DNA of 64,000 nt from Euryarchaeota archaeon SM23-78. GTDB taxonomy: Archaea > Nanobdellota > Nanobdellia > Woesearchaeales > SM23-78. This document shows positions 1 through 64,000 of the stretch, piece by piece. The stretch is taken from assembly GCA_001595785.1 (NCBI GenBank), contig LSSJ01000005.1, positions 1-64,000 of the forward strand. The letters are read 5' to 3'. The translations under genes were made by a program, and so were the position numbers. How positions within the stretch are numbered: the first letter of the stretch is position 1; every line of letters begins with the position of its first letter. Under the pieces are notes generated by a model. That model was given only the letters and a program-made list of their open reading frames with translations. It was not told where the DNA came from and did no database searches.

Positions 1-120
1 CAAGTTTTTGAGGTATTCCCTTTTCAAGCAAAACCAACAAAAACAAGTTTTTGAGGTATTCCCTTTTCAAGCAAAACCAACAAAAACAAGTTTTTGAGGT
101 ATTCGCTTTTCAAGCGAAAC
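1..120. repeat. 43-nt tandem repeat, about 2.8 copies
   Basis: Three head-to-tail copies start at 1, 44 and 87. The first two are identical. The third diverges at its end so that TTCGCTT (102-108) and AAGCGAA (112-118) form a 7-bp hairpin with a 3-nt loop. The array may continue upstream of the window. It ends just before the TATA box of the next gene. There are no unique spacers, so it is not a CRISPR array. Confidence 0.85.
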
Positions 121-150
121 TTTTATAAAGCTATTATGAATTCTTAATCA

Positions 151-168
151 TATGAAAATATTTTCATA
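151..168. promoter_or_regulatory. 18-bp perfect palindrome in the iscU leader
   Basis: TATGAAAATATTTTCATA is a perfect 18-bp inverted repeat. It lies between a TATA box (TTTTATAAAG, 121-130) and the gene at 185, just before the ribosome binding site GAGGTG (170-175). The position suits an operator for a dimeric repressor controlling Fe-S scaffold expression. That role is inferred from placement only. Confidence 0.5.
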
Positions 169-184
169 CGAGGTGTGTGTTTAA

Positions 185-565
185 ATGAGTCATCTTAATT
201 ATACCAAGAAAGTAATAGAAGAATTCAAGCATCCCAGCAATATAGGAGAGATAAAGAACCCTGACGGTCATGGCATAGTTGGTAATCCGACCTGCGGGGA
301 TATGATGGAGATATTCCTAAGAATAAAGAATAATAAAATAATTGATATAAAAGCCAAGACCTTTGGGTGCATAGCAGCCATAGCAACCACTTCTGTAATG
401 ACTAAAATGGTTAAAGGAAAGACAGTAGAGCAGGCAAAGAAGATAACCAAGCAAGACATTATAAAAAGGTTTGGAAAGATGCCTCCTGTAAAAATACATT
501 GCTCAGTACTAGGATTAAATGCACTTCACAAAGCCATAGAAGATTATGAAAAGAAAAAGAAATAA
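185..565 (+). CDS. iscU: IscU/NifU-like Fe-S cluster assembly scaffold
   Basis: A 126-residue IscU/NifU N-terminal domain protein, the usual family length. Such scaffolds assemble 2Fe-2S or 4Fe-4S clusters in the cytosol and pass them to apoproteins. The three conserved cysteines are visible: one in GNPTCGD (about residue 37, followed by the typical Asp), one in FGCIAA (about 62) and one in HCSVLG (about 105). The start at 185 is supported by GAGGTG 9 nt upstream. No cysteine desulfurase gene is seen in the window; one could lie upstream. The C-terminus is a lysine-rich tail. Confidence 0.93.
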   Translation: MSHLNYTKKVIEEFKHPSNIGEIKNPDGHGIVGNPTCGDMMEIFLRIKNNKIIDIKAKTFGCIAAIATTSVMTKMVKGKTVEQAKKITKQDIIKRFGKMPPVKIHCSVLGLNALHKAIEDYEKKKK

Positions 566-637
566 GCTTATTCTACCAGTTCCCTAATATCACCAAATAG
601 TAATCTTTATATACAACCAATATAACAAATTAGTATC

Positions 638-1279
638 ATGGGACTTTTTACTAATTTTTTAAGAAAATTCCTGAAAAACCTTTTTAAGACGAAAGGAGAG
701 GTAAAACTAGGCCTATACGGACCTCCAAACGGAGGAAAAACCACTCTAGCCAATAAGATAGCAATGGACTGGATAGGTGAAGAAGTAGGCAAGGTAAGTG
801 GGATCCCTCATGAAACAAGAGAGATACAGATAAAAGAACAAATCACCATCAAATCAAAGAAGTCAAAAGGCAAAGAACTAACCTTTAACCTGGTAGACAC
901 ACCAGGAATAGCCACCAAGATAGATTATGAAGATTTCTTAAAAGCAGGTCTAAAAGAAAAAGAAGCCAAAACCAGGGCAAAAGAAGCAACCAAAGGAGTG
1001 GTTGATGCTATTAAATGGCTGGATGACATGGACGCAGTAGTGGTTGTACTAGACTCTACCAAAGACCCTTACTCGCAGGTAAACATCACAATCATAGGTA
1101 ATCTTGAAGCAAGAAAGATACCTGTACTTGTAGTAGGCAACAAGATAGATTTAAAAAAATCTGATGTAAAAAAAGTACAAGCAGCCTTTCCACAATATGA
1201 TGTTATAGGCATCAGTGCAAAGTATGGCAAGAATATTGATGAGTTTTACGAAGCCTTGTTCAAGGTGACCAATAAGTAA
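638..1279 (+). CDS. arvA: ArvA/OapA-type small Ras-like GTPase
   Basis: A 213-residue Era/Ras-like GTPase. G1 is GPPNGGKT (about residues 29-36), G3 is DTPG, G4 is NKID and G5 is SAK. It is followed by a DUF2073 protein and, after one opposing gene, by a DUF2072 zinc-ribbon protein. That trio is the euryarchaeal OapABC set, renamed ArvABC after work linking the GTPase to extracellular vesicle formation in haloarchaea. The N-terminus (MGLFTNFLRKFLKNLF) looks like an amphipathic helix suited to membrane contact. A TATA box TTTATATA (606-613) lies about 25 nt before ATG, so the mRNA is probably leaderless. Confidence 0.82.
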   Translation: MGLFTNFLRKFLKNLFKTKGEVKLGLYGPPNGGKTTLANKIAMDWIGEEVGKVSGIPHETREIQIKEQITIKSKKSKGKELTFNLVDTPGIATKIDYEDFLKAGLKEKEAKTRAKEATKGVVDAIKWLDDMDAVVVVLDSTKDPYSQVNITIIGNLEARKIPVLVVGNKIDLKKSDVKKVQAAFPQYDVIGISAKYGKNIDEFYEALFKVTNK

Positions 1280-1298
1280 ATAAAAGAGGAAAAGAAAA

Positions 1299-1685
1299 AT
1301 GCTAACCCTCCAATTCATCCCTTACACAGAGATTAGCAGTCTTAGCTCTGAGAAGAAGATACAGAGATTATTAAAAGTGGTACGGGAAGATAAGATAGTT
1401 CTGATAGAAGGAAAACTAGGCAGCAGTGAGAAATCAGAGCTAATAAGAAAGACCATGGAAGAGATAGACGACAGGTTCAAAGGTATAGAGATAGAAGAGC
1501 TTGACCTTGACAAAAAGGACAGGGCTTTTACAGATAAGATAAGAACCGCATTCATAAACTTTATTCTAGGGAGCAGGAGAGGCTTAACCATTATAGGGCC
1601 TGCAAGCATAATCAAAGAGATAAAAAAAGACCCTGACAAGATACTGTTATTCACAGAAGATACTAAGAAGAAGAAAAAGAAGTGA
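1299..1685 (+). CDS. arvB: ArvB/OapB family protein (DUF2073)
   Basis: A 128-residue protein matching the archaeal DUF2073 (OapB/ArvB) family by its sequence around PYTEISSLSSEKKI and by its place directly after the ArvA-like GTPase (19-nt gap, same strand). The family always accompanies this GTPase and is thought to work with it; its biochemistry is not established. No catalytic motif is visible. The middle is predicted mixed alpha/beta, and the C-terminus is a lysine-rich tail. The start is preceded by AAGAGGAAAAG, a plausible weak ribosome binding site. Confidence 0.78.
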   Translation: MLTLQFIPYTEISSLSSEKKIQRLLKVVREDKIVLIEGKLGSSEKSELIRKTMEEIDDRFKGIEIEELDLDKKDRAFTDKIRTAFINFILGSRRGLTIIGPASIIKEIKKDPDKILLFTEDTKKKKKK

Positions 1686-1693
1686 ATATTAAT

Positions 1694-2254
1694 TTAAAAC
1701 ACACTCAATCGACCTTCTTTATACTTGGTTTGGATTCTATCAAGTAAAGTTACTAATGTTTCTAAATCCTTATCAGTCAAACCTCTGACTTGAATAAGTT
1801 TGTCTTTGTTACGGAACAAATCCTTTATCAAAGCTTCACCACCAGGATTAAGTGATTTACTCCCAAAATCAGCATACTTAATTATTCCCATATTACGAGA
1901 ATCTAAATGCACCCAATGACCATCTACGTCACCAAAAGGACCAGATGAAAAAGTCACAAAGATAGAAGCATAATAAGAACTAAAATAAGCAGCAGGATTC
2001 AAAGGATGCTTTTGTTTTCCAAAAACAAAAGATAAACGTTGCTTGTTTGACAAAGGAGATGTATTCTCAACAGTCTGACTAAAAGTGACTTTTGCCCTTG
2101 ATAACTGCAGGCCATATCCATAAGCATCACCTATTTCAGGTTCAATAGTTTTTCTATATTCAGGAATCCAAACTAAAGAAGACAAATCAGAATCTTCAAA
2201 TTCAGCTGTAAATATTCCCTCATATTCAACAAACATAGAACAAAAGGAATTCAA
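1694..2254 (-). CDS. Uncharacterised protein inserted in the arv cluster
   Basis: A 186-residue soluble protein that I do not recognise. It has no signal peptide or membrane segment. It is rich in aromatics and Ser with a predicted beta-rich middle (residues 60-120) and a helical, charged end. It runs opposite to, and lies between, the arvB and arvC genes, whose homologues are normally adjacent. It therefore looks like an insertion into that cluster. An alternative start is the ATG at 2236. The ORF is intact, so it is probably a real gene, but its function is unknown. Confidence 0.6.
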   Translation of the reverse strand: MNSFCSMFVEYEGIFTAEFEDSDLSSLVWIPEYRKTIEPEIGDAYGYGLQLSRAKVTFSQTVENTSPLSNKQRLSFVFGKQKHPLNPAAYFSSYYASIFVTFSSGPFGDVDGHWVHLDSRNMGIIKYADFGSKSLNPGGEALIKDLFRNKDKLIQVRGLTDKDLETLVTLLDRIQTKYKEGRLSVF

Positions 2255-2379
2255 AACAGTATTTAAAGTTATGCAGGAAAATTCAAAATAAAAAACAGGA
2301 AATTTACAAATTTACTGATCCGACAAAATGAATTTAGTCGAAAACAATATAAACCCTTACCTCATTCTACTATAATACC

Positions 2380-2775
2380 ATGCCACACCAGTGTGTTAGA
2401 TGCGGAAGGATGTATGATGATGGCTCTTCAGAGATACTAAAGGGATGCTCTTGCGGAGCCAAGATGTTCTACTTTATCAGGCCTGAGAAGCTAAAAGCAA
2501 TACAGGAAAAGCAAGAAGCAGAGAAGGTAACCGAGCAAGAACAAGCGCAGATAGAAAAAGACGTGTATGACCTTATTGGTGATGAGATTGACACTGAAAA
2601 GCCTGTAATCCTGGATATTGAGAGCATAGAAATACTTAAGCCAGGCAAGTACAAACTGGACATTGTAAAGCTGTTCAAGGCCAAGGAACCCTTAATATAT
2701 AAGCTTGAAGACGGCAAATACATTGTTGACCTGGTTGAGAGCTTTAAGAAGATGAGAGGAAGCAAGGCTGAATAA
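2380..2775 (+). CDS. arvC: ArvC/OapC family zinc-ribbon protein (DUF2072)
   Basis: A 131-residue protein starting with a zinc ribbon: CVRCGRMY (Cys 5 and 8) and GCSCG (Cys 23 and 25), the arrangement of the archaeal OapC/ArvC family. A charged helix and a small alpha/beta region that ends in a conserved-looking KYIVDL segment follow. It completes the ArvA/ArvB set although an opposing gene separates it. A TATA-like AATATAAAC (2348-2356) sits about 25 nt before ATG, so it has its own leaderless promoter and does not depend on read-through from arvB. Confidence 0.78.
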   Translation: MPHQCVRCGRMYDDGSSEILKGCSCGAKMFYFIRPEKLKAIQEKQEAEKVTEQEQAQIEKDVYDLIGDEIDTEKPVILDIESIEILKPGKYKLDIVKLFKAKEPLIYKLEDGKYIVDLVESFKKMRGSKAE

Positions 2776-2898
2776 TTTCCAGTTTTTCCGTGTTTTTTCT
2801 AGTTTTTTATAATAAGAGTTTATTAAGGACTTGTTCTGAACTTTTCAAACAGAAAGCTTTATATATAACATATCAAATCATATATAACATGACAGGTT

Positions 2899-3231
2899 AT
2901 GGGTATGAAGGAAATATATGTAAAGGACCTGGATTTAGGACACAAAAGAAGACTAATAAAAAAACTCTACAAAGTAAAAAAGAGCAAAGAATATCCAATA
3001 GGATTAAAGTTTTGCATACAATACCTGTATCAAAGAAATGATGAATGGCTTGAGATAGTAAGAATAGACAACTACCTTCACCAAAACAAACCAGGAACAC
3101 ACATACATCTTTTTAACAAGGAACAGGTTAAACGGGAAGAACTTACATTCAAAGAAGCTGAAATAAGAGCAGAGGAGACAGCAGAAAAAATAATTGGCTT
3201 TTTAGAAGGTGAAAAAAATGGTAAGGATTGA
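2899..3231 (+). CDS. TumE/DUF7718-like putative toxin
   Basis: A 110-residue basic protein with the strand pattern of TumE (DUF6516) and related DUF7718 proteins: a hydrophobic strand FCIQYLYQ, then WLEIVRIDN, then a His segment GTHIHLF. TumE proteins are toxins of archaeal and bacterial two-gene systems, probably acting as RNases. It overlaps the downstream HTH gene, the usual toxin-first layout of this pair. Upstream, TATATAACA occurs twice (2862-2870 and 2881-2889), one copy overlapping the TATA box, a possible binding site for the partner. ATG at 2905 is an alternative start. The family call is tentative. Confidence 0.6.
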   Translation: MGMKEIYVKDLDLGHKRRLIKKLYKVKKSKEYPIGLKFCIQYLYQRNDEWLEIVRIDNYLHQNKPGTHIHLFNKEQVKREELTFKEAEIRAEETAEKIIGFLEGEKNGKD

Positions 3232-3580
3232 GATTGTTGAAGACGTAAGAGAAAGAATGAAGGCTGACAATGAATATATAAAAAAAGTAATGAATGAGGA
3301 AATCCCAATAGATAAAGAAAGAGCCAAATACACAATAGTCGTAACACCCGAAGGATTTGCCAGACTCTTTAGCCCGGAAAAAGTAAGGTTAATGTTAAGA
3401 ATAAGAAAAAACAAGGTTCTCAACATATATCAGCTAGCAAAAGAACTAGGAAGAAAATATGAAGCAGTACATAGAGACATAAAAGAACTGGAAAGCTATA
3501 GACTCATAAAGATAAAAAAGAAAGACAACAAGAAAATACCATACATAGATGAGAAAATAACCTTGACAGCGTTTGCATGA
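3218..3580 (+). CDS. HTH antitoxin/regulator, HVO_A0114 (TumA) type
   Basis: A 120-residue DNA-binding protein. The C-terminal half is a winged helix (NIYQLAKELGRKYEAVHRDI is the recognition region, then a wing) as in the HVO_A0114 family, COG4190, the antitoxin partner of TumE. The N-terminal half has the family segment TIVVTPEGFARLFSPEKVRL. I chose ATG 3218 over the in-frame GTG at 3209 because that GTG lies in the ribosome binding site AAGGTG. The gene overlaps the toxin gene by 14 nt, so the two are translationally coupled and probably autoregulated. Confidence 0.75.
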   Translation: MVRIEIVEDVRERMKADNEYIKKVMNEEIPIDKERAKYTIVVTPEGFARLFSPEKVRLMLRIRKNKVLNIYQLAKELGRKYEAVHRDIKELESYRLIKIKKKDNKKIPYIDEKITLTAFA

Positions 3581-3624
3581 GAAAATAACAAACAATATAA
3601 AACCCTACTTTTTCTTTGATTAAC

Positions 3625-4395
3625 ATGATAATAATTGACACCCACGCACACCTGGATTTTAAGGATTATGATAAAGACAGGGACAAAGTTATTGAGGAAA
3701 ACAAGAAAGCAGGGGTAGTAGCAATCATAAATAACGGCGTGGATATTGCTAGCAACAGAAAAGTGCTTGAGCTTGCAAAAAAATACGATATTATCAAGCC
3801 TGCTCTTGGTTTTTACCCTGTTCACGCAGTACAGGTAAAAGAAGAAGAGTTTGACAAAGAGCTTGACTTTATTTCTAAGCAGGACATAGTAGCACTAGGT
3901 GAAGTAGGGCTTGATTATCTTAAAGGAGAGGATAATCCTTTTGGAGATAAGTATAGCAAAGAAATGAAGGCTTGCTTTGAAAAATTCATGGCTTTAGCAG
4001 AGAAAAAGAATATTCCTATCATTGTTCATAGCAGGCGTGCAGAGCTGGACATGGTTGAGATGCTGGAGAGCAGCAGCTTAAAACCTGAAAAAATACTTGT
4101 ACACTGCTTTATGGGAAGAAAACACTTAGTTAAAAGAATCCTGGATCATGGCTGGAGTATGAGCATTTCTGCTATTGTTAAAAAGCTGCAGCAGCTTCAG
4201 CTCATTGTTGAGCAGGCTCCTATGAACCAGCTCCTCACAGAAACAGATGCTCCTTACCAAAGCCCTTACCCTGATATCAGAAGGAATGAGCCAAGATTCA
4301 TAATTGAGGCCTTGAAAAAGATTGCAGAGATAAAAAAGTTAGATATAGAAGAAGTTGCTAATATGATTTATAAGAATTATCAGGCCATGTTCTAG
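3625..4395 (+). CDS. tatD: TatD-family metal-dependent hydrolase
   Basis: A 256-residue TatD deoxyribonuclease-family TIM barrel, normal length. Metal ligands are visible in order: DTHAHLD near the start, GEVGLDY (Glu about 91), IVHSRRA, LVHCFMG and the final TETDAPY. The family cleaves DNA ends and may have other phosphodiester substrates. ATG 3625 is preferred over an upstream TTG: it lies about 25 nt after a TATA-like AATATAAAACC (3593-3603), consistent with a leaderless mRNA. Its stop overlaps the convergent membrane-protein gene by 4 nt. Confidence 0.92.
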   Translation: MIIIDTHAHLDFKDYDKDRDKVIEENKKAGVVAIINNGVDIASNRKVLELAKKYDIIKPALGFYPVHAVQVKEEEFDKELDFISKQDIVALGEVGLDYLKGEDNPFGDKYSKEMKACFEKFMALAEKKNIPIIVHSRRAELDMVEMLESSSLKPEKILVHCFMGRKHLVKRILDHGWSMSISAIVKKLQQLQLIVEQAPMNQLLTETDAPYQSPYPDIRRNEPRFIIEALKKIAEIKKLDIEEVANMIYKNYQAMF

Positions 4396-5330
4396 TTCTT
4401 TAAAGCCAATATTTTTCTCATAAACATAAGATTATAATTAATAAGAAACACATCTATGGGCGCTGCTATTAAGAGAACTACCAAGGCAAAGGCTATAAGG
4501 ATTATAAGGCCAAAAATAACTCCCAGGACAATAGCAACCACTAATCCAAGCCCTTGATAGACAAGGTAGACTATCCCGCCTAGGATAGCACCAACAATAA
4601 GGATAGGGATGAGTAGGATTAGCATCAAGAAAAAAGCTGCTATTGCTATAGCTATGTGCATACCTAGTCTTATGAGTGCAAAAACAAACATCTCTGTAAA
4701 ATGCTTTTTAAGCAAACCCCAGCTTTTCCTGAATGAGAAACAGAAGCGTTTCTTTTTAAGATACATGTAATAAATAACAAACAGCTTGATAAATGCAAAG
4801 AAAAGAGCCAGTATAAAAACAATTAGGCCGAACACCAAGATAAGTAATAAAATCGAAGCTAAAGGAAAATCAGCTACTTGGCCTGTTATGAAAGGCCATA
4901 CAAACAAGAGGATTAGCAATATAAATACCAATGCTATTACAAAACCTGCTATTAGGTTAAACCAGAAATAAGATTTTCCAAGGCCAAAGGTGTCCTTAGT
5001 GTTTTTCTTGATAAGCACCTTTTGGGTATCCACAGACTTGAAAAGGGTAAAGGTCAGAAGGCTACTTATAAAGACAAGGAAGAGTCCTAGTAAAACTAAG
5101 AAGATTGCTCCTGTTATTATTAAGCCAGGATAAGACTCCCATAAACCCACAAACCATACAAAGTCGCTTGGAGATGAGAACCTGTAGTTAAAGTTGAAAT
5201 TGGTCCAAAGGCTAGAGGCAAGAAGACTCAAAAACCCTAGCTTTAACCAGGGCTTTAGCTTAAACGGAAACATGAACTTCTTGGTCCTTTCAAATGCAGG
5301 GGTTATTACATCTGTGCATATTAATGACAT
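4392..5330 (-). CDS. Polytopic membrane protein of unknown function
   Basis: A 312-residue integral membrane protein with about six or seven hydrophobic segments, the last two Ile/Val/Leu/Gly-rich (residues 215-300). The N-terminus (about 40 residues) is cytosolic or amphipathic with TPAFERTKKFMF. Between helices is a basic stretch MYLKKKRFCFSFRK. The layout resembles archaeal DUF7544-like membrane proteins, but I see no motif that fixes a function. A TATA-like region lies at 5350-5368 on the minus strand. It ends tail-to-tail with tatD. Confidence 0.7.
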   Translation of the reverse strand: MSLICTDVITPAFERTKKFMFPFKLKPWLKLGFLSLLASSLWTNFNFNYRFSSPSDFVWFVGLWESYPGLIITGAIFLVLLGLFLVFISSLLTFTLFKSVDTQKVLIKKNTKDTFGLGKSYFWFNLIAGFVIALVFILLILLFVWPFITGQVADFPLASILLLILVFGLIVFILALFFAFIKLFVIYYMYLKKKRFCFSFRKSWGLLKKHFTEMFVFALIRLGMHIAIAIAAFFLMLILLIPILIVGAILGGIVYLVYQGLGLVVAIVLGVIFGLIILIAFALVVLLIAAPIDVFLINYNLMFMRKILALKN

Positions 5331-5457
5331 ATTATTATTTATGATAAAATATGTTTAAATACTTTTTGATAAATCAATAATAGATTTATTGAGGAATGCT
5401 TAAGATTTTCGAATTCTTTATAAAGACTAGAATCAAGAATTAGTTAGAGGTGATTAG

Positions 5458-6654
5458 GTGAAGTACAAAATTGTTTTATTATTAATCATTTTATTAATAA
5501 TTTCTGGATGCTCTGAGAAAAAAGATATTTATAACACTAAGGATATCAACAAGCTTAAGGATATCGATAAACCTAAGTCGGATGAGTATGTATCGTTTGA
5601 AACAGAATATTCTCATAGAAGTGTTGGTTGTAGAGGAAGAGGGTGTTCTCCAGAATATAGTATAATTTTTGATTATAATAATGTTACTTATAATTTTTTT
5701 GTAGGGTCTAGTAATAAATTTGAGAAATTTAAGAAGGATTTTGGCAGAACATTAAGAGTTGAAGGGATTTATTCTTATAAATGGAATATCGGTAATTTTA
5801 GTTTTGGTAATAATTCTTTGTCAATTGTTGACTTTAAAAAAGATATAGAAGATCCTGAAGAAGCAAAGGAATATTGCCTTTTTCTTTCAGGAAATTTTTA
5901 TTCTATTGATTATTGTGATGATTTTGATAATCACTATAAAGATTCTTATAGAGATAGTTGTTTTCAAAACCACGGTTATCTTTATGATAATAATAAATAT
6001 TATGTTGCGGGAAGAGGTGAGTCAACTAAAGATATATGTTTAGCTCATTATACTCTATTATTTAAGTCAACTGATTTTATGAAATTTATAGATTCTGGCT
6101 CTTTTTTCTTTGATATATCCTCTTCTTATTCACCTTTTCAAATGGATGTTGATTTGGATTTGTGCAATGAGTTAAAACCAAAATCAGATTTTCAATATGC
6201 GTGTTTGTATACTTTTGCTAAAAATTCAAATAATTCTAATGCTTGCGATGAAATACCATTTGAAAGCCATTATTATGGAGATTGTCAATATTATTTTGCT
6301 CAGGAAACTAATAATGTTGGTTTATGTGGTAAAATTCCTATCGAATATATTTCTAAAAGAGTTTTTTGTTTTTATCAAATGGCTAAAAAATCTAAAAATG
6401 CTAGTCTATGTGAAAAAATTCCTGCTGGTGATTCAACTATAACTCCAGGTAGTTGTATTGACCAAATTGCTAGAGAGACAGATAATGTTAGTCTTTGTTA
6501 TAGAATACCGAAAGACCATATATCTCATGCAAACTGTTTTAGAATCTTTGCTCAAATAACTAAAAATCTTAGTCTTTGTTATGAGATCTCACCCACTAAT
6601 CCAGGGAGAGAAATTTGTATTTCGAATCTTCAATATATTTCTAATCTTCAATAA
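5458..6654 (+). CDS. Secreted lipoprotein with Cys/Ile-Pro repeats
   Basis: A 398-residue lipoprotein. A Lys/hydrophobic signal is followed by the lipobox IISGC (Cys 18). The N-terminal half is Tyr/Asp-rich. From about residue 230 to the end come five or so repeats of about 35 residues, each with a core like NVGLCGKIP or NASLCEKIP and a second cysteine before an aromatic/Ala segment (CFYQMAKK, CFRIFAQI). Each repeat probably holds one disulfide on the cell surface. The GTG start is set by GAGGTGA 5 nt upstream. Its codon use is richer in T than its neighbours. Confidence 0.8.
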   Translation: MKYKIVLLLIILLIISGCSEKKDIYNTKDINKLKDIDKPKSDEYVSFETEYSHRSVGCRGRGCSPEYSIIFDYNNVTYNFFVGSSNKFEKFKKDFGRTLRVEGIYSYKWNIGNFSFGNNSLSIVDFKKDIEDPEEAKEYCLFLSGNFYSIDYCDDFDNHYKDSYRDSCFQNHGYLYDNNKYYVAGRGESTKDICLAHYTLLFKSTDFMKFIDSGSFFFDISSSYSPFQMDVDLDLCNELKPKSDFQYACLYTFAKNSNNSNACDEIPFESHYYGDCQYYFAQETNNVGLCGKIPIEYISKRVFCFYQMAKKSKNASLCEKIPAGDSTITPGSCIDQIARETDNVSLCYRIPKDHISHANCFRIFAQITKNLSLCYEISPTNPGREICISNLQYISNLQ

Positions 6655-6655
6655 A

Positions 6656-7783
6656 ATGCAGGTAAAAAAAACCAAATATTACTCATGTAAAGCAGGCAGG
6701 CTGGCCAGGGGATGTCAGTTATGTGTTAAAGGAGAAAAGCTGGTGTTATTTGTTACAGGTCTTTGTTCTTCAAGATGTGATTTCTGCCCTTTATCTGATA
6801 AAAAACTCTACAAAGACGTTGTTTATGCTAATGAAATGCCAGTAACTAATATTAACCAAATCATTAAAGAGGCAAAACTCTGCGATGCAAGAGGAGCAGG
6901 CATAACAGGAGGAGACCCTTTAACAAAGTTATGGAGAACATGTTTTTGCATTAGGAAGTTAAAGAAAGGATTTGGAAAAAACTTTCATATTCATCTCTAC
7001 ACACCGCTCACATTGGTTAATAAAAATAATTTAAAGCAACTCTACAAGTCAGGATTGAACGAAATAAGGTTTCATCCCAAACTTGATAATGCTTCTGAAT
7101 GGAAAAAGATTGAACTAGCAAAAGAGTTTGACTGGAAAATAGGGGTTGAGATTCCAGCAATACCAGGCAAGGAAAACCAAACCAAGAAGTTGATTGATTT
7201 TATCAAAGGCAAAGTTGATTTTCTGAACATTAATGAACTTGAACTGGCTGATAATGCTGTTTGGCGCAGAAAGAAAAACATCAAATGCAAAGACAATATT
7301 TCTTATGCTATTAAAGGAAGTGAGGAACTGGCAAAAAAACTTCTTAAGTATGCTGCACAAAAAAACATTCCAACGCATTACTGCACATGCAAGCTAAAAG
7401 ACAAGGTCCAGCTGGCAAAAAGGATTCTGAGAAGAGCAAATAATGTTAAAGAAAAATTTGACACTATTACAAAAGAAGGGCTGCTTATCAGAGGGGCCCT
7501 TTATCCTCCTGAGCTAGTTCCAGGCTTTGGTTATCATGATAAGCTCAGCAAATTAAAAAAAGTTGAGAAAAAGAAAGTATTAAATAACCTGAAAACAATA
7601 AGGAATAAGATAATAAGAGCAGAAAAAATAAAGGCTGGTATGATAAAAGTTGATGAGAACAAGTTAAGATTAATAACAAGCAAAGCAATTGTTAAAAAAA
7701 TAAAAAACAAAGATTTAATAAGAGCAATTGTAACAGAATATCCAACCTTTGATGCTTTGGAATTAGAAGTTGAACTTATTTAA
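6656..7783 (+). CDS. Uncharacterised radical SAM protein (COG2108-like)
   Basis: A 375-residue radical SAM enzyme. The 4Fe-4S cysteines are CSSRCDFC (CxxxCxxC, about residues 37-44), followed by the GGDP motif (about 84) for SAM binding. An upstream CKAG...GCQLC segment adds two to three more cysteines. It resembles COG2108, archaeal relatives of pyruvate-formate-lyase activating enzyme with unknown substrate. I start it at ATG 6656, 1 nt after the stop of the lipoprotein gene, because the family begins near this point. Downstream lies a hairpin-rich repeat. Confidence 0.8.
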   Translation: MQVKKTKYYSCKAGRLARGCQLCVKGEKLVLFVTGLCSSRCDFCPLSDKKLYKDVVYANEMPVTNINQIIKEAKLCDARGAGITGGDPLTKLWRTCFCIRKLKKGFGKNFHIHLYTPLTLVNKNNLKQLYKSGLNEIRFHPKLDNASEWKKIELAKEFDWKIGVEIPAIPGKENQTKKLIDFIKGKVDFLNINELELADNAVWRRKKNIKCKDNISYAIKGSEELAKKLLKYAAQKNIPTHYCTCKLKDKVQLAKRILRRANNVKEKFDTITKEGLLIRGALYPPELVPGFGYHDKLSKLKKVEKKKVLNNLKTIRNKIIRAEKIKAGMIKVDENKLRLITSKAIVKKIKNKDLIRAIVTEYPTFDALELEVELI

Positions 7784-7800
7784 AAAGAAATGCTCCAAGA

Positions 7801-7937
7801 GGACTCCGGCACTTTTTTGTGCTAGGAGTCGTCTACCTTTAGCTAAGTATCAGAAATGCTTTGCATTTCTGGACTCACAAAAGCTTTGCTTTTGATGAGT
7901 TTTGGGAGTGAGCATTTTTGCGAACGGGTGAAAACTT
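7801..7937 (+). repeat. Dispersed hairpin element, copy 1
   Basis: It begins 18 nt after a stop codon. A bulged hairpin comes first: GACTCC (7802-7807), unpaired G, GCAC, loop of six T, GTGC, unpaired TA, GGAGTC (7825-7830). Two mini-hairpins follow: CAGAAATGC-TTT-GCATTTCTG (7851-7871) and CAAAAGC-TTT-GCTTTTG (7878-7894), the second enclosed by ACTCA/TGAGT. The last part (7899-7937) has AGTTTT/AAAACT arms. It is homologous to the elements at 29346-29430 and, inverted, 33807-33890. The ribosome binding site of the next gene lies inside its end. Confidence 0.85.
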
Positions 7938-7938
7938 A

Positions 7939-8184
7939 ATGGAAATTAAGATTGATACAAAAAAAGATTCTCCTGAAGACATTAAGAAAGCTATTGAGTT
8001 GTTGCAAAGAATTGTTGAGGCTAGCGAAGAGTATGGTTCAAGCAAAGGAGATTCAGGCAGTGATGTTGCTAGTGGTATGGTAGGTTTATTTGGAGACACG
8101 CCTGTATTGGGAGATGATTATGATGATGACGATGAAGACAAGGATGAAGAAGAGAAAGAAAGAATACAAATCATCCCTTACTAG
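7939..8184 (+). CDS. Small acidic protein next to archease
   Basis: An 81-residue protein. Residues 1-30 form a helix-prone segment (EIKIDTKKDSPEDIKKAIEL) of a kind that recurs in small archaeal proteins. A Gly/Ser-rich middle and a run of Asp/Glu (about residues 58-74) follow, probably disordered. I recognise no functional family. ATG 7939 is set by GGGTGA (7926-7931). It lies 3 nt upstream of archease, so the two are co-transcribed. Confidence 0.7.
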   Translation: MEIKIDTKKDSPEDIKKAIELLQRIVEASEEYGSSKGDSGSDVASGMVGLFGDTPVLGDDYDDDDEDKDEEEKERIQIIPY

Positions 8185-8187
8185 GAA

Positions 8188-8661
8188 ATGAAAATGAGAT
8201 ATGAATATCTCAACCACACAGCTGACTTGAAGATAAGAGCCTATGGCAAGACCCTTGAAGAAGCCTTTGCTAATGTAGCTATTGCCGGGTTTGGCTTTCT
8301 TACTGATACCAAGAAAATAAAAAAGAAAATAGAAAAGAAAATAAGCATTAGTACCAACAGGCTTGAATCTTTATTGTACGACTTTTTAGAGCAACTATTA
8401 TTCATGCTTGACACAGACGGGTTTATAACTGCAGAAATAAAGGATATGAAGATAACAGAAGAAAAAACTTCTGAATATTCATCAAAGATGAATATAACTG
8501 AGGATAAAAAAAACAAAAAATTTTCATTGCAATGCTTTGCATTGGGGGATAACTATCAGAACTATGAGGTAAAAGGAAACATCAAGTCAGTCACTTATTC
8601 TGAGATGAAGATAGAAAAAACCAAGGATGGACTTATTGTTGAGGTTGTGTTGGATATATAG
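8188..8661 (+). CDS. Archease (tRNA ligase RtcB activator)
   Basis: A 157-residue archease-family protein. It starts with the family signature YEYLNHTADLKIRAYG (metal-binding His and Asp), and the end IKSVTYSEMKIE...VVLDI matches too. Archease speeds guanylation of the RNA ligase RtcB, which seals tRNA exons. That fits the three intron-bearing tRNA genes in this window, although rtcB itself is not here. A mini-hairpin of the dispersed family (CAATGC-TTT-GCATTG, 8530-8544) sits inside its coding sequence and encodes part of LQCFALGD. Confidence 0.93.
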   Translation: MKMRYEYLNHTADLKIRAYGKTLEEAFANVAIAGFGFLTDTKKIKKKIEKKISISTNRLESLLYDFLEQLLFMLDTDGFITAEIKDMKITEEKTSEYSSKMNITEDKKNKKFSLQCFALGDNYQNYEVKGNIKSVTYSEMKIEKTKDGLIVEVVLDI

Positions 8662-8666
8662 GCCTG

Positions 8667-9506
8667 TTAACAATTATCCCACATTTCTTGCAACTTTTTT
8701 TCAAGGCTTTGATGACAATTCTGAAAAGTCATATCAGGATTTCCTTTAACATGATACCTAGAAATATATTCTGGAGGAGCAATATTAATGATTGTCCTTA
8801 ACATGGGCGATATTATATGAAATTTTGTTTTCATGGTAACCAGGGTTATAGGGGTGTCTGTTCCTTTACCATCATCAAATAAATCAACAAAAAGCTTAAG
8901 CCCTCCTCTCCTTATTATTATCTTTTTTGGAGGAACAAGGTCCTTGTTCAAATAGTTCTTTAAGGCTCTTAAAGGATAAAAGCCTCGTTCATGTTTTTGT
9001 TTTTTCCTGTACTGAAGAAAAACAAAAGCACCATCTCTATTTTGGTTGATATATCGTTTTATGGCTTCTTTGGCTTCATCATTAGGCCCTCCTCTTATAT
9101 CAACTGGGATTGAGCCTACTCTCACCAATCTTGGAGATATATAGCTAAAAAATGCATAAGCCAAGGGTTTGAGTAACATGTTGGCTAAATTACCTAATTT
9201 TCCAAATTGTCTTTTAATAGTGCTTTCAAAAGTTTTTAAAGCTGTTTCTCTGTCAAAAAATTCCTTGTTTGCTGTAAATAATAGTTGCCGAGGATATTTT
9301 TTTATCAGGTCAGCAACATCCAAGGCTCCTCTTTCATGGGTTCCAAAAACAGCACTGGGTCCTTTTTGCACTATATTTTCCTCTCCTTTAAAATACTTAA
9401 CAGTATAAACTGAAAAAAGAGTAGAAAGAGGTCTGGCTACATTGTTGTATAGCCTTTTTCCTTCTACAGCATTGCCATTGTATGACTCAACATATTCTTC
9501 CAACAT
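8667..9506 (-). CDS. PlsC-like acyltransferase
   Basis: A 279-residue protein with the layout of glycerolphosphate acyltransferases: GTHERGALD (His...Asp block I, about residue 52), then RVGSIPVDIRGG (block II, about 126) and GAFVFLQYRKK in place of the usual FPEGTRS block III. His and Asp are five residues apart instead of four, so activity is uncertain. A hydrophobic stretch (residues 108-125) may associate with the membrane. Archaeal lipids lack ester-linked acyl chains, so the substrate is an open question. The promoter shares a 23-nt box with the operon at 29574. Confidence 0.6.
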   Translation of the reverse strand: MLEEYVESYNGNAVEGKRLYNNVARPLSTLFSVYTVKYFKGEENIVQKGPSAVFGTHERGALDVADLIKKYPRQLLFTANKEFFDRETALKTFESTIKRQFGKLGNLANMLLKPLAYAFFSYISPRLVRVGSIPVDIRGGPNDEAKEAIKRYINQNRDGAFVFLQYRKKQKHERGFYPLRALKNYLNKDLVPPKKIIIRRGGLKLFVDLFDDGKGTDTPITLVTMKTKFHIISPMLRTIINIAPPEYISRYHVKGNPDMTFQNCHQSLEKKLQEMWDNC

Positions 9507-9559
9507 TTTAATCCCTAATCAAGAGTAACAAAACAAGAGAACAAGAATTGTCACTTATA

Positions 9560-9582
9560 TATAAATCTTACCTAATAATTTA
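9560..9582 (-). promoter_or_regulatory. Promoter box shared with the 29.5-kb operon
   Basis: On the minus strand this 23-nt block, whose core is ATTAGGTAAGATTTATA, is identical to 29519-29541. It carries a TATA box for the acyltransferase gene. A second ATTAGGTAA lies immediately upstream. It overlaps the stop codon of the DRG gene. The repeated half-site and exact identity suggest a shared regulator binding just upstream of TATA. Confidence 0.55.
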
Positions 9583-9771
9583 CCTAATATGTATTTCAAG
9601 CACATCAGTATCCCTTAGAACATGCTTTAATGAGAGCAGCTTCTGCCCCGGAAACCTTGAGCTAGGACCCCAAATCCTAACAAACTTGAACTTGCTAATA
9701 AAGTCTTTGTGGAGCTTGTTGCAAACATCCTGTATAGTGCAATTTAAATGCATGATTAAGGGTTCAACCAT
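9580..9771 (-). CDS. DRG GTPase C-terminal TGS domain, out of frame
   Basis: This 63-residue ORF is the TGS domain of the DRG/Rbg GTPase encoded just upstream (VEPLIMHLNCTIQDV through RFPGQKLLSLKHVL to the end DTDVLEIHI). The in-frame extension upstream of its first ATG reads DRLGFIRIYLKEPGKDAD, a classic DRG sequence. It is therefore the C-terminus of one broken gene, not a separate one. Adding one A to the run of five at 9840-9844 (minus strand) joins it to the N-terminal part, giving about 339 residues. Confidence 0.85.
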   Translation of the reverse strand: MVEPLIMHLNCTIQDVCNKLHKDFISKFKFVRIWGPSSRFPGQKLLSLKHVLRDTDVLEIHIR

Positions 9772-10598
9772 ATCTGCATCTTTACCAGGTTCCTTAAGAT
9801 AAATCCTGATAAAACCAAGTCTGTCAAAGATTCTTCTGCTTTTTCCTTTGAAACTAGGTCTGCCTTGGTAATCACACTAATAGCAGGCATATACACCTTG
9901 TTATCCTCAATAATATCAATTAACTGGTCTTCATTTATTTTTTCCCTTATAAGCACCTCTGCATTATTAATCTTGAACTCCTTAAGAATGCCCTTAATAG
10001 TTTCATCCCTCATAATAGTCCTCACAGTCCTCCCAATCCTAATACCATCCCTAGCAGTCTTCCTAATCCTAACATCAGGCCTGTGCTGATTTAAACGGAT
10101 ATTGGTATTATAAACCTCTTCCAGAATAACAGGCAAATGCCCAGGATGATTAACCTCAACCAGAATCAAGGCCATGTCAGCATTCCTCATCACAGACAAA
10201 ACCTCTTTACCACGACCAGTACCATCACTAGCACCCTTAACAATACCAGGTACATCAAGCAACTGAATCTTGGCATAATTATACATAAGAGTGCCAGGAA
10301 TCACCTTAAGAGTTGTAAAAGCATAATGCCCAATATCAGACTTAGCATTAGTCAAAGCATTAAGCAAAGTGCTCTTACCCACACTAGGAAAACCAAGAAT
10401 AAGAACAGTGGCATCACCAGAGCGTTTAACAGCATAACCCTCACCTTTCTTAGCAGCTCTTCTCCTAGTCTCCTGCTTCTCCTTCAGCCTAGCAATCTTA
10501 GCCTTAACCAAGCCAATATGGTGCTGAGTACGCTTATTGTATTTAGTCTTCCTGAGCTCCTCCTCCAACTGCCTAATCTGCTCGTTATAATCAACCAT
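9756..10598 (-). CDS. DRG/Rbg-family GTPase, N-terminal part, frameshifted
   Basis: A developmentally regulated GTP-binding protein (DRG, COG1163), a ribosome-associated translation GTPase conserved in archaea and eukaryotes. An N-terminal helical region (residues 1-55) precedes the G domain: G1 GFPSVGKS, G3 DVPG, G4 TKAD. After TKADLVSKEKAEE the reading frame leaves the family sequence and ends in about 20 unrelated residues. The true C-terminus lies in another frame at 9580-9771. The break is at a run of five A, so a sequencing or assembly error is likely. A real frameshift or programmed slippage remains possible. Confidence 0.9.
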   Translation of the reverse strand: MVDYNEQIRQLEEELRKTKYNKRTQHHIGLVKAKIARLKEKQETRRRAAKKGEGYAVKRSGDATVLILGFPSVGKSTLLNALTNAKSDIGHYAFTTLKVIPGTLMYNYAKIQLLDVPGIVKGASDGTGRGKEVLSVMRNADMALILVEVNHPGHLPVILEEVYNTNIRLNQHRPDVRIRKTARDGIRIGRTVRTIMRDETIKGILKEFKINNAEVLIREKINEDQLIDIIEDNKVYMPAISVITKADLVSKEKAEESLTDLVLSGFILRNLVKMQIWLNP

Positions 10599-10626
10599 AG
10601 CAAGAAAAGTAGAGAAAAAAGGGTTT

Positions 10627-11139
10627 TTAATGGTTGTGGTTTGGCATTTCTTTTGTAAAATATTTTATCTTCACTTTATCATATAACTTGTTGGGTCCTC
10701 TGCGTTTACCAGTCCAATAATCAGCATTAAAAAAATATCTTCTAATTTCCATAATGTATTTGTTTTTAGAAGACGCAAATAATTTTCTAACACACCCTAG
10801 TCCCTTACTCCTCTTTTTTACTTCTACAACAGAGTTATAAGTCCATGCACGATTTGCAAAAATACCGTTTCCTTCAAAGCAGTAGATTTTAGGTTCAAGT
10901 TTTTTTATTTTCTCAATAATGTCAGTTATATCTCTTGTATTAAGCTTTATTTTTTTAAAAGATGCATATCTAAAGTCATTTACTTTTGTAATTCTCTCAG
11001 TCATTACTTCCCCTTTTAAATGTATTTCACCAACCAGTTTTTCAAGTGGAATTTCTTTTACCCATTCTTTAGTGTCTTTGTGAAATTTTTCACTATCCAT
11101 ATCATAATATTCTTGTTTTTCTTTACTCATTTCCATCAC
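10627..11139 (-). CDS. Uncharacterised 17-20 kDa protein
   Basis: A soluble, very basic 170-residue protein that I do not recognise. It begins with a charged helical region and has a Trp/Tyr-rich C-terminal third (YFFNADYWTGKRRGPNKLYD). No signal peptide, membrane helix or known catalytic motif is visible. The start is ambiguous among GTG 11139, ATG 11136 and ATG 11130; AAGGTGATGG overlaps the first two, which favours 11130. It is divergent from the TrmB-family gene at 11246 and shares its regulatory region. Confidence 0.6.
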   Translation of the reverse strand: MMEMSKEKQEYYDMDSEKFHKDTKEWVKEIPLEKLVGEIHLKGEVMTERITKVNDFRYASFKKIKLNTRDITDIIEKIKKLEPKIYCFEGNGIFANRAWTYNSVVEVKKRSKGLGCVRKLFASSKNKYIMEIRRYFFNADYWTGKRRGPNKLYDKVKIKYFTKEMPNHNH

Positions 11140-11181
11140 CTTGATTTGTTATTATTCTTTAGTAATAACTAATATATAAAT

Positions 11182-11206
11182 ATTGTGCCCCCCTTAGTAG
11201 GGTACA
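11182..11206. promoter_or_regulatory. Divergent promoter region with GC-rich inverted repeat
   Basis: Between the divergent genes a GC-rich patch in AT-rich DNA contains CCCT-TAGT-AGGG flanked by GTGCC and GTAC. A TATA box for the minus gene lies on one side (about 11166-11182) and one for the TrmB gene (TTTTATATAGG, 11215-11225) on the other. A regulator bound here could control both directions. The operator role is inferred. Confidence 0.4.
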
Positions 11207-11245
11207 TCAGAAAATTTTATATAGGATAACAACTAATTACACTTT

Positions 11246-12004
11246 GTGAACACAGAACCATTACAAAAAATAGGTTTAACACATGGAGAAATAAAAGTTT
11301 ACCTTGCTCTATTCCACCTAGGAACAAGCACAGCAGGCCCAATAGCAAAAGAAGCAAGAGTAGCAAGGTCAAAACTCTATGATATTCTAGACAGATTATC
11401 AAAAAAAGGAGTTGTTAGTCACTCAATAAAAAATGGCACTAAATACTTCTCTGTAGCAGAACCATCCCGCTTATTAGATTTCCTAAGAAAAAAAGAAGAA
11501 GATATAAAAATCCAACAACAAGAAATCAAAAAAATACTTCCTCAACTAGAACAAGAATATGAACTGCAAAAAGTAAAGCAAGAAGCAGAAGTGTTTGAAG
11601 GCCTAGAAGGCTTGAAAAATATTAGAGAACAATATCTAAAAATCATGAAAAAAGGAGATGAAATATATTTCTTTGGAGTGCCAAGCTCTGCTTATCATAG
11701 AATGGAAGCATACTACAGCGACTGGAATGAAAGAAGAATAAAAAAAGGAATAAAATCATATACAGTATTCACAGAAGAAGCAAAAAACCACTCTTATGTA
11801 AAAGAGAAACTAAAGCATAAAGATACTTTCATTAGATTTTTACCAAAAGGAATCCTAACCCATGCGTGGATAGAGATTTATGGTGACACAGTTGTAATTG
11901 CAATAAACTATAAGAAACCAATGTCTGTAGTTATTAATAATAAGTATGTAGCAGACAGTTATAAGCAATACTTTGATTTGTTATGGAAAACCGCCAAACC
12001 CTAA
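11246..12004 (+). CDS. TrmB-family transcriptional regulator
   Basis: A 252-residue TrmB-type regulator. The N-terminal winged helix (about residues 8-75) contains the family pattern GLTHGEIKVYLALFHLG and SKLYDILDRLSKKGVV, followed by a coiled-coil linker (80-120). The C-terminal effector or phospholipase D-like domain (125-250) contains EIYFFGVPSSA and GILTHAWIEIYGDTVVIA. Members usually sense sugars or other ligands and control transport or metabolism. The GTG start is about 25 nt after a TATA box, so it is probably leaderless. Its target may be its own divergent promoter region. Confidence 0.87.
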   Translation: MNTEPLQKIGLTHGEIKVYLALFHLGTSTAGPIAKEARVARSKLYDILDRLSKKGVVSHSIKNGTKYFSVAEPSRLLDFLRKKEEDIKIQQQEIKKILPQLEQEYELQKVKQEAEVFEGLEGLKNIREQYLKIMKKGDEIYFFGVPSSAYHRMEAYYSDWNERRIKKGIKSYTVFTEEAKNHSYVKEKLKHKDTFIRFLPKGILTHAWIEIYGDTVVIAINYKKPMSVVINNKYVADSYKQYFDLLWKTAKP

Positions 12005-12032
12005 ACAAGAATAGAAAAATATTTAAACACCC

Positions 12033-12048
12033 GTTAATTATTATTAAC
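12033..12048. promoter_or_regulatory. Inverted repeat before the MNT-HEPN genes
   Basis: GTTAAT-TATT-ATTAAC lies between a TATA-like ATTTAAAC and the start codon at 12051, over the expected transcription start. The product of that gene begins with a DNA-binding domain, so autoregulation at this site is plausible. Confidence 0.45.
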
Positions 12049-12050
12049 AT

Positions 12051-12548
12051 ATGTTAGATATTTTTAACAAATTAGGGTTGTTTTTTGAGGACTGCTATAG
12101 AGAAGTCAATGTAAGAGAGTATGCCCGGATAATCAGGATAAGCCCACCTACAGCTTCCACTGCATTGCAGAGACTGGAGAAAGAGGGCTTGCTAAAGTCA
12201 AGGATAGAAAGAAAAAACCATTTGTACAGGGCTAACAGGGAAAACCCTGTGTTCATAGACCTATCAAAAGCATATTGGAGGCAAAAACTAACTGGTTTAA
12301 CAACATTCCTAGCAGAAAAAATCAATTACAAAACCATAATCCTCTTTGGCTCATTAACAAAAGCAGAAGCAACAAGCAACTCAGACATAGACTTATACAT
12401 TGACTATGAAGAAAAACCCATAAGCCTAGATGAATTTGAGAAGAAACTAAGAAGAAGGATACAACTGCATTTCAGGAATGAGCTAAAAAATATTAATTTA
12501 AAAAAAAACATACAACAAGGGATGGTCTTAAACGGAGTGATGATTTGA
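12051..12548 (+). CDS. wHTH-fused minimal nucleotidyltransferase (MNT)
   Basis: A 165-residue fusion. Residues 1-65 are a winged helix (VREYARIIRISPPTASTALQ then a wing with RKNHLYR). Residues 90-165 are a minimal nucleotidyltransferase with the diagnostic GSLTKAEATSNSDIDLYID: GS motif then DxD metal ligands. MNT antitoxins add AMP to HEPN RNase toxins and silence them. The HEPN-like gene follows directly, with no gap. The HTH fusion would let one protein both modify the toxin and repress the promoter. Confidence 0.83.
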   Translation: MLDIFNKLGLFFEDCYREVNVREYARIIRISPPTASTALQRLEKEGLLKSRIERKNHLYRANRENPVFIDLSKAYWRQKLTGLTTFLAEKINYKTIILFGSLTKAEATSNSDIDLYIDYEEKPISLDEFEKKLRRRIQLHFRNELKNINLKKNIQQGMVLNGVMI

Positions 12549-12986
12549 ATGGATTGGAAAGAGTGCAACATAAAAAAACTAGTAAAAAAGATAGGTGTTG
12601 ACAATAATCTAATAAAATCATTGGTGAAATCAAGTCAGAACAAGCTAGAATCAGCTAATAGGCTAAAAATAGATGAAACCACCAGCTCATCAGTTATATC
12701 CCTTTGCTATGAATCTCTGAGAGAACTCTTGGAAGCACTAGCCACAAAAAAAGGGTTTAAAATCTATAATCATGAATGTTACACAGCCCTTTTAAAAGAG
12801 GTGCTTGGACAAGAAGAACTGAGTATTCGCTTTGACAGATTCAGAAAAATAAGAAACAAAGTAAATTATTATGGAAAAGATATTGGTATTGAAGAAACAA
12901 GCTCTGTTAAAGAAGAAATCATAGAGTCAATCAACAAGATTAAACAATTGCTTCAGAACAAGGGTCAGGGTAGTCCGAACAAATAA
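12549..12986 (+). CDS. HEPN-domain putative toxin, partner of MNT
   Basis: A 145-residue helical protein of HEPN type. It has the four-helix pattern, a segment LCYESLRELLEALATKKGFK (helix 2) and a final-helix motif FRKIRNKVNYYGK, where the usual RX4-6H is RNKVNY. The missing His may mean altered or lost RNase activity, although RNxxxY variants are common in archaeal MNT-HEPN pairs. Its start codon directly follows the MNT stop codon, so the pair is one transcription and translation unit. Confidence 0.78.
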   Translation: MDWKECNIKKLVKKIGVDNNLIKSLVKSSQNKLESANRLKIDETTSSSVISLCYESLRELLEALATKKGFKIYNHECYTALLKEVLGQEELSIRFDRFRKIRNKVNYYGKDIGIEETSSVKEEIIESINKIKQLLQNKGQGSPNK

Positions 12987-13023
12987 TTTTAAATAAGGAT
13001 AAATAAAAAGAGTTGAGATTAAC

Positions 13024-13539
13024 ATGAATAAAAGAGGTGCGTATTTCTTTGTGATAGACGCGTTAATAGCTGGCAGTGTTATTTTTCTCAGCCTTATCCT
13101 TATATTCACCACTCATACCATGGTCCCTGACCCGACTCCTACTCTGAGAATGGTTGAGGATTACACAGATTTCCTTATAACCACAAAGGTAAGGGAGTTT
13201 CAAGGACCCTATGTCAAGAGCCTTACTGAGGATAGGAACATCACCAATCTTGATAATACGCTTCTTGAGCAACTCACAGAGTTCTACTACTATAATGAGA
13301 GTGGGATAAAAGACACCTCTATCATTATGAATAATTATATTCAAGAAATAAGCCAGGGCATAATCCCTGACCATAGAAACTTTGCGATTTCTATGAACAA
13401 CACCCTTCTCTATAGTCGGGTTAATAGGCCTATCGGAGACTCAAAGCTGGTGCTCAGCTCAAGAAAGATTAGTTTTAAGAGAATAAATGAAACCTTTATT
13501 TACGGTCCTGTAGTAGCAGAGGTAAAAATATGGATTTGA
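13024..13539 (+). CDS. Type IV pilin-like membrane-anchored protein
   Basis: A 171-residue exported protein beginning MNKRGAYFFVIDALIAGSVI, a prepilin-like leader (KRG then a hydrophobic helix to about residue 30). The extracellular part has several N-glycosylation-type sequons (NIT, NES, NNT, NET). It overlaps the next gene by 10 nt and stands at the head of a long pilus gene cluster. It probably makes a minor pilin or pilus-tip component. It lacks the QAALEF motif of the major pilins in this locus. Confidence 0.72.
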   Translation: MNKRGAYFFVIDALIAGSVIFLSLILIFTTHTMVPDPTPTLRMVEDYTDFLITTKVREFQGPYVKSLTEDRNITNLDNTLLEQLTEFYYYNESGIKDTSIIMNNYIQEISQGIIPDHRNFAISMNNTLLYSRVNRPIGDSKLVLSSRKISFKRINETFIYGPVVAEVKIWI

Positions 13540-14516
13540 TAAGGAATAAGAAAGGAGTAGTATTCACTGTGTTGGCAATAGTAATAGCAGTGTTCTTTAC
13601 TCTTATGTTCTCATCCAAGATTGAGAAACCCATTGATTACAAAACAGAGCTTATTGAGATAAGAATAGGCACTCTTAACAGCTATATGATTAGTTTTTTT
13701 GACTATACCCAAGGGGTGAGCTCTATATCAGGTTACTCAGCCTTACGAGGAGTAATAGATGATATTCATGCTAGAAACGCTTATAATCTTAACTTTGAAA
13801 ACCAATATCTCTATTGTATACTAACAGGGAACCTAACCCTTTCAGATACCTGCCCTGGAATGATTAACAGGACTCTTCCCTACTACTTGGACACCATAAG
13901 GGACATGGCTGAGCAAGAGCTTAACATATATTCCAACTATATCATAAACAATATAACAGTTACCCAGGTAACAGATGCTTTCTCAATAGAAATTATAGTA
14001 AACCTGAGCTTGTATGTCATAGATGCGTATGCAAACATATCTGATACAAGAATAGTAACAGGCAGTGTGAGCATAGACGGCATCCAAGACCCTCTCTACA
14101 TGCTTGAAGGTGATTATAATCAGAGTATTAAGAGGACTGCTCTTAGAAAAAAGGAAGGGGATTGGAACTACACAGACCTACAGCAACTATATGCTAACCA
14201 TGAGTACAGGAGTTATAAGGATGGTATAAGCTTTATTAACAGGATTAAAGGCAACTTTTCACCCAATCTCTTTGGTATTGAGAGCATTGTGAACCACACC
14301 CATCCTATTGTATTAGCTGATTATACCTTCAATGATACTATGATTGATTATCTTTACTGGCTTAACGTCACTTTTGAATGCAGAACCCCGGTTGAGGTTG
14401 TTGAGATTGATCCTGCCATCATAGCTCCCGCTGGCTTTCAATTAGATGAGACTCATAGGCTGAGTTTTAACATTAGCAGTATAGATGTCTCTATCACCAA
14501 TGGCTGCCCACCATAA
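13530..14516 (+). CDS. Large minor pilin-like exported protein
   Basis: A 328-residue protein with a short basic N-terminus (MDLIRNKKG) and a single hydrophobic helix (residues 10-28), then a long extracellular domain rich in beta strands. It has many Asn sequons (NLT, NRT, NIT, NVT, NHT, NDT, NIS) and cysteines near residues 90, 103, 295 and 326. N-terminal KKGVVFTVLAIVIAVFF resembles a prepilin leader. The overlap with the preceding gene implies coupled translation. A role at the pilus tip or base is inferred from the neighbours. Confidence 0.68.
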   Translation: MDLIRNKKGVVFTVLAIVIAVFFTLMFSSKIEKPIDYKTELIEIRIGTLNSYMISFFDYTQGVSSISGYSALRGVIDDIHARNAYNLNFENQYLYCILTGNLTLSDTCPGMINRTLPYYLDTIRDMAEQELNIYSNYIINNITVTQVTDAFSIEIIVNLSLYVIDAYANISDTRIVTGSVSIDGIQDPLYMLEGDYNQSIKRTALRKKEGDWNYTDLQQLYANHEYRSYKDGISFINRIKGNFSPNLFGIESIVNHTHPIVLADYTFNDTMIDYLYWLNVTFECRTPVEVVEIDPAIIAPAGFQLDETHRLSFNISSIDVSITNGCPP

Positions 14517-14564
14517 AAAATATCAACACTACTACGTGATAATTAACAAACTTTATATATGCTC

Positions 14565-14583
14565 AAAAGTGATAATCACTTTT
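14565..14583. promoter_or_regulatory. Operator-like palindrome over a TATA box
   Basis: AAAAGTGAT-A-ATCACTTTT is a 19-nt perfect inverted repeat. Its right arm runs into TTTATATAG, the likely TATA box for the gene at 14638. Another TATA-like CTTTATATATG lies just upstream at 14551-14561. A repressor bound here would block the internal promoter of the pilus cluster. Confidence 0.55.
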
Positions 14584-14637
14584 ATATAGTTAAAAGTATA
14601 AAATGTACTTTAGGAACAAAAAAGAGGTGTGTTTTAA

Positions 14638-15087
14638 GTGGAGGGAACCATACAAACAGGTGTTGATGAATTCTTAAATTTTCTGCGAAAAGTAGATAAA
14701 ATATCCTTAGCAGAAGCTGCTAAGAAACTCAACGTAAGCCCTGCCCTGCTCCAATCCTGGGTTGATTTCCTAGTAGAGGAAGAAATAGTAGGTATAGAGT
14801 ACAAGTTCACAAAACCAATAATCTATCTTAACAAGCCTCCTGAGGAGAAAAAAGCCAAAGTAAAAGGAGAGGCAGAGATGAGCCTAGACGCATATAAAAA
14901 TGATTTTAAAAGAAGAGCCTCTCAGAAGAACATACCTAGGGACAAGATGAGCTTCTTATGGAGGAATCATGTAAAAATAGCTATTGAAAGAAGAAAAGAT
15001 TTCTTCTTTAGAGAAGCAAGGAAAAGAAACCTCTCAAACGTTGAGGCACTATGGGAGGCTTACCATCAAAAGTTACTCTCATCATAG
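14638..15087 (+). CDS. Winged-helix-like protein of the pilus cluster
   Basis: A 149-residue protein. The N-terminal 65 residues look like a winged helix (ISLAEAAKKLNVSPALLQSW then a wing with FTKPIIYL). The C-terminal half is a charged helical region ending in ALWEAYHQKLL. Similar small proteins precede the coiled-coil and ATPase genes of DPANN pilus operons. It may be a regulator or an assembly factor. The GTG start is set by GAGGTG (14624-14629) 8 nt upstream. Confidence 0.65.
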   Translation: MEGTIQTGVDEFLNFLRKVDKISLAEAAKKLNVSPALLQSWVDFLVEEEIVGIEYKFTKPIIYLNKPPEEKKAKVKGEAEMSLDAYKNDFKRRASQKNIPRDKMSFLWRNHVKIAIERRKDFFFREARKRNLSNVEALWEAYHQKLLSS

Positions 15088-15120
15088 CTTGCAAAAAGAA
15101 AGAGAAAAGGCACACAAAAA

Positions 15121-16575
15121 ATGGATTTTGACAAATTCCTGGAGAGAGACATCATAGAATTTCTTGATGAACAAGCCATGCTAGTAGCAGAGAAAGCTGC
15201 TGGCCTAAGAGAAGAAGAGTTTGATTTGTACGAAATAACCCAGGACTACTCAAAAGAAATCAGTGAAGCCTTGAAAGAGGATGACTTAAGAAAAGCCAGA
15301 GAGGTCTTTGAAGAAGTCAAGAACAAGTACCTGAAAGCACCTGAGAGTTCTTTAAGCAAAAAAAGACTCTACATAATAATGGAGGAAATATATCAGAGGA
15401 TAAAGGACTATGAAGCAAAAGAGGAAGGAAAAAAGAGTCTGTTCGAAACAATAAAAGAGTACGAAGAACAAGGATTGTTCACAAAGCCAGAACTATTTGA
15501 AAAGAAGAAAGCAGACAATATCAGCATTATCCTAAGCAGCATTACCAAAAAAGAGAAGGAGCTTGAGAAAATCACAAATAAAGAGACCATAATAATGGAG
15601 GACTTAAAACAAGCTATTAAACTCTACAGGGAGATGAAAGAATTAACCAGGAGGATGCCTATTACATACCCAAAAGAAAAGGCAAATGCTTATGAGTCTG
15701 CTCTTAGCTGGTATTACACTATCAGAAAATTAAAAGAACAATTTGGAGAAAAAGAAGAGAAAAAAGAGGCAAAAAAAGGAAAAGAAGAGAAGCCTGTAGA
15801 GGAGAGGCTTGCTGAGATAAGAAAACTCAAGGAAAAAATAGTTGAGTCCCACACCAAAATAGTTGAGTACCTGAAAAAGAAAGAACTAAGAAAGAGCATA
15901 GAAGAGTACAGGAATCTCAAGAACCTATGCGAGCAATTCCCGTACGAAATGGAAGAGGAAAAAATAGCCCTTCTCGCAGACGCCCTTTCATTGTATGAAA
16001 ACATTAAAAAACTAAAGAAGTCACTTTCCCAAACGCAGAGAAGAGAATATTTTGAAAAGAAAGAGGAAAGGGAAGAAGAACAAGCAAGAAAAAAAGAGGT
16101 CTGGGACAAGCTTACAAGAATAAGACAATTTATAAGAACAAAGGACACATCAAAGGCAATCAAGGAGTACAAGGAGCTGCAAGAAGTATTCAAAGACTAC
16201 CCTGAACACCCGCTTGAAGAAAAAAAGAAAGTGTACAATGAGATACTCTCAGCTCATAGAGACATCCATTCGCTAGACACTGATTTAAAAAGAAAAAAAG
16301 TCACTCATTATAAAGAAGAATTCCTTGATAACAAAGCCAATATTACGAATATAAAAAGTATCCTAGAAGATATTCATACTCTCCTTGACCGTGGGCAAAC
16401 AGAGAGAGCAACCCAAAAGCTTCTGGAAGCCAAGCATAAGATACAACTACTCCCAACAGAAGAGTTTGATGAGAAATACAAGCTAATGAAAGAAACAAAA
16501 AAATTAGAGAACAAACTCCTGTTTGTTAAGAACATAAAGAGAATTAATAATCCTCAGATAATAACCACATATTAA
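15121..16575 (+). CDS. Long coiled-coil cytoplasmic protein of the pilus cluster
   Basis: A 484-residue protein with no signal peptide or membrane segment, almost entirely helical and Lys/Glu-rich. At least three internal repeats of about 105 residues can be traced by a shared pattern: a helix with KAIKEYKELQEVFKDYP-like sequence (residues 160-185, 265-285, 345-365), then a helix with ALSxYxxIKKLK. It lies between the wHTH gene and the secretion ATPase in the same direction. A cytoplasmic platform or scaffold for the pilus motor is a reasonable inference; no enzyme motif is visible. Confidence 0.68.
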   Translation: MDFDKFLERDIIEFLDEQAMLVAEKAAGLREEEFDLYEITQDYSKEISEALKEDDLRKAREVFEEVKNKYLKAPESSLSKKRLYIIMEEIYQRIKDYEAKEEGKKSLFETIKEYEEQGLFTKPELFEKKKADNISIILSSITKKEKELEKITNKETIIMEDLKQAIKLYREMKELTRRMPITYPKEKANAYESALSWYYTIRKLKEQFGEKEEKKEAKKGKEEKPVEERLAEIRKLKEKIVESHTKIVEYLKKKELRKSIEEYRNLKNLCEQFPYEMEEEKIALLADALSLYENIKKLKKSLSQTQRREYFEKKEEREEEQARKKEVWDKLTRIRQFIRTKDTSKAIKEYKELQEVFKDYPEHPLEEKKKVYNEILSAHRDIHSLDTDLKRKKVTHYKEEFLDNKANITNIKSILEDIHTLLDRGQTERATQKLLEAKHKIQLLPTEEFDEKYKLMKETKKLENKLLFVKNIKRINNPQIITTY

Positions 16576-16637
16576 TTAATAAAAGAAAATTAAGATAAAA
16601 TTAACATTGTAAATCAATCAAAGGTGATGTGATAAAA

Positions 16638-18122
16638 ATGACTGAATTAATAGAAAAAAGCAAGGAAGAACTAGCAAGAAAAGAACTTATAGACCGTTAC
16701 ACAATTACTGTAAACAATATCGTTGTAGATATAAGTATCTACTCAGAGGAAGAAAAAGCAGTGCCTGAATACGTAGTCTCCATTACCAATATTAGTGATG
16801 CCACCAAGATTATTCTGGAGAAGATAAGACAGGAGTTTATCTCAAAGATGAGCTTGGAAGAGATAGAGAGTCTGGAGCAGAACGAGCTCATCAATATCAG
16901 GCAAAGATTCAAGGATGAGATAAAAAGACTAATCCACAAGTATTTTCCAAAAGCAGATGAAAAAACCACCAACATGCTCATCAACTACCTGATAGAGGAG
17001 AATCTAGGGTTAGGAAAGATAGAGATCCTGCTCCAAGACCCCTCACTAGAAGAGATAGTAATCAATAACCACAAGGAACCTGTCTGGATTTATCATAGAA
17101 AGCACGGTTGGCTCATTACAAATATCAAAGTGGTTACTGAAGCAAGGATAAGGCATTTTGCAACAATGATAGGAAGAGATGTTGGGAAAGAAATAACCAA
17201 CCTCAACCCCTTAATGGATGCCCACCTCTTAACAGGGGACAGAGTTAATGCGACCTTGGCCCCTATCAGCACGAAAGGAAACACTCTTACCATAAGAAAG
17301 TTCTCCCAAGACCCATGGACTATTACTAAGTTTATTAGGGATAATGTGCTGAGCTATGAAGCAGCCGCTCTTATCTGGCTAGCAGTGCAGAACGAGCTTA
17401 GCATAATCATAAGCGGAGGGACAGGAAGCGGAAAGACTAGCATGCTTAATGTTATTAGCAACTTCTTTCCACCCAACCAAAGAATTATAAGCATAGAGGA
17501 TACCAGAGAGCTCACCTTGCCAGGAGACTTACACTGGGTGCCTATGGAGACTCGACTCCCAAACCCAGAGGGAAAAGGAGGAGTCAACATGCTTGACCTC
17601 CTGGTTAACAGCCTTAGGATGAGACCTGACAGAATAATAGTGGGAGAGATAAGAAGAAAGAAAGAGGCAGAGGTTCTTTTAGAAGCAATGCATACAGGTC
17701 ACTCTGTATATGCAACCCTGCACGCAAATAACGCAGAGGAAGTTGTCACAAGACTAACCAACCCGCCTATAGAAATACCCAAACCAATGATAGCATCATT
17801 ATCCATGATAGTAATCCAGAACAGGAATAGGAGGACTGGTAGGAGAAGGACTCTGCAGGTAGCAGAGATAACCCCTACTGGCGACCCCAAGATTTTAATG
17901 AAGCTGGATGTTGCAAAGGACGAGCTCATTGAGGTTACAAAGTCAAAAGTAATGATAGAAAGGCTTAAACTCTACACAGGTATGAAAGATGAGGAAATAA
18001 TGAGGGATGTAAAAGAGAAAGTAGAAATCCTTAGATGGATGGTAAAAAAAGACGTAACCGACGTTAACAAGATTGGGATTGTAATAGCAAAATATTATAT
18101 GGGCACTCTTAAAATGGATTAA
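16638..18122 (+). CDS. Type II/IV secretion (pilus) assembly ATPase
   Basis: A 494-residue VirB11/TadA/FlaI-class hexameric ATPase that powers pilus assembly at the membrane. The N-terminal domain (to about 230) contains EEIVINNHKEPVWIYH, typical of the family. The motor domain has Walker A GGTGSGKTS (about 260), the Asp box, Walker B-like RPDRIIVGEIR and the His box GHSVYATLHAN. ATG 16638 is preferred over GTG 16629 because GGTGAT (16623-16628) lies 9 nt before it. The two TadC-like membrane partners follow. Confidence 0.93.
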   Translation: MTELIEKSKEELARKELIDRYTITVNNIVVDISIYSEEEKAVPEYVVSITNISDATKIILEKIRQEFISKMSLEEIESLEQNELINIRQRFKDEIKRLIHKYFPKADEKTTNMLINYLIEENLGLGKIEILLQDPSLEEIVINNHKEPVWIYHRKHGWLITNIKVVTEARIRHFATMIGRDVGKEITNLNPLMDAHLLTGDRVNATLAPISTKGNTLTIRKFSQDPWTITKFIRDNVLSYEAAALIWLAVQNELSIIISGGTGSGKTSMLNVISNFFPPNQRIISIEDTRELTLPGDLHWVPMETRLPNPEGKGGVNMLDLLVNSLRMRPDRIIVGEIRRKKEAEVLLEAMHTGHSVYATLHANNAEEVVTRLTNPPIEIPKPMIASLSMIVIQNRNRRTGRRRTLQVAEITPTGDPKILMKLDVAKDELIEVTKSKVMIERLKLYTGMKDEEIMRDVKEKVEILRWMVKKDVTDVNKIGIVIAKYYMGTLKMD

Positions 18123-18187
18123 GAGGCAGAAAGATTAAGAAGTAAAAAAAGTTGAGAATGCATATTATTGTTTAGGGGAGGTTTTTA

Positions 18188-18997
18188 ATGCCTTTAAAAA
18201 GATCAAGACAAAAGATGAAAGCTATTCTAAAGAAGAAGCTAAGAATAGCTGGTATTAAAAAGAAGCCAGAAGAATATCTGAAGCAAACTATGAGAACTTC
18301 TATCTTGATAGGTGCGATGATAACAGTGTTTACCTTCTTTTTAGCCCAAAGAAGAGGCATCCCTATAATTGCTGTACCCTTGGCAGGAATAGTTTTCTTC
18401 TTCTTAGCCTACACTATTCTTCTAAGATCAGTTGATGCAAAGATTCATAAGAAAGCCAAGAACATTGACAAAGATGTTCTTTTTGCAGGCAGATTCCTAT
18501 TGATTAAGCTGAACTCAGGAAAACCCTTAATCAACTCATTAATGGAGGCCAGCCAGAGCTTTGGCGTGGCTAACACCTATTTTAGAGAGATAATAAGGAA
18601 CATAGAACTAGGCACATCTTTAGAAGAAGCGCTTGAGACCGCAAGAGATGAGTGTCCTTCAAAAAAGATGAAAAGAGTGTTATTCCAAATAAACAATGCT
18701 CTCAAAATAGGGATAGATGTTACCCAGAACCTAGAAGCTGTTCTTGGAGAAATAGCACAAGAGCAGCTCGTAGAAATACAGAGGTATGGAAGAAAGCTGA
18801 ACAGCCTAACCCTCTTCTACATGCTCTTAGCAGTGGTTGTGCCTAGTCTTGGTATGACCATGTTCATAGTTGTGGCAGGTCTGGTCGCTCTTAATGTAAC
18901 TGCTTCAACCTTTTTTGTTTTTGCATTTTTCCTATTGCTAATAGAACTAGCATTCCTAAGCCTGTTTAAAAGTATAAGACCAAATGTAAATATATGA
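18188..18997 (+). CDS. TadC/FlaJ-like pilus platform membrane protein 1
   Basis: A 269-residue T2SSF-family protein. A basic N-terminus is followed by two transmembrane helices (about 38-80), a cytoplasmic four-helix domain (FLLIKLNSGKPLINSLMEAS through GTSLEEALETA) and two C-terminal helices (about 200-260). It is the inner-membrane platform that couples the ATPase to pilin polymerisation. GGGGAGG (18176-18182) fixes the ATG. Two related platform genes in a row are usual in archaeal pilus operons and may form a heterodimer. Confidence 0.88.
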   Translation: MPLKRSRQKMKAILKKKLRIAGIKKKPEEYLKQTMRTSILIGAMITVFTFFLAQRRGIPIIAVPLAGIVFFFLAYTILLRSVDAKIHKKAKNIDKDVLFAGRFLLIKLNSGKPLINSLMEASQSFGVANTYFREIIRNIELGTSLEEALETARDECPSKKMKRVLFQINNALKIGIDVTQNLEAVLGEIAQEQLVEIQRYGRKLNSLTLFYMLLAVVVPSLGMTMFIVVAGLVALNVTASTFFVFAFFLLLIELAFLSLFKSIRPNVNI

Positions 18998-19066
18998 AAC
19001 ATATGATTAAGTTGATTAATAATAAATATATAATAATAAAAGAGAAAAGTAGGAGAGCCAGAAAAA

Positions 19067-20101
19067 ATGGGCAGTATATTATATCTTGAAGAATTTGGAA
19101 AAGCATTTGTACCCAGGAAGATAAGGTCTGGCTTAAAAAAATACCTGGAAAAAGCAGGAATAGATGAAGTTCCATACAAGTTCTTTGGAGCCCTGTTCTG
19201 GGTCACAGCAGTTATAACCTACTTTGTGTATGTTCCTGGAATCTATCCTGTTATAAAACAGAAATCCATCTTCCTGTTCTTTATAATTACCTTTTTATCA
19301 TGGTTCTTAATCCAATTATTAATAGTAGTACTCATAGTTCTAGCAGTATACTTTTACATGAACATCATGATTTATAGGAGAACCAAGGAGTTAGAAGACC
19401 TGCTTCCAGAATACCTGTCCTTGGTCTCAACTAATCTCAAAGGAGGCATGAACTTTGAGAAATCACTCTGGTCTGCTATCAAACCAGAGTTTGGAATACT
19501 AGCTAATGAAATAGGAATCGTGAGCAAGAGAGTGGCTACGGGTAATGATGTTAGTGAGGCTTTGCAAGAGTTTGCTGATAAGTATGAATCCCCTATCCTT
19601 AGAAGAAGCGTAGACCTAATTAAAGGGGAAATAATCAGTGGAGGAAGCATTACAGGAGTTATTGATAACCTGGTAGCTGATCTAAGAAAGACCAAGGCAC
19701 TAAAAGCAGAAATGTCAGCAGCCACGCTTACCTATATGATTTTCATGGCAGCCATAGTAGTGGGAATAATGCCAGCCTTATTTGCTCTTTCAAGGCAACT
19801 CCTTGGTATTATACTAAAGTTTGGATCCAGAATAAGCACAAGCATGGAACAAGGAGGAGGAGGAGGAGGTGTTATGTTTAGTTTCACAGTTGCACAAATC
19901 GATCCTTTTCATTTTCAAATATTCTCAATAGCAGCTATAAGTATAATAGCAGTGTTCTCATCTATGATTATAAGCACAATAGAAAAAGGGGATATACAAG
20001 GAGGATTAAAGTTCATACCCTTATTCCTTATGGGTTCCTTAATAATGTACTTCATACTCTCAGTAGTGTTAGAAGCCTTACTCAAAGGCATAATGGCATA
20101 A
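19067..20101 (+). CDS. TadC/FlaJ-like pilus platform membrane protein 2
   Basis: A 344-residue T2SSF-domain protein, longer than its neighbour. It has an N-terminal amphipathic region, transmembrane helices near 45-65 and 75-105, the cytoplasmic domain with LPEYLSLVSTNLKGGMNFEKSL (about 115-140), and three more C-terminal helices. A run of six glycines (about 262-267) sits in an extracytoplasmic loop. It probably pairs with the protein encoded just upstream. A related protein is encoded at 62960-64000, beside another pilin. Confidence 0.88.
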   Translation: MGSILYLEEFGKAFVPRKIRSGLKKYLEKAGIDEVPYKFFGALFWVTAVITYFVYVPGIYPVIKQKSIFLFFIITFLSWFLIQLLIVVLIVLAVYFYMNIMIYRRTKELEDLLPEYLSLVSTNLKGGMNFEKSLWSAIKPEFGILANEIGIVSKRVATGNDVSEALQEFADKYESPILRRSVDLIKGEIISGGSITGVIDNLVADLRKTKALKAEMSAATLTYMIFMAAIVVGIMPALFALSRQLLGIILKFGSRISTSMEQGGGGGGVMFSFTVAQIDPFHFQIFSIAAISIIAVFSSMIISTIEKGDIQGGLKFIPLFLMGSLIMYFILSVVLEALLKGIMA

Positions 20102-20121
20102 TAGTTTGTTAGATAAAAAAC

Positions 20122-20188
20122 ATTTATATAAGTATAAGAATTAAAAAATTGCTAAAAATAGGGTAAAAAACAAAAACTTTATATAAAC
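20122..20188 (+). promoter_or_regulatory. Tandem TATA promoters upstream of the pilin genes
   Basis: Two TATA boxes, ATTTATATAAG (20122-20132) and CTTTATATAAAC (20178-20189), precede the first pilin gene by about 140 and 80 nt. This gives the pilins their own strong transcription separate from the machinery genes, as expected for abundant fibre subunits. Confidence 0.5.
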
Positions 20189-20265
20189 AAAAAGCAAAAA
20201 TCAATAAAAAGGTAACATTAAGATATTATAATAATCACATTAAAGAGGTGAATGAGGTAATATTC

Positions 20266-20739
20266 ATGAAGCGAGGACAAGCAGCACTGGAGTTTTTAAC
20301 AACCTATGGCTGGGCATTCCTGGTAATCCTAATAATGATAGGCGCCCTAGCATACTTCGGAGTGCTGAATCCGCCTAGTCTATTGCCCTCTAGATGCGTT
20401 TTTAGTCCTGAGCTTGCTTGTTTAGAGCAAGAAATCATTGGTGATTCTGGAGGTGATGGTATCCTTAGATTCAGGGTTAGGAACAATGTTGGCTCAATGG
20501 CTAGTTTTGAATTCAATGCTACAGAGATAGCAACAGATACAGAAACCACGTGTGTAGTAGGCCCTAATAATGGGGTTAACATAAGGTCAGGAAGGATAAT
20601 GAATGTTAATTGTACTTTTACGGGTAATGTATTTCCAATCGGCGACAAAATCAAGTTTGAGGTAGAGACAAACTACACCAAGGTAGGAGGTGCTTACAGC
20701 ACACCTGTTAAAGGAGAGATTTATGCAGAAGCTAAATAG
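20266..20739 (+). CDS. Archaeal type IV pilin, class III signal peptide
   Basis: A 157-residue pilin. The start MKRGQAALEFLTTYGWAFLV is the archaeal class III signal: prepilin peptidase cuts after Gly, leaving a Q-A-A-L-E-F helix that forms the fibre core. A Cys pair (about 44 and 53) opens the globular beta-rich domain. ATG 20266 is chosen over an upstream GTG because GAGGT (20254-20258) precedes it and the signal begins there. It is paralogous to the next two genes and to the one at 62349. Confidence 0.9.
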   Translation: MKRGQAALEFLTTYGWAFLVILIMIGALAYFGVLNPPSLLPSRCVFSPELACLEQEIIGDSGGDGILRFRVRNNVGSMASFEFNATEIATDTETTCVVGPNNGVNIRSGRIMNVNCTFTGNVFPIGDKIKFEVETNYTKVGGAYSTPVKGEIYAEAK

Positions 20740-20803
20740 ATTATTAATTATGTTCCTTTTTAAAGGATAAAAAATTAAAAAAAAATGATGAGGTGAAAGC
20801 AAC

Positions 20804-21280
20804 ATGAGAAGAGGACAAGCAGCACTGGAGTTCTTGACAACATACGGCTGGGCCTTTATAGTGATTCTGATAATGATAGGCGCCCTAGCATACTTTGGAG
20901 TGCTGAACCCTAGTAGGACCCTACCCAATAAGTGTTTGGTAGAAGCAGGGTTTCACTGCAAGGATTTTAAAATACAGAATGACAGCTTTTCCATTAGCCT
21001 TGTCAACAGAAAAGGAGATGGACTAAGAAGTGTAAACCTAACAGAAGTAAATTCTGACGCCGGAGGAGGTATAACGCTAGCAGATTGTACTGCAGCTACA
21101 TACACACCCCAAGATGCTAATGTTCAGGCAGACGCAACATTTACCATCTTTTGTGAAGGACTGGACTTCAGTGCTTCTGCTGGTGACAAGATAACCATAG
21201 AATTCAGCGCTGACTACGCACTGGCAAAAGGCACCTATGCACAGAAGTTTTCAGGAAGCATCTTTGGAGCTGTACAGTAA
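20804..21280 (+). CDS. Archaeal type IV pilin, class III signal peptide
   Basis: A 158-residue pilin with leader MRRGQAALEFLTTYGWAFIV, nearly identical to its upstream paralogue through GALAYFGVLNP. The globular part has diverged, with cysteines at about 44 and 52 plus two more near 93 and 118. Start: GAGGTGAAAGCAAC precedes the ATG. Conservation of the helix and divergence of the head suggest subunits of one filament with different surfaces. Confidence 0.9.
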   Translation: MRRGQAALEFLTTYGWAFIVILIMIGALAYFGVLNPSRTLPNKCLVEAGFHCKDFKIQNDSFSISLVNRKGDGLRSVNLTEVNSDAGGGITLADCTAATYTPQDANVQADATFTIFCEGLDFSASAGDKITIEFSADYALAKGTYAQKFSGSIFGAVQ

Positions 21281-21366
21281 GAACATAAACTTTTTTAATT
21301 AAAATTTTTATTTTTATCTTTATAATAATTTTAATTCTAAGTGAAAACAGGGATGGGTTAAAAAAG

Positions 21367-21828
21367 ATGGTGAAGCAAAGAAAGGCTCAGGCTGCTTTTG
21401 AGTATCTCACAACTTATGGCTGGGCTGTTCTAACAGCGCTGGTAGCTATAGGCGCCCTAGCATACTTTGGTTTTCTTAATCCTAACAACCTGCTGCCTAA
21501 TCGGTGTGACTTTGGAAAGCAACTGGAGTGTGTGGAGTACAGAATCCGGGATGAAGGAGCCCTTGGCTATGTTGATTTACAAATAAGAAATAATTTTGGC
21601 AAGGATATTAATATTACAGAGGTTGCTGGGGAAGAAATAGTAGGCGGAAATGTTCCTCCGCCTTTAACCATTCATGCTGGGGACACAGAAGAGTTAATAC
21701 TAAATCTTAATATACCATTCCCTGCTGGTGAAAAAAAAGAGGTTAGTGCAATAATTGTGTTTATGAGAAACCAAGCAGGTGCTACTGAGCATAACATATC
21801 TGGCACTGTGTTTGTTACAGTGCAATGA
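21367..21828 (+). CDS. Archaeal type IV pilin, class III signal peptide
   Basis: A 153-residue pilin, MVKQRKAQAAFEYLTTYGWA, with the GALAYFGFLNP continuation shared by the other pilins here. The cleavage site residue is Ala instead of Gly (RKA-QAAFEY), which prepilin peptidases often accept. The head domain has a Cys pair (about 47 and 55) and is otherwise divergent. It ends the pilin group; the next gene, the proteasome beta subunit, has its own promoter. Confidence 0.87.
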   Translation: MVKQRKAQAAFEYLTTYGWAVLTALVAIGALAYFGFLNPNNLLPNRCDFGKQLECVEYRIRDEGALGYVDLQIRNNFGKDINITEVAGEEIVGGNVPPPLTIHAGDTEELILNLNIPFPAGEKKEVSAIIVFMRNQAGATEHNISGTVFVTVQ

Positions 21829-21982
21829 AGGACTAAATAAACATTATTTTAAATGCTGAGAATAGGAAACTTTTTAAATGAAACAGGCTTCTCCTCGTGT
21901 TGAAGGAGATGTTCTAAGAGAATAAGCAAAGAGAAATCCTTTTTTGGACAATATAAAAAATATAATAAGGTGGTGTTTTGCT

Positions 21983-22618
21983 ATGAAAGACGACCAGATT
22001 TTGAATACTGGAACAACAACCATAGGCTTGGTGTGTAAGGATTGCATAGTCTTAGCAGCTGATAAGAGGGCAACAGCAGGTAATTTTATTGCCCATAAGA
22101 AAGTTGATAAGGTAATACCTATTAATGATAGGATGGCTATTACAACAGCTGGCGTGGTCAGTGATATCCAGTTATTAACCAAGTTGCTAAAAGCAGAGCT
22201 AAAGCTTAAAAGCATCAGGGTTGAGAGAGAGCCCAGTGTTAAGGAAGCTGCTAATCTACTTACAAACATCATTTACAATAATGTGAGAAAACTAAGCATG
22301 ATACCAGGGATTACTCATTTCCTGCTTGGAGGATATGATGATAATCTAAGACTTTATGATTTGTACGCTGATGGTAGCATAGCTGAGATTGACGATTTTG
22401 TGGCTAGCGGCAGTGGAAGTGTTATTGCTTATGGATTGCTAGAAGCCACTTATAAGAAGGACATGGCAGAAGCAGAGGGTGTTGAGCTGGTTATAAAAGC
22501 TGTTAATGCTGCTATGCAGAGGGATTCTGCTAGTGGAGACGGTATTGATGTCTATGTTATTAATAAGGCTGGTGTTAGAAAGGCTGCTCATAAAAAGGTT
22601 AGTACTAAGGCTGAATAA
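21983..22618 (+). CDS. psmB: 20S proteasome beta subunit
   Basis: A 211-residue proteasome beta-type subunit. A 10-residue propeptide (MKDDQILNTG) precedes the catalytic Thr of TTTIGLVCKD. LAADKRATAG supplies the Lys33-type residue, and SGSGSVIAYG and RDSASGDGIDV complete the family signature. It forms the proteolytic inner rings of the archaeal proteasome. ATG 21983 is set by AAGGTGGTG (21968-21976); a longer frame from 21944 would add unrelated residues. Confidence 0.94.
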   Translation: MKDDQILNTGTTTIGLVCKDCIVLAADKRATAGNFIAHKKVDKVIPINDRMAITTAGVVSDIQLLTKLLKAELKLKSIRVEREPSVKEAANLLTNIIYNNVRKLSMIPGITHFLLGGYDDNLRLYDLYADGSIAEIDDFVASGSGSVIAYGLLEATYKKDMAEAEGVELVIKAVNAAMQRDSASGDGIDVYVINKAGVRKAAHKKVSTKAE

Positions 22619-22696
22619 AGAAAAAAGGTTCTTACAAATAAAAAATAATTTTTCATAACTTATTACTAAAATAAATCTATAAGGAGGTTGTAATTA

Positions 22697-22880
22697 ATGT
22701 CAGACAACAAAAATTCTTTGAATTTTTGGGTCGAGCAAAATCAAAGATTTTGGCGCACCAAAAGCAAAGCTTTTGATTGCCTCATAATTTTGACCGGAGG
22801 TAAAAATTATGTCGGACAACAAAAATTCTTTGAATTTTTGGGTCCTCATAATTTTGACCGGAGGTAAAAATTATGTCGGA
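22697..22880 (+). promoter_or_regulatory. Duplicated start-codon leader of fttA
   Basis: The ribosome binding site plus start codon of fttA exists three times. Starts lie at 22697, 22809 and the real one at 22873, each after GGAGG, and all in different frames. A 34-nt block at 22783-22816 is repeated at 22847-22880. In each copy CATAATTTT and AAAATTATG pair, putting GGAGG in the loop and the start codon in the stem. Mini-hairpins lie at 22708-22728, 22736-22752, 22759-22775 and 22820-22840. Upstream ORFs of 56 codons (22697-22867) and 27 codons (22809-22892) result; the second overlaps the fttA start. Confidence 0.8.
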
Positions 22881-24768
22881 AATCATAGATGAAATTCTTA
22901 AGCACCTGCCCAAGAACAAGGTTAGTGATGCTGTTTTTGAAGGAGCAAACATTGTTCTTTACACCAAGAACAAGGACTTCTTCTTAGATGACAAAGGGAT
23001 TGTGAGAGAAGTTGTTAATATGATTAAGAAAAGGATAGAGCTCAGACCAGACCCCGGTGTGTGCATGGAGCAGGAGAAGGCTGAGAAGCTTATTAAGAAG
23101 ATAATCACTGATGAAGCTGGTATTGAGCAAATCATATTTGATCCTCAGAGGAGTATTGTGATTATTGAGGTGCAGAAGCCTGGCCTGGCTATTGGCAAGC
23201 AAGGTGAGAACTTGCAGGAGATAAAAAAGCAGACTTTCTGGGTGCCTCAGATTAAGAGAACCCCTGCGATTAGGAGCCAGATAATAGAAAACATTAGGGC
23301 TGTTCTCTACCAGAACAATGATTACAGAAGGAAGTTCCTGCACAAAACAGGTCAGAGGATTTATAATGGCTGGCTCAGGCGGGAGAAGAAAGAGGAGTGG
23401 ATTAGGCTGAGTATGCTAGGAGGAGCAAGACAGGTGGGTAGGAGTTGTTACTTCTTGCAAACCCCTGAGTCAAGAGTGATCTTGGATTGTGGTATTGATG
23501 TTGCTAATGAAGAAGAGGCTTATCCTTATCTTGAAGCACCTGAGTTTAATATCAAGGAGTTAGACGCAGTTATTGTGAGCCATGCCCATCTTGACCACTC
23601 AGGACTTGTACCGTACCTGTTCAAGTTCGGTTATAGAGGGCCTGTTTACTGCACCCTACCAAGTAGAGATATTATGAGTCTACTGCAACTCGACCTTATC
23701 AAGATTCAAAGGAATGAAGGGAAAGAACCCATATATACAAGTGAGGAGATAAAAGAGATGGTTAAGCACACCATTTGCCTTGACTATGAAGAGGTCACTG
23801 ATATAACTCCCGATGTCAGGATAACTCTTTACAATGCGGGTCATATGCTTGGAAGCGCTCTTGTGCATATTCATATTGGTAATGGTTTGCACAACATGGT
23901 GTACACAGCAGATGTAAAATATGCAAAGACCAACATGTTAAGCTTAGCAGCCACTAATTTCCCAAGGCTAGAGACCTTAATGATAGAAGCTACTTATGGA
24001 GGAAAAGATAATGTTCTGCCTCCTATCAAAGAAGCTGATGCACAGCTAAGCGAACACATTATTGAGACTATAAACAAAAAAGGAAAAGTACTTCTTCCTG
24101 TTCTTGGGAGTGGAAGAGCCCAGGAAATCATTGTGCTCCTAGATAAGCTTATGCGCGAAGGCCATCTGAGTGATAAGATACCCATATACATTGATGGAAT
24201 GGTATGGGATATTACTGCTATACACACTGCTTATCCTGAGTTTCTTAACAGCAGTGTAAGACAACAAATATTTCACAAGGATAATAATCCTTTCTTACGA
24301 GAGAACATTAAGAGGATTGGAAGTCCTAAGGAGAGACAAGACTTAGTAGAGGAGAAAGGTCCTTGCATAATCCTAGCAACCAGTGGTATGCTAGTAGGAG
24401 GTCCTAGTGTTGAGTATCTCAAAGCCTTATCCGAGAATCCAAAGAACCTGTTGATATTCACTTGTTATCAGGGTGAGGGCAGCCTTGGGAGAAGGATTCA
24501 GCGTGGAGAGCGAGAGATTAATTTCCAGAAAGGCAACAAAGTGGAAACTTACGAGATAAAAATGGATATTGAGAAACTAGAGATAACAGGTCATAGTGAT
24601 AGACGAGAATTAATGAGTTTTATAAATCACTGCAATCCAAAACCCAAAAGAGTTATTGTTGTGCATGGTGAGAGCAGCAAGTGCTTGGATTTGGCTAGGA
24701 GTGTTCATAAGGGCGCAAGAGTCGAAACCATTGCTCCTAGGAACCTGGATGTGTTGAGGTTGAAGTAG
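22873..24768 (+). CDS. fttA: aCPSF1/FttA beta-CASP nuclease, transcription termination factor
   Basis: A 631-residue archaeal CPSF1-type RNase, full length. N-terminal KH domains (about 1-140, with GLAIGKQGENLQEI) precede a metallo-beta-lactamase domain with HAHLDHSG (about 237-244) and a beta-CASP domain, ending in GHSDRREL and VVHGES motifs. FttA cuts nascent RNA at U-rich tracts and releases RNA polymerase, the main archaeal termination factor. The start at 22873 follows GGAGG inside a hairpin. The duplicated leader may provide feedback control. Confidence 0.95.
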   Translation: MSEIIDEILKHLPKNKVSDAVFEGANIVLYTKNKDFFLDDKGIVREVVNMIKKRIELRPDPGVCMEQEKAEKLIKKIITDEAGIEQIIFDPQRSIVIIEVQKPGLAIGKQGENLQEIKKQTFWVPQIKRTPAIRSQIIENIRAVLYQNNDYRRKFLHKTGQRIYNGWLRREKKEEWIRLSMLGGARQVGRSCYFLQTPESRVILDCGIDVANEEEAYPYLEAPEFNIKELDAVIVSHAHLDHSGLVPYLFKFGYRGPVYCTLPSRDIMSLLQLDLIKIQRNEGKEPIYTSEEIKEMVKHTICLDYEEVTDITPDVRITLYNAGHMLGSALVHIHIGNGLHNMVYTADVKYAKTNMLSLAATNFPRLETLMIEATYGGKDNVLPPIKEADAQLSEHIIETINKKGKVLLPVLGSGRAQEIIVLLDKLMREGHLSDKIPIYIDGMVWDITAIHTAYPEFLNSSVRQQIFHKDNNPFLRENIKRIGSPKERQDLVEEKGPCIILATSGMLVGGPSVEYLKALSENPKNLLIFTCYQGEGSLGRRIQRGEREINFQKGNKVETYEIKMDIEKLEITGHSDRRELMSFINHCNPKPKRVIVVHGESSKCLDLARSVHKGARVETIAPRNLDVLRLK

Positions 24769-24895
24769 TTTACACATTTTCCGGAAATTTTTCGACGAGA
24801 AAGAGGAAAATATTTAAATCAAATGAGCTTTCCATCTTTAAACAAAAGGAAGAAATAATAAAATTTAAATATCCAAAATACCAAGGGGTTTATAT

Positions 24896-25141
24896 ATGAC
24901 CGAACTAATCTCCATTCGAGATATGCCAAATGAAGTAAAGGTTAACTTACTTAAAAAGTTAGGATACAAGTCTGATGGGATTTTTGTTCTAAAAAAGAAT
25001 GGAGAGAAATTCTTAGATAAATATACTGAAGAACCAGTTAGATTAGATAATATGTTTATTTATCCCGGAAGCACAATAATCCTAGATAATAACTCCTTAA
25101 GTATTTCTTCCTTTTTAGAGAAATATGGAGATGTCTTCTGA
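24896..25141 (+). CDS. Orphan 81-residue protein, first of a gene pair
   Basis: A small soluble protein that I do not recognise. Its sequence suggests three or four beta strands with short helices (GYKSDGIFVLKKNGEKFLDK, then MFIYPGSTIILDN), a compact fold that could bind another protein. Its end overlaps the start of the next gene by 17 nt, so the two are translated together. A TATA-like TTTATATA (24889-24896) touches the start codon, so the promoter must lie further upstream, around 24810-24870. Confidence 0.6.
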   Translation: MTELISIRDMPNEVKVNLLKKLGYKSDGIFVLKKNGEKFLDKYTEEPVRLDNMFIYPGSTIILDNNSLSISSFLEKYGDVF

Positions 25142-25802
25142 AAAAGATCCAATTGCAAGTGTTTCTAAAGGGGCAACAAAAGGTTTATTAGAATGGAGTG
25201 AAGAAAAATTAAAGCAGTTTGTTAAGAAATTCAAAGACAAAAACATCGCTTTTATACAGGATTCGAAAACCATCGAGATTGCAAAAGAACAACGTAAGAA
25301 AGGGGAGTGGGTCTTTTTTAAATTCTATATAAAGGACAAAGATTTGCGTATTTTATTTCAATTAGGGCTAACTTTAAGAAAATTAGAAAAAGAAAATAAA
25401 GATGTTGAACCCTTAAAAGAAAAAATAATCAAGAAATATAAAAAACAAGGTTTACATATTGCTTTTTTTGTTGCGAACGGTCTTTTTGGTAAATATATAG
25501 GAAATATTTTAGAGAGAGTTCCAACAATTGATGAATTAACAGGCGAAATAAATAAATTATTTCAAAATATTAGCCACACTGTTGCTTTTATAAATAGAGA
25601 GGATGATATACCCCAAAAAACAAGTGAAATCATAATAAAGATACAAGCTCATTCTCCAGATACCTTTATTATATCTGGTACCGGAGGCGCAGTATCTATT
25701 TGTGATAAAATAAAAATTGGTGTTATGAGGAAAATTTCATCAAATTACACTTGTGAACAACACATAGCAGAAGGAAAAAAGGTAAAAGAATATACTTCTT
25801 AA
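25125..25802 (+). CDS. Orphan 225-residue protein, second of a gene pair
   Basis: A soluble protein of unknown family. A helical N-terminal region (SKGATKGLLEWSEEKLKQF) leads into a strand-helix region and a C-terminal alpha/beta part with KIQAHSPDTFIISGTGGAVS, which looks like a Rossmann-type ligand-binding loop. No catalytic residues are evident. The coupled small partner gene and its AT-rich codon use resemble accessory cassettes. The start may be ATG 25125 or ATG 25131. Confidence 0.6.
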   Translation: MEMSSEKDPIASVSKGATKGLLEWSEEKLKQFVKKFKDKNIAFIQDSKTIEIAKEQRKKGEWVFFKFYIKDKDLRILFQLGLTLRKLEKENKDVEPLKEKIIKKYKKQGLHIAFFVANGLFGKYIGNILERVPTIDELTGEINKLFQNISHTVAFINREDDIPQKTSEIIIKIQAHSPDTFIISGTGGAVSICDKIKIGVMRKISSNYTCEQHIAEGKKVKEYTS

Positions 25803-25847
25803 ATAGAACTGTAGACTAAAAATGTTAAACACTAACTCTTTTTCTAT

Positions 25848-26456
25848 TTAAAAGTGTATTCTCCCATTTAGCATTACTTTATCTTGGGCAATTTTTAATC
25901 CAAGAATATATTTTACACTGGGTGGGTTATACCAGATTCTTAGAGCTGCATCTTTGCTTGTCAATGATTTGAGTGCTCCTACTCTTAGGCCTTTATAGAT
26001 ATCTATTCCCGCACTTATGTCACTTTTTATCTTGCCGTCGTGTGTTAGAGTTGTGACGTTATCAATGTTAACTTTTCCCTTGCCTAAAATACCTGTGGCA
26101 TAGTTTGTAAAATTAAATTTCTTTGTGCCTGTATCAAACTCCAGGGTTGGCATTAGGTGTAGTTTTCCATCCAAGGTCTTTATTATTGGACCTATACCAA
26201 GATAAGGTCTTAATTTATCACTGTTTAGATTGGTTGCTGTAAACCCATACACTTTTTTCCCAAACAGCTTAGGAATGGCCATTGTTTTTTCACCGTCATA
26301 CCTCATATCAATCTGGAGATGATATTTATCTGGTGGTCTGCAACCGTCAAAGAAATCTGCATTTGCTACCTTTCCATATAATATTAAACCTAACCCTGTT
26401 AGACCAATTCCCTTAAGCACTTTCTTTGTTCCATCAATAATCTTTTCAAGTTTCAT
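25848..26456 (-). CDS. Secreted beta-strand-rich protein
   Basis: A 202-residue exported protein. A signal peptide (KKVLKGIGLTGLGLILYGKVANA, cleavage near 33) is followed by alternating hydrophobic/polar strands of 8-10 residues (for example KLHLMPTLEFDTGTKKFNFTNY, GLRVGALKSLT, VMLNGRIHF). It ends in Phe. That pattern resembles small bacterial beta-barrel proteins more than archaeal surface proteins. The ribosome binding site GGAGGGAG is strong and the gene stands alone between others on the opposite strand. Transfer from bacteria is possible. Confidence 0.62.
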   Translation of the reverse strand: MKLEKIIDGTKKVLKGIGLTGLGLILYGKVANADFFDGCRPPDKYHLQIDMRYDGEKTMAIPKLFGKKVYGFTATNLNSDKLRPYLGIGPIIKTLDGKLHLMPTLEFDTGTKKFNFTNYATGILGKGKVNIDNVTTLTHDGKIKSDISAGIDIYKGLRVGALKSLTSKDAALRIWYNPPSVKYILGLKIAQDKVMLNGRIHF

Positions 26457-26583
26457 TTTTTCTCCCTCCTTTTTGTATAGCTATCGCTATTTTGTTTTAG
26501 TATCAGTTTCTGCCAAAAAAGGTAGCATGAATTTTATTCACTCAATAGTAGTAGTATATCATAGCAACTATATAAATCTTGGC

Positions 26584-26599
26584 GGTGGTAAATACCACC
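26584..26599. promoter_or_regulatory. Perfect operator palindrome before a TrmB gene
   Basis: GGTGGTA-AA-TACCACC is a 16-nt perfect inverted repeat immediately upstream of the TATA box (TTTTATATATAAAA, 26610-26623) of the TrmB gene starting at 26642. It overlaps the BRE position. It is GC-rich against AT-rich surroundings and is a strong candidate for TrmB self-binding. Confidence 0.65.
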
Positions 26600-26641
26600 A
26601 AAACAATAAGTTTTATATATAAAAAAAGCAGGAAAAGCAGT

Positions 26642-27388
26642 ATGTACGAGGAACTGCTCAGAGAACTAGGTCTAAGCCCAAACGAGGCAAGAGTGTATGA
26701 AGCCTTGCTGCACACAGGAGAAGCTTCTGTACAAGATATTTCTCTAAAATCAAAGGTTCACAGAAGAAATGTTTATGATTCTCTAAGCAAACTCATAGAA
26801 AAAGGCCTGGCTTCAGAAGTATTTGTAAAAGGAGAGAAGAACTTCAGAGCCATAAATCCAAGAAGACTGCTTGAATTATTAAAAGAAAAAGAAGAAAGGG
26901 TGAACAAAGTCCTTTCTGAAATGCAGGCCAAGTATGAAGCAGTAGAAGAAAAAGAAGAAGCATATCTCTACAAAGGAATTGAAGGGTTCAAAAATTATCT
27001 TCAAGACATTTTGAAAACAAAAGAAACAGTTTACTTCATAGGAGCAAAAGCATTCTGGCTTGACCCAAGACTAAAACACTTCTTGCCAAGATTTAATAGA
27101 GAAAGAAAGAAGGCAGGAATAAAGTTTATGCATTTGTTTGATTATGAGGTAAAAGAACAAAAGCCAGAAATACTAAAGGTTGTTGGAAAGCCATACAAAT
27201 TTTTACCTAAGCAATACTCAAGCCCCACAGCAGTTGACATATTCGGAGACTATGTGGTTACATTTGTAGGTGTTAAACCAGGACAGCTGTATGAAGAACC
27301 AATACAGTTCGTTATGAAAAGCAGAAGACTAGCAGACGGTTATAGAAAATTTTTCCAATTCATGTGGAACCACTGCGCAGAAGAATAA
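26642..27388 (+). CDS. TrmB-family transcriptional regulator
   Basis: A 248-residue TrmB protein, paralogous to that at 11246. The N-terminal winged helix has LRELGLSPNEARVYEALLHTG and VYDSLSKLIEKGLA. A coiled-coil linker (75-105) and a C-terminal domain with TVYFIGAKAFWLD and AVDIFGDYVVTFVG follow. I start at ATG 26642, about 25 nt after the TATA box, because residues further upstream do not fit the family. It lies 68 nt upstream of a KefB-type antiporter gene on the same strand and probably controls it and itself. Confidence 0.87.
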   Translation: MYEELLRELGLSPNEARVYEALLHTGEASVQDISLKSKVHRRNVYDSLSKLIEKGLASEVFVKGEKNFRAINPRRLLELLKEKEERVNKVLSEMQAKYEAVEEKEEAYLYKGIEGFKNYLQDILKTKETVYFIGAKAFWLDPRLKHFLPRFNRERKKAGIKFMHLFDYEVKEQKPEILKVVGKPYKFLPKQYSSPTAVDIFGDYVVTFVGVKPGQLYEEPIQFVMKSRRLADGYRKFFQFMWNHCAEE

Positions 27389-27456
27389 AATTTATATACG
27401 AGGGAAAGGAAAGAAATAACATAAGATAAAATAAAATCAAAAAAGAGGTAATCACT

Positions 27457-29157
27457 TTGGAACCAATCTTTTTTAGTATTGGGATTATCATTATTATTGC
27501 TGCTATTGGGGCTTATCTTGCTCGTGTATTAAAACAGCCTTTAATCCCTGCTTATATCATTGTTGGTATTATTCTTGGGCCTGTGCTCGGTTTAATCACA
27601 GAACGTTCAATTATTGCTGCTCTCTCAGAGATAGGAATAGCCTTCTTGTTGTTCAGTGTTGGTCTTGAGCTTAATCTTAAGAAATTAAAAGATATTGGTA
27701 ATGTGGCTACTGTTGGCGCTCTCATGCACATGGGCTTATTATTTGGTGCTAGTTATGTTGCTTTCAAGCTCTTCCTTAACTATGATAACCTTACAAGCAT
27801 ATATATTGGTTTAATCCTTATGTTCTCAAGCACGCTTGTGATTATTAAGCTACTCTCAGATAAGAATGAGCTTGACACCTTGCACGGCAGGATAATCATT
27901 GGCATGCTCTTAATGCAGGACATAGTTGCCATTGTTGCTCTTAGCATGCTTAACAGTATTGGTCACTTCACCCTAGGTCCTATCATACTCATGTTTGTGA
28001 AAGGAGTTATTATCTTTTTACTAGGCTTGTTCCTTGCAAAATTAATCTTCATAAGTGTTTTCAAGTTTGCTGCTAAGAATGATGAATTGTTATTCATCCT
28101 CTCAATCATGGCTATGTTTGTTTTTGCAATCATCTATCACTACATTGGTTTTAGCATAGTAATAGGTGCTTTTATTGCAGGCTTACTCTTAGGCAGCTTG
28201 CCTTACAACCTTGAGATAATAGGCCAGGTTAAGGGTTTAAAGGATTTCTTTGCAGTAATCTTTTTTGTTAGTATAGGCTTAGAATTAATACCTGTGAGTA
28301 TAAGCAGTATTCTTCTTCCCTTGGGTGTGATGCTCGGCTTAACCCTTATTATCCTTCCCTTGCTCACCCTATTCTTGCTTGCCTTGTTTGGATATAAGAA
28401 GAGAACAGCCTTTTTGACAAGTATTAGTTTGGCTCAGATATCAGAGTTCAGTCTTATCATAGTAGCCTTTGGTTTTAACCAGGGTCATATCAATTCTGAG
28501 ATTTTCAGTTTGACCATACTTGTAGCAATCATCACTATTGGCTTAACAGCTTATATCATAAAGTTTGATGACAAGCTATATCAGTGGTTTGGAAAAAAAC
28601 TTACTATCTTTGACAAGTTAAGCAAGCATAACAAGGAATTAATAAGCTACTTAGAAGAAGGAGCAGAGCACAAAGTCGTATTAGTGGGTTATGACAGGAT
28701 TGGGTACAGCATATTAAAGAAACTTCACATGCTGAAAAAGAACGTGGTAGTAGTTGATTTAAACCCTGACATCATAAAACACCTAATAAAGAAGAAAGTG
28801 CCTTGTATCTACGGAGACATAGGAGATATTGAGATTATTAAGAGGCTTAGACTTGAAGAAGCAGAACTAGTTATAAGCACAGTCCCAAACCATCACGACA
28901 GTATGCTACTCATAAAAAAGGTGAGAGAGATTAACCCTGAGGCTACTATCATTGTTACGAGTTATGATGCAGAAGACGCTCTTGAGCTTTACAATAAAGG
29001 AGCAGACTATGTGGTTGTGCCTCACTTCCTAGGAGGAGAACACATCAGCCTTATCCTTGAGGAGTTAACCACTGATCTTAATAAGTTACTTAACATAAAG
29101 ATTAGTCATATCAAGGCTTTGCAGGAGCGGAGGAAGAGGCATCCGCATCATAGATAA
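27457..29157 (+). CDS. KefB-type cation/proton antiporter with RCK domain
   Basis: A 566-residue CPA2-family antiporter. About 12-13 transmembrane helices fill residues 1-385, including the QDIVAI motif of ion-binding helices. A TrkA-N/RCK domain (about 405-530) follows, with the Rossmann loop VVLVGYDRIGYS and acidic end VVVVD. It exchanges K+ or Na+ for protons and is gated by NAD(H). The TTG start is supported by AGAGGTAATCAC upstream and by the family N-terminus. The preceding TrmB gene suggests regulation by a metabolite or ion state. Confidence 0.9.
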   Translation: MEPIFFSIGIIIIIAAIGAYLARVLKQPLIPAYIIVGIILGPVLGLITERSIIAALSEIGIAFLLFSVGLELNLKKLKDIGNVATVGALMHMGLLFGASYVAFKLFLNYDNLTSIYIGLILMFSSTLVIIKLLSDKNELDTLHGRIIIGMLLMQDIVAIVALSMLNSIGHFTLGPIILMFVKGVIIFLLGLFLAKLIFISVFKFAAKNDELLFILSIMAMFVFAIIYHYIGFSIVIGAFIAGLLLGSLPYNLEIIGQVKGLKDFFAVIFFVSIGLELIPVSISSILLPLGVMLGLTLIILPLLTLFLLALFGYKKRTAFLTSISLAQISEFSLIIVAFGFNQGHINSEIFSLTILVAIITIGLTAYIIKFDDKLYQWFGKKLTIFDKLSKHNKELISYLEEGAEHKVVLVGYDRIGYSILKKLHMLKKNVVVVDLNPDIIKHLIKKKVPCIYGDIGDIEIIKRLRLEEAELVISTVPNHHDSMLLIKKVREINPEATIIVTSYDAEDALELYNKGADYVVVPHFLGGEHISLILEELTTDLNKLLNIKISHIKALQERRKRHPHHR

Positions 29158-29170
29158 TTATTTCATTTAA

Positions 29171-29513
29171 AAGTTCAAAAAATAGTAGTGCCAATTTGCG
29201 CAAGTTTTTCCCCGTTCGCTACGCTCACTATAAAAACTTATCAAAAAGCATAGCTTTTTGTAAGTCCAAAAATGCAAAGCATTTTTGATACTTGACTAAA
29301 AAAGGCGACATGCGCACACAAAGACGTGTGCTTAGTCCCCTACAAGGGGTTCCGGTCCGTTTTGGGACTAGGAACCGCTTGCCTTTTGCAAACTTTTGGG
29401 AGCGAACGAAGTGAGTGGGCGAAAAGTTTAGCGGAATAGGGGGTTGCCCCCTACGGGGAGGTGGAGCCCTCGACATTATAAGCGTGCCCGAGCCGGCACT
29501 ATTTTTTGAACTT
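29171..29513. repeat. 343-nt inverted-repeat element with hairpins, copy 2
   Basis: This 416-nt gene-free interval holds one complex element. Its ends are inverted repeats: AAGTTCAAAAAATAG then TGCC after an extra TAG (29171-29192), against 29495-29513. Inside are mini-hairpins CAAAAAGC-ATA-GCTTTTTG (29242-29260) and CAAAAATGC-AAA-GCATTTTTG (29267-29287), the bulged hairpin GGTTCC..GTCC/GGAC..GGAACC (29348-29376), and AACTTTT/AAAAGTT arms (29391-29428). It is much richer in G+C than its surroundings. It has no convincing gene. It resembles a non-autonomous mobile element or a structured RNA. Confidence 0.8.
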
Positions 29514-29518
29514 AAACT

Positions 29519-29541
29519 TAAATTATTAGGTAAGATTTATA
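29519..29541 (+). promoter_or_regulatory. Promoter box of the orphan/TIM-barrel operon
   Basis: This 23-nt block (core ATTAGGTAAGATTTATA) is identical to the minus-strand block at 9560-9582. It includes the TATA box about 30 nt before the gene at 29574. Two genes with identical promoter-proximal sequence probably answer to the same regulator. Confidence 0.55.
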
Positions 29542-29573
29542 AATAAACAAATTAAGTATAAGAGAAGAAAAAA

Positions 29574-31121
29574 ATGATGATTGATGACTGGGGTAAATTA
29601 TTGGTAAAACACGGCTTTATTAAGAAGAGTGCTTTGGGTAAGTATAGGAAGAATGAGCAAGGCACCTATGACCCTACTCAAGGAGAGATTAGTGCTGATG
29701 ATGCTGATATGGAGGTAACTGAAGAGGTGAATATACAAGCAGCTAATGAGCCTGGGTTCGCTGCTTATCAGAAAACAGGTTATCCTGATCCTTATAAGAG
29801 GTACAGGCTTGTGGTTGAGGCTTCTGTTTCCAAGGTGAGTATTGAGGAGACTTATTACTGGCTGCTTAACTATATGAGGCAGGAGAGTTCTTTTCCTCAT
29901 GTTGAGAAGCTAACAGATGTTTTTAGTGCTAGTGAGCAAAGTGCTTTCTGGGGAGCTGCTCAGTCAAGAATGGGCATACAGCAGGACAGAGCTAGCCAGT
30001 ATTTCAAGGGTATGTCTGAGATGATTAAGCAGTTGTTCCAGCTTGTTAGAGAACTCAGGGTTCTTGATGAAAAGCTTGAGCCAAGAAGGAAGTGGGGCAA
30101 GGTAAAGGCTGCTGATGTTGCACTTAAAGGAGAATACACAGACCTGGTTGAGAATCGCGGTGGTCAGGTGCAGCCAGGAAGCATCTATCACCTTGCACAG
30201 CAGGTAGGCTTTACTATCCTACCAGACCTGTTCTTTAACACTCATGTTTATAGCTTGGATGAGATTGATAAGAAAGTTGATGCTCTTAAGTTTAATAAGA
30301 ATGTTAAGCAAGTTCTTAGAAGAAAGCTTTATGCCTTTGTTAATTGGAAACTCAGAACTGATAAAGAGCTTGAGAACAGAAGGGTTTTCACACTTAAATA
30401 TTTGCGCCAGCACTGGAATGTTATTAAGATGTATATGAGTTGGGTTAAGCCTTATCTTAGGAATATTGCTAGGATGCAGATGAGGCAGGAGCATGTTGAG
30501 AGCCCTGATATTATAAGTGCTTTTGAAACAAGTATTATTGAGATTGAACTGTTGCTTCACAAGCCCAGCAAGACTGCTTACCACCCAACTATTCTAGCAA
30601 CGTTTAGGTACAGGACCAGACCTGAGATGAGTTTTCACCAAGACCAGTATGCTCATAGAGGGCCTATTCATTTTGGAAGAGTAGAGGTCACTCTTAGAGG
30701 ATATGCTTGGACAAAAGACCATATAAAGGCTTATAAGAACTTAAAAAGAGAAGAAGACATGATGCTCTTAGGCATGGTTGATGATAGTGTAAAAGCAGCT
30801 ATGGATGCTCTTGGAGAAGAGCTTGAAAAATATCTTTGGGAGGCAGGCGAGAAAGAGTTTGAGGAGAAGAGAAGAGCAGAGGAGGCTGCTAAGAAAAAGA
30901 AAAAGAAGTCACTTGATTTTGCATTGGCCGGCAGCATGTTTGAGCCATTCATTGCTGTGTTCAAAGGGTTCGGAGAGATATTCTCAATATTCACACCTTC
31001 CTTTGGTGGTAGAGAAGCAAAGCTTAAGGGCAGCCCTAAGGATGCTCAGAAATCAGTGGCTATTGAACTCTACGCGATGTTTAAGAATTATAAAAAGGCT
31101 CATGGAATGCTGAGCTGGTAA
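29574..31121 (+). CDS. Orphan 515-residue protein heading a coupled operon
   Basis: A large soluble protein without signal peptide or membrane helices; I recognise no family. A mixed N-terminal region with a Glu/Asp-rich stretch (40-55) leads into a long helical middle (100-330, many Gln/Arg). A beta-containing part (345-400, with TILATFRYRTRPEMSFHQD and HFGRVEVTLRGYAW) and a Lys-rich linker (445-455) follow. The C-terminus is hydrophobic and Phe-rich (FEPFIAVFKGFGEIFSIF). It is followed at 33 nt by a coiled-coil gene and then a giant TIM-barrel gene. Confidence 0.72.
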   Translation: MMIDDWGKLLVKHGFIKKSALGKYRKNEQGTYDPTQGEISADDADMEVTEEVNIQAANEPGFAAYQKTGYPDPYKRYRLVVEASVSKVSIEETYYWLLNYMRQESSFPHVEKLTDVFSASEQSAFWGAAQSRMGIQQDRASQYFKGMSEMIKQLFQLVRELRVLDEKLEPRRKWGKVKAADVALKGEYTDLVENRGGQVQPGSIYHLAQQVGFTILPDLFFNTHVYSLDEIDKKVDALKFNKNVKQVLRRKLYAFVNWKLRTDKELENRRVFTLKYLRQHWNVIKMYMSWVKPYLRNIARMQMRQEHVESPDIISAFETSIIEIELLLHKPSKTAYHPTILATFRYRTRPEMSFHQDQYAHRGPIHFGRVEVTLRGYAWTKDHIKAYKNLKREEDMMLLGMVDDSVKAAMDALGEELEKYLWEAGEKEFEEKRRAEEAAKKKKKKSLDFALAGSMFEPFIAVFKGFGEIFSIFTPSFGGREAKLKGSPKDAQKSVAIELYAMFKNYKKAHGMLSW

Positions 31122-31153
31122 GGTTTAAAAATACTAAAAGAATACTTTGTTTT

Positions 31154-31798
31154 ATGGTACTAACCGATGATGAAAGTATTAGTGCAGAGGAGAAGATTAA
31201 GCAACTTGTAGAGTTTGAAGAAGATAAGCGTAAAGAGTTAGATGATAAGAAAAAGGAGCTTGAGGAGAAGAGAAAAGAGTTAGAGCAGCTTGAGAAGAAG
31301 GGAAGAAGAGAGATAGAAGAGGCAAGAAAAGAGATTGAGGAAAAAATAGAGGAGCTTGCTCTTGAAGAAAAACAGAGGTTTGAAGAACTAGAAGAGCTTC
31401 GGAGAAGAAGAGAGGCAGAAGCAGCTACTCTTGAGGAAACCATTGAGGAAGAGGAGAGAAAGGGCAGAGTAAGAGAGGTGCCTGAGCAGCGCCGTGGATA
31501 TATAGAAGCTGTTGAAGCAGTAATGCAGGGTGCTCCCTCATTTTATGAGCTCACTAATTACAATGTGTTGAGCAGGCTTGAAACGATTGCTAGGGAAGCA
31601 GCTGAGAGAACGCTTACTCCTTCAGAAAGAAGCTTTATTGACACTATTCAGTATCATACTGAAAAATTGCAGAGAGATGAGTTTTACAGGAACAAGGACG
31701 CCTCTGATTACATGAAGCGTGAGCTTGAGCAGATAGACAGAATTAATAGGGCGCTTCGTGAAAGAGAAAAAAAAGGACTAGGTGATTATCATCCATGA
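31154..31798 (+). CDS. Coiled-coil protein between orphan and TIM-barrel genes
   Basis: A 214-residue protein. Residues 10-115 form an uninterrupted Glu/Lys/Arg coiled coil. Residues 120-210 form a helical domain with a conserved-looking core (PSFYELTNYNVLSRLETIAREAAERTLTPSERSFID). Its stop codon overlaps the next start codon (ATGA at 31795-31798), so translation of the TIM-barrel protein is coupled to it at near-equal dose. A scaffold or tether for its two neighbours is the simplest inference. Confidence 0.7.
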   Translation: MVLTDDESISAEEKIKQLVEFEEDKRKELDDKKKELEEKRKELEQLEKKGRREIEEARKEIEEKIEELALEEKQRFEELEELRRRREAEAATLEETIEEEERKGRVREVPEQRRGYIEAVEAVMQGAPSFYELTNYNVLSRLETIAREAAERTLTPSERSFIDTIQYHTEKLQRDEFYRNKDASDYMKRELEQIDRINRALREREKKGLGDYHP

Positions 31799-33807
31799 TA
31801 TTCGGAGAATACTATCATGCCCTTGACAGGGATTATGGAGAAATAGAGCCAGCTGATATTCCTCCTGAAGAAGGCCAACCCTTAGAGACTAGTAGTCTTG
31901 GACCTCAGGAAATAGGTACTGGCACTAATCCTATGATGAACCAACTCCAAGCTTTTAGTGCTAAGATTCGTGAAGGAGCTAGCAGGATTGAGTTCGAGTT
32001 CATGGGTGCTGGTAAGAGTGATTCTCAGAGGCCAAGCCCAGAGGCCTTTGGTACCAAGGAGAGACAGGATATGAGGGCTTTGGCTGAGATTAATGAGATA
32101 AAGACCAGTGTGCATGCTCCTGTTCATTCTCAGAGCTTGGCTGGGCTTGGAGAGCAAGGTTTTAGTGACCAGGCAAGGCAGATGGCTATCAAGGAGATTG
32201 AGAGAGCTATTCATTTTGCTGGTGAGGCTACTAAAGGAGGAGCTGTTGTTTTCCATACAAGTGAGTGGAGCAGACCCCTGTCTGATATTCAAGAGAGAAC
32301 AGGAGAGAAATTGTTTAAGGGCTACAAAGAGGAAGAAGAAAAAGCCCCTGTAATAGTGGTTGATTCTCAGACAGGAAACATTAATGCTGTTAGAAAGGAT
32401 TATCTTGTTTATGAACCTGACTTTCACACAGCTAAGAGTTATGAAGAGGTTCTTGGTAGAAAGCTTGTTGGAGCAGTTGACTCTGAGACTGGTGAAAAAA
32501 TTGCTGCTGATGATTGGGTTGATGTGAATGGTGGTCTAATCAAGAAAGAATGGATTCTAAAGGAGGATAAAGCAGAAAGATTATTTGACAGAGTTCCTAT
32601 ATGGAACAAGGATAATACCAATTTCAAGGTCAAGCCTGTGAGATACACTGATTTTATAGAACAAGCTAAGAAATTAGAAGAAAAGACAGGTGAAAAGATT
32701 GCTCCTGAGCTGTTGTTCTTTAAAACCCAGATGGCTGCTAAGGTTTTACGGGCAAAAGGGAGCTCTTTGTTCTATGCAAGAGATTATGAGAATTCAAGAG
32801 AAATAAGGGATGCAGCTAAAAAGGTACTGAATTTCTATGAAAAACTAGAAAAGAATATTCCTGAAGAAGAGAAATGGAAAATCATGACGCAGGATGATAC
32901 ACTTAGACACTACTTAGGTAATCTAGCTCCTCCTAAGAACATGCTACCATCAGAATACTTAAAACAAGTGATTAAAAAACAAACTGATAACATGCGCCAC
33001 ATCCACGAAGCCTCTGCGGCAGCTGATGCAGATGCAAAAGAAGCCCTTGACCAGATGAGAAGGATGCAGACTATAAAAGATTATGGTAAGCACAAGGTTG
33101 CTCAGACCATTGCAGATGCTGGCAGGAAAGCCATGATCTACACTGACCAGCACAGAAAGGAGTTGAATGAGCCCATCTTTGTTGCTCCTGAGAACTGGAG
33201 GCCTGAGCAGTACGGCAGTCATCCTGATGAGATAAGAGAGCTGGTCAAGGAGTCTAGGAAGAAGATGCAAGAGCAGTTAAGAAGAGAGGGGTACTCAGAA
33301 GAAGAGGCAAAAAAGAAAGCCAAGGAGCATATCAAAGCAACTATTGATATTGGTCATTACAATATGTGGAGACAGTACTTTGAGGCTAGAGATGATGAGA
33401 CCCCTGCACAAAGGGAAAAGCGTTTTAACAAGTGGTTGTTAGAAGAGACTAAGAAACTTGCAAAAGAAGGAGTGCTTGGTCATATTCACTTAACTGATAA
33501 TTTTGGTTTTGATGATGAGCACCTAACCCCTGGCCAAGGCAATGTTCCTATGAAAGAGTTTATTAAGAACATGGAAGAAGCAGGTTTAAAAGACTTTATT
33601 GTAGAAGCAGGCAGTTATAATCCTACAACCACTATGCCTGATACATGGGCATTAATGGGCTCTCCCATATATACCACTACAAGAGCGCCTACTTTTAGGA
33701 GTGTGCATGAACAACACTTTGGTTATCACAACCCTTCAACCTACATTGTTGGTGCTTATGCTCCTAGTAATGAGTGGAGATTATGGTCAGAGGTGCCGAT
33801 GGAGTGA
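31795..33807 (+). CDS. Giant TIM-barrel protein, AP endonuclease 2/xylose isomerase-like
   Basis: A 670-residue protein. It contains pieces of the xylose-isomerase-like TIM barrel shared with endonuclease IV: IKTSVHAPVHSQS (about 100-112), GGAVVFHTSEW (about 145-155), TIDIGHYN (about 518) and HIHLTDNFGFDDEHLTPGQG (about 562-581), then IVEAG (about 602). His, Asp and Glu at strand ends look suitable for metals. The barrel is split by a roughly 350-residue insertion (160-510) of helical, charged sequence. Normal family members are 250-300 residues. The substrate could be a sugar or a nucleic acid. Confidence 0.75.
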   Translation: MIFGEYYHALDRDYGEIEPADIPPEEGQPLETSSLGPQEIGTGTNPMMNQLQAFSAKIREGASRIEFEFMGAGKSDSQRPSPEAFGTKERQDMRALAEINEIKTSVHAPVHSQSLAGLGEQGFSDQARQMAIKEIERAIHFAGEATKGGAVVFHTSEWSRPLSDIQERTGEKLFKGYKEEEEKAPVIVVDSQTGNINAVRKDYLVYEPDFHTAKSYEEVLGRKLVGAVDSETGEKIAADDWVDVNGGLIKKEWILKEDKAERLFDRVPIWNKDNTNFKVKPVRYTDFIEQAKKLEEKTGEKIAPELLFFKTQMAAKVLRAKGSSLFYARDYENSREIRDAAKKVLNFYEKLEKNIPEEEKWKIMTQDDTLRHYLGNLAPPKNMLPSEYLKQVIKKQTDNMRHIHEASAAADADAKEALDQMRRMQTIKDYGKHKVAQTIADAGRKAMIYTDQHRKELNEPIFVAPENWRPEQYGSHPDEIRELVKESRKKMQEQLRREGYSEEEAKKKAKEHIKATIDIGHYNMWRQYFEARDDETPAQREKRFNKWLLEETKKLAKEGVLGHIHLTDNFGFDDEHLTPGQGNVPMKEFIKNMEEAGLKDFIVEAGSYNPTTTMPDTWALMGSPIYTTTRAPTFRSVHEQHFGYHNPSTYIVGAYAPSNEWRLWSEVPME

Positions 33808-33890
33808 ACTTTTCGCCCGCTCACTTCGTTCGCTCCCAAAAGTTCGCAAAAGGCAGGTGACTCCTAGTGCAAAAAAGCACCGGAGTCCCC
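33807..33890 (-). repeat. Dispersed hairpin element, copy 3 (inverted)
   Basis: The element starts at the last base of the stop codon of the TIM-barrel gene. It matches 29346-29430 in inverted orientation over about 85 nt. Arms AACTTTT (33807-33813) and AAAAGTT (33838-33844) come first on the plus strand. The bulged hairpin follows: GACTCC, TA, GTGC, six A, GCAC, C, GGAGTC (33859-33887). Its changes against copies 1 and 2 keep the pairing. It could act as the 3' end of the operon transcript. Confidence 0.85.
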
Positions 33891-33964
33891 TTAAAAAAGC
33901 AAAAAGTTAATAAAAGAAAGATAACAACAATATCTAAGAGGAATAAAAAGGGGTGAGCTCTTAA

Positions 33965-34774
33965 GTGGAGTTTGACATACAAAAGAGGAGAAAGCAGGTT
34001 TCTGAGAGCTATTCAAAGGAAGTAATTAACATTGCTTATGATTTTAGTAAAAAGGTTTACCAAGAGTTTGCAAAGTTTATAAAGGCAATCGTTCTTTTTG
34101 GCAGCACTGCTAGGAAGAAGCAGGAGAGCAAAGGAGATGTTGATTTGCTTGTGATAGTTGATGATGTAAGCATTATTATTGATAGAGAGTTTGTTCAGGC
34201 TTATAGATTAATCATTAATAAGATTATTGCTGATGTTAGTCCTAAAAAGCTGCATGTCACGACTTTGAAGTTCACTAGTTTCTGGGAGTATGTAAGAGCA
34301 GGTGACCCTGTTGCTATTAATATTTTAAGAGATGGGGTTCCTATTATTGACTCAGGCTTTTTTGAGCCTTTACAGATATTGCTTTTCCAGGGAAGGATTA
34401 GGCCTAGTTCTGAGAGCATGTGGAATTATTTTAATAAAGCCCCTATTACTTTGCATAATTCTAAGTGGCATATAAAGCAGGCAGTACTGGATCTTTACTG
34501 GGCTGTTATTGATGCTGCTCATGCTGCTCTTATGAAACTGAATGAGGTTCCTCCTAGTCCTAGCCATGTGGCTGATATGCTAGATGAGAAAATGGTTAAG
34601 CGAGGCTTGTTGCAAGAGAAGTATGCTAATACTATGAAGAAATTCTATCATGTATCAAGGATTATTCTTCATGGGCAAATAGCTGAGATAAGCGGATCAC
34701 AGTACGATGAATATTTTGAACAAGCAAAAGAATTCGTTGATGAGATGCAGAGATTTATGGAGGGGAGTAAGTAA
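33965..34774 (+). CDS. Nucleotidyltransferase-domain protein with helical C-terminus
   Basis: A 269-residue protein. An MNT/KNTase-type nucleotidyltransferase domain (residues 35-130) has GSTARKKQESKGDVDLLVIV, the GS motif and the DxD pair. A helical C-terminal domain (150-265) resembles HEPN or a substrate-binding bundle. Unlike the pair at 12051-12986, nucleotidyltransferase and helical parts are on one chain. The GTG start is set by GGGGTGAG (33950-33957). It follows the TIM-barrel operon after a hairpin element and may or may not belong to it. Confidence 0.77.
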   Translation: MEFDIQKRRKQVSESYSKEVINIAYDFSKKVYQEFAKFIKAIVLFGSTARKKQESKGDVDLLVIVDDVSIIIDREFVQAYRLIINKIIADVSPKKLHVTTLKFTSFWEYVRAGDPVAINILRDGVPIIDSGFFEPLQILLFQGRIRPSSESMWNYFNKAPITLHNSKWHIKQAVLDLYWAVIDAAHAALMKLNEVPPSPSHVADMLDEKMVKRGLLQEKYANTMKKFYHVSRIILHGQIAEISGSQYDEYFEQAKEFVDEMQRFMEGSK

Positions 34775-34777
34775 TCC

Positions 34778-35503
34778 TTATTCAATTTTTTCTAATTCAT
34801 ATTCATAAACAGGTTTTCCCATTGCTCTGGTTTGAATAGCTTCTCTTATTGATTGAATTCCGCCTCCAACTCTAAGTAAGACATCTATGGTCTCTAAAAA
34901 AGTCTGACTCTCATCACCCCAGTTCTCTCCAATAATTACTGGTTTTTCATCTACAGGGAACCAATTATCTTGGAACTCATAAACTTTTTCACAAGCAACT
35001 CCTGCTGTTCTCCAGCCTCTTCTCTTGGCTTGTTCATAAGCAATTTTTAGAACACCCACATTGGTAAGGCCAGAAACAACTGTATTTTCAGTGTCAGGAA
35101 AGTCAGCAACTACTCGGTTATATCCTTGGTTGACTAGTGCTTCTGCTTTTTTCACATCAAACTTGGCAGGAGGACAGTAGCCTACTACTCCAAGTCGTAG
35201 TTTCATTGCATCTTTGTATTCTCCTTGTTCAAAATAATTTATAATTGCTTCGTGTAGGTATGTTTTTTCTTTTATCTTTTTTACTATCTCAAGTCCTGAC
35301 TCAGGATTCTTTAGATGTTCTTCTAATGTATCTGCTTTAAAGGATTTTAGTAAATCTTGAGCATCTTGTTTTTGAAGCAATGGAACAAAAGCAAACGCAC
35401 TTATAGGTTCTATTTTGTTTTGTGGCACATAGTCTTCTATGTAATGCTCTAGTTCAAGTGCTAATCTTTCATATCCTAAAGCGATTCTTGGTCGTGAACT
35501 CAT
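34778..35503 (-). CDS. SLOG/LOG-like Rossmann-fold protein
   Basis: A 241-residue protein whose C-terminal half fits the SLOG/LOG nucleotide-binding superfamily: LGVVGYCPP, then a strand VVADFP, NTVVSGLTNVGVLKIAYEQAK, and IDVLLRVGGGIQSIREA followed by GKPVYEYE. The N-terminal 90 residues are helical. LOG proteins cleave or bind nucleotides, and SLOG domains also occur in NAD-consuming defence proteins. It is the last gene of an operon of Tyr-rich secreted proteins, 14 nt after the previous stop, with AAAGGAAT as ribosome binding site. Confidence 0.6.
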   Translation of the reverse strand: MSSRPRIALGYERLALELEHYIEDYVPQNKIEPISAFAFVPLLQKQDAQDLLKSFKADTLEEHLKNPESGLEIVKKIKEKTYLHEAIINYFEQGEYKDAMKLRLGVVGYCPPAKFDVKKAEALVNQGYNRVVADFPDTENTVVSGLTNVGVLKIAYEQAKRRGWRTAGVACEKVYEFQDNWFPVDEKPVIIGENWGDESQTFLETIDVLLRVGGGIQSIREAIQTRAMGKPVYEYELEKIE

Positions 35504-35517
35504 TTTTTATTCCTTTT

Positions 35518-36159
35518 TCATCCATAACAGCTAGAACAATACCTATACTGGCATGCACTTATTGATTGGCAGCTTGGTCTTTGATAAGGTGTGGTTCTGT
35601 ATGCTAGGTATGGTGTGAAGTAACCGTAATAATCATAATCATATTCCATCTCCCATTCATGCTCATGGTTATAGTGCTTTACATAGTATCCATAGTCAGG
35701 TATCCAGCCATGCACATGCTCTCCAAAGGTTTTCATGCCTTCAGGTATGTGACTTAAGTCCCAGTTTGGTTCTCTTGCATTAGGATTTCTTAAGATATGT
35801 ATCTCTCCTGTGTTTGGATAATAGATATCTAGGTCTTTATACCCTATAAACTCGTCAAAATGATTAAAGTCATCGTGCAGAAATTCAATATCTCCTAAGT
35901 CTTGGTGAGCCAGATAATACCTTGGAAAGGGTCCTGTTACTAATGGAAGATTGCTATCATCTTCATAGTAGTGATAAACAGGGTATGTGTCAACTCGATG
36001 ATATATGTATGGATCAGGGGTTGAATAAGAGGCGTATGTATTTGTGTAAGGATATAAATAAGGATTGATATATTTATAAGTATAAGCATTGGCAGTTGAA
36101 AAACTAATTAAGAAGATTATAAGTAATGCACCTGTTAAAAAAAATATTTTTTTGTTCAT
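35518..36159 (-). CDS. Secreted Tyr-rich protein
   Basis: A 213-residue exported protein. The signal peptide (hydrophobic 5-20, ending TANA at about 25) is followed by a region extremely rich in Tyr, Pro, His and Asp (YLYPYTNTYASYSTPDPYIY and similar). The end has a cysteine-rich tail (CQSISACQYRYCSSC). Composition suggests an extracellular structural or cross-linked matrix protein. Its ATG overlaps the TGA of the upstream gene. I know of no family; the Gly/Tyr-rich protein at 37331 is a compositional relative. Confidence 0.72.
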   Translation of the reverse strand: MNKKIFFLTGALLIIFLISFSTANAYTYKYINPYLYPYTNTYASYSTPDPYIYHRVDTYPVYHYYEDDSNLPLVTGPFPRYYLAHQDLGDIEFLHDDFNHFDEFIGYKDLDIYYPNTGEIHILRNPNAREPNWDLSHIPEGMKTFGEHVHGWIPDYGYYVKHYNHEHEWEMEYDYDYYGYFTPYLAYRTTPYQRPSCQSISACQYRYCSSCYG

Positions 36160-36722
36160 TTTATTTTTACTGTCCCGTACTTCTCAGCTAGTCTGTAAAG
36201 TTCTTTTTCTGAGAGTTTTGTTTCAGGAGGACGGTGTCCTGGCATTTTATATGTTAAGTCACTAGAGTCATCACTTTCACCAATAATTTGTTTCATGAAT
36301 AAACGCCCCAGAACAATGCCTTTTTCTTTTTCAGACCAAATATTAGCGTCTATTTTTATGAAACCCCTACCTCCTTTACTTATCATTCCCGGATAATCTA
36401 TATACCAATCTTCTGAAAGAAGATATTCACTGCCAAAGAGGTAGTCAGGACCCAGTTTATTAGATCTTTCTATATCCCATATCAAGTTCACACCAACTGT
36501 TTTTGCTTGTGCATCTAGTTCTCTTAACACACCTACATAATTATAAAACGATTCTTCTGACATTGATTCTGTATCAACATAAACAACAATTGGTAGTTCA
36601 GGTTTCACCTTTTGCTCTAAACTTGCATCTGGTGTTTTTTTACAGTAATTTAATGGAAATGATAGAATACTACTTATTCCAAAAATTGTTAATCCTTTTT
36701 TTAATCCATTTTTAATTTTCAT
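36156..36722 (-). CDS. Exported metzincin-like protein without zinc histidines
   Basis: A 188-residue protein from ATG 36722, with a basic, hydrophobic leader ending NYCKK (possible lipoprotein Cys 25). The region from about 135 to the end, GRLFMKQIIGESDDSSDLTYKM then LSEKELYRLAEKYG, lines up with matrixin metalloproteases: HExGHxLGLxHSxDxxDLMYP then LSxxDixxLxxLYG. All three zinc histidines are absent (Arg/Met/Glu positions). It would be an inactive protease fold, perhaps a binding protein. It overlaps both neighbouring genes and is translationally coupled to them. Confidence 0.55.
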   Translation of the reverse strand: MKIKNGLKKGLTIFGISSILSFPLNYCKKTPDASLEQKVKPELPIVVYVDTESMSEESFYNYVGVLRELDAQAKTVGVNLIWDIERSNKLGPDYLFGSEYLLSEDWYIDYPGMISKGGRGFIKIDANIWSEKEKGIVLGRLFMKQIIGESDDSSDLTYKMPGHRPPETKLSEKELYRLAEKYGTVKIK

Positions 36723-37317
36723 TTTTATTTTCTTTTCTAGCATAAGGCCAGCATTCACCCATTTCAGGATGTTTTTTTTCAAACTCTCTTGCACAAATAT
36801 AGCATGGCTTTTCCCAAAAACCAAATTTATCTAGTTTTCCTGAGCCAAATGAAGGCTGCTCATCAATGTCAGTTGTTGAAACACTGCAATTTACATTTCC
36901 GCAAGCTTGCTTTACAACAGCACAAAGATCTGATCTGGTATCATTCTCATGAAAAACCCAGTTTCTCCAATTATCAGATTCTGTATCTATTTCAGGAAAA
37001 TCTGTTGTTATTAGATAAGCCATAGTCTTAAGATGCTTTTGCATTTTTTTTCTTTGAGTATTTTCATCATCTCCTGTTTGAAAAATGGATAGAGATTCAA
37101 TAGCTTTCTCCACATCAGCTTTAGGAAGACCTCGCTCCTTTGCTACATCAGAAAGAAAGATAGAATATTCAAAATAATTTTTTCTTATTTTCATTATAGT
37201 ATCTCTATCTTCCACAGCTGAAGAGGGTATATTTTGTTCTCTTATATAATCTTCTTCTTTTTTAATGTAAGCTTGCTTTATTCCTTCAAGTTGTTGAACA
37301 AGGTCAACATTTATCAT
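36712..37317 (-). CDS. Cytoplasmic Cys-containing protein of the Tyr-rich operon
   Basis: A 201-residue protein that I do not recognise. No signal peptide. Helical residues 1-115 contain a segment resembling a small helix-turn-helix (VAKERGLPKADVEKAIESL). The C-terminal part holds cysteines CAVVKQACGNVNC and CYICAREFEKKHPEMGEC, possibly a metal site. ATG 37317 is set by AGGTGA. The gene lies 14 nt after the Gly/Tyr-rich protein gene and overlaps the metzincin-like gene by 11 nt. It could be the operon's regulator or a chaperone; that is a guess. Confidence 0.62.
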   Translation of the reverse strand: MINVDLVQQLEGIKQAYIKKEEDYIREQNIPSSAVEDRDTIMKIRKNYFEYSIFLSDVAKERGLPKADVEKAIESLSIFQTGDDENTQRKKMQKHLKTMAYLITTDFPEIDTESDNWRNWVFHENDTRSDLCAVVKQACGNVNCSVSTTDIDEQPSFGSGKLDKFGFWEKPCYICAREFEKKHPEMGECWPYARKENKNEN

Positions 37318-37330
37318 TTTTTCACCTGTA

Positions 37331-38143
37331 TTAGTAATAACCCACAATATAAAACCCATTGCTGAGTGGGTCTGATATTCTTGCATATGCTCTTGGTTGG
37401 TCTGAATAGATATCGTTTAAGTCATAATCATAGTAACCATAGCCACCATAACCACCATAGCCTCCATAGTATCCGTATCCGCCATAACTATTGTAGCCCC
37501 CATAGTTACCATATCCTACGTAGTTACTGTAGCCGCCATAGTTGCCATAACTCCCATAGCTATCATAACCCCCATAGTAATCATAGCCATCATAACCACC
37601 ATAGCTCCCGTAGCTGTCATAGTTGCCATAGCTACCATAATAACCTCCATAACCCCCATAGTATGAGTTGTACGGGTCTGGGTAGCTTAGGGTTAGTTGT
37701 CTTGGTGCTCCATTGATATGTGGATGATCAAAGTATACACCATTTAAACTGCTTGGGATATAGCCTGTGTACTTTCCATTCACAATGTCTCCGTGGTATT
37801 TGACTGCTGATGGTTGGTCTAGGCTTGAACCATAGCCCCGTGTTGGTGTCTGGTAGAACTCTCCTTGTAATGGAGGATTATACTTTGCTCTTAGAACATC
37901 AGGTGGTATATAATAATAATCTGGTCCATAGAACCCAAAGTTCATTACCAGGTTTCTCTCACTCACGTATTCTGAGAATGCTTCTAAGTCATGATATTTT
38001 ATGTAATCTTCTTTGTAAGCTTCAAAGCGCTCCCATTCTTCTTCTCTTGCTTTTTCTATGTCAAAGATTACTGCACTGGCTAGGTTTGCAAATATTAAAA
38101 CAAAGATTACAAATAAAAAAATGAGTGTTGGTTTTTTGTTCAT
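37331..38143 (-). CDS. Secreted Gly/Tyr-rich repeat protein
   Basis: A 270-residue exported protein. The signal peptide (residues 5-24, ending LASA) precedes a mixed domain (25-155) and then some 85 residues composed almost only of Gly, Tyr, Ser, Asn and Asp in short YGGYGxY-type repeats (about 160-240). Such low-complexity sequence is typical of self-assembling or adhesive extracellular proteins. It is the first gene of a five-gene operon; GGGGGATT fixes the start. The coding repeats give a long run of CCATA-type motifs on the plus strand. Confidence 0.8.
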   Translation of the reverse strand: MNKKPTLIFLFVIFVLIFANLASAVIFDIEKAREEEWERFEAYKEDYIKYHDLEAFSEYVSERNLVMNFGFYGPDYYYIPPDVLRAKYNPPLQGEFYQTPTRGYGSSLDQPSAVKYHGDIVNGKYTGYIPSSLNGVYFDHPHINGAPRQLTLSYPDPYNSYYGGYGGYYGSYGNYDSYGSYGGYDGYDYYGGYDSYGSYGNYGGYSNYVGYGNYGGYNSYGGYGYYGGYGGYGGYGYYDYDLNDIYSDQPRAYARISDPLSNGFYIVGYY

Positions 38144-38271
38144 GTTTAATCCCCCTTCTTACGTATAATGTACTTTATCATTTAAATACTTTTCGCTTTT
38201 TTAACCACTAAATAGTAGTTATATTATTATTTTCAATATAGAACTTAAATATTGCAAAAAAAAATAATTAT

Positions 38272-39300
38272 TTATTTGCTGGACTTAAAAACCTTGCTCA
38301 AGTCAACCTTTGACTCAGGCATCTTCTCAATCTCTTTTTTTCTCTGCTCATCACTCTTCTTAGGCTTATCACTCTCATCCAGTTCCTTAATCTTAACATC
38401 AGGCTCTTCTTCATCACCAAATTCTTCAGAAGGCTCTTTAGGCTCAGATTCCTCTGGCTCTTCAGTTGCCTCATCCTCACCAACAGTTTGATCCTCAATA
38501 CCTTCGTCACCATAATCGGGTTTCTCCTCAGGCTCTTCCTCAGGTTCAGGTTCCTCTGATTCAAGCACAGATTCATCAATATCCTCTTCTGGTTCTTCAT
38601 CTTTTTCTTCTAAATCTTCTTCAAGTTCTGGCTCTACTTCTCTTATAGGCTCTGGCTCATGAACCCAAAAACCCTCTTTCTCCTCAGGATAAGGAGGCTC
38701 GGGAATTTCATCCTCACTCTCAGGCTCTAGAGGCTCAGGAGCTTCAGGTCCTGCATGATGTTCAGGTGCCTCAGGAATCTCTGGTTCTGGAGTTTCAGGA
38801 ACCTCAGGCTCAGGAACTTCAAGTCCTTCCTCGGTCTCCTCAGCTTCTAGCTCTGGCTTCTCAAACTCAACCTCAGCTTCTAGCTCAGCAGGCTCCTCGC
38901 TAACCTCTTCTTCACGTGTTGGTGTTACATCAACAGCTATCTCGTCATCCTCTCTCTCAATAGGTTCCTCTTGCTCTTTAACAATATCTTTCAAAGGCTT
39001 AGTAACATCAACACCCTCAACATCAATCCTAACATCAGCCTTGCCCCTAGCAATATTAGAGCTTATCTCTGCAACTCGTTTCTGAGCAAGCTCAACCTCA
39101 ACACTCTTTTTATCCTCACCAAAAATCCTTTTTTCTCTCTCAGCAAAATCCTCAGACACCTTCTTACTAGTAGAGAGCATTTCCTCAGCCATCCTCCTAG
39201 CCTCTGAATCAGAAGAAGCAAGCTTGTTCTTACGCAGATTAGCAACTAACTTCTCAATCTCCTCATCCTTTTTAGTTTTAATCTTATCCACATCAATCAT
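38272..39300 (-). CDS. Acidic Glu/Pro-rich low-complexity protein
   Basis: A 342-residue protein. The N-terminal 110 residues are helical and charged (KDEEIEKLVANLRKNKLAS, EARRMAEEML). Residues 115-310 are Glu/Pro-rich, with PEPEVPETPEPEIPEAPE-like repeats and almost no hydrophobic residues, so disordered. The short basic C-terminus ends VDLSKVFKSSK. No signal peptide or membrane segment. A cytoplasmic spacer or nucleic-acid/protein scaffold is possible; I recognise no family. AAGGTGATGG precedes the ATG. Confidence 0.7.
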   Translation of the reverse strand: MIDVDKIKTKKDEEIEKLVANLRKNKLASSDSEARRMAEEMLSTSKKVSEDFAEREKRIFGEDKKSVEVELAQKRVAEISSNIARGKADVRIDVEGVDVTKPLKDIVKEQEEPIEREDDEIAVDVTPTREEEVSEEPAELEAEVEFEKPELEAEETEEGLEVPEPEVPETPEPEIPEAPEHHAGPEAPEPLEPESEDEIPEPPYPEEKEGFWVHEPEPIREVEPELEEDLEEKDEEPEEDIDESVLESEEPEPEEEPEEKPDYGDEGIEDQTVGEDEATEEPEESEPKEPSEEFGDEEEPDVKIKELDESDKPKKSDEQRKKEIEKMPESKVDLSKVFKSSK

Positions 39301-39382
39301 TTATATCACCATCACCTTATTAGTTGAAAATATCCAAGATAATAAACAAAAAGACACCACAGATAATATATAAAGGTTTTGA

Positions 39383-39823
39383 TTAAGGACCAACAACCTT
39401 GCCAATGAAAATAGTATGGTCGCCACTGTCAAACTCCTGCTCAACCTCGCACTCAAGAAAAACCTTGGCTTCCTTAATCCTAGGACTTTCAATAATAATA
39501 GAATTCTTCTTAGTAAAACCCAGAAACTCAAAGATGTCAACAAACAAGCCATCCTCATTCTCACAAGCAAGCACATGATTCCTATACTCATAACCCACAA
39601 AATTAACCACAAAATTACCAGCCCTGCTAATCATGTTCTTAATACTATCATCACTCCTAACACTGATAGCATACTTCACAGGCTCAAGACTAGCAGGCAT
39701 GTGCCAATGAACAACACCCACATTATCCCTAACCTCTTCTTGCCCAAGAACAATAATAGGCGCCCTCACACTCACCAGCACACTACGATACAAATCTCTC
39801 CTCTTTATTATTTCCCAAATCAT
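39383..39823 (-). CDS. Flavin reductase-like (FMN-binding) protein
   Basis: A 146-residue protein of the flavin reductase-like split-barrel family, on the short side. Family features are SVRAPIIVLGQ near the start, HWHMPASLEPVKYAISV (the flavin-contacting segment, usually with a PP or P), NFVVNFVG and the end DHTIFIGKVVG. It probably binds FMN and reduces it or an attached substrate. The downstream tail is short, so part of the usual C-terminus is missing. The promoter region lies between it and the tRNA genes. Confidence 0.78.
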   Translation of the reverse strand: MIWEIIKRRDLYRSVLVSVRAPIIVLGQEEVRDNVGVVHWHMPASLEPVKYAISVRSDDSIKNMISRAGNFVVNFVGYEYRNHVLACENEDGLFVDIFEFLGFTKKNSIIIESPRIKEAKVFLECEVEQEFDSGDHTIFIGKVVGP

Positions 39824-39866
39824 TAATGTATATTCTGGAAAAAGGAGTATTTAAAGTTTATTGAAA

Positions 39867-39979
39867 TGGGACTGCGAGGATTCGAACCCCGGTCACATGG
39901 CCCCGAACCATGGATGATAGTTGCTGCAAGAAACCTCAAAAACTGAGGTTTTTGTTGTTCCAAACTACACTACAGTCCC
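39867..39979 (-). tRNA. tRNA-Pro(CGG) with a 39-nt intron in the D loop
   Basis: Acceptor GGGACTG pairs with CAGTCCC, discriminator A, no encoded CCA. Anticodon arm CATGG-TTCGGGG-CCATG gives CGG (Pro). T arm CGGGG-TTCGAAT-CCTCG. The gene is 113 nt; removing 39921-39959 leaves a standard 74-nt tRNA. That intron interrupts the D loop after TTTGG, not position 37/38, and contains CCTCA/TGAGG arms. The exact splice points could shift by a few bases. It lies one base after tRNA-Ala. Confidence 0.85.
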
Positions 39980-39980
39980 A

Positions 39981-40052
39981 TGGACTCGACGGGAATCGCG
40001 CCCGTGGTCTCTGCCGTGCGAAGGCAGTGCTTTACTACTAAGCTACGAGCCC
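39981..40052 (-). tRNA. tRNA-Ala(CGC)
   Basis: A 72-nt intronless tRNA. Acceptor GGGCTCG/CGAGTCC with one G-T pair, discriminator A. D arm GCTT...AGC. Anticodon arm CTGCC-TTCGCAC-GGCAG gives CGC (Ala). T arm ACGGG-CGCGATT-CCCGT. Its first 10 nt double as the last codons and stop of the methyltransferase gene upstream. Confidence 0.92.
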
Positions 40053-40531
40053 TTTTTGCAAAAAAATATTAAATCTTTGTCTTCGATTAATATCTCATCA
40101 ATCTCAAATAATTCATTAATTAGTTTTTCAATTAGTTCAAATTGTTGAGTTCTTTTTAGGATTGAAAAAACAAATCTCTTTTTTCCTACTCGTCTAATTT
40201 CTTTTAACCATTTCTCTATGTTTTTAAAGTTGTGTATTGCTGTTATGCTTATAACAATGTCGAAAGTGTTGTCAGGCCAGTTAAGTTTTTCAGCTTTCCC
40301 AACCATTAACTTGTGCTTTCCTTTGTATTGTTTAACTAGTTCTTTAGAAGGGTCAATACCAGTAACTTCGCAGTTAAATAGATTTAAATAAGAGCCGTTT
40401 CCGCACCCAACATCCAAGAGTTTATCAGTTTTCTTAAGGTCAAGCCTGCTATGAATAATCTTTGCTTTTCTTAATTGTTCCTCACCATGAAGCTCATGAT
40501 AGCCCTTTGAGATTTCATTATAATAGTTCAT
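40043..40531 (-). CDS. Class I SAM-dependent methyltransferase
   Basis: A 162-residue Methyltransf_11-type protein. Motif I LLDVGCGNGSYLNLF (about 39-53), motif II VTGIDPS, and post-II NTFDIVISITAIHNF (about 88-102) are all clear. The family uses SAM; the substrate cannot be read from sequence. The short C-terminus (IFFCKKGS) ends inside the tRNA-Ala gene: its TAG stop uses tRNA bases. A TATA-like TATTTAAAAC lies about 25 nt before ATG, consistent with a leaderless mRNA. Confidence 0.87.
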   Translation of the reverse strand: MNYYNEISKGYHELHGEEQLRKAKIIHSRLDLKKTDKLLDVGCGNGSYLNLFNCEVTGIDPSKELVKQYKGKHKLMVGKAEKLNWPDNTFDIVISITAIHNFKNIEKWLKEIRRVGKKRFVFSILKRTQQFELIEKLINELFEIDEILIEDKDLIFFCKKGS

Positions 40532-40563
40532 TTTTCAAGTGAAAGAATGGAAATAGCAGAGTT

Positions 40564-42156
40564 TTAAATAAATATCGCAAGAATGATTCGTGACAGTATT
40601 AGCAACACCAAAAACATTCCTGAAAACACTAAGTTAAATACAAGAACCTTTTTGTGCTTGTAATATCCCCAGAGTATGAGAGGTACAAAGATTATGAAAG
40701 GAAAGAAAATAAACCCAACAAACAATGAGAATAAGAGTGGGAAAATTATGTCTTGTAATTGCAATAGTATTGAAACAGGGATTAAAAGGGTTATAACTAT
40801 GATTATGCTTAAAGGTATTGCTATTGCTGTTTTTTGCCTGCCTTCTAGTTTTATTCTTTGATAAACTGCTTGTTTTCTCTCTGTAAAGGCATGGTCCACA
40901 CCTTTAATATAAGCAGCAATCCAGACTCCTACAAGGGTTAAAAAGTTGAACAAACCAAACAAAGCAAACTTGAACAGATGAGGATTATCATTCCTAAACA
41001 CAATGATACCAGCTAACAAGCTTGAAAGACATGAGATAAAAATGAAAATTATTAATCCCCACCAAATAATCCTATTTATCAGGCTCTCATAAACAACTAC
41101 CTTGTTTGGAACCTCATTCTTAAACCATAAGTCTTGGATTAAAGCATTTGAAGGAGCACTTATCTTTACCTTGGTGTATTCAAGGTTGGATATATAATAA
41201 TTTGATTCGCGGCTGGATATGGCTGGAAGGCTATAACCAGAATAAAAATCCTTTAAATCCTTAGGCGCCTTGTGAGTGCTCTCAGAAAAAAAGGTTATCT
41301 CTGAGTCTGCCTTTATCTCTTTGTAAAGCTCTGGCTGGACATAACCCATGACATAGATAACAGCAGGCACAACTGTGTCACCGTAAACAGAGGTTGGTTT
41401 TAAAGGATAATAGATTTTTGGAGTAGGGAATGAGATAAAAACCCCTACTGTGTTGCCTGTTCTCCTCCGATAATAATAATCATATTCAACATCTGCCTGT
41501 GAATTTCTAAACTCATGAACATCAGATATCCAGGTTATCACAAACACATAATGCTTACCAATGTATTCATCCAGGATTAAGGTGAACTCAGGCGGTAACT
41601 TTAAGTCCTTGCTTGTTAAGTAATTTTCTAGAGACTGACTATCAAGAGCACCCACTAACTCTGTTGTCAAGCCCATCTTTTCAATTCTTTCATAAACAGT
41701 GACTCCCTCAGCATCTAAAGACTTTTCCATTGAGCCTGCTCTAAAAGCTCCGGGGCTTAAAGTGCCAAAATAAGCAAAGGGAAAGGGGTAAATCTGGCTT
41801 ATAGACATGAGCGTGTATGCCTGGGAAATAGAGTTCTCAGCAAGCCTTTCAAGGTCTTTGCCAAAAAGCTCAGGAAAACCCTTAAGAATATTGATATCAA
41901 CTTGTTTAGGGTCTGCTGGCACTGGGAAAATCCAAACAGCCTGGTCGCCTTGCACCTTCTCTGCTGTATCAATAGTAAGAATCATGTGCTGGACCCCATC
42001 CTTATAATTAATAGCACAGAACTGCTGCTCCTCATCAAAAAGACGCCAAATATCTTCGTCATGAATTTTAATAAAAAAGCCTCCATCTGCTAGAGCAGAA
42101 GGGAGTATTAAGAAACAAATGAGAAGTATGATGATTATACTAAGAGTTTTTTTCAT
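40564..42156 (-). CDS. Exported/membrane DUF2330-like protein
   Basis: A 530-residue protein from ATG 42156. The signal peptide KKTLSIIIILLICFLILPSALA precedes DGGFF, the typical mature start of DUF2330 proteins. A large extracellular domain (30-370) contains EEQQFCAINYKDGVQHMIL and VWIFPVPADPKQV. Four transmembrane helices follow (about 372-395, 405-430, 455-480, 485-525). Function of the family is unknown; a surface-anchored receptor or envelope protein is likely. A longer frame upstream to 42279 would place the signal internally, so I reject it. Confidence 0.78.
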   Translation of the reverse strand: MKKTLSIIIILLICFLILPSALADGGFFIKIHDEDIWRLFDEEQQFCAINYKDGVQHMILTIDTAEKVQGDQAVWIFPVPADPKQVDINILKGFPELFGKDLERLAENSISQAYTLMSISQIYPFPFAYFGTLSPGAFRAGSMEKSLDAEGVTVYERIEKMGLTTELVGALDSQSLENYLTSKDLKLPPEFTLILDEYIGKHYVFVITWISDVHEFRNSQADVEYDYYYRRRTGNTVGVFISFPTPKIYYPLKPTSVYGDTVVPAVIYVMGYVQPELYKEIKADSEITFFSESTHKAPKDLKDFYSGYSLPAISSRESNYYISNLEYTKVKISAPSNALIQDLWFKNEVPNKVVVYESLINRIIWWGLIIFIFISCLSSLLAGIIVFRNDNPHLFKFALFGLFNFLTLVGVWIAAYIKGVDHAFTERKQAVYQRIKLEGRQKTAIAIPLSIIIVITLLIPVSILLQLQDIIFPLLFSLFVGFIFFPFIIFVPLILWGYYKHKKVLVFNLVFSGMFLVLLILSRIILAIFI

Positions 42157-42240
42157 TCTAACAGATGCCTTGATTACACTTTTTTTAAATGTTTTGAATA
42201 AATGAATAACTATATTAACTATTACAACTCCCATCTTACT

Positions 42241-42681
42241 ATGCAGCTCATAAAAAAAATTGGCAACTGGCTTAAGCATGTATTTGAACTAGAAAAATTT
42301 GATTATGAAAAAATCGTGATAGAAAAAGAAGTAGTAGATGGAATCCTTGAATTAGCCCAAATGACCTCTCCTAAAGAGTTTATTGCATTCCTTGAAGGCA
42401 GGCAAAGAAAGAAAGTATTAAGGATTTATGGTCTTGCATACCAGGAATACTTTGCCAATGAGCACTCAACCCTCTCAAAAATAAACTTTCCAATAACCAG
42501 CAGAATAGTAGGCAGTGTGCACAGCCACCCAGGACCTAGCAACAAGCCCAGTGGAGCAGATTTAAGGTTTTTCTCAAAAAGAGGCATGGTGCACTTAATA
42601 ATAAAGAGTCCTTACAGAGAAAAAGATATCCAGGCCTATGATATAAAGGGAAATAAAATAGTTTTTGAAGTTGTTGGTTAA
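42241..42681 (+). CDS. JAMM/MPN+ metalloprotease
   Basis: A 146-residue Mov34/MPN domain protein with a complete JAMM zinc site: catalytic Glu in KEFIAFLEG (about 39) and HSHPGPSNKPSGAD (about 97-110; HxHx7SxxD). Archaeal JAMM proteases remove ubiquitin-like SAMP modifiers. Here no SAMP or E1 gene is visible, so other peptides are possible. ATG 42241 is preferred to earlier frames because the domain begins there. It is divergent from the DUF2330 gene, with about 85 nt between start codons. Confidence 0.88.
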   Translation: MQLIKKIGNWLKHVFELEKFDYEKIVIEKEVVDGILELAQMTSPKEFIAFLEGRQRKKVLRIYGLAYQEYFANEHSTLSKINFPITSRIVGSVHSHPGPSNKPSGADLRFFSKRGMVHLIIKSPYREKDIQAYDIKGNKIVFEVVG

Positions 42682-42690
42682 TCTAGTTAA

Positions 42691-43947
42691 TCACTCAGCT
42701 GTCGGATCAACAACCCTTCCCATGAATAATATGTTTCCTGTTTCTCTTTCCTGGATTATGAAGATGAATGGGTGGTCTGCTCTGAAATTATTCATTGGTC
42801 CTGCAGACAATTCCATAATAACTACGGTTGCTGCTGCTGCTTCTGTGCCCTCCTCATTCACATCTACAAAGGCTTGGTGTATCACTTGGCTAATAAACAA
42901 ACCTCTAGACCCAGTCATGCCTGAAAAGTCTGCTTCAAATGGTGTGAATGCGAGGGGCATACCCATCTCACTCAAGGTTTCTGCCATAAAGTATTTGGTC
43001 TCAAAAGTAAACTTAGGCAGGTATACATCCATTTGTCTTTCCATAAGTCCATTTTTCCATTCATTTAGTTTTTCAATTGTTAGAGATTCTTCAAGTTTTA
43101 ATAAGTCTTCATCTTTAGGAAGCAGGACAAGCATGGATAAGTCCTCTCCTTTGTAGAGCATCTCAAGCACCTGCAGGTCTTCGTTCTCATAGTAATTGAA
43201 TTTAGCATCCTTGTCATCACGCACCATCATGTCCACGGTGACTGTTTTGTCAGGACTCACTCTGAAGGGAGCATCATGAGTATCTTTCTTCTCAAACTCC
43301 TTGACCCAGGTTCCTTTGAAGTAGATAGCATTTGTTAAGACCAAGCGGGTCATAGGATTAATAGCCCCTGCAGGGATTATATCCTTAATTTTGTGGTTAG
43401 TCATATCCTCAACCCATTTATTAATGATTTGCCTTGATTCCTCACTCGCCCCTATAAAATCGAGATTAGTAACCCCACTTCCATAGTACTGTTCAACATT
43501 GCTCATGTATTCAGGTAAAAAATGATAGGTCTGCTCTGCCCACAAAGCATTAGCTGTGTGAAGTTTGTACTTCTTGTCTTTCTTGTTCAGGTCATTGTAG
43601 ACTTTAGCATATGCAGGCCTTCTCACATCAGCTTCTTCAGGAAAATGAAACACTTCTTGCATTTCTTCTGCTGTCTGGCCATTTGCCCCTTCATAAGTCA
43701 TGGCTAGGGCTGTTGAGATACTGTAAGGAGAGAAAAAGATATTACCATCTTCATCCTCATTAAGCTTTGAGTAAAGCTCTAAAGCAAACTGGTTATTTGC
43801 CTTCACAACAGCACTCACTCCTTCTGATGTTGCTCCACTATCATCTGCTAGTGGCACTGAAGGTCCTGTTTGACAGGCAGTTAAAAATAAGCCTAAAAAG
43901 AGTATAGATAAGATAAAAATTGTTCCAAAGATTTTTTTTGCTTTCAT
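42691..43947 (-). CDS. Serpin-family protease inhibitor, lipoprotein
   Basis: A 418-residue serpin, full length. A signal with lipobox LTAC (Cys 25) anchors it outside the membrane. Serpin signatures are NIFFSPYSISTALAMTYEGA, TNAIYFKGTWVKEF, the hinge EEGTEAAAAT, and DHPFIFIIQERETGNILFMGR. The hinge residues are small, so it should be inhibitory. Aligned to antitrypsin, P1 falls at Ser or the preceding Leu of MELSAG. Its ATG is about 25 nt after TTTTTATAAATG, so leaderless. Likely protects the cell from external proteases. Confidence 0.94.
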   Translation of the reverse strand: MKAKKIFGTIFILSILFLGLFLTACQTGPSVPLADDSGATSEGVSAVVKANNQFALELYSKLNEDEDGNIFFSPYSISTALAMTYEGANGQTAEEMQEVFHFPEEADVRRPAYAKVYNDLNKKDKKYKLHTANALWAEQTYHFLPEYMSNVEQYYGSGVTNLDFIGASEESRQIINKWVEDMTNHKIKDIIPAGAINPMTRLVLTNAIYFKGTWVKEFEKKDTHDAPFRVSPDKTVTVDMMVRDDKDAKFNYYENEDLQVLEMLYKGEDLSMLVLLPKDEDLLKLEESLTIEKLNEWKNGLMERQMDVYLPKFTFETKYFMAETLSEMGMPLAFTPFEADFSGMTGSRGLFISQVIHQAFVDVNEEGTEAAAATVVIMELSAGPMNNFRADHPFIFIIQERETGNILFMGRVVDPTAE

Positions 43948-44007
43948 AATAATATGTATAAAGAAGCATTTATAAAAATGTTTTTATAAATTTAAGTTGG
44001 GTTGAAG

Positions 44008-44322
44008 TTAACTGGTCAAACCCTTTAATTTCTTCACTAACTTATCATAAACTTTTTTCTTTTTTAATTTTGTTAGTACAAATAGTTTCTTGGCTATCAT
44101 CTCTTTAGAAACAGTAAAGATATAATTCAATTTAATTACACTATCTTTGATTGCTCCTTCTTTTTTTGTTAGAGGTATTCCTTCCATTTTCAGGTTGCTG
44201 GTGATTCCTGCGACCACCACATTATCGTATTCTTCGAATAATATGAGTGCTGGTCTTTTCTTTATCTCAAAGGTGTCTGTGTATTGCACTCTTGTCAGCA
44301 CTACTTGACCCGGTTTAAGCAT
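44008..44322 (-). CDS. MazF/PemK-family toxin
   Basis: A 104-residue PemK/MazF-type mRNA interferase (start ATG 44322). Family marks are LKPGQVVLTRVQYTD, KRPALILFEEYDNVVVAGITS and the C-terminal AKKLFVLTKL. The active-site Arg-Pro pair (RPALIL) and the Thr/Ser after the second strand (AGITSN) are present. It overlaps the antitoxin gene by 8 nt. The C-terminal tail is Lys-rich. Confidence 0.87.
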   Translation of the reverse strand: MLKPGQVVLTRVQYTDTFEIKKRPALILFEEYDNVVVAGITSNLKMEGIPLTKKEGAIKDSVIKLNYIFTVSKEMIAKKLFVLTKLKKKKVYDKLVKKLKGLTS

Positions 44323-44539
44323 TCTCCCATTCCTCATCTGCTTTGTTGTCCCAGAGCTCTTTCATTTTGGCTTGCTGGATTTTGTGCAGAAATTCATCGT
44401 ACTGATTTTTCTTTTTCACAGCCTGAAAAACAGGTATCATATTATTGATGAGCTCATTATATGTTTGCCGGGGATATTCTCTGGTTTCTTTTAACAAATT
44501 AACCACTTCCTTGTCTAATTGTATTGTTGTTGAACTCAT
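44315..44539 (-). CDS. Antitoxin of the MazF pair, RHH-like
   Basis: A 74-residue protein. The N-terminal STTIQLDKEVVNLLKE looks like a ribbon-helix-helix DNA-binding domain; the middle helix (YPRQTYNELINNMIPV) and the acidic end (ADEEWENA) would wrap the toxin. It precedes and overlaps the mazF-like gene. A 13-bp inverted repeat covers its start codon and promoter, consistent with autorepression. GGTGATATATA is its ribosome binding site. Confidence 0.85.
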   Translation of the reverse strand: MSSTTIQLDKEVVNLLKETREYPRQTYNELINNMIPVFQAVKKKNQYDEFLHKIQQAKMKELWDNKADEEWENA

Positions 44540-44572
44540 TATATATCACCTATAATTAGTATATAATGAGTT
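44533..44572. promoter_or_regulatory. TA operator: 13-bp inverted repeat over start and promoter
   Basis: AACTCATTATATA (44533-44545) and TATATAATGAGTT (44560-44572) are perfect inverted copies 14 nt apart. One arm contains the antitoxin start codon (minus strand); the other abuts the TATA box TTTATATATAAC. A dimer of dimers bound across both arms would shut transcription. Confidence 0.72.
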
Positions 44573-44589
44573 ATATATAAAGTTTTCTA

Positions 44590-45702
44590 TTATGTAAAAG
44601 CTCCCAATCTAATTTGCTGCTCCCCACCAACCCTGATAAAAGGCCCGGCCCTTTTCATCACAACTCCACATTTCTTTAGATTATCACTTTTTAGCTTCTT
44701 ATTCTCTCTAAACGCTATTATCTTCTGCGCTGTCTTTAACCCTATGCCTGGCACTCTTATTAGTTCATCATAAACCGCATCCTCTATATTAACTGGCTCT
44801 GTCAATATATTTTCTGCTATTGCTAGCTTTGGGTCCTTGTTTGGCAGCATCTCATCTACTAACACTTCTTTTATCTCGCTCAGCTTGTACTTGTACTCTC
44901 GTAATAACCAATCACAATTATACAAATGATTTGCTCTGCTTGGGGATTCTTTTTTTCTATTCTCAAGAGGCGTATTCTTAAGAGGGGAAAAAGCAGAGTA
45001 ATAAACCCTTTTTAAGTCCATGTTCATGTACTCCCATTTTGCCATTTTTAATACTTCCAAGTCTGTTTCATCACTTGCACCAATTATTATCTGTGTGGTC
45101 TGCCCTCCTCTTGGCTCAACTCTTTTAATCCAGGCCTGTCTTCTAATAATATCACTTTGCAGTTCTTTAACACTTGATAACTCACTAAGCCTTGACTTGT
45201 TAGGAGCCTCAACATTAATACTTAGCCTTGATACTAACTCTGAGGCTTGTTTTATTAAGTCATAACTAGTGCCTGGCAATACTTTGAAATGTATATATCC
45301 TTGAAACTTGTACTTATGCCTGACCAATCTAACTGTTCTGAGCATTTTTTCTGTCATTACATCAGGGTCTCCTGCTACTCCACTGCTTAGAAAAAGGCCA
45401 GTAACAATGTCTCTTTCTACAAGTTTGTTAAAAAAGTCTGCTAGTTCTGCTGGTTCAAACTCTGTTAGTTTTCTCTGGCCACACCCTGCTCTATTTGCAC
45501 AGTATCTGCAGTCATGCTTGCACTTGTTGGTTTGTAAGGTCTTAAGCAGAGAGCAGAAATGACCATTCTGAGTTTTTGCCTTAATCACACCAGGCAAGTT
45601 ATGCAATCCATCTGTTATCTCTGGTGGCTTACAAATCTCTCCTCCACACACATCATATTTACCTGCGTCTCCTAGAAGTCTGGCTTTTTCAAGGGTGTTC
45701 AT
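44590..45702 (-). CDS. Putative DNA modification/repair radical SAM protein
   Basis: A 370-residue protein of the TIGR03916/COG4277 type. Radical SAM cysteines CKHDCRYC (about 60-67), then FLSSGVAGDPDVMTEKM, and a C-terminal helix-hairpin-helix VPGIGLKTAQKII (about 319-331) for DNA binding. In bacteria it is paired with a TIGR03915 uracil-glycosylase-like protein, absent here. ATG 45702 is about 25 nt after TATTTTAAG, so leaderless. A motif upstream is shared with the homing endonuclease gene at 57281. Confidence 0.88.
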   Translation of the reverse strand: MNTLEKARLLGDAGKYDVCGGEICKPPEITDGLHNLPGVIKAKTQNGHFCSLLKTLQTNKCKHDCRYCANRAGCGQRKLTEFEPAELADFFNKLVERDIVTGLFLSSGVAGDPDVMTEKMLRTVRLVRHKYKFQGYIHFKVLPGTSYDLIKQASELVSRLSINVEAPNKSRLSELSSVKELQSDIIRRQAWIKRVEPRGGQTTQIIIGASDETDLEVLKMAKWEYMNMDLKRVYYSAFSPLKNTPLENRKKESPSRANHLYNCDWLLREYKYKLSEIKEVLVDEMLPNKDPKLAIAENILTEPVNIEDAVYDELIRVPGIGLKTAQKIIAFRENKKLKSDNLKKCGVVMKRAGPFIRVGGEQQIRLGAFT

Positions 45703-45730
45703 ATAAATGTATTAGAAATCTTTCTTAAAA

Positions 45731-45754
45731 TAGCTTACGCAGGAATGTCCAGTG
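45731..45754 (-). promoter_or_regulatory. Shared upstream motif at the radical SAM promoter
   Basis: On the plus strand TAGCT-ACGCA (45731-45741) is followed 3 nt later by ATGTCCAGTG. The same two blocks, 5 nt apart, occur at 57335-57360 before the homing endonuclease gene. In both cases the motif sits just upstream of the TATA box of a minus-strand gene. Confidence 0.45.
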
Positions 45755-45760
45755 GAGAAA

Positions 45761-45871
45761 TAGCCCTGCCCGGATTCGAACCGAGGTCACCAGGTTTCTC
45801 TAAGCTTGTTGACCTTTCTGCAAACAGAAAATTCCAGAGCCTGATATGTTTGGCCACTACACCACAGGGCT
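45761..45871 (-). tRNA. tRNA-Gln(CTG) with canonical 38-nt intron
   Basis: Acceptor AGCCCTG/CAGGGCT, discriminator A. D stem GTGT/ACAT. Anticodon stem TCAGG/CCTGG with loop CTCTGG+A gives CTG (Gln). T arm CTCGG-TTCGAAT-CCGGG. Removing 45796-45833 from the 111-nt gene leaves 73 nt. The intron follows base 37, the normal archaeal site for splicing endonuclease at a bulge-helix-bulge. Confidence 0.9.
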
Positions 45872-45927
45872 GTAACCACATAGAAAAACAGTAACTTTTT
45901 TAAATACTTTACTTTTTCAAGAGTTTT

Positions 45928-46452
45928 ATGGCAAAACTTAGAAAAGCAGTGTCTTATAGAAGAGTGGAAAGGCCTTATACTCGTAAGTCTAAATATAGAA
46001 AAAAGAACTTTGTAAGAGCAACCCCTCATAACCTCATAGTAAAGTATGATATGGGAAATCTAAAGAAGAAGTTTGCTTACAGAGTTGATGTTAATTCTAA
46101 GGAGAAGATACAGGTAAGACACAACGCCTTAGAGGCTGCTAGGAAGTCTAGTAATAGGTTATTGGAGAAAAGAGCAGGCAAGGTTGGTTATAAACTTAAG
46201 ATAAGGATTTTTCCTCACCATATTCTCAGGGAAAACCCTGTTGCTACAGGAGCAGGTGCTGATCGTATGAGCACAGGTATGAAGAAGAGCTTTGGAAAGC
46301 CTATTGGATTAGCAGCTCAGGTAAGACCTGGTCAGACCCTTTTTGAAGTACATGTTGACAAGCCCCAATTAGAGACTGGGAAGACAGCTGCTAAGAGAAT
46401 AGCTGCTAAGATGCCTTGCAAATGCCAGATTATTATTAATGAGCAGAAATAG
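45928..46452 (+). CDS. rpl10e: Ribosomal protein L10e (uL16)
   Basis: A 174-residue 50S protein of the L16/L10e family that lines the A-site tRNA cleft. The signatures FPHHILRENPVATGAGADRM and GKPIGLAAQVRPGQ are present, and the N-terminus is strongly basic. A TATA-like CTTTTTTAAATAC (about 45895-45907) lies some 25 nt upstream, so the mRNA is leaderless. It sits between tRNA-Gln and nog1, both on the opposite strand. Confidence 0.95.
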   Translation: MAKLRKAVSYRRVERPYTRKSKYRKKNFVRATPHNLIVKYDMGNLKKKFAYRVDVNSKEKIQVRHNALEAARKSSNRLLEKRAGKVGYKLKIRIFPHHILRENPVATGAGADRMSTGMKKSFGKPIGLAAQVRPGQTLFEVHVDKPQLETGKTAAKRIAAKMPCKCQIIINEQK

Positions 46453-47391
46453 TTATTTAACTTTCTTGCTAATCTCTTTTTTTAACTCATCAACACTAGT
46501 GAACGCCTTTTTAGAAAAATCTTTAGTTGCGCCCTGCTCTAGCAGGTCGGTTTTTGAGAGATAAAGAATAACTGGTTTTTTGAATTGTTTGATTCTCTTT
46601 AACAATCTCTTCTGATCTTTTAATGGATAGGGCTCTGTCAAGTCAAATATGTATACAATCAGGTCAGCCTGGTATTTTACTGCAAGATAAGCCTGCTTCT
46701 CAATATTATTCATCTTGTCAGGCCTGTTAAGGGTTCCTGGGGTGTCTATGAATTGCACTTTCTCATTTTTTAGCTTTGCATAGCCTAGGTTAAGGCTCTT
46801 AGTAGTAAATGCATATTCTTTTATCTCTGGGGTGCTGGTTGTTAATTTACTTAGAAGAGTTGTCTTGCCCACGTTTGGAAAGCCTGAGATACACACAGTA
46901 AATAATTGTTTAATCACAGGATAATCCTTTATCACACGCCTAGAGTGCTCTAAATACTCTAAATTCTTACTTATTTGCTTTATTACAGAGCTTATTCTTC
47001 CTAAATAAGCTTTTTTTGCGCTGTCCAGGTCTGTGAAGTTCTTGGCTTGCTTTATTCTCTTCTTGTGCTCTCTGGCCAGCTCACTAATCTTTTTCTGAGC
47101 CCAGTTAAGGCTTGCAAGGGCTTTCTTTAACTTGTCATAATCAAGGGTTACTCTAAGTAGCTCTTTGTAAAAATCAGAAAGTTCATCAAAAACAGGAAAA
47201 CCCTTACCAATTTCATATAATTTAGTGCACAACACATCCCTTATTATTCCTATTCTATCATGTTCTCTGGGCTTTGCTTTTTCAAAAGGAGTTCCTTTTT
47301 TCTTTGTGCCTTCATGCTTTAGAGCTCTTTTTATAGCTATATCTAAGTAAGTCTGAGCTTTCTCTACTTGTTTGATTGATTGGAAGGTCAT
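46453..47391 (-). CDS. NOG1-family GTPase
   Basis: A 312-residue NOG1-type OBG-superfamily GTPase involved in large-subunit maturation. An N-terminal helical domain (1-150) precedes the G domain: G1 GFPNVGKTT (about 165), then FTTKSLNLGY, G3 DTPGTL, G4 SKTD. The NOG1 C-terminal extension is short here. ATG 47391 is chosen since the sequence upstream (as far as 47610) overlaps the S6e gene and is unrelated to the family. It ends directly after the L10e stop. Confidence 0.9.
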   Translation of the reverse strand: MTFQSIKQVEKAQTYLDIAIKRALKHEGTKKKGTPFEKAKPREHDRIGIIRDVLCTKLYEIGKGFPVFDELSDFYKELLRVTLDYDKLKKALASLNWAQKKISELAREHKKRIKQAKNFTDLDSAKKAYLGRISSVIKQISKNLEYLEHSRRVIKDYPVIKQLFTVCISGFPNVGKTTLLSKLTTSTPEIKEYAFTTKSLNLGYAKLKNEKVQFIDTPGTLNRPDKMNNIEKQAYLAVKYQADLIVYIFDLTEPYPLKDQKRLLKRIKQFKKPVILYLSKTDLLEQGATKDFSKKAFTSVDELKKEISKKVK

Positions 47392-47485
47392 GGTGACTAG
47401 AATATTCAAAACCTTTAAAAAGGCATTCTTTTTCCATCTTCCTGACTGAGCGCAAATATGTATTTGTAGGCTCGGAGGGTAAAAA

Positions 47486-47968
47486 ATGGAATTTAAAGTG
47501 AATTTTTGCGACCCAAAGACAGGCAAAACTGTCAAGAAAGTTGTTTCTGACAAACAAGCAGAGATTTTTCTTAAGAAAAGAATCGGGGACAAGATAAAAG
47601 GAGATAACATAGGCTTTGAAGGCTATGAATTTGAGATAAGCGGAGGCAGTGACTACTGCGGCTTTCCAATGAGAAGAGATGTTCGAGGCACTGCAAGGAA
47701 AAGGATACTGATAGTAAGTGGTGTTGGCATTAGGAAGAACAGGAAAGGCAGAAGAGTAAGGAAGACAGTGGCTGGCAACACAATTTATTCAAGAACAGCC
47801 CAGATAAATCTGAAAATATTGAAGTATGGGGCTAAGCCTTTGGTAGAGAAGAAAAAGGAAGAGAAGAAAGAGCCAGAAAAAAAAGAAGAGTCTAAAAAAG
47901 AAGAGAAGCCAAAAGAAGAGAAGAAAGCAGAAGAGAAAAAAGAGGAGAAGTCAGAGGAAAAAAAGTAA
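47486..47968 (+). CDS. rps6e: Ribosomal protein S6e with Lys/Glu tail
   Basis: A 160-residue protein. Residues 1-120 are the S6e domain (MEFKVNFCDPKTGKTVKKVV, GGSDYCGFPMRRDVRG, RKRILIVSGVG, KGRRVRKTVAGN). The last 40 residues are only Lys, Glu, Pro, Ser and Ala, a low-complexity extension common in DPANN ribosomal proteins. GGAGGGT precedes the ATG. It is divergent from nog1. Confidence 0.95.
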   Translation: MEFKVNFCDPKTGKTVKKVVSDKQAEIFLKKRIGDKIKGDNIGFEGYEFEISGGSDYCGFPMRRDVRGTARKRILIVSGVGIRKNRKGRRVRKTVAGNTIYSRTAQINLKILKYGAKPLVEKKKEEKKEPEKKEESKKEEKPKEEKKAEEKKEEKSEEKK

Positions 47969-48049
47969 GCCTGTCCGGCGCTTGAGAACCAATAAAGATT
48001 TAATTAAAAATTAAGTTTAAAATCAAAAAAATAAAATAAAAATAATTAT

Positions 48050-48098
48050 TTGCTCGCTCACCATGTTCGCGAGGGGGAAAAGCTCGCGAGGGAAAAAC
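48050..48098. repeat. GC-rich repeat patch before argS
   Basis: GCTCGCTCACCATGTTCGCGAGG is followed by GGGAAAAGCTCGCGAGGGAAAA, with TCGCGAGG repeated. TTCGC and CTCAC words also mark the dispersed hairpin elements. It lies between rps6e and the argS TATA box. No clean stem is obvious apart from the self-complementary CTCGCGAG. Confidence 0.5.
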
Positions 48099-48129
48099 AT
48101 TTATAAACTCTCTTCTCTTATTCATTCAT

Positions 48130-49872
48130 ATGTTCAAAGCAGAAATAGTTAAACTCTTATCAAAGCCTACAGGCTTAAAGAATAATGAAATAGAGCCCTT
48201 AATAGAAATCCCTCCATCTCCTGATATGGGTGACTATGCTTTTCCTTGCTTTGTTCTATCTAAAAAGCTAAAAAAAGCTCCTAATGTTATTGCACAGGAG
48301 TTAGCAAAAGAAATCAAGCCTAAACCTCCTTTATCAGAAATAAAGGCTCAAGGCCCTTATCTTAACTTCTTTATTGACAAGAACAAACTTGCAGAACAGG
48401 TTATTAAGGAAATAATTAAGTGCAAGGTTTGCTATGGTAGCTGGCCTTTAAAACACAAGAAAGTAATGGTAGAGTATCCTGCTCCTAACACTAACAAGCC
48501 TTTGCACCTGGGCCATGTTAGGAACATGCTCTTGGGCAATTCTATCTGCAACATATTAGCCTTTGCTGGTTATCAAGCCATACCTGTTGACCTAGTTAAT
48601 GACCGTGGTGTGCATATCTGCAAATCAATGCTTGCTTACAAGAAATGGGGTAAAGGAAAAGAGCCTAACATCAACCGAACTGGTGAGGTTGATTCAAAAG
48701 GCCAAAGGTCTTTTGTAAAGAAACCAGACCATTTTTTAGGAGATTTTTATGTTCTTTACAATGAAAAATTGAAAAAACATCCTGAACTTGAAAAAGAAAC
48801 CCAGGAAATGCTTAAAAAATGGGAGGAAGATGATAAGGAAGTGGTTGCTCTTTGGAAAAAGATGCGTGAATGGGCTCTTAAAGGCTTTAAACAAACATAT
48901 GCCTTGTTTAATGTTCATCACAAAAAGGTTTATTATGAGTCAGAAATCTATCAGCAAGGCAAAGAAATAGTTCTTGATGGATTAAAGCAAGGCTTGTTTT
49001 ACAAAGATGAGGAAGGAGCAGTAGTTGCTGACTTGGAAAAAGAAGGGCTGGGAAAAAAGGTTTTGATAAGAAAGGATGGCACAGGACTTTACATAACCCA
49101 AGATCTTTATTTAGCAAAGCTCAAGTTTGATGATTTTAAGATGGACAAATCTGTTTATATTGTTGGTAATGAGCAGATATATCATTTCAAGGTTTTATTC
49201 AAGATTCTTGGCATGCTAGGCTTTCCGTTTGCAGAGCACTGCTATCACCTGGCTTATGGCATGGTTTACCTACCTGAAGGAAGAATGAAGAGCAGAGAAG
49301 GCACAGTAGTTGATGCTGATGATATAGTAGAGGAAATGAAAAAGGTTGCTGAGAAAGAGATAAAGAAGAGGCACAAGCTTGACAAGAAAGAATTAGATAA
49401 GAGAAAGGATATCATTGGCAATGGAGCCTTAAAGTTCTTTGTATTAAAGTATGACCCAATGAAAGATATAACCTATAATCCTGAGGAAAGCATAAGCTTT
49501 GAAGGAGAAACAGGGCCTTATGTGCAGTATGCACATGCAAGGATAAGTTCAATACTAAGAAAGGTTAAGAAGTTTGAACCAGAGAAGATAAAGAAATATG
49601 AGTTTAGTCACGCAACAGAATTCATGTTAATAAAACTACTCTCTGATTTCCCAAATATTGTCAATGAAGCTGCAGAAAATTATAAACCCAGCTTTGTAGC
49701 AAGATATGCTCTTGAACTAGCCCAAGCCTTTAATGAGTTCTACCATGAATGCCCAGTGCTCAAAGCAGATGGAAAAACAAGGGATTCAAGGCTTGCATTA
49801 ATCTATTCTGTTAAGATAGTGCTAAGAAATGCACTGGACTTATTAGGTATTAAAGCGCCTGAGGAGATGTGA
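48130..49872 (+). CDS. argS: Arginyl-tRNA synthetase
   Basis: A 580-residue class I synthetase. An N-terminal additional domain (1-95) recognises the tRNA elbow. APNTNKPLHLGHVRN carries the HIGH signature (about 119-133), and RMKSREGTVV is the KMSKS-like loop. The DALR anticodon-binding domain fills the last 110 residues (ETGPYVQYAHARISS). It charges tRNA-Arg, one of which is encoded at 56338. ACATTTATAAAC lies about 25 nt before ATG, so leaderless. It ends 1 nt from the convergent Lrp gene. Confidence 0.96.
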   Translation: MFKAEIVKLLSKPTGLKNNEIEPLIEIPPSPDMGDYAFPCFVLSKKLKKAPNVIAQELAKEIKPKPPLSEIKAQGPYLNFFIDKNKLAEQVIKEIIKCKVCYGSWPLKHKKVMVEYPAPNTNKPLHLGHVRNMLLGNSICNILAFAGYQAIPVDLVNDRGVHICKSMLAYKKWGKGKEPNINRTGEVDSKGQRSFVKKPDHFLGDFYVLYNEKLKKHPELEKETQEMLKKWEEDDKEVVALWKKMREWALKGFKQTYALFNVHHKKVYYESEIYQQGKEIVLDGLKQGLFYKDEEGAVVADLEKEGLGKKVLIRKDGTGLYITQDLYLAKLKFDDFKMDKSVYIVGNEQIYHFKVLFKILGMLGFPFAEHCYHLAYGMVYLPEGRMKSREGTVVDADDIVEEMKKVAEKEIKKRHKLDKKELDKRKDIIGNGALKFFVLKYDPMKDITYNPEESISFEGETGPYVQYAHARISSILRKVKKFEPEKIKKYEFSHATEFMLIKLLSDFPNIVNEAAENYKPSFVARYALELAQAFNEFYHECPVLKADGKTRDSRLALIYSVKIVLRNALDLLGIKAPEEM

Positions 49873-50841
49873 TTAGATATCTCTAGGTAAAAAACTCTCC
49901 CCATATTCCTTTTCTATATAAACTGTGTCAAAGCTCCTTATTAATGGAAACTTGTTTTTCATCTCTTTCATGATGTGATGAAATTCATCATAGTTCTTTA
50001 CTTCGAATTCTAGTTCTAAATCCCAAGGGCCAATGCTTTGTGAAACACCTAATATATTTGGTAATTGATAACAATAAGTTAAGAGTTGATTCTCTTTCTC
50101 AGTAGTTTTTCCTTGGTAATAGATAAAAGATTTGCAATAGTTTAATTCTAGCTTTTCTCTGTTTATTGATGTTCTAAAGGCTCCTATTATTCCTTTTTCC
50201 TGTAATTGCTTTATTCTATATATTATTCTTGAACTTGATTCTTTCAGTGTTTCTGCTATATCTATAATCGACATCTTAGCATTTTTATTCAGCAGGCTTA
50301 GTATTTTTTTATCAAGTTCGTCTATTGGTTTTTGTTGAACTCTTCCTCCTATCAACCAAGAAACATCTTTTTTATCATTCAAAATCCATTTTCTGTGGTG
50401 AAGAGTTGCTTTGTTAAAAACAGTTATTTGTCTGTTAAACACATTATCACTGAACTTATTCATGAAATCTGTAAGAATGTTATCAAATTCCTCAATACTT
50501 TTTGAGCCTGTTCCAAATATCAAATCCCATTTACCACTGCATGATATAACCCAGAGAATGCTTGGTTGTGAGATTAAATAATCCCATATATCGTTTTCTC
50601 TTTCATTGCTAACGCTTCTTAGTTGTACGTATATTTTATGAGTGGCATAACCTAATTTAGAAACATTTATATGGGGAAAAAAGGAAGTGATGATTTTTTT
50701 CTTTAATAATCTTTTGATACGATAATTAACAACCTGCTTACTTAGCCTTACTTTTTTCCCTATCTCTGAATCGCTCTGCCTGCAGTTCAGGTCCAGCTGG
50801 TTCAGGATCTTCCAGTCCTTTAAATCTAATTTTATGCTCAT
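49873..50841 (-). CDS. Tandem Lrp/AsnC-family regulator
   Basis: A 322-residue protein made of two Lrp modules. Winged helices occupy residues 1-55 (LDLKDWKILNQLDLNCRQSD, then VNYRIKRLLKKKII) and 180-225 (IDELDKKILSLLNKNAKMSI); each is followed by a RAM-like alpha/beta domain. A single chain with two HTH copies would bind DNA as a pseudo-dimer. ATG 50841 is chosen because the sequence upstream is AT-rich noise. Two orphan genes diverge from it at 51013 and may be its targets. Confidence 0.82.
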   Translation of the reverse strand: MSIKLDLKDWKILNQLDLNCRQSDSEIGKKVRLSKQVVNYRIKRLLKKKIITSFFPHINVSKLGYATHKIYVQLRSVSNERENDIWDYLISQPSILWVISCSGKWDLIFGTGSKSIEEFDNILTDFMNKFSDNVFNRQITVFNKATLHHRKWILNDKKDVSWLIGGRVQQKPIDELDKKILSLLNKNAKMSIIDIAETLKESSSRIIYRIKQLQEKGIIGAFRTSINREKLELNYCKSFIYYQGKTTEKENQLLTYCYQLPNILGVSQSIGPWDLELEFEVKNYDEFHHIMKEMKNKFPLIRSFDTVYIEKEYGESFLPRDI

Positions 50842-51012
50842 ATGATTACATAATGAATAATTATTTTTAAATTTTTTTATTTTGACAAAAAAAATGATGA
50901 AAAATTTTATATAATAAAAAATAATCACTAACTAGCAATAACCAAATTGTATTAACCTTTTGTGTGTGGAATTAATTAATTTCATGTACTAGTAAAAAAT
51001 TTGGGGGATGAA

Positions 51013-51978
51013 ATGACTAAAGGCAGTATTATTGATAAGCATGAAGTTCAAGCTAATAAGATTAAAATATTATTAAAGGATTTTATTTCAAAAGAGTTCA
51101 TAGATTATATAAAAAACCATAGAGATCAAAAGCTAGTAGAAAGAATAAAAAAGAATAATAAGGAAATCTACAAGAATTTGAACATCAAACCCATCCCTAT
51201 GTTATTCAATGACATTAGTGACCTGTTCCCTGGAAGCGATGGATATGCAGTTAGCACATTACCAACATGTGAAGAGACAGATTCAGATGAAGCAGAATAC
51301 AATGGTATTTTTTTTAACCCGGATTCAAATCAAATCATGATTTTACCTCTAGAGGTTTCTGAAGATTTAAAAGAGGAGACCTTAAAAGAATTCTATCAAA
51401 AGGTAAAGAAATATTCTTTTATGCGTCAGTATCCAAAAGAAACAATAAAAGCCAGTCCGCAGGAAATAGTAAGATATGTGGGGCTAAAAGCAATATATTA
51501 CACAATACAAAAGTATGTAAATAGTTATCAAGAACATTTATCATTCCTGTTGAAACATCAGGTTCATGAAGGAAGATTTGGTTTTGCAGGACTTGGATGG
51601 TTAGTTCATGGTTTAAGCTGGAATATTAAAAAAGGTTCTATAGAGGAAAAAATAAATCATAAATACAAGAATTCTCTAAAAATTATTAGAAAACATCCTT
51701 TAATAAAAAGTTACATTAGCATATACCAAACTTGGCGAGTTCATGAATTGCTAGAAGAAAGAAATAATTTTAAAGCTGTAAGGGAATTACTCAAACAAGA
51801 ATTAAAACATAATATGCAAAACCTCTTCTTCGAAAAAATATTAGAAATGAATTATGATGTTTTTAAATGGGAGAATGTCGCATATGATTTAAGAAATCAA
51901 TTCATCGCAGGAGATCGATTCATTAAAAATAGGATGGATGAAATCTATAGTCGGTATTTTGAGAGTTTTAAAAAATAA
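51013..51978 (+). CDS. Orphan 321-residue protein
   Basis: A soluble, largely helical protein that I do not recognise. Around residues 60-115 is an alpha/beta patch (GSDGYAVSTLPTCEETDSD, GIFFNPDSNQIMILPLEV), followed by helices with HQVHEGRFGFAGLGWLVHGL, where the histidines might bind a metal although there is no HExxH. The start at ATG 51013 fits GGGGGATG directly upstream. The next gene begins 2 nt after its stop, so the pair forms an operon divergent from the tandem Lrp gene. Confidence 0.62.
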   Translation: MTKGSIIDKHEVQANKIKILLKDFISKEFIDYIKNHRDQKLVERIKKNNKEIYKNLNIKPIPMLFNDISDLFPGSDGYAVSTLPTCEETDSDEAEYNGIFFNPDSNQIMILPLEVSEDLKEETLKEFYQKVKKYSFMRQYPKETIKASPQEIVRYVGLKAIYYTIQKYVNSYQEHLSFLLKHQVHEGRFGFAGLGWLVHGLSWNIKKGSIEEKINHKYKNSLKIIRKHPLIKSYISIYQTWRVHELLEERNNFKAVRELLKQELKHNMQNLFFEKILEMNYDVFKWENVAYDLRNQFIAGDRFIKNRMDEIYSRYFESFKK

Positions 51979-51979
51979 A

Positions 51980-52543
51980 ATGGCCAAAAAACAAGATAAA
52001 AATTATCAAATGATAAGAGCTTATAGGATTCCAGTTAGTCATACGTCTTTTTCTAGCCAAGAAAGAAGGCATATAATAGGATTTTATAAACAATGCTCTC
52101 AAGAAGAAGTAATTAAATTAGCTAAAGAATTTTATTCAACAATAGAAAGAAAACTTAATGAAGTTGGTGTATATGGTGGAATTGAACAATTATTCGTAAC
52201 TGATATCAAGGAAAGATTAATAGACCTCATACCTCCAACAAAAAAAATAGAGGTTGAATGTATTCCAGGGCTAAGTGAATGGGAGTTTAAATTCTCATTA
52301 GTTCATAAGAACTATTATTCTGATACAACAACTTTTGAGAATCATGTTATAAAAGATGAAAAAACAAACAAGTTATTTGACAGGGTTTTCTATGAATATT
52401 ACAAACAAATACCAGTTAGTAACCATCATATAAGGAGACCTGAGAGTATAGACCCTGGTTCCTCAAATCCAAGAGCATTACTGAACTATTTGGAATCTTT
52501 AAGATTAAAAAAGAAGCATTATGGTTCTTTTAGAAGGCACTAA
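51980..52543 (+). CDS. Orphan 187-residue basic protein
   Basis: A soluble basic protein with no recognised family. It starts MAKKQDKNYQMIRAYRIPVS, and has a strand-rich middle (IEVECIPGLSEWEFKFSLVHKNYY) and an Arg/His-rich tail (RLKKKHYGSFRRH). It starts 1 nt after the preceding stop codon. The strong basic ends could bind RNA or DNA. Confidence 0.6.
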   Translation: MAKKQDKNYQMIRAYRIPVSHTSFSSQERRHIIGFYKQCSQEEVIKLAKEFYSTIERKLNEVGVYGGIEQLFVTDIKERLIDLIPPTKKIEVECIPGLSEWEFKFSLVHKNYYSDTTTFENHVIKDEKTNKLFDRVFYEYYKQIPVSNHHIRRPESIDPGSSNPRALLNYLESLRLKKKHYGSFRRH

Positions 52544-52586
52544 CAACCCAAAGCTTTTTAATCCACCTCTTTATTCTTAATTAACA

Positions 52587-53249
52587 ATGAAACTCTCCAC
52601 TTACAAATCCAAGATTCCTAAGAATATCTATAAAGAGATTGAGAAGCGTGGTTTTGCTGAGCTTAGACCGTGCCAGACTAAGAGCATTAATGCAGGGGTG
52701 TTTGATGATAAAAATCTGTTAGTTTGCACTCCTACTGCTTCTGGTAAGACCCTTGTTGCTGAATTAGCCTTTCTTAATGCAATTCTTCATGATAAAGGAA
52801 AAGCAGTGTATGTGGTCCCTCTCAGAGCCCTTGCAAGTGAGAAGTACAAAACTTTTAAAAAGGATTATCCAAACATTAAGATTGCTATTAGCTCAGGAGA
52901 TATTGATAGTGCTGATTCTTATCTTGAAAGATATGATTTGATTATTACAACCAGTGAGAAATTTGATAGTTTGATAAGACATAAAGCTGGCTGGATTCAT
53001 CAAGTAAAAACTGTTATTATTGATGAAATCCACTTACTTAATGATCCTGGCAGAGGCCCAACCCTTGAGGTGCTAATAACAATCCTTAGAAGTACTTTAA
53101 AAAACCTGCAACTCATAGGCTTGAGCGCTACTATTGGGAATCCTGAAGAGCTTTCAGAATGGCTGGATGCAAAGCTAGTATTAGATGACTGGAGGCCTGT
53201 AAGGCTTGACAAAGGGGTTTATCTGGGTGGAGAAGTGGAGTTTAGGTGA
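52587..53249 (+). CDS. Truncated Hel308/Ski2-like helicase (RecA1 only)
   Basis: A 220-residue protein equal to the first RecA domain of Hel308-type superfamily 2 helicases: Q-motif region (RGFAELRPCQTKSI), motif I TPTASGKT, Ia VPLRALASEK, motif II DEIH and motif III SAT. The family is normally about 700 residues with RecA2, winged helix and ratchet domains. Here the frame stops after DWRPVRLDKGVYLGGEVEF, where RecA2 should begin. The next gene is convergent and unrelated. It is a split gene, a decayed gene or a functional stand-alone domain. Confidence 0.85.
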   Translation: MKLSTYKSKIPKNIYKEIEKRGFAELRPCQTKSINAGVFDDKNLLVCTPTASGKTLVAELAFLNAILHDKGKAVYVVPLRALASEKYKTFKKDYPNIKIAISSGDIDSADSYLERYDLIITTSEKFDSLIRHKAGWIHQVKTVIIDEIHLLNDPGRGPTLEVLITILRSTLKNLQLIGLSATIGNPEELSEWLDAKLVLDDWRPVRLDKGVYLGGEVEFR

Positions 53250-53260
53250 AGTGTATTATT

Positions 53261-54454
53261 TTAATCTGTATCTAACATCATTGAGATTTCACTCTCATAG
53301 GTATGATAAATTTTAGGAAAAGTTAATATGCTCTTTATTTTATTCTCTGTAAGCCCCCATTTCATTTCTTCAAAAAAGTGTTTAATGTATTGCCTCTTAT
53401 GCCCTTCATTAGTAAGAAGACTTCCATTATATACAAAAATAGCATCTTTGAGTAGTTTAACAAATAATTTCCTTTGATAGTATCTAAAATTTCTCACTAG
53501 GCTATCTTTTGGGTCTAAGAGTATCTTCCTATAATCAACATTCTGATAAGAGTAAAGATCAACCACCTCATCAACATCAATCAAATGAAGATGTGTTCCA
53601 TCAAATACTTTATCATCAAAATCCTCAAAACCGCATTTTCTATAGCCAAGTTTTAATAGTTTAGCTAACATAGTAGCATCCTGTCTTATTATCTCTTCTC
53701 TATGCTGTGAGAATTGTTCATCAGGTCTTTCTCCTTTTACTTCTCTTAAAAATAAGAAATCTTCATAGTCAGATTCATAAACTCCAATAACAGCAGGAAC
53801 CTTTATTCCTTGTTCTGCAAGCATTAATATCTTATTAAAATCTTCTTGCGAACTAAGTTTTTTAATATTAGCAATAGGTGTGAGTCTGTAGCTTGGCTTT
53901 TCGTAATAAAAAGAGGTGTCAACTCTGCTTCCTTTTGCATATATTGTTTCTTCAATTCCTCGAATATTAACTTTGAATCTTAAGATGGGTCTTTGATCTG
54001 TCTTTATTTTCTCACTTCTTGGTTCAAAGTTTTCAGGCAACAAATCGTCTATTGATATCCCATTGAAGTCAGGATTTATTCTTAGATACGCCGTAGACCC
54101 TAATCTGCATCGTGTCCATTGAATTCTTGTTTCCTCCGTGTCAAAGCCTTTTGAGTAATCAGGGACTTGTTTTGAAATCCAAAGACCTCTAGAGTTAACC
54201 CTGTTACCTGAGTAGAAAAAAACATTTTTTCCTATTTTCTTGAAATCCCTGTCTTCTATAGGTGGATGGTGTATATCCACACTTAAACTTAAACCTTCAC
54301 CTGTTAACAGCCCTTGTATTATTGAGAATTCTTCTATCCATCTCTCTGGGTTTGCACCTATCTCTTTTAATAAATCTTCTTTGTAATGTTCTTGGATAAA
54401 ATCAACAAGGTTTTTTCTTGAATTCACAGGATAAGCTTCAAAATTAATTCTCAT
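53261..54454 (-). CDS. Putative kinase-like protein
   Basis: A 397-residue soluble protein. The C-terminal half suggests a kinase-like (RIO/APH-type) fold: a hinge after FLFLREVKGERPDEQF, a helix with ATMLAKLLKLGY, then GTHLHLIDVDEVVDL, which resembles the metal-binding Asp strand. No clear HRD catalytic loop or Gly-rich loop is present, so activity is uncertain. The N-terminal 150 residues are of unknown fold. It is convergent with the truncated helicase gene. Confidence 0.5.
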   Translation of the reverse strand: MRINFEAYPVNSRKNLVDFIQEHYKEDLLKEIGANPERWIEEFSIIQGLLTGEGLSLSVDIHHPPIEDRDFKKIGKNVFFYSGNRVNSRGLWISKQVPDYSKGFDTEETRIQWTRCRLGSTAYLRINPDFNGISIDDLLPENFEPRSEKIKTDQRPILRFKVNIRGIEETIYAKGSRVDTSFYYEKPSYRLTPIANIKKLSSQEDFNKILMLAEQGIKVPAVIGVYESDYEDFLFLREVKGERPDEQFSQHREEIIRQDATMLAKLLKLGYRKCGFEDFDDKVFDGTHLHLIDVDEVVDLYSYQNVDYRKILLDPKDSLVRNFRYYQRKLFVKLLKDAIFVYNGSLLTNEGHKRQYIKHFFEEMKWGLTENKIKSILTFPKIYHTYESEISMMLDTD

Positions 54455-54509
54455 TTTATGTTCACTTAGAAGTAGTCATGATAAATATAAAGGTTTCGTA
54501 TTTAACTAA

Positions 54510-54848
54510 TCAAAGTTTCTTATTCCTCTTCAACCACCCCTCATACTCCTCAACACTCTTAAAGAATTCCTTTATCTCCTCCTTGTTAACATGGCACTCC
54601 CTTACTTCTGCTTTTCTGCAAACAGGAGGTCTTTTATCATAGATTAAGCATTTACCATTCTTATCCAAGTATTTGCACTTGGTATCAAACTGCACATTCC
54701 AAGCATTATCTGTGTCAATGTATACACTAACCCCAGGATGATAAAGATACCACTTAATATCTTCAAAGTCATCCTTTGATTCAGGTGTTTCTATCTCTAC
54801 TACAAGAACCTTGCAGCACTCTCCTTCGCATTCATCGCAGGTTATCAT
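54510..54848 (-). CDS. YkgJ-family cysteine-cluster protein
   Basis: A 112-residue protein with the YkgJ (UPF0153) pattern: CDECEGECCK near the start, then CKYLDKNGKCLIYDKRPPVCR and a last cysteine in REC. These cysteines bind a metal or Fe-S centre; related proteins occur near flagellar and radical-chemistry genes. It is the third gene of an operon with the exported lipoprotein and the XTP phosphatase, 12 nt after the latter. Confidence 0.87.
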   Translation of the reverse strand: MITCDECEGECCKVLVVEIETPESKDDFEDIKWYLYHPGVSVYIDTDNAWNVQFDTKCKYLDKNGKCLIYDKRPPVCRKAEVRECHVNKEEIKEFFKSVEEYEGWLKRNKKL

Positions 54849-54860
54849 TTGCTCTCAGCC

Positions 54861-55403
54861 TCACTGTGTTTCCAACCACTTCCTAAACTCTTCAAAAGCC
54901 AGTCTTCTATGAGAAATCTTGTTTTTTTCCTCAATCCTCATCTCAGCAAAAGCCTTGTCATAGCCTTCGGGCATGAATATCTGGTCCCATTGAAAGCGAG
55001 TACTGCCTTTAGGAGGCACTATAAGGCCTTTAACCTTACCTTGGAATACCATTGGCTTTTTACCAGCTTCACAAAAACCAATACTGGCAACAGCAACAGC
55101 GCCCCTGTCCTCATACTTGTTGGCAAGCTCATAAAGCCCTGGTATGCCTATTTTCTCAACAAAAGCCTTTATGTAAGGACCTGGTAAGCCTTTAAGCGCA
55201 TTAAAGCAGAGACAAGTGTCTTCTACAAACACTGTTTTTCCAGTCTTATCAGCTGCTAGCTTGGCTTTTTCCTTAACAATATCATCAGGCTCTCCTTGTA
55301 ACTCTGGCAGATCAACCTCTATTTGCTCTACTTCAAAACCTTCTAATATCTCTTTGACTTCTCTATATTTCTCCTTATTGCCAGTTACAAAAAATATCTT
55401 CAT
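54861..55403 (-). CDS. rdgB: XTP/dITP diphosphatase (RdgB/HAM1)
   Basis: A 180-residue Ham1-family pyrophosphatase that removes non-canonical purine nucleotides. Substrate loops TGNKEKYREV, VEDTCLCFNALKG, GPYIKAF, FQWDQIFMPEG and ISHRRLAFEEF are all present. ATG 55403 is used; it lies 2 nt after the TGA of the upstream lipoprotein gene, so translation is coupled. Confidence 0.94.
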   Translation of the reverse strand: MKIFFVTGNKEKYREVKEILEGFEVEQIEVDLPELQGEPDDIVKEKAKLAADKTGKTVFVEDTCLCFNALKGLPGPYIKAFVEKIGIPGLYELANKYEDRGAVAVASIGFCEAGKKPMVFQGKVKGLIVPPKGSTRFQWDQIFMPEGYDKAFAEMRIEEKNKISHRRLAFEEFRKWLETQ

Positions 55404-55405
55404 GT

Positions 55406-56278
55406 TCACTCAGGCACTCCTATTACTACAATAATATTCTCTCCTTCGATTAGCTCTTCCTTAGGAATAACTATCCTGTTCCTCTTCTTCTTAACCCCAC
55501 CTGTGTACATTTCCTTGTCATTCACAAGAACCACTATTAATCCATTAGCATCAGCATCAAAATAAAAGGTTAAGTCCTGTACTAAATCTCTTTTATCCAA
55601 CCTTACCTGGTATTCTTGATAATTCATTATACTAGCATCAGAGAATGATTTAAGAGTAATCTCTTTATCAGGGTCTACAGGCAGAAACTCTATGTCTAGA
55701 AAACTCTTATTATTACTGGTGTTATCAGAGTAGAAAGACTCTAGGTTTATATCTGAGACCATGTATGACTTATTAACAATTGACCTCATAGTAAAGGTGT
55801 TTCTTCCAAAAACCAAGAACCCAGCATCAATAGGCACCTTGTTCTGCTCATTACATACAGGATTATTATTGAATATCTCTCTGCCACCTACATCTACGAA
55901 TATCTCTGTATCAGAGGAATCACATTTAGGAGTGAATAATAGAGAAGCGCTTTCAAGCCTATCATACTCATCATTCACATAATAAAAGTTGAACCTCTGC
56001 TCACTACCCCCTATGTCTTTTTGCAATATCTTTACATTATCCAGGAAAACCTCAATAGGCTCATGACTACACTCTTCATCACAAACAGGGCATTTAGGAC
56101 ATTCGGGTTCTTCACAAGGAGGACATTCAGGTTTTTCTAACTCTACATCAGATACATTCTCACTTTGATTAGCAGAAACATTGTCCTCAACAACAACAGT
56201 CTTACCACAGCCAACAGCTAACAACAAAAAGACTACTAATAAACCAAATAAGAGAAGTGCAACCCTAATTTTTACCAC
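55406..56278 (-). CDS. Cys/Pro/Glu-rich exported lipoprotein
   Basis: A 290-residue lipoprotein. Signal with lipobox LAVGC (Cys 24). A Ser/Asn linker is followed by a compact Cys-Pro repeat (PECPPCEEPECPKCPVCDEEC, about 50-70), probably a metal or disulfide knot. A beta-sandwich-like ectodomain makes up the rest (residues 80-290), ending in ELIEGENIIVVIGVPE. It heads the rdgB-ykgJ operon on the minus strand. Function not recognised. Confidence 0.75.
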   Translation of the reverse strand: MVKIRVALLLFGLLVVFLLLAVGCGKTVVVEDNVSANQSENVSDVELEKPECPPCEEPECPKCPVCDEECSHEPIEVFLDNVKILQKDIGGSEQRFNFYYVNDEYDRLESASLLFTPKCDSSDTEIFVDVGGREIFNNNPVCNEQNKVPIDAGFLVFGRNTFTMRSIVNKSYMVSDINLESFYSDNTSNNKSFLDIEFLPVDPDKEITLKSFSDASIMNYQEYQVRLDKRDLVQDLTFYFDADANGLIVVLVNDKEMYTGGVKKKRNRIVIPKEELIEGENIIVVIGVPE

Positions 56279-56337
56279 CCCAAAATGCTTATAATTAATA
56301 ATCAGAACTAGTTGTATATAAATTTAATGAAAAAACA

Positions 56338-56514
56338 TGGGCCCGGCCGGACTTTCGTAACATATCACAGTGCTAGCGAAACCAATATTTCTTGTATAAA
56401 TGTTGAGCTCGCTCTATGCACCGGACTTCATGTTATTCGAACCGGCGTCTCCTGGTATCCTCTTAGCAAGCCAAGCCGAAGCCAAGCGCGCTCTCCAGAC
56501 TACACCACGAGCCC
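56338..56514 (-). tRNA. tRNA-Arg(TCG) with two introns
   Basis: Acceptor GGGCTCG/CGGGCCC, discriminator A; D stem GTGT/GCGC; anticodon stem CTTGG/CCAGG with loop CTTCGG+A giving TCG (Arg); T arm GCCGG-TTCGAAT-CCGGC. The gene spans 177 nt. Removing a 19-nt intron at the canonical 37/38 site (56457-56475) and an 84-nt intron at the 3' edge of the T loop (56351-56434) leaves exactly 74 nt. TAACAT and ATGTTA at the ends of the second intron can form the central helix of a bulge-helix-bulge. Confidence 0.85.
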
Positions 56515-57281
56515 TAGTATAATAACCTTGGATGCAGTTCTCCTTTTAAAATTCTTCGTCTTTGTTGAGAATTTGTATTTGAAGGGCAAAAACCAAACTT
56601 CTTCCAAATTAAGAATTTTGAATATTTCGTTGGATTCTTCATTCCAATCATATTTAACCAAGCATTTAAGTTAGTTTTACCATAAAGAGCTATTATATAT
56701 CTTAAATTTTCATTACCTCTTTTAGGTTGATAATTATAAATACTCAACTTAAATCCAACTAAAATGAGTACTTTTTGTAAATCCTTAAAAAGTTTAGAAG
56801 ATACTGTGCTAAAAATAATTCTTGGATAACAATGTCTTGTTTTGTTAAATTCAGAATAATTTCCATATTGTTTGGTAAAGTTTAGACAGCCATCAGTATC
56901 AAAATATCCTCTTAGAAAATAAGGAATTAAAGAAATGTCTTCTCGTATAAACTTTGGAACACCAATTATTAATGATTTGCTGCCATAAGGAAAACCAATT
57001 TGCTCATGCATAAATTTAATGACTTTGATATCCCTAATAACAAAACCATAAGTACTCCTGCTAGGAAAAAATCTTCCTTTTATGTCCGGATTAAAAACCT
57101 TATTAAAAAGAGGAATAACATGAGTGTCATAATATTCTTTTTCTTCATAACCACCACTTATATCTAACTCTTTCCTTCTTCCATCATTTCTTAAATAACC
57201 GTCCCCAACATGAATCCCACAGATTTCAGCCAATTCTCTAATTAAGATAAATTTTTTGAAATCGTTTTTTGTCGAAATCAT
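56514..57281 (-). CDS. LAGLIDADG homing endonuclease
   Basis: A 255-residue protein with two LAGLIDADG-type helices: LAEICGIHVGDGYL (about 17-30) and IPYFLRGYFDTDGCL (about 115-129). Each has an acidic metal ligand near the end. A DNA-contact region follows each helix. Such enzymes cut intronless alleles and drive intron spread, including archaeal tRNA introns. The last base of its TAG stop is the first base of tRNA-Arg. A tRNA 5'-half remnant lies upstream. It is not inside either intron of that tRNA. Confidence 0.88.
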   Translation of the reverse strand: MISTKNDFKKFILIRELAEICGIHVGDGYLRNDGRRKELDISGGYEEKEYYDTHVIPLFNKVFNPDIKGRFFPSRSTYGFVIRDIKVIKFMHEQIGFPYGSKSLIIGVPKFIREDISLIPYFLRGYFDTDGCLNFTKQYGNYSEFNKTRHCYPRIIFSTVSSKLFKDLQKVLILVGFKLSIYNYQPKRGNENLRYIIALYGKTNLNAWLNMIGMKNPTKYSKFLIWKKFGFCPSNTNSQQRRRILKGELHPRLLY

Positions 57282-57325
57282 TTCAAATCACGAGTTTATT
57301 TAGCTGAAGCTATGTAAATGATTTT

Positions 57326-57420
57326 GTGTTTAAATAGCTCACGCAAACAGATGTCCAGTGAGCCAACAAAAATTCTCTAAAAATTTTTGTGTGCCATAAA
57401 AAGCAGAGCTTTTTATGTCA
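57326..57420 (-). repeat. Upstream motif and mini-hairpin cluster of the endonuclease gene
   Basis: A TATA-like TTTAAATAG and the motif TAGCTCACGCA...ATGTCCAGTG (57335-57360, shared with 45731-45754) lie here, bracketed by GCTCAC/GTGAGC arms. Two hairpins of the dispersed family follow: CAAAAATT/AATTTTTG (57367-57389) and CATAAAAAGC-AGA-GCTTTTTATG (57395-57417). Confidence 0.7.
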
Positions 57421-57483
57421 AAACAGAAAATCATAATTTAATAGCTGAAGTTTGTTTGAGGAATTTGAAAAGAAGATGAAGAC

Positions 57484-57514
57484 AAAAAAACTCTCCAGGC
57501 TATACTACGGACCC
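57484..57514 (-). other. tRNA 5'-half-like remnant
   Basis: On the minus strand GGGTCCGTAGTATAGCC then TGGAGAG (57514-57491) matches the first 24 bases of the tRNA-Arg at 56514 at 19 or 20 positions and then runs into seven T. The acceptor strand is changed but coherent (would need CGGACCC). No matching 3' half is present in the next several hundred bases. It begins 1 nt after the stop of the DUF3850 gene. Remnant of a displaced tRNA, or a split-tRNA half gene. Confidence 0.6.
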
Positions 57515-57515
57515 A

Positions 57516-57776
57516 TTATTCGAGTTCAATAATCCAATGACCATACTTATCAATGTCTTCTGGCGTGTTAAAATCAGTTAGTCTTACTTTGTTAAGGTTC
57601 TTTACTTTCTTCTTCAAGACTCGTCCCGTGTACTTCTTAGTCTTAGGGTCGTACTCCTCCAGCACCAAGGTATCTCCTTCTTTTACTTTAAAATCTGCTA
57701 CTCGCACATCAGCATTCTTTTTTCCGTCAAGCATGCCTTGAAACTGCTCTGGCCAAGACTTCTTTTTTATCTCCAT
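57516..57776 (-). CDS. ASCH/DUF3850-like small PUA-fold protein
   Basis: An 86-residue protein: KKSWPEQFQGMLDGKKNADVRVADFKVKEGDTLVLEEYD is the DUF3850/ASCH pattern (GKK, then the DxR, then GDxLxLxE). ASCH proteins have a PUA-like barrel that binds RNA or modified bases. ATG 57776 is chosen because upstream sequence overlaps the alba gene in another frame. It ends next to the tRNA-like remnant. Confidence 0.8.
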   Translation of the reverse strand: MEIKKKSWPEQFQGMLDGKKNADVRVADFKVKEGDTLVLEEYDPKTKKYTGRVLKKKVKNLNKVRLTDFNTPEDIDKYGHWIIELE

Positions 57777-57849
57777 GCAAGAACAGGAATACTCTGAATA
57801 TATAAATCTTTTTAACAAATATACAGTAAGAAAAAGAATAAAAAAACAC

Positions 57850-58131
57850 TTATTTTTTTGCCAGTGTAATCTCAATTGTGGATACTCGTACGTCTCGGTC
57901 TTCCTTGTTCTTGAACTCTTCTGAGTCAATAGCTATCCCTTTTAGTTCTATCTGGTCTTTCATAAATCTCTTCATAGCCACTTCAGATACATCCACTGCT
58001 CTGCTAATGAATTTTCCCCTTGCCTTCACTATCACTTCTTTTGCGCCTTTGGTTGTGAACTGCACTACAACGCTTGTAACATAGTTCATGAACGGCTTGT
58101 TTCCAATAAAGATTGAGTTGTCCTCTGCCAT
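57850..58131 (-). CDS. albA: Alba chromatin protein
   Basis: A 93-residue Alba-family DNA/RNA-binding protein. The N-terminal IFIGNKPFMNYVTSVVVQF places the usual loop lysine at NKP; the KARGKFISRAVDVSEVAMKRF helix and the final VSTIEITLAKK strand complete the fold. It coats DNA as dimers and also binds RNA. AAGGGGGGATGA gives a strong ribosome binding site. It follows S17e on the same strand. Confidence 0.95.
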   Translation of the reverse strand: MAEDNSIFIGNKPFMNYVTSVVVQFTTKGAKEVIVKARGKFISRAVDVSEVAMKRFMKDQIELKGIAIDSEEFKNKEDRDVRVSTIEITLAKK

Positions 58132-58175
58132 TCTTCATCCCCCCTTGTAACTGTTGTTTTTTCGGTTTACTTGTC

Positions 58176-58367
58176 TTATTTTGCTTCTGCTTTTATCATA
58201 CGGGTAGTATACCCTGCTATAATATTTCTTAATTTCTTTGACTTAACATCTGTTAACTCTGCCACTTTAAGCTTGTTCTCCTCGTAATCAGTGCTAAAGC
58301 TATCTCTGTGCTCCTCTAAGAGTTGATGCGTTATTGCCTTTATTAGTCTAGTCTTGATTCTACCCAT
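58176..58367 (-). CDS. rps17e: Ribosomal protein S17e
   Basis: A 63-residue 30S protein; MGRIKTRLIKAITHQLLEEH and NKLKVAELTDVKSKKLRNIIAGYTTR are the S17e signature, and the length is normal for archaea. CCTTTATAAATTC (about 58386-58398) lies some 25 nt before ATG, so leaderless. It heads the alba transcript. Confidence 0.95.
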   Translation of the reverse strand: MGRIKTRLIKAITHQLLEEHRDSFSTDYEENKLKVAELTDVKSKKLRNIIAGYTTRMIKAEAK

Positions 58368-58414
58368 TAGGTGGATAAGAGAACGAGAATGAATTTATAA
58401 AGGTTTTGTAAGAT

Positions 58415-59197
58415 TTAGCCCAACTCCACAACAATCTTCGCAGCTGTCTTAGAAGTAATCTCATTCAAGTCTTTGTCAGGATTAACCTCGACTACATCAG
58501 CCATTCCTATGTTTCTGAGCATTTTTAGCCTATGAATCAGATAAAGCAACTGCCTTGTAGTCATTCCTCCTGGCTCTTGATAACCTGTTCCTGGGGCAAA
58601 AGCAGGGTCTAAGACATCAATATCAACAGATATGTATACTTTGCTCCAGTGCCTTGCAACACTCATGATGCTGTCAGCAACCTCTCTTAGGATGTCAAAG
58701 CTTATTTTTTTCATAGAATGATTTTTAATCTTGTTATCATCAACAAACTTTTTTTCCTCCTTGCTCATATTCCTGGTTCCAACAAGAATAACATTGTTCT
58801 TATCAACAATTCCTTCTTCTATTAAAACTCGTAAATAGTCTTCATGTGTAGGAGGGTCATGCTTCTCCTGAACATCAGGGTGAGCATCAAACACAATGAT
58901 ACCAGAGCCAGGATTATTCTTAACAAAAGCCTTAAAAGCAGGATAAGTTAATGAATGATCTCCTCCAATAAGAATAGAGTAAGCACTAATCTTTTCAATC
59001 TCCTTATATATAACTGCGTGAGATTGCTCTAAATTATTATTATCAACCTTAATTTCTTTAATATTAAACAAAGGAAGCACTCCTTTCTCAGACAAATGAA
59101 AGTCTTTTAAGTGCTCAACAATCTTATCAGGGGCTTTTTCCAAGTCCTTCTTCTTACTTAATGCTCCGGCATTTAGAGGTATTTTGAGGAGTTGCAT
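58415..59197 (-). CDS. Arginase/agmatinase-family enzyme
   Basis: A 260-residue ureohydrolase with the binuclear manganese motifs GGDHSLTYPA (about 78-87), DAHPDVQ (about 104-110) and SVDIDVLDPAFAPGTGYQEPGG (about 190-211). Substrate could be agmatine (SpeB, for putrescine) or arginine. DAHPD lacks the second His of arginases' DAHAD-x-H pattern at that exact spot but the metal Asps are present. It lies 12 nt after rpe and is co-transcribed. Confidence 0.9.
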   Translation of the reverse strand: MQLLKIPLNAGALSKKKDLEKAPDKIVEHLKDFHLSEKGVLPLFNIKEIKVDNNNLEQSHAVIYKEIEKISAYSILIGGDHSLTYPAFKAFVKNNPGSGIIVFDAHPDVQEKHDPPTHEDYLRVLIEEGIVDKNNVILVGTRNMSKEEKKFVDDNKIKNHSMKKISFDILREVADSIMSVARHWSKVYISVDIDVLDPAFAPGTGYQEPGGMTTRQLLYLIHRLKMLRNIGMADVVEVNPDKDLNEITSKTAAKIVVELG

Positions 59198-59209
59198 AGA
59201 AAAAGAAGA

Positions 59210-59863
59210 TTAAGCATTCCTTAATAAATCTATTGCTAATTTAGGGTCATCACTTCCAAAAACATAACTTCCAGAAACTAATATATTTGCTCCTGCTTCT
59301 ATGGCTTCATGAGCATTTTCTGCGTTTATGCCTCCATCCACTGCAATGTCTTTCATAGGATACTTCTTCCTTATGCTCTTAACCTTTTTCAAGGGGGCTT
59401 TTATCATCTTCTGGGCTCCTTTGCCAGGCTTAACAGTCATTACCAACACCATGTCAACTTCTGGAATCAGTTTTTCTATCTTGTTAACAGGAGTGTCAGG
59501 GTTAAGAGCAATACCAATCCTTACTTCTTTCTTTTTCAAGTGCTCAATTAACTTCTTTGGAGAACGAGTTGCTTCCACATGAAAGATTATTGTATCAGCG
59601 CCTGCCTTAATGTATTTGTCAACCACTTTTTCAGGCTGCTTGACCATTAAATGAACAACTTTTTTAAGATTAGACTGAACCTTTGCAACAAACTCATGGT
59701 CAAAGCTTTTCTCCTTTACAAACTTGCCGTCCATAACATCAAAATGAACAGAATTAGCAGTGCTAGCTCTCATAAGTGCTTGGTCAATCACAGAAACATC
59801 CTCATAATCCAAACTTAAAATACTAACACCAACCTGAATAATCAGTATTACCACCCCAAACAA
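59210..59863 (-). CDS. rpe: Ribulose-phosphate 3-epimerase
   Basis: A TIM-barrel epimerase interconverting ribulose-5-P and xylulose-5-P. VSILSLD, VHFDVMDGKFV (metal His/Asp), HLMVKQPEKVVD, FHVEATRSP, MTVKPGKGAQKM and AVDGGINAENA are all present; MTVKPG replaces the usual MTVNPG. The start is unclear: the TTG at 59863 adds residues before the family start, and GGGGTGGT lies just before IIQVGVSILS, so initiation nearer 59825 is possible. With rpiB it supports pentose-phosphate interconversion. Confidence 0.9.
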   Translation of the reverse strand: MFGVVILIIQVGVSILSLDYEDVSVIDQALMRASTANSVHFDVMDGKFVKEKSFDHEFVAKVQSNLKKVVHLMVKQPEKVVDKYIKAGADTIIFHVEATRSPKKLIEHLKKKEVRIGIALNPDTPVNKIEKLIPEVDMVLVMTVKPGKGAQKMIKAPLKKVKSIRKKYPMKDIAVDGGINAENAHEAIEAGANILVSGSYVFGSDDPKLAIDLLRNA

Positions 59864-59966
59864 AGAGGAAAAAGAGAAGAGTATTTATAAAAGTTTTTAT
59901 TAGATAGACGAAAAATAGGTTTTTTAGAAAATTTTATATAACTCCTTTACCAAGAATATTCTTGAG

Positions 59967-60419
59967 ATGGATGAAAAAAAGAAAAAAGTAATCCTTGCCT
60001 CTGACCATGCTGGTTTTGAGTTAAAAGAAAAACTTAAGGATGTTCTCAAGGAAAATGAGATTCCTTTTGATGACTTAACACCTAGGTTTGACAAAGATGA
60101 TGACTACCCTGACTATGCTTTTAAAGCTGCAAATAAAGTGGTAAGGGAAAAAGCAAGAGGGATTCTTATCTGTGGAACAGGCATTGGCATGTGCATAGCT
60201 GCAAATAAAGTAAAAGGAGTACGTGCTGCCATGGCTTATGATGAGAAGACTGCTAGGCTTGCAAGGCAACACAATGATTCAAATATATTATGCATTGGTT
60301 CAAGAACAACAGAAGAGGATGAAGCTAAGAAAATTCTTAAGACTTGGCTCACAACCAGATTCCTAGAAGGCACACATGCAAGAAGGGTTGAGAAAATAAA
60401 AGAGTTTGAAATGGGATAA
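59967..60419 (+). CDS. rpiB: Ribose-5-phosphate isomerase B
   Basis: A 150-residue RpiB/LacAB-family isomerase. SDHAGFELKEKL at the start, active-site CGTGIGMCIAANK (about 70-82), HNDSNILCIGSRT. Converts ribose-5-P and ribulose-5-P. It is divergent from rpe. TTTTATATAAC (59932-59942) lies about 25-30 nt upstream of ATG, which would give a leaderless or very short-leader mRNA. Confidence 0.94.
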   Translation: MDEKKKKVILASDHAGFELKEKLKDVLKENEIPFDDLTPRFDKDDDYPDYAFKAANKVVREKARGILICGTGIGMCIAANKVKGVRAAMAYDEKTARLARQHNDSNILCIGSRTTEEDEAKKILKTWLTTRFLEGTHARRVEKIKEFEMG

Positions 60420-60422
60420 GTG

Positions 60423-60773
60423 ATGTCAAACGAATTAGCAGATGTTTTGTGTAGTTGCAAGGAAGGCAGATTAGAAGAGATTGCCTCGACAGAGCCCTCC
60501 CTAGGATTTTTTTGTTGGGGTAATGCAAATCAGGTAAAATTCTATGAGTGCGGTTTTTGTAAACAAATTTTTCAAAGAGAAGTATGCCTCTTCAAAAATA
60601 ATAATGATAATAATAATGGGAATACAATCTATGAATTCTCGGATTTTAGGCCTTATAAAGGAAATTTGACAAGGCAGGAAATCATTAATAATGCTAAGAA
60701 CTTTGTTGGATACATATATGTTCAGGATGAAGAAAAAATAATTGCTCAAAGAAGGAAAGAATTTTTAAAATAA
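60423..60773 (+). CDS. Uncharacterised Cys-containing small protein
   Basis: A 116-residue protein that I do not recognise. Cysteines CSCKEGR, FFCWGN and ECGFCKQIF then REVC could form a zinc site with treble-clef-like spacing (ECGFC). An Asn-rich run (NNNDNNNGN) follows. It starts 3 nt after the rpiB stop and is therefore co-transcribed with it. No signal peptide. Confidence 0.62.
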   Translation: MSNELADVLCSCKEGRLEEIASTEPSLGFFCWGNANQVKFYECGFCKQIFQREVCLFKNNNDNNNGNTIYEFSDFRPYKGNLTRQEIINNAKNFVGYIYVQDEEKIIAQRRKEFLK

Positions 60774-60778
60774 AATAA

Positions 60779-62053
60779 TCAAAACTTCACCTTCTTCCCG
60801 GCATAACCTTTCTTCTTAAGATTAGCTTCTATCTCTATCAATCTATTATACTTACTGGTCCTCTCCCCTCTACAAGGCGCTCCTAGTTTTATCTGGCTTG
60901 CACCAATACCAACAGCTAAATCAGATATATATGTATCTTCTGTGTCTCCGCTTCTATGACTAACAATAACTTCCCAGCCTGCATCAAAGGCCATCTCAGC
61001 TGCTTTTAAAGTTTCAGTAAGAGTTCCTATCTGGTTAGGCTTAAGAATTATTGCGTTGCACAGATTATTATTTATAGCTCTTCTAACCCTGTGAGGATTA
61101 CTAACTGTTAAATCATCTCCTACTACTTGTACTCTTCTCTTCTTAGCAACCGTGTTCATGAACTCTTGCCAAGCCTCATTATCATCTTGTTCAAAAGGGT
61201 CTTCTATGCTCTTAATATCATACTTGCTAAACAAGCGGTCATAATAACTCGTCAAGCCTTTTGCACTGAAACTAACTCCTATATCATATTCATTCTCATT
61301 GTAAAGACTGCTAGCAGCCACATCCATGCCTATGCGTATCTTTCTCTTATAACCAGCCTTGGTAATAGCCTCGCTAACTAATTCTAAAGCCTCTTCTGGC
61401 GTTCTTATAGGAGGAGCAAAGCCTCCTTCATCACCCACATTAGTAGCATTAATCCCAAACTTATCATCAATAATCTTTTTCAAAACATGATAAGTCTCAC
61501 CCACCATTCTCATGGCTTCTGCAAAGCTCTTAGCACCTGTAGGTATTAACAAGAACTCTTGGAACTTAAGATAATTACCAGCATGCTCTCCTCCGTTAAG
61601 CACATTAGCTTGAGGAATTGGTAGCATAAGTTTTTTCTTGTTCTTAAATAGCTCTGCTAAATACTCATAGAGCTCCTTATCCTTGGCCTGTGCTGCTGCT
61701 CTGCTCACAGCCAAACTCACACCTAGAATAGTGTTTGCCCCTATCTTTGACTTATTCTCAGTAGCATCAAGCCTTTTAAGCTCTAAATCAACTTCTTCCT
61801 GCTCAGTTACTTTTATGCCTTTAAGCTGCTTATTAATCTTCTTATTAATGATATCAACAGTTTTCTCAACTCCTTTACCATTATAAGCCTTTTTATTATC
61901 TCTAAGCTCAACAGCCTCATACAAGCCAGTACTCGCACCACTAGGCACAAAGGCATAGCCAATGTGCTTCTTAGTTTTAATCACAACCTTAATAGTAGGG
62001 TTGCCTCTTGAATCAAGAACCTGATAAGCCTTTATCTCATGTATTTTGTCCAA
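60779..62053 (-). CDS. eno: Enolase
   Basis: A 424-residue enolase, the usual length. Signatures: QVLDSRGNPT, PSGASTG, NVGDEGGFAPP (catalytic Glu), SIEDPFEQDD, QVVGDDL, ILKPNQIGT (catalytic Lys) and SHRSGDTEDTYISDLAVG. Converts 2-phosphoglycerate to phosphoenolpyruvate. I choose TTG 62053 because GAGAGGTGG lies 7 nt upstream and the family begins there; an ATG at 62134 would add 27 unlike residues. Confidence 0.96.
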   Translation of the reverse strand: MDKIHEIKAYQVLDSRGNPTIKVVIKTKKHIGYAFVPSGASTGLYEAVELRDNKKAYNGKGVEKTVDIINKKINKQLKGIKVTEQEEVDLELKRLDATENKSKIGANTILGVSLAVSRAAAQAKDKELYEYLAELFKNKKKLMLPIPQANVLNGGEHAGNYLKFQEFLLIPTGAKSFAEAMRMVGETYHVLKKIIDDKFGINATNVGDEGGFAPPIRTPEEALELVSEAITKAGYKRKIRIGMDVAASSLYNENEYDIGVSFSAKGLTSYYDRLFSKYDIKSIEDPFEQDDNEAWQEFMNTVAKKRRVQVVGDDLTVSNPHRVRRAINNNLCNAIILKPNQIGTLTETLKAAEMAFDAGWEVIVSHRSGDTEDTYISDLAVGIGASQIKLGAPCRGERTSKYNRLIEIEANLKKKGYAGKKVKF

Positions 62054-62145
62054 AAAGACCACCTCTCTTAAGTATGAATGAGTGGGTAGATTAGTTTTTA
62101 TTAATGTTATGGTTTCAGATAGGTATTTATCCAAAAATTTGCTCG

Positions 62146-62280
62146 CATTGTTGTTATTGGCTTCGAAATTTTTAATTGTAAAGCTTAAGGTGCTACGTCC
62201 CCGGATGGGGCGTCCCCCCGCAACGCACTCGATTCTTTTTAAGAAGAAATTACGACCTTAAGCCAATAATAACAACAATG
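62146..62280. repeat. 135-nt inverted-repeat element, GC-rich core
   Basis: This gap before enolase (about 295 nt in all) holds an element with ends CATTGTTGTTATTGGCTT (62146-62163) and the inverted AAGCCAATAAT then AACAACAATG (62260-62280, one ATT longer). Inner arms GCTTAAGGT (62183-62191) and ACCTTAAGC (62255-62263) extend the pairing. The core, CCCCGGATGGGGCG and CCCCCCGCAACGC, is far more GC-rich than its surroundings. It may be a structured RNA gene or a small mobile element. No ORF fits. Confidence 0.7.
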
Positions 62281-62348
62281 CTCACTAAACTAACTATTAA
62301 CTCAAAACAAAAAATAGAAAGAGAATAAAAATATTAAAAAAATTTAGC

Positions 62349-62834
62349 TTATATTTCTACCTTTGTGGTGATTTTTCCTGTTACTGTATGTGAGACACTC
62401 TCACCAAATTTTGTGTAGACAACCTTTACTGACGCATCAAATCTCGTGCCTTCTGCATAATCTCCAGTTGCTGCAGTCTCATTACACAGCTCATATGCAC
62501 CACTTGTTGGTATAGTTGCTCCGTTTGCTAGGATTCCAATATCCCATGTCTCACTACAGGTTATATCACTTCCTCCTGTTGTGTTAACAACAAAAGTCAC
62601 GTTCTTCACATCAGTGCCTAAACCATTGTATATGCTTATTCGTAAGCTCTCTGTTGTAGCGTCAGCCTTACAATCACCAAAGTCAAACCCAGGACTTAGG
62701 GTGCACTTACTTGGTAAGAGCCTGTCTGGGCTTAGCACACCAAAGTATGCTAGGGCTCCTATAGCTGCTAGCACTACAAGGATTGCCCATCCATAAGTCA
62801 TCAAGAACTCCATTGCTGCTTGTCCTCTCTTCAT
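62349..62834 (-). CDS. Archaeal type IV pilin, class III signal peptide
   Basis: A 161-residue pilin: leader MKRGQAAMEFLMTYGWAILV and GALAYFGVLSP, closely matching the three pilins at 20-22 kb. The head domain has cysteines near 43, 55, 92 and 118. It is followed upstream on the same strand (62960 onward) by a TadC-like platform gene, so it belongs to a second pilus locus or a distant part of the first. Confidence 0.9.
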   Translation of the reverse strand: MKRGQAAMEFLMTYGWAILVVLAAIGALAYFGVLSPDRLLPSKCTLSPGFDFGDCKADATTESLRISIYNGLGTDVKNVTFVVNTTGGSDITCSETWDIGILANGATIPTSGAYELCNETAATGDYAEGTRFDASVKVVYTKFGESVSHTVTGKITTKVEI

Positions 62835-62959
62835 CCTAATTTCACCTCACTCTTTTTAAATAAAATTATTCTTATTCTTACCTTCTATTTTTGTGTTTAT
62901 AAATGTTTTGGTAAAAAAGGGATTTTATGCTTAGAACTGGCTTTTAAAAAACTGTTTTC

Positions 62960-64000
62960 TTATAAAAAGCTGCTGAACGCCCCTCTTATTAATGCAGATG
63001 CTATTGTGTAAACGAGTACTGCTACTAGGATAAAAACAGGGATTTGGGTTAAGCCCTCCTTTATCCTTCCTTTTTTTATAATATTAATAATACAGGCTGA
63101 GGAAAAAGAGGATATAATGAGCATTAGGTAGGAGAATATCCTGAAATCCCTGGATTTTATTGTGTCAGGAGTGAATGAGAAGCTAAAAAAAGCACTTGAA
63201 TGAGCGGTGGTGGTGTCTAGCCTGCTGGTAATCGCGCTTATTACTTCTAGTAACTGGGTTGCTAGTCCAAACAGAACAGGAGCTGCTAGGATTGTGGCAA
63301 AGGCTATGAATATAACGTATGTAGTAACACTGGCTGCCATCTCTTTTTTAAGAAGCTTGGTCTCTTCTATGTTTAGGGCTATCTTGTTCAGAAGGTCTGC
63401 CATTTCTCCTCCTGCATCCATGCCTTCCAGTAAGAGATTGATAGATCTCTGGATGATTTTTGAATTATATTTCTTAGAAAAATTAAGCAGGGCTGTGGAG
63501 AGATCTTCACCTGCCATCGTATTCTTAGCAACGGTTTCTATCTCTTTTGCCAGCACCCCAAAGCCTGGTCTTACAGAGTACCATAAGGCTTTATCCACTG
63601 TCATACCTGCACTTATATTTGCACTTGTTAGCTGTAGAAAATCAGGGAATACTTCTTCTACTGCTTTTGTTCTCTGGAATATCTTCATATCAAGGTAGAA
63701 CAGGTAACCCAACCAGAGTATTGCTAGAAGAATAAAGAACGCTGTTAACCAGAAGCCTATAAGGAACACTAATAAGTCAGCAAAGGATTTCTTGTTAACA
63801 ATGACTGCTATGACTGCTATCAAGCTGAAGAACAAGAAGATATAAATGTTTATCTTAAAGATTTTTCTCGTTAGTTCTCTAGCATCAAGGTCAAGACCTG
63901 CTTTGTCTAGGAAATTCTGAAGGTTTATTGCTCTAGCAAAGCCTCTTAGAGTGAACCTCTTTTTCTTCTTCTTCTTTACAAGCTTCTTTTTTTGTAATTT
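62960..64000 (-). CDS. TadC/FlaJ-like pilus platform protein (partial, runs off window)
   Basis: At least 346 residues of a T2SSF protein; the frame is open to the window edge, so the true start lies beyond 64000. The visible N-terminal part is Lys-rich (KKLVKKKKKRFTLRGFARA), then transmembrane helices, the cytoplasmic domain with FPDFLQLTSANISAGMTVDKAL, and C-terminal helices. It is paralogous to the protein at 19067. It lies upstream of a pilin gene on the same strand. Confidence 0.88.
   Translation of the reverse strand, partial: KLQKKKLVKKKKKKRFTLRGFARAINLQNFLDKAGLDLDARELTRKIFKINIYIFLFFSLIAVIAVIVNKKSFADLLVFLIGFWLTAFFILLAILWLGYLFYLDMKIFQRTKAVEEVFPDFLQLTSANISAGMTVDKALWYSVRPGFGVLAKEIETVAKNTMAGEDLSTALLNFSKKYNSKIIQRSINLLLEGMDAGGEMADLLNKIALNIEETKLLKKEMAASVTTYVIFIAFATILAAPVLFGLATQLLEVISAITSRLDTTTAHSSAFFSFSFTPDTIKSRDFRIFSYLMLIISSFSSACIINIIKKGRIKEGLTQIPVFILVAVLVYTIASALIRGAFSSFL

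Follow-up and report, generated by a model that had tools for sequence, protein, structure and literature searches.

A Conserved Pair of Putatively Secreted Tyrosine-Rich Proteins behind a Composite Promoter in One Woesearchaeales Genus

Introduction

Woesearchaeales are tiny uncultured archaea whose cell surface and gene regulation are poorly known. The window analyzed here (64,000 nt of contig LSSJ01000005.1 from Euryarchaeota archaeon SM23-78, a genome of 1.48 Mb) contains five co-directional, tightly packed genes on the minus strand (34778-38143), two of which encode proteins unusually rich in tyrosine. A preliminary description read all five as a single system in which a matrix self-assembles outside the cell, a pseudoprotease serves as its maturation partner and a SLOG protein exerts nucleotide-linked control. 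Does such close packing reflect one functional unit, or a smaller core with other genes attached? Our main comparison comprised 78 genomes, seven of one genus (the window genome included) and the others from other families of the order. The literature library searched contained no account of tyrosine-rich proteins or of promoter motifs in Woesearchaeota.

Results and Discussion

The locus and its two tyrosine-rich proteins

Two open reading frames had been listed too long and their starts were corrected, to an ATG at 37317 for a Cys-containing protein and to an ATG at 36722 for the putative metzincin. With these starts the junctions are, in order, a 13-nt gap, an 11-nt overlap, a 4-nt overlap and a 14-nt gap, and the coupling first described (overlaps or gaps of at most 14 nt) is borne out. 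None of the five proteins matches a Pfam or NCBIfam family over its cut-off.

The first gene (37331..38143) encodes a Gly/Tyr-rich protein and the fourth (35518..36159) a Tyr/Pro/His-rich protein, which rank first and second in tyrosine content among the 72 ORFs of the window (20% and 16% versus a mean of 4.3%). Both appear to be secreted. Their N termini resemble signal peptides, with hydrophobic segments ending in ASA|V and ANA|Y, respectively, and members of both families carry the basic start, hydrophobic segment and A-x-A-like end of a Sec signal in the alignments, from which these signals were called by eye. On this point the earlier reading agrees with ours, and the alignments support the prediction that the two proteins represent two new secreted families.

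After its signal peptide the Gly/Tyr protein has a conserved N-terminal domain of about 115 aa (residues about 25-141) with invariant AKY.PPLQG and FDHP motifs, then a linker with Gly/Tyr repeats (periods of 9 and 36 nt) and finally a conserved end running from YAR[IV] to the terminus. The linker ranges from 33 to 111 aa among the seven genomes and is nearly free of glycine in one species (3% Gly in G001); the repeats are therefore not the functional core, and self-assembly through them as the central function, as once proposed, finds no support. A variable linker between conserved ends points instead to a lineage-specific expansion rather than the defining part of the protein. In the Tyr/Pro/His protein the signal peptide is followed by a variable stretch rich in tyrosine, then by a conserved core bearing [TA]GP[FY]PR and KHYxH[ED]HxW motifs, the latter conserved throughout, and a tail. 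Its residues H162, H165, H167, W169, C197, C203 and C211 are invariant in the seven genomes, and the three cysteines among them lie in the Cys tail that had already been noticed.

AlphaFold2, run on an input alignment of the seven available sequences, folded neither protein (mean pLDDT 46 and 38), and no PDB fold matched the better of the two models. Prion-protein chains matched the Tyr/Pro/His profile at E 0.013-0.15, which is not significant and probably compositional, reflecting the Tyr-rich segment. Antibody chains matched the Gly/Tyr family at E 0.06 and above; this candidate was likewise rejected.

One possibility suggested by the invariant residues is a secreted unit for metal binding or thiol redox chemistry, in which KHYxH[ED]HxW and the three cysteines of the Tyr/Pro/His protein hold Cu or Zn and the Gly/Tyr protein acts as partner. 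However, no significant Pfam or PDB relative comes from any metal-binding family, three is an odd number of cysteines, and the Gly/Tyr family lacks a conserved Cys and offers a single invariant His. We consider this rather unlikely.

Conservation and synteny of the pair

Each of the other six genomes in the genus has homologs of both tyrosine-rich proteins, with 43-72% identity for the Gly/Tyr protein, while nothing convincing for either was detected outside the genus among the 77 relatives. When 84,980 species were scanned for the Gly/Tyr family, with one of two short motifs required so that remote relatives may escape notice, the same six genomes came up and no more. The Tyr/Pro/His profile searched against 353 genomes of the order recovered the same seven and two further matches at E 0.004-0.007, none convincing outside the genus. 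Neither family was seen in viral contigs.

The order of the two genes is identical in all seven genomes and they are adjacent save for an insertion in the window genome, where 1.2 kb with two genes separates them versus 10-57 nt in the relatives. The surrounding block is conserved as well, with an acidic protein (usually also a flavin reductase-like protein) before the pair and a nucleotidyltransferase and a TIM-barrel protein on the other side; these flanks are only partly visible in G001 and G002, where contigs end near the pair, and local insertions also interrupt them. Directly downstream of the pair, gene content varies: a SLOG gene in the window genome and G006, an AAA-domain protein in G002, a 190-aa protein in G003, a small ORF in G005, and no gene before the conserved nucleotidyltransferase in G001 and G004. 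The five-gene string thus resolves into a two-gene core and passengers. This core, probably an operon, is confined to a single genus of Woesearchaeales, and its two tyrosine-rich members are strictly co-conserved in these seven genomes, a small sample. The variable Tyr-rich stretches of the two proteins also covary in length (r 0.75, one-sided permutation p 0.05, Spearman 0.82; n = 7, phylogeny ignored), a weak correlation that is suggestive only of joint lengthening.

The variable downstream genes raise another possibility, that the pair is an antagonistic or host-directed secreted factor, bacteriocin-like, with these genes serving as immunity or modifier functions that change with the species. 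Such a role would sit poorly with the missing constant immunity gene and with the two genomes in which nothing lies between the pair and the nucleotidyltransferase; we regard it as distinctly improbable.

The inserted ORFans and the SLOG-like gene

Two ORFans lie between the pair genes in the window genome: a Cys-containing, predicted cytoplasmic protein of 201 aa (36712..37317) and an exported or membrane-anchored protein of 188 aa (36156..36722), the putative dead metzincin. Neither has a homolog in the six other genomes of the genus, and the GC content of their genes is 0.32-0.33 versus 0.35-0.44 around them. Across 288 genomes of the order the 188-aa protein has no homolog and the Cys protein has three weak matches (E 0.002-0.008), which we attribute to chance: two fall in small genes that we read as AbrB-type-antitoxin-like, beside PIN-like genes, and the third in a frame with stops.

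The metzincin identity is not supported by these comparisons. The zinc motif HExxHxxGxx(H/D) is absent from 36156-36722, searches up to E 10 gave no match in Pfam and no metzincin among PDB sequences, and NCBIfam contains no relative. Aligned by hhalign with the profile of six matrixin-like proteins from Woesearchaeales, the protein reached P 0.18-0.24, below the best shuffles. With no detectable homology and a gene present in one genome only, a role as maturation partner lacks support as well.

The last gene (34778..35503) probably encodes a SLOG-like protein, judging by its relatives. Its SLOG domain (aa 99-241; 34778-35209) follows an ORFan segment (35210-35503) of 98 N-terminal residues that is missing from those relatives. 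The protein itself matches Pfam at only E 0.08-0.11, under the cut-off, and the earlier assignment to LOG/SLOG-like proteins is made likely by homologs rather than directly: the homolog in G006 matches LDcluster4 at E 0.0025, and the weak one in G045 passes the Pfam cut-off (35.4 bits versus 26.3). Homologs of aa about 99-240 occur only in G006, G057, G009 and, weakly, G045. The gene directly follows the pair in two of seven genomes, those of the window and G006, and its homologs in G057, G009 and G045 are not near such a pair. This distribution speaks against nucleotide-linked control of the pair by the SLOG protein.

An integrated five-gene system thus appears very improbable. In its favor stand the close packing of the five genes in the window genome and the SLOG gene behind the pair in G006, but the Cys and 'metzincin' genes occur in the window genome only, the SLOG gene is otherwise unlinked, and the metzincin identity finds no support in motif, Pfam, PDB sequences or hhalign. 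The seven-genome comparison already largely refutes such a system, judged by the yardstick of the preliminary description (genes unlinked in relatives): three of the genes are absent or mostly absent beside the pair in the six relatives, and what survives of the proposed set is the two-gene core.

The Cys, 'metzincin' and SLOG genes could instead be parts of an inserted mobile or defense cassette. Two of them are ORFans of the window genome alone with lower GC content. The SLOG domain is as similar to that of G057, from a different family (64%), as to that of G006, from the same genus (65%), which suggests transfer. SLOG domains are also found in the Thoeris defense system (PMC7272460). Against a cassette, no relative was found in PADLOC or in viral contigs, PHROG matches were insignificant (E 0.005-0.1 over short stretches), and no integrase was seen within it. 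The viral contig and PHROG results also led us to reject a viral origin. We consider a cassette quite unlikely, while noting its compatibility with the two-gene operon as the conserved unit.

A composite promoter ahead of the pair

Lining up the upstream regions of the seven genomes revealed a palindrome, AACYAC-N6-GTRGTT and mostly AACYACT-N4-AGTRGTT, ahead of the operon in all of them (with one mismatch in one). The putative operator in the window is 18 bp long, AACTACTATTTAGTGGTT (38203..38220, minus strand), and is the only match there at 0-1 mismatches. It stands just before a BRE/TATA promoter, GCGAAAAG-TA-TTTAAA (38181..38196, minus strand), with the TATA element starting 16 nt after the operator; the sequence in the window genome reads GCGAAAAGTATTTAAATG. 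A TATA-like TTTAWA follows the operator by 13-16 nt in 7/7 genomes. A response-regulator-like gene is inserted between promoter and pair in G002, and the promoter now precedes that gene.

The same composite promoter is found at other genes across the order. With one mismatch allowed, a 22-base form of the operator gave 45 matches versus 2 for the reversed control in the seven genus genomes, and 37 versus 17 in 32 other genomes, most of them in a few genomes such as G016 and G018; palindromic sites may count twice in these numbers. Sixty operator matches were inspected in context, and 39 of them carry TTTAWA no more than 25 nt away; a TTTAWA-type hexamer lies within 31 nt of a non-coding window position 14% of the time. 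The TATA element starts 12-16 nt after the operator at 38 of the 39 TATA-bearing sites, which is the fixed placement of a palindromic operator before BRE/TATA expected of a TrmB-type regulon. One operator site precedes a protein-kinase gene in two genomes, and in G002 one variant site lies ahead of a TrmB-family gene. Activation from palindromes upstream of BRE/TATA has been described in archaea for TrmBL1, Tgr and Ptr2 (PMC4158304), and the position of the operator therefore suggests activation here. The regulator is perhaps a TrmB-type activator.

Proposed function and significance

The best explanation, to which we assign a probability of roughly 0.55, is a regulated two-gene operon with a composite promoter whose two exported proteins probably act together at the cell surface, the remaining three genes being accessory. 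A transcription factor, most likely of the TrmB type, would bind the palindrome and recruit TBP/TFB, and both pair genes would be transcribed together from the shared promoter. Both proteins would leave the cell via Sec, lose their signal peptides and then work jointly on the cell surface or beyond it, as the two components of a small element of the envelope or matrix. Folding and binding may fall to their conserved end domains, with the Tyr-rich stretches as adhesive, flexible spacers whose length is free to vary. In the Tyr/Pro/His protein, the invariant Cys and His may add stability or hold metal. The three other genes (SLOG, Cys and 'metzincin') would have arrived later by insertion and would ride on the promoter. 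Since the two proteins are predicted to be secreted, Tyr-rich, strictly co-conserved, adjacent and without known relatives, a shared extracellular role is reasonable; this part of the preliminary description can be kept for the pair and not for a five-gene system. A toxin or a metal-binding role would also be compatible with secretion.

A bolder reading makes the pair the founder of a new two-component, genus-defining DPANN surface structure, with two uncharacterized folds and length-variable Tyr-rich spacers, switched on by an order-wide composite promoter not described before that also drives a protein-kinase gene. We hold this full version to be unlikely.

Taken together, the comparisons do not support a five-gene system, and they support a conserved and apparently regulated pair from two predicted secreted families, with the composite promoter as a useful extra. 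Invariant residues, fixed pairing and a defined promoter make these two families concrete targets in Woesearchaeales. Through the operator, sequence alone can be used to search a DPANN order for a regulon and for the transcription factor that governs it. The comparison also carries a lesson, namely that close packing of genes in a single genome does not amount to evidence for a functional system.

Comparison with Known Systems

The 188-aa protein resembles matrixin/metzincin peptidases (PF00413) only by an impression of length and order of hydrophobic segments, and differs from them in having neither HExxHxxGxxH nor statistical similarity. The last gene is closer to its proposed relatives, the SLOG superfamily (LDcluster4, PF18306; LSDAT_prok, PF18171), with weak profile matches over a Rossmann-like domain and a GGG..S.RE motif. 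Unlike established members, it is below the cut-off, begins with 98 residues that are unique to it and shows no linkage to the known partners of SLOG proteins.

TrmB-family operators include TACT-N3-AGTA and, for TGM, TATCAC-N5-GTGATA (PMC4158304). The candidate operator shares with them the palindrome upstream of BRE/TATA, and its core YACT-N4-AGTR is close to TACT-N3-AGTA. It differs in being longer (18 bp), in its spacer of 4 and in its occurrence in DPANN.

Lineage-restricted secreted Gly/Tyr-rich structural proteins have in common with the Gly/Tyr protein a signal peptide, Gly/Tyr repeats and the absence of a catalytic motif. Pfam GRP (PF07172) matches one member of the Gly/Tyr family at E 0.016, and no Pfam family is significant. 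Unlike in low-complexity Gly/Tyr surface proteins, the repeat here forms a variable linker between conserved domains that are unique to this family.

Distribution of the composite promoter

The composite promoter ahead of the gene pair for the secreted Gly/Tyr and Tyr/Pro/His proteins (38181-38220) has the general form AACYACT-N4-AGTRGTT, followed by a TATA element 12-16 nt on. It is present at many genes across Woesearchaeales, with 45 operator matches within the genus versus 2 for reversed controls, and six and seven matches in G016 and G018, respectively, two genomes outside the genus. Protein-kinase genes are among the carriers (genomes G000 and G003). The regulator of this promoter is perhaps TrmB-like.

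Other features of the window

Wherever the contig extends far enough, an acidic Glu/Pro-rich protein (38272-39300 here) is encoded upstream of the pair. Its genus-wide conservation is confined to a motif near the N end (LR.N[KR]LA.S) and one at the C end (MPES) that is mostly retained, and the acidic middle is highly variable. For the N-terminal 98 residues of the SLOG-like protein (35210-35503), a homologue search detected none, and relatives of this protein begin at about the residue corresponding to Met99.

Two additional tRNA-like genes of 111-113 nt (45761-45871 and 39867-39979), matched by Rfam and absent from ARAGORN output, possibly contain introns. Four short proteins (20248-21828 and 62349-62834), three of them encoded in tandem, share a nearly identical class III-signal-like start (RGQAALEFLTTYGWA and variants) and are probably type IV pilin-like. 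The product of 42691-43947, which has a 69% counterpart in G004, another genome of the genus, looks from its sequence like a secreted serpin-type lipoprotein; if so, it would be unusual for a DPANN genome.
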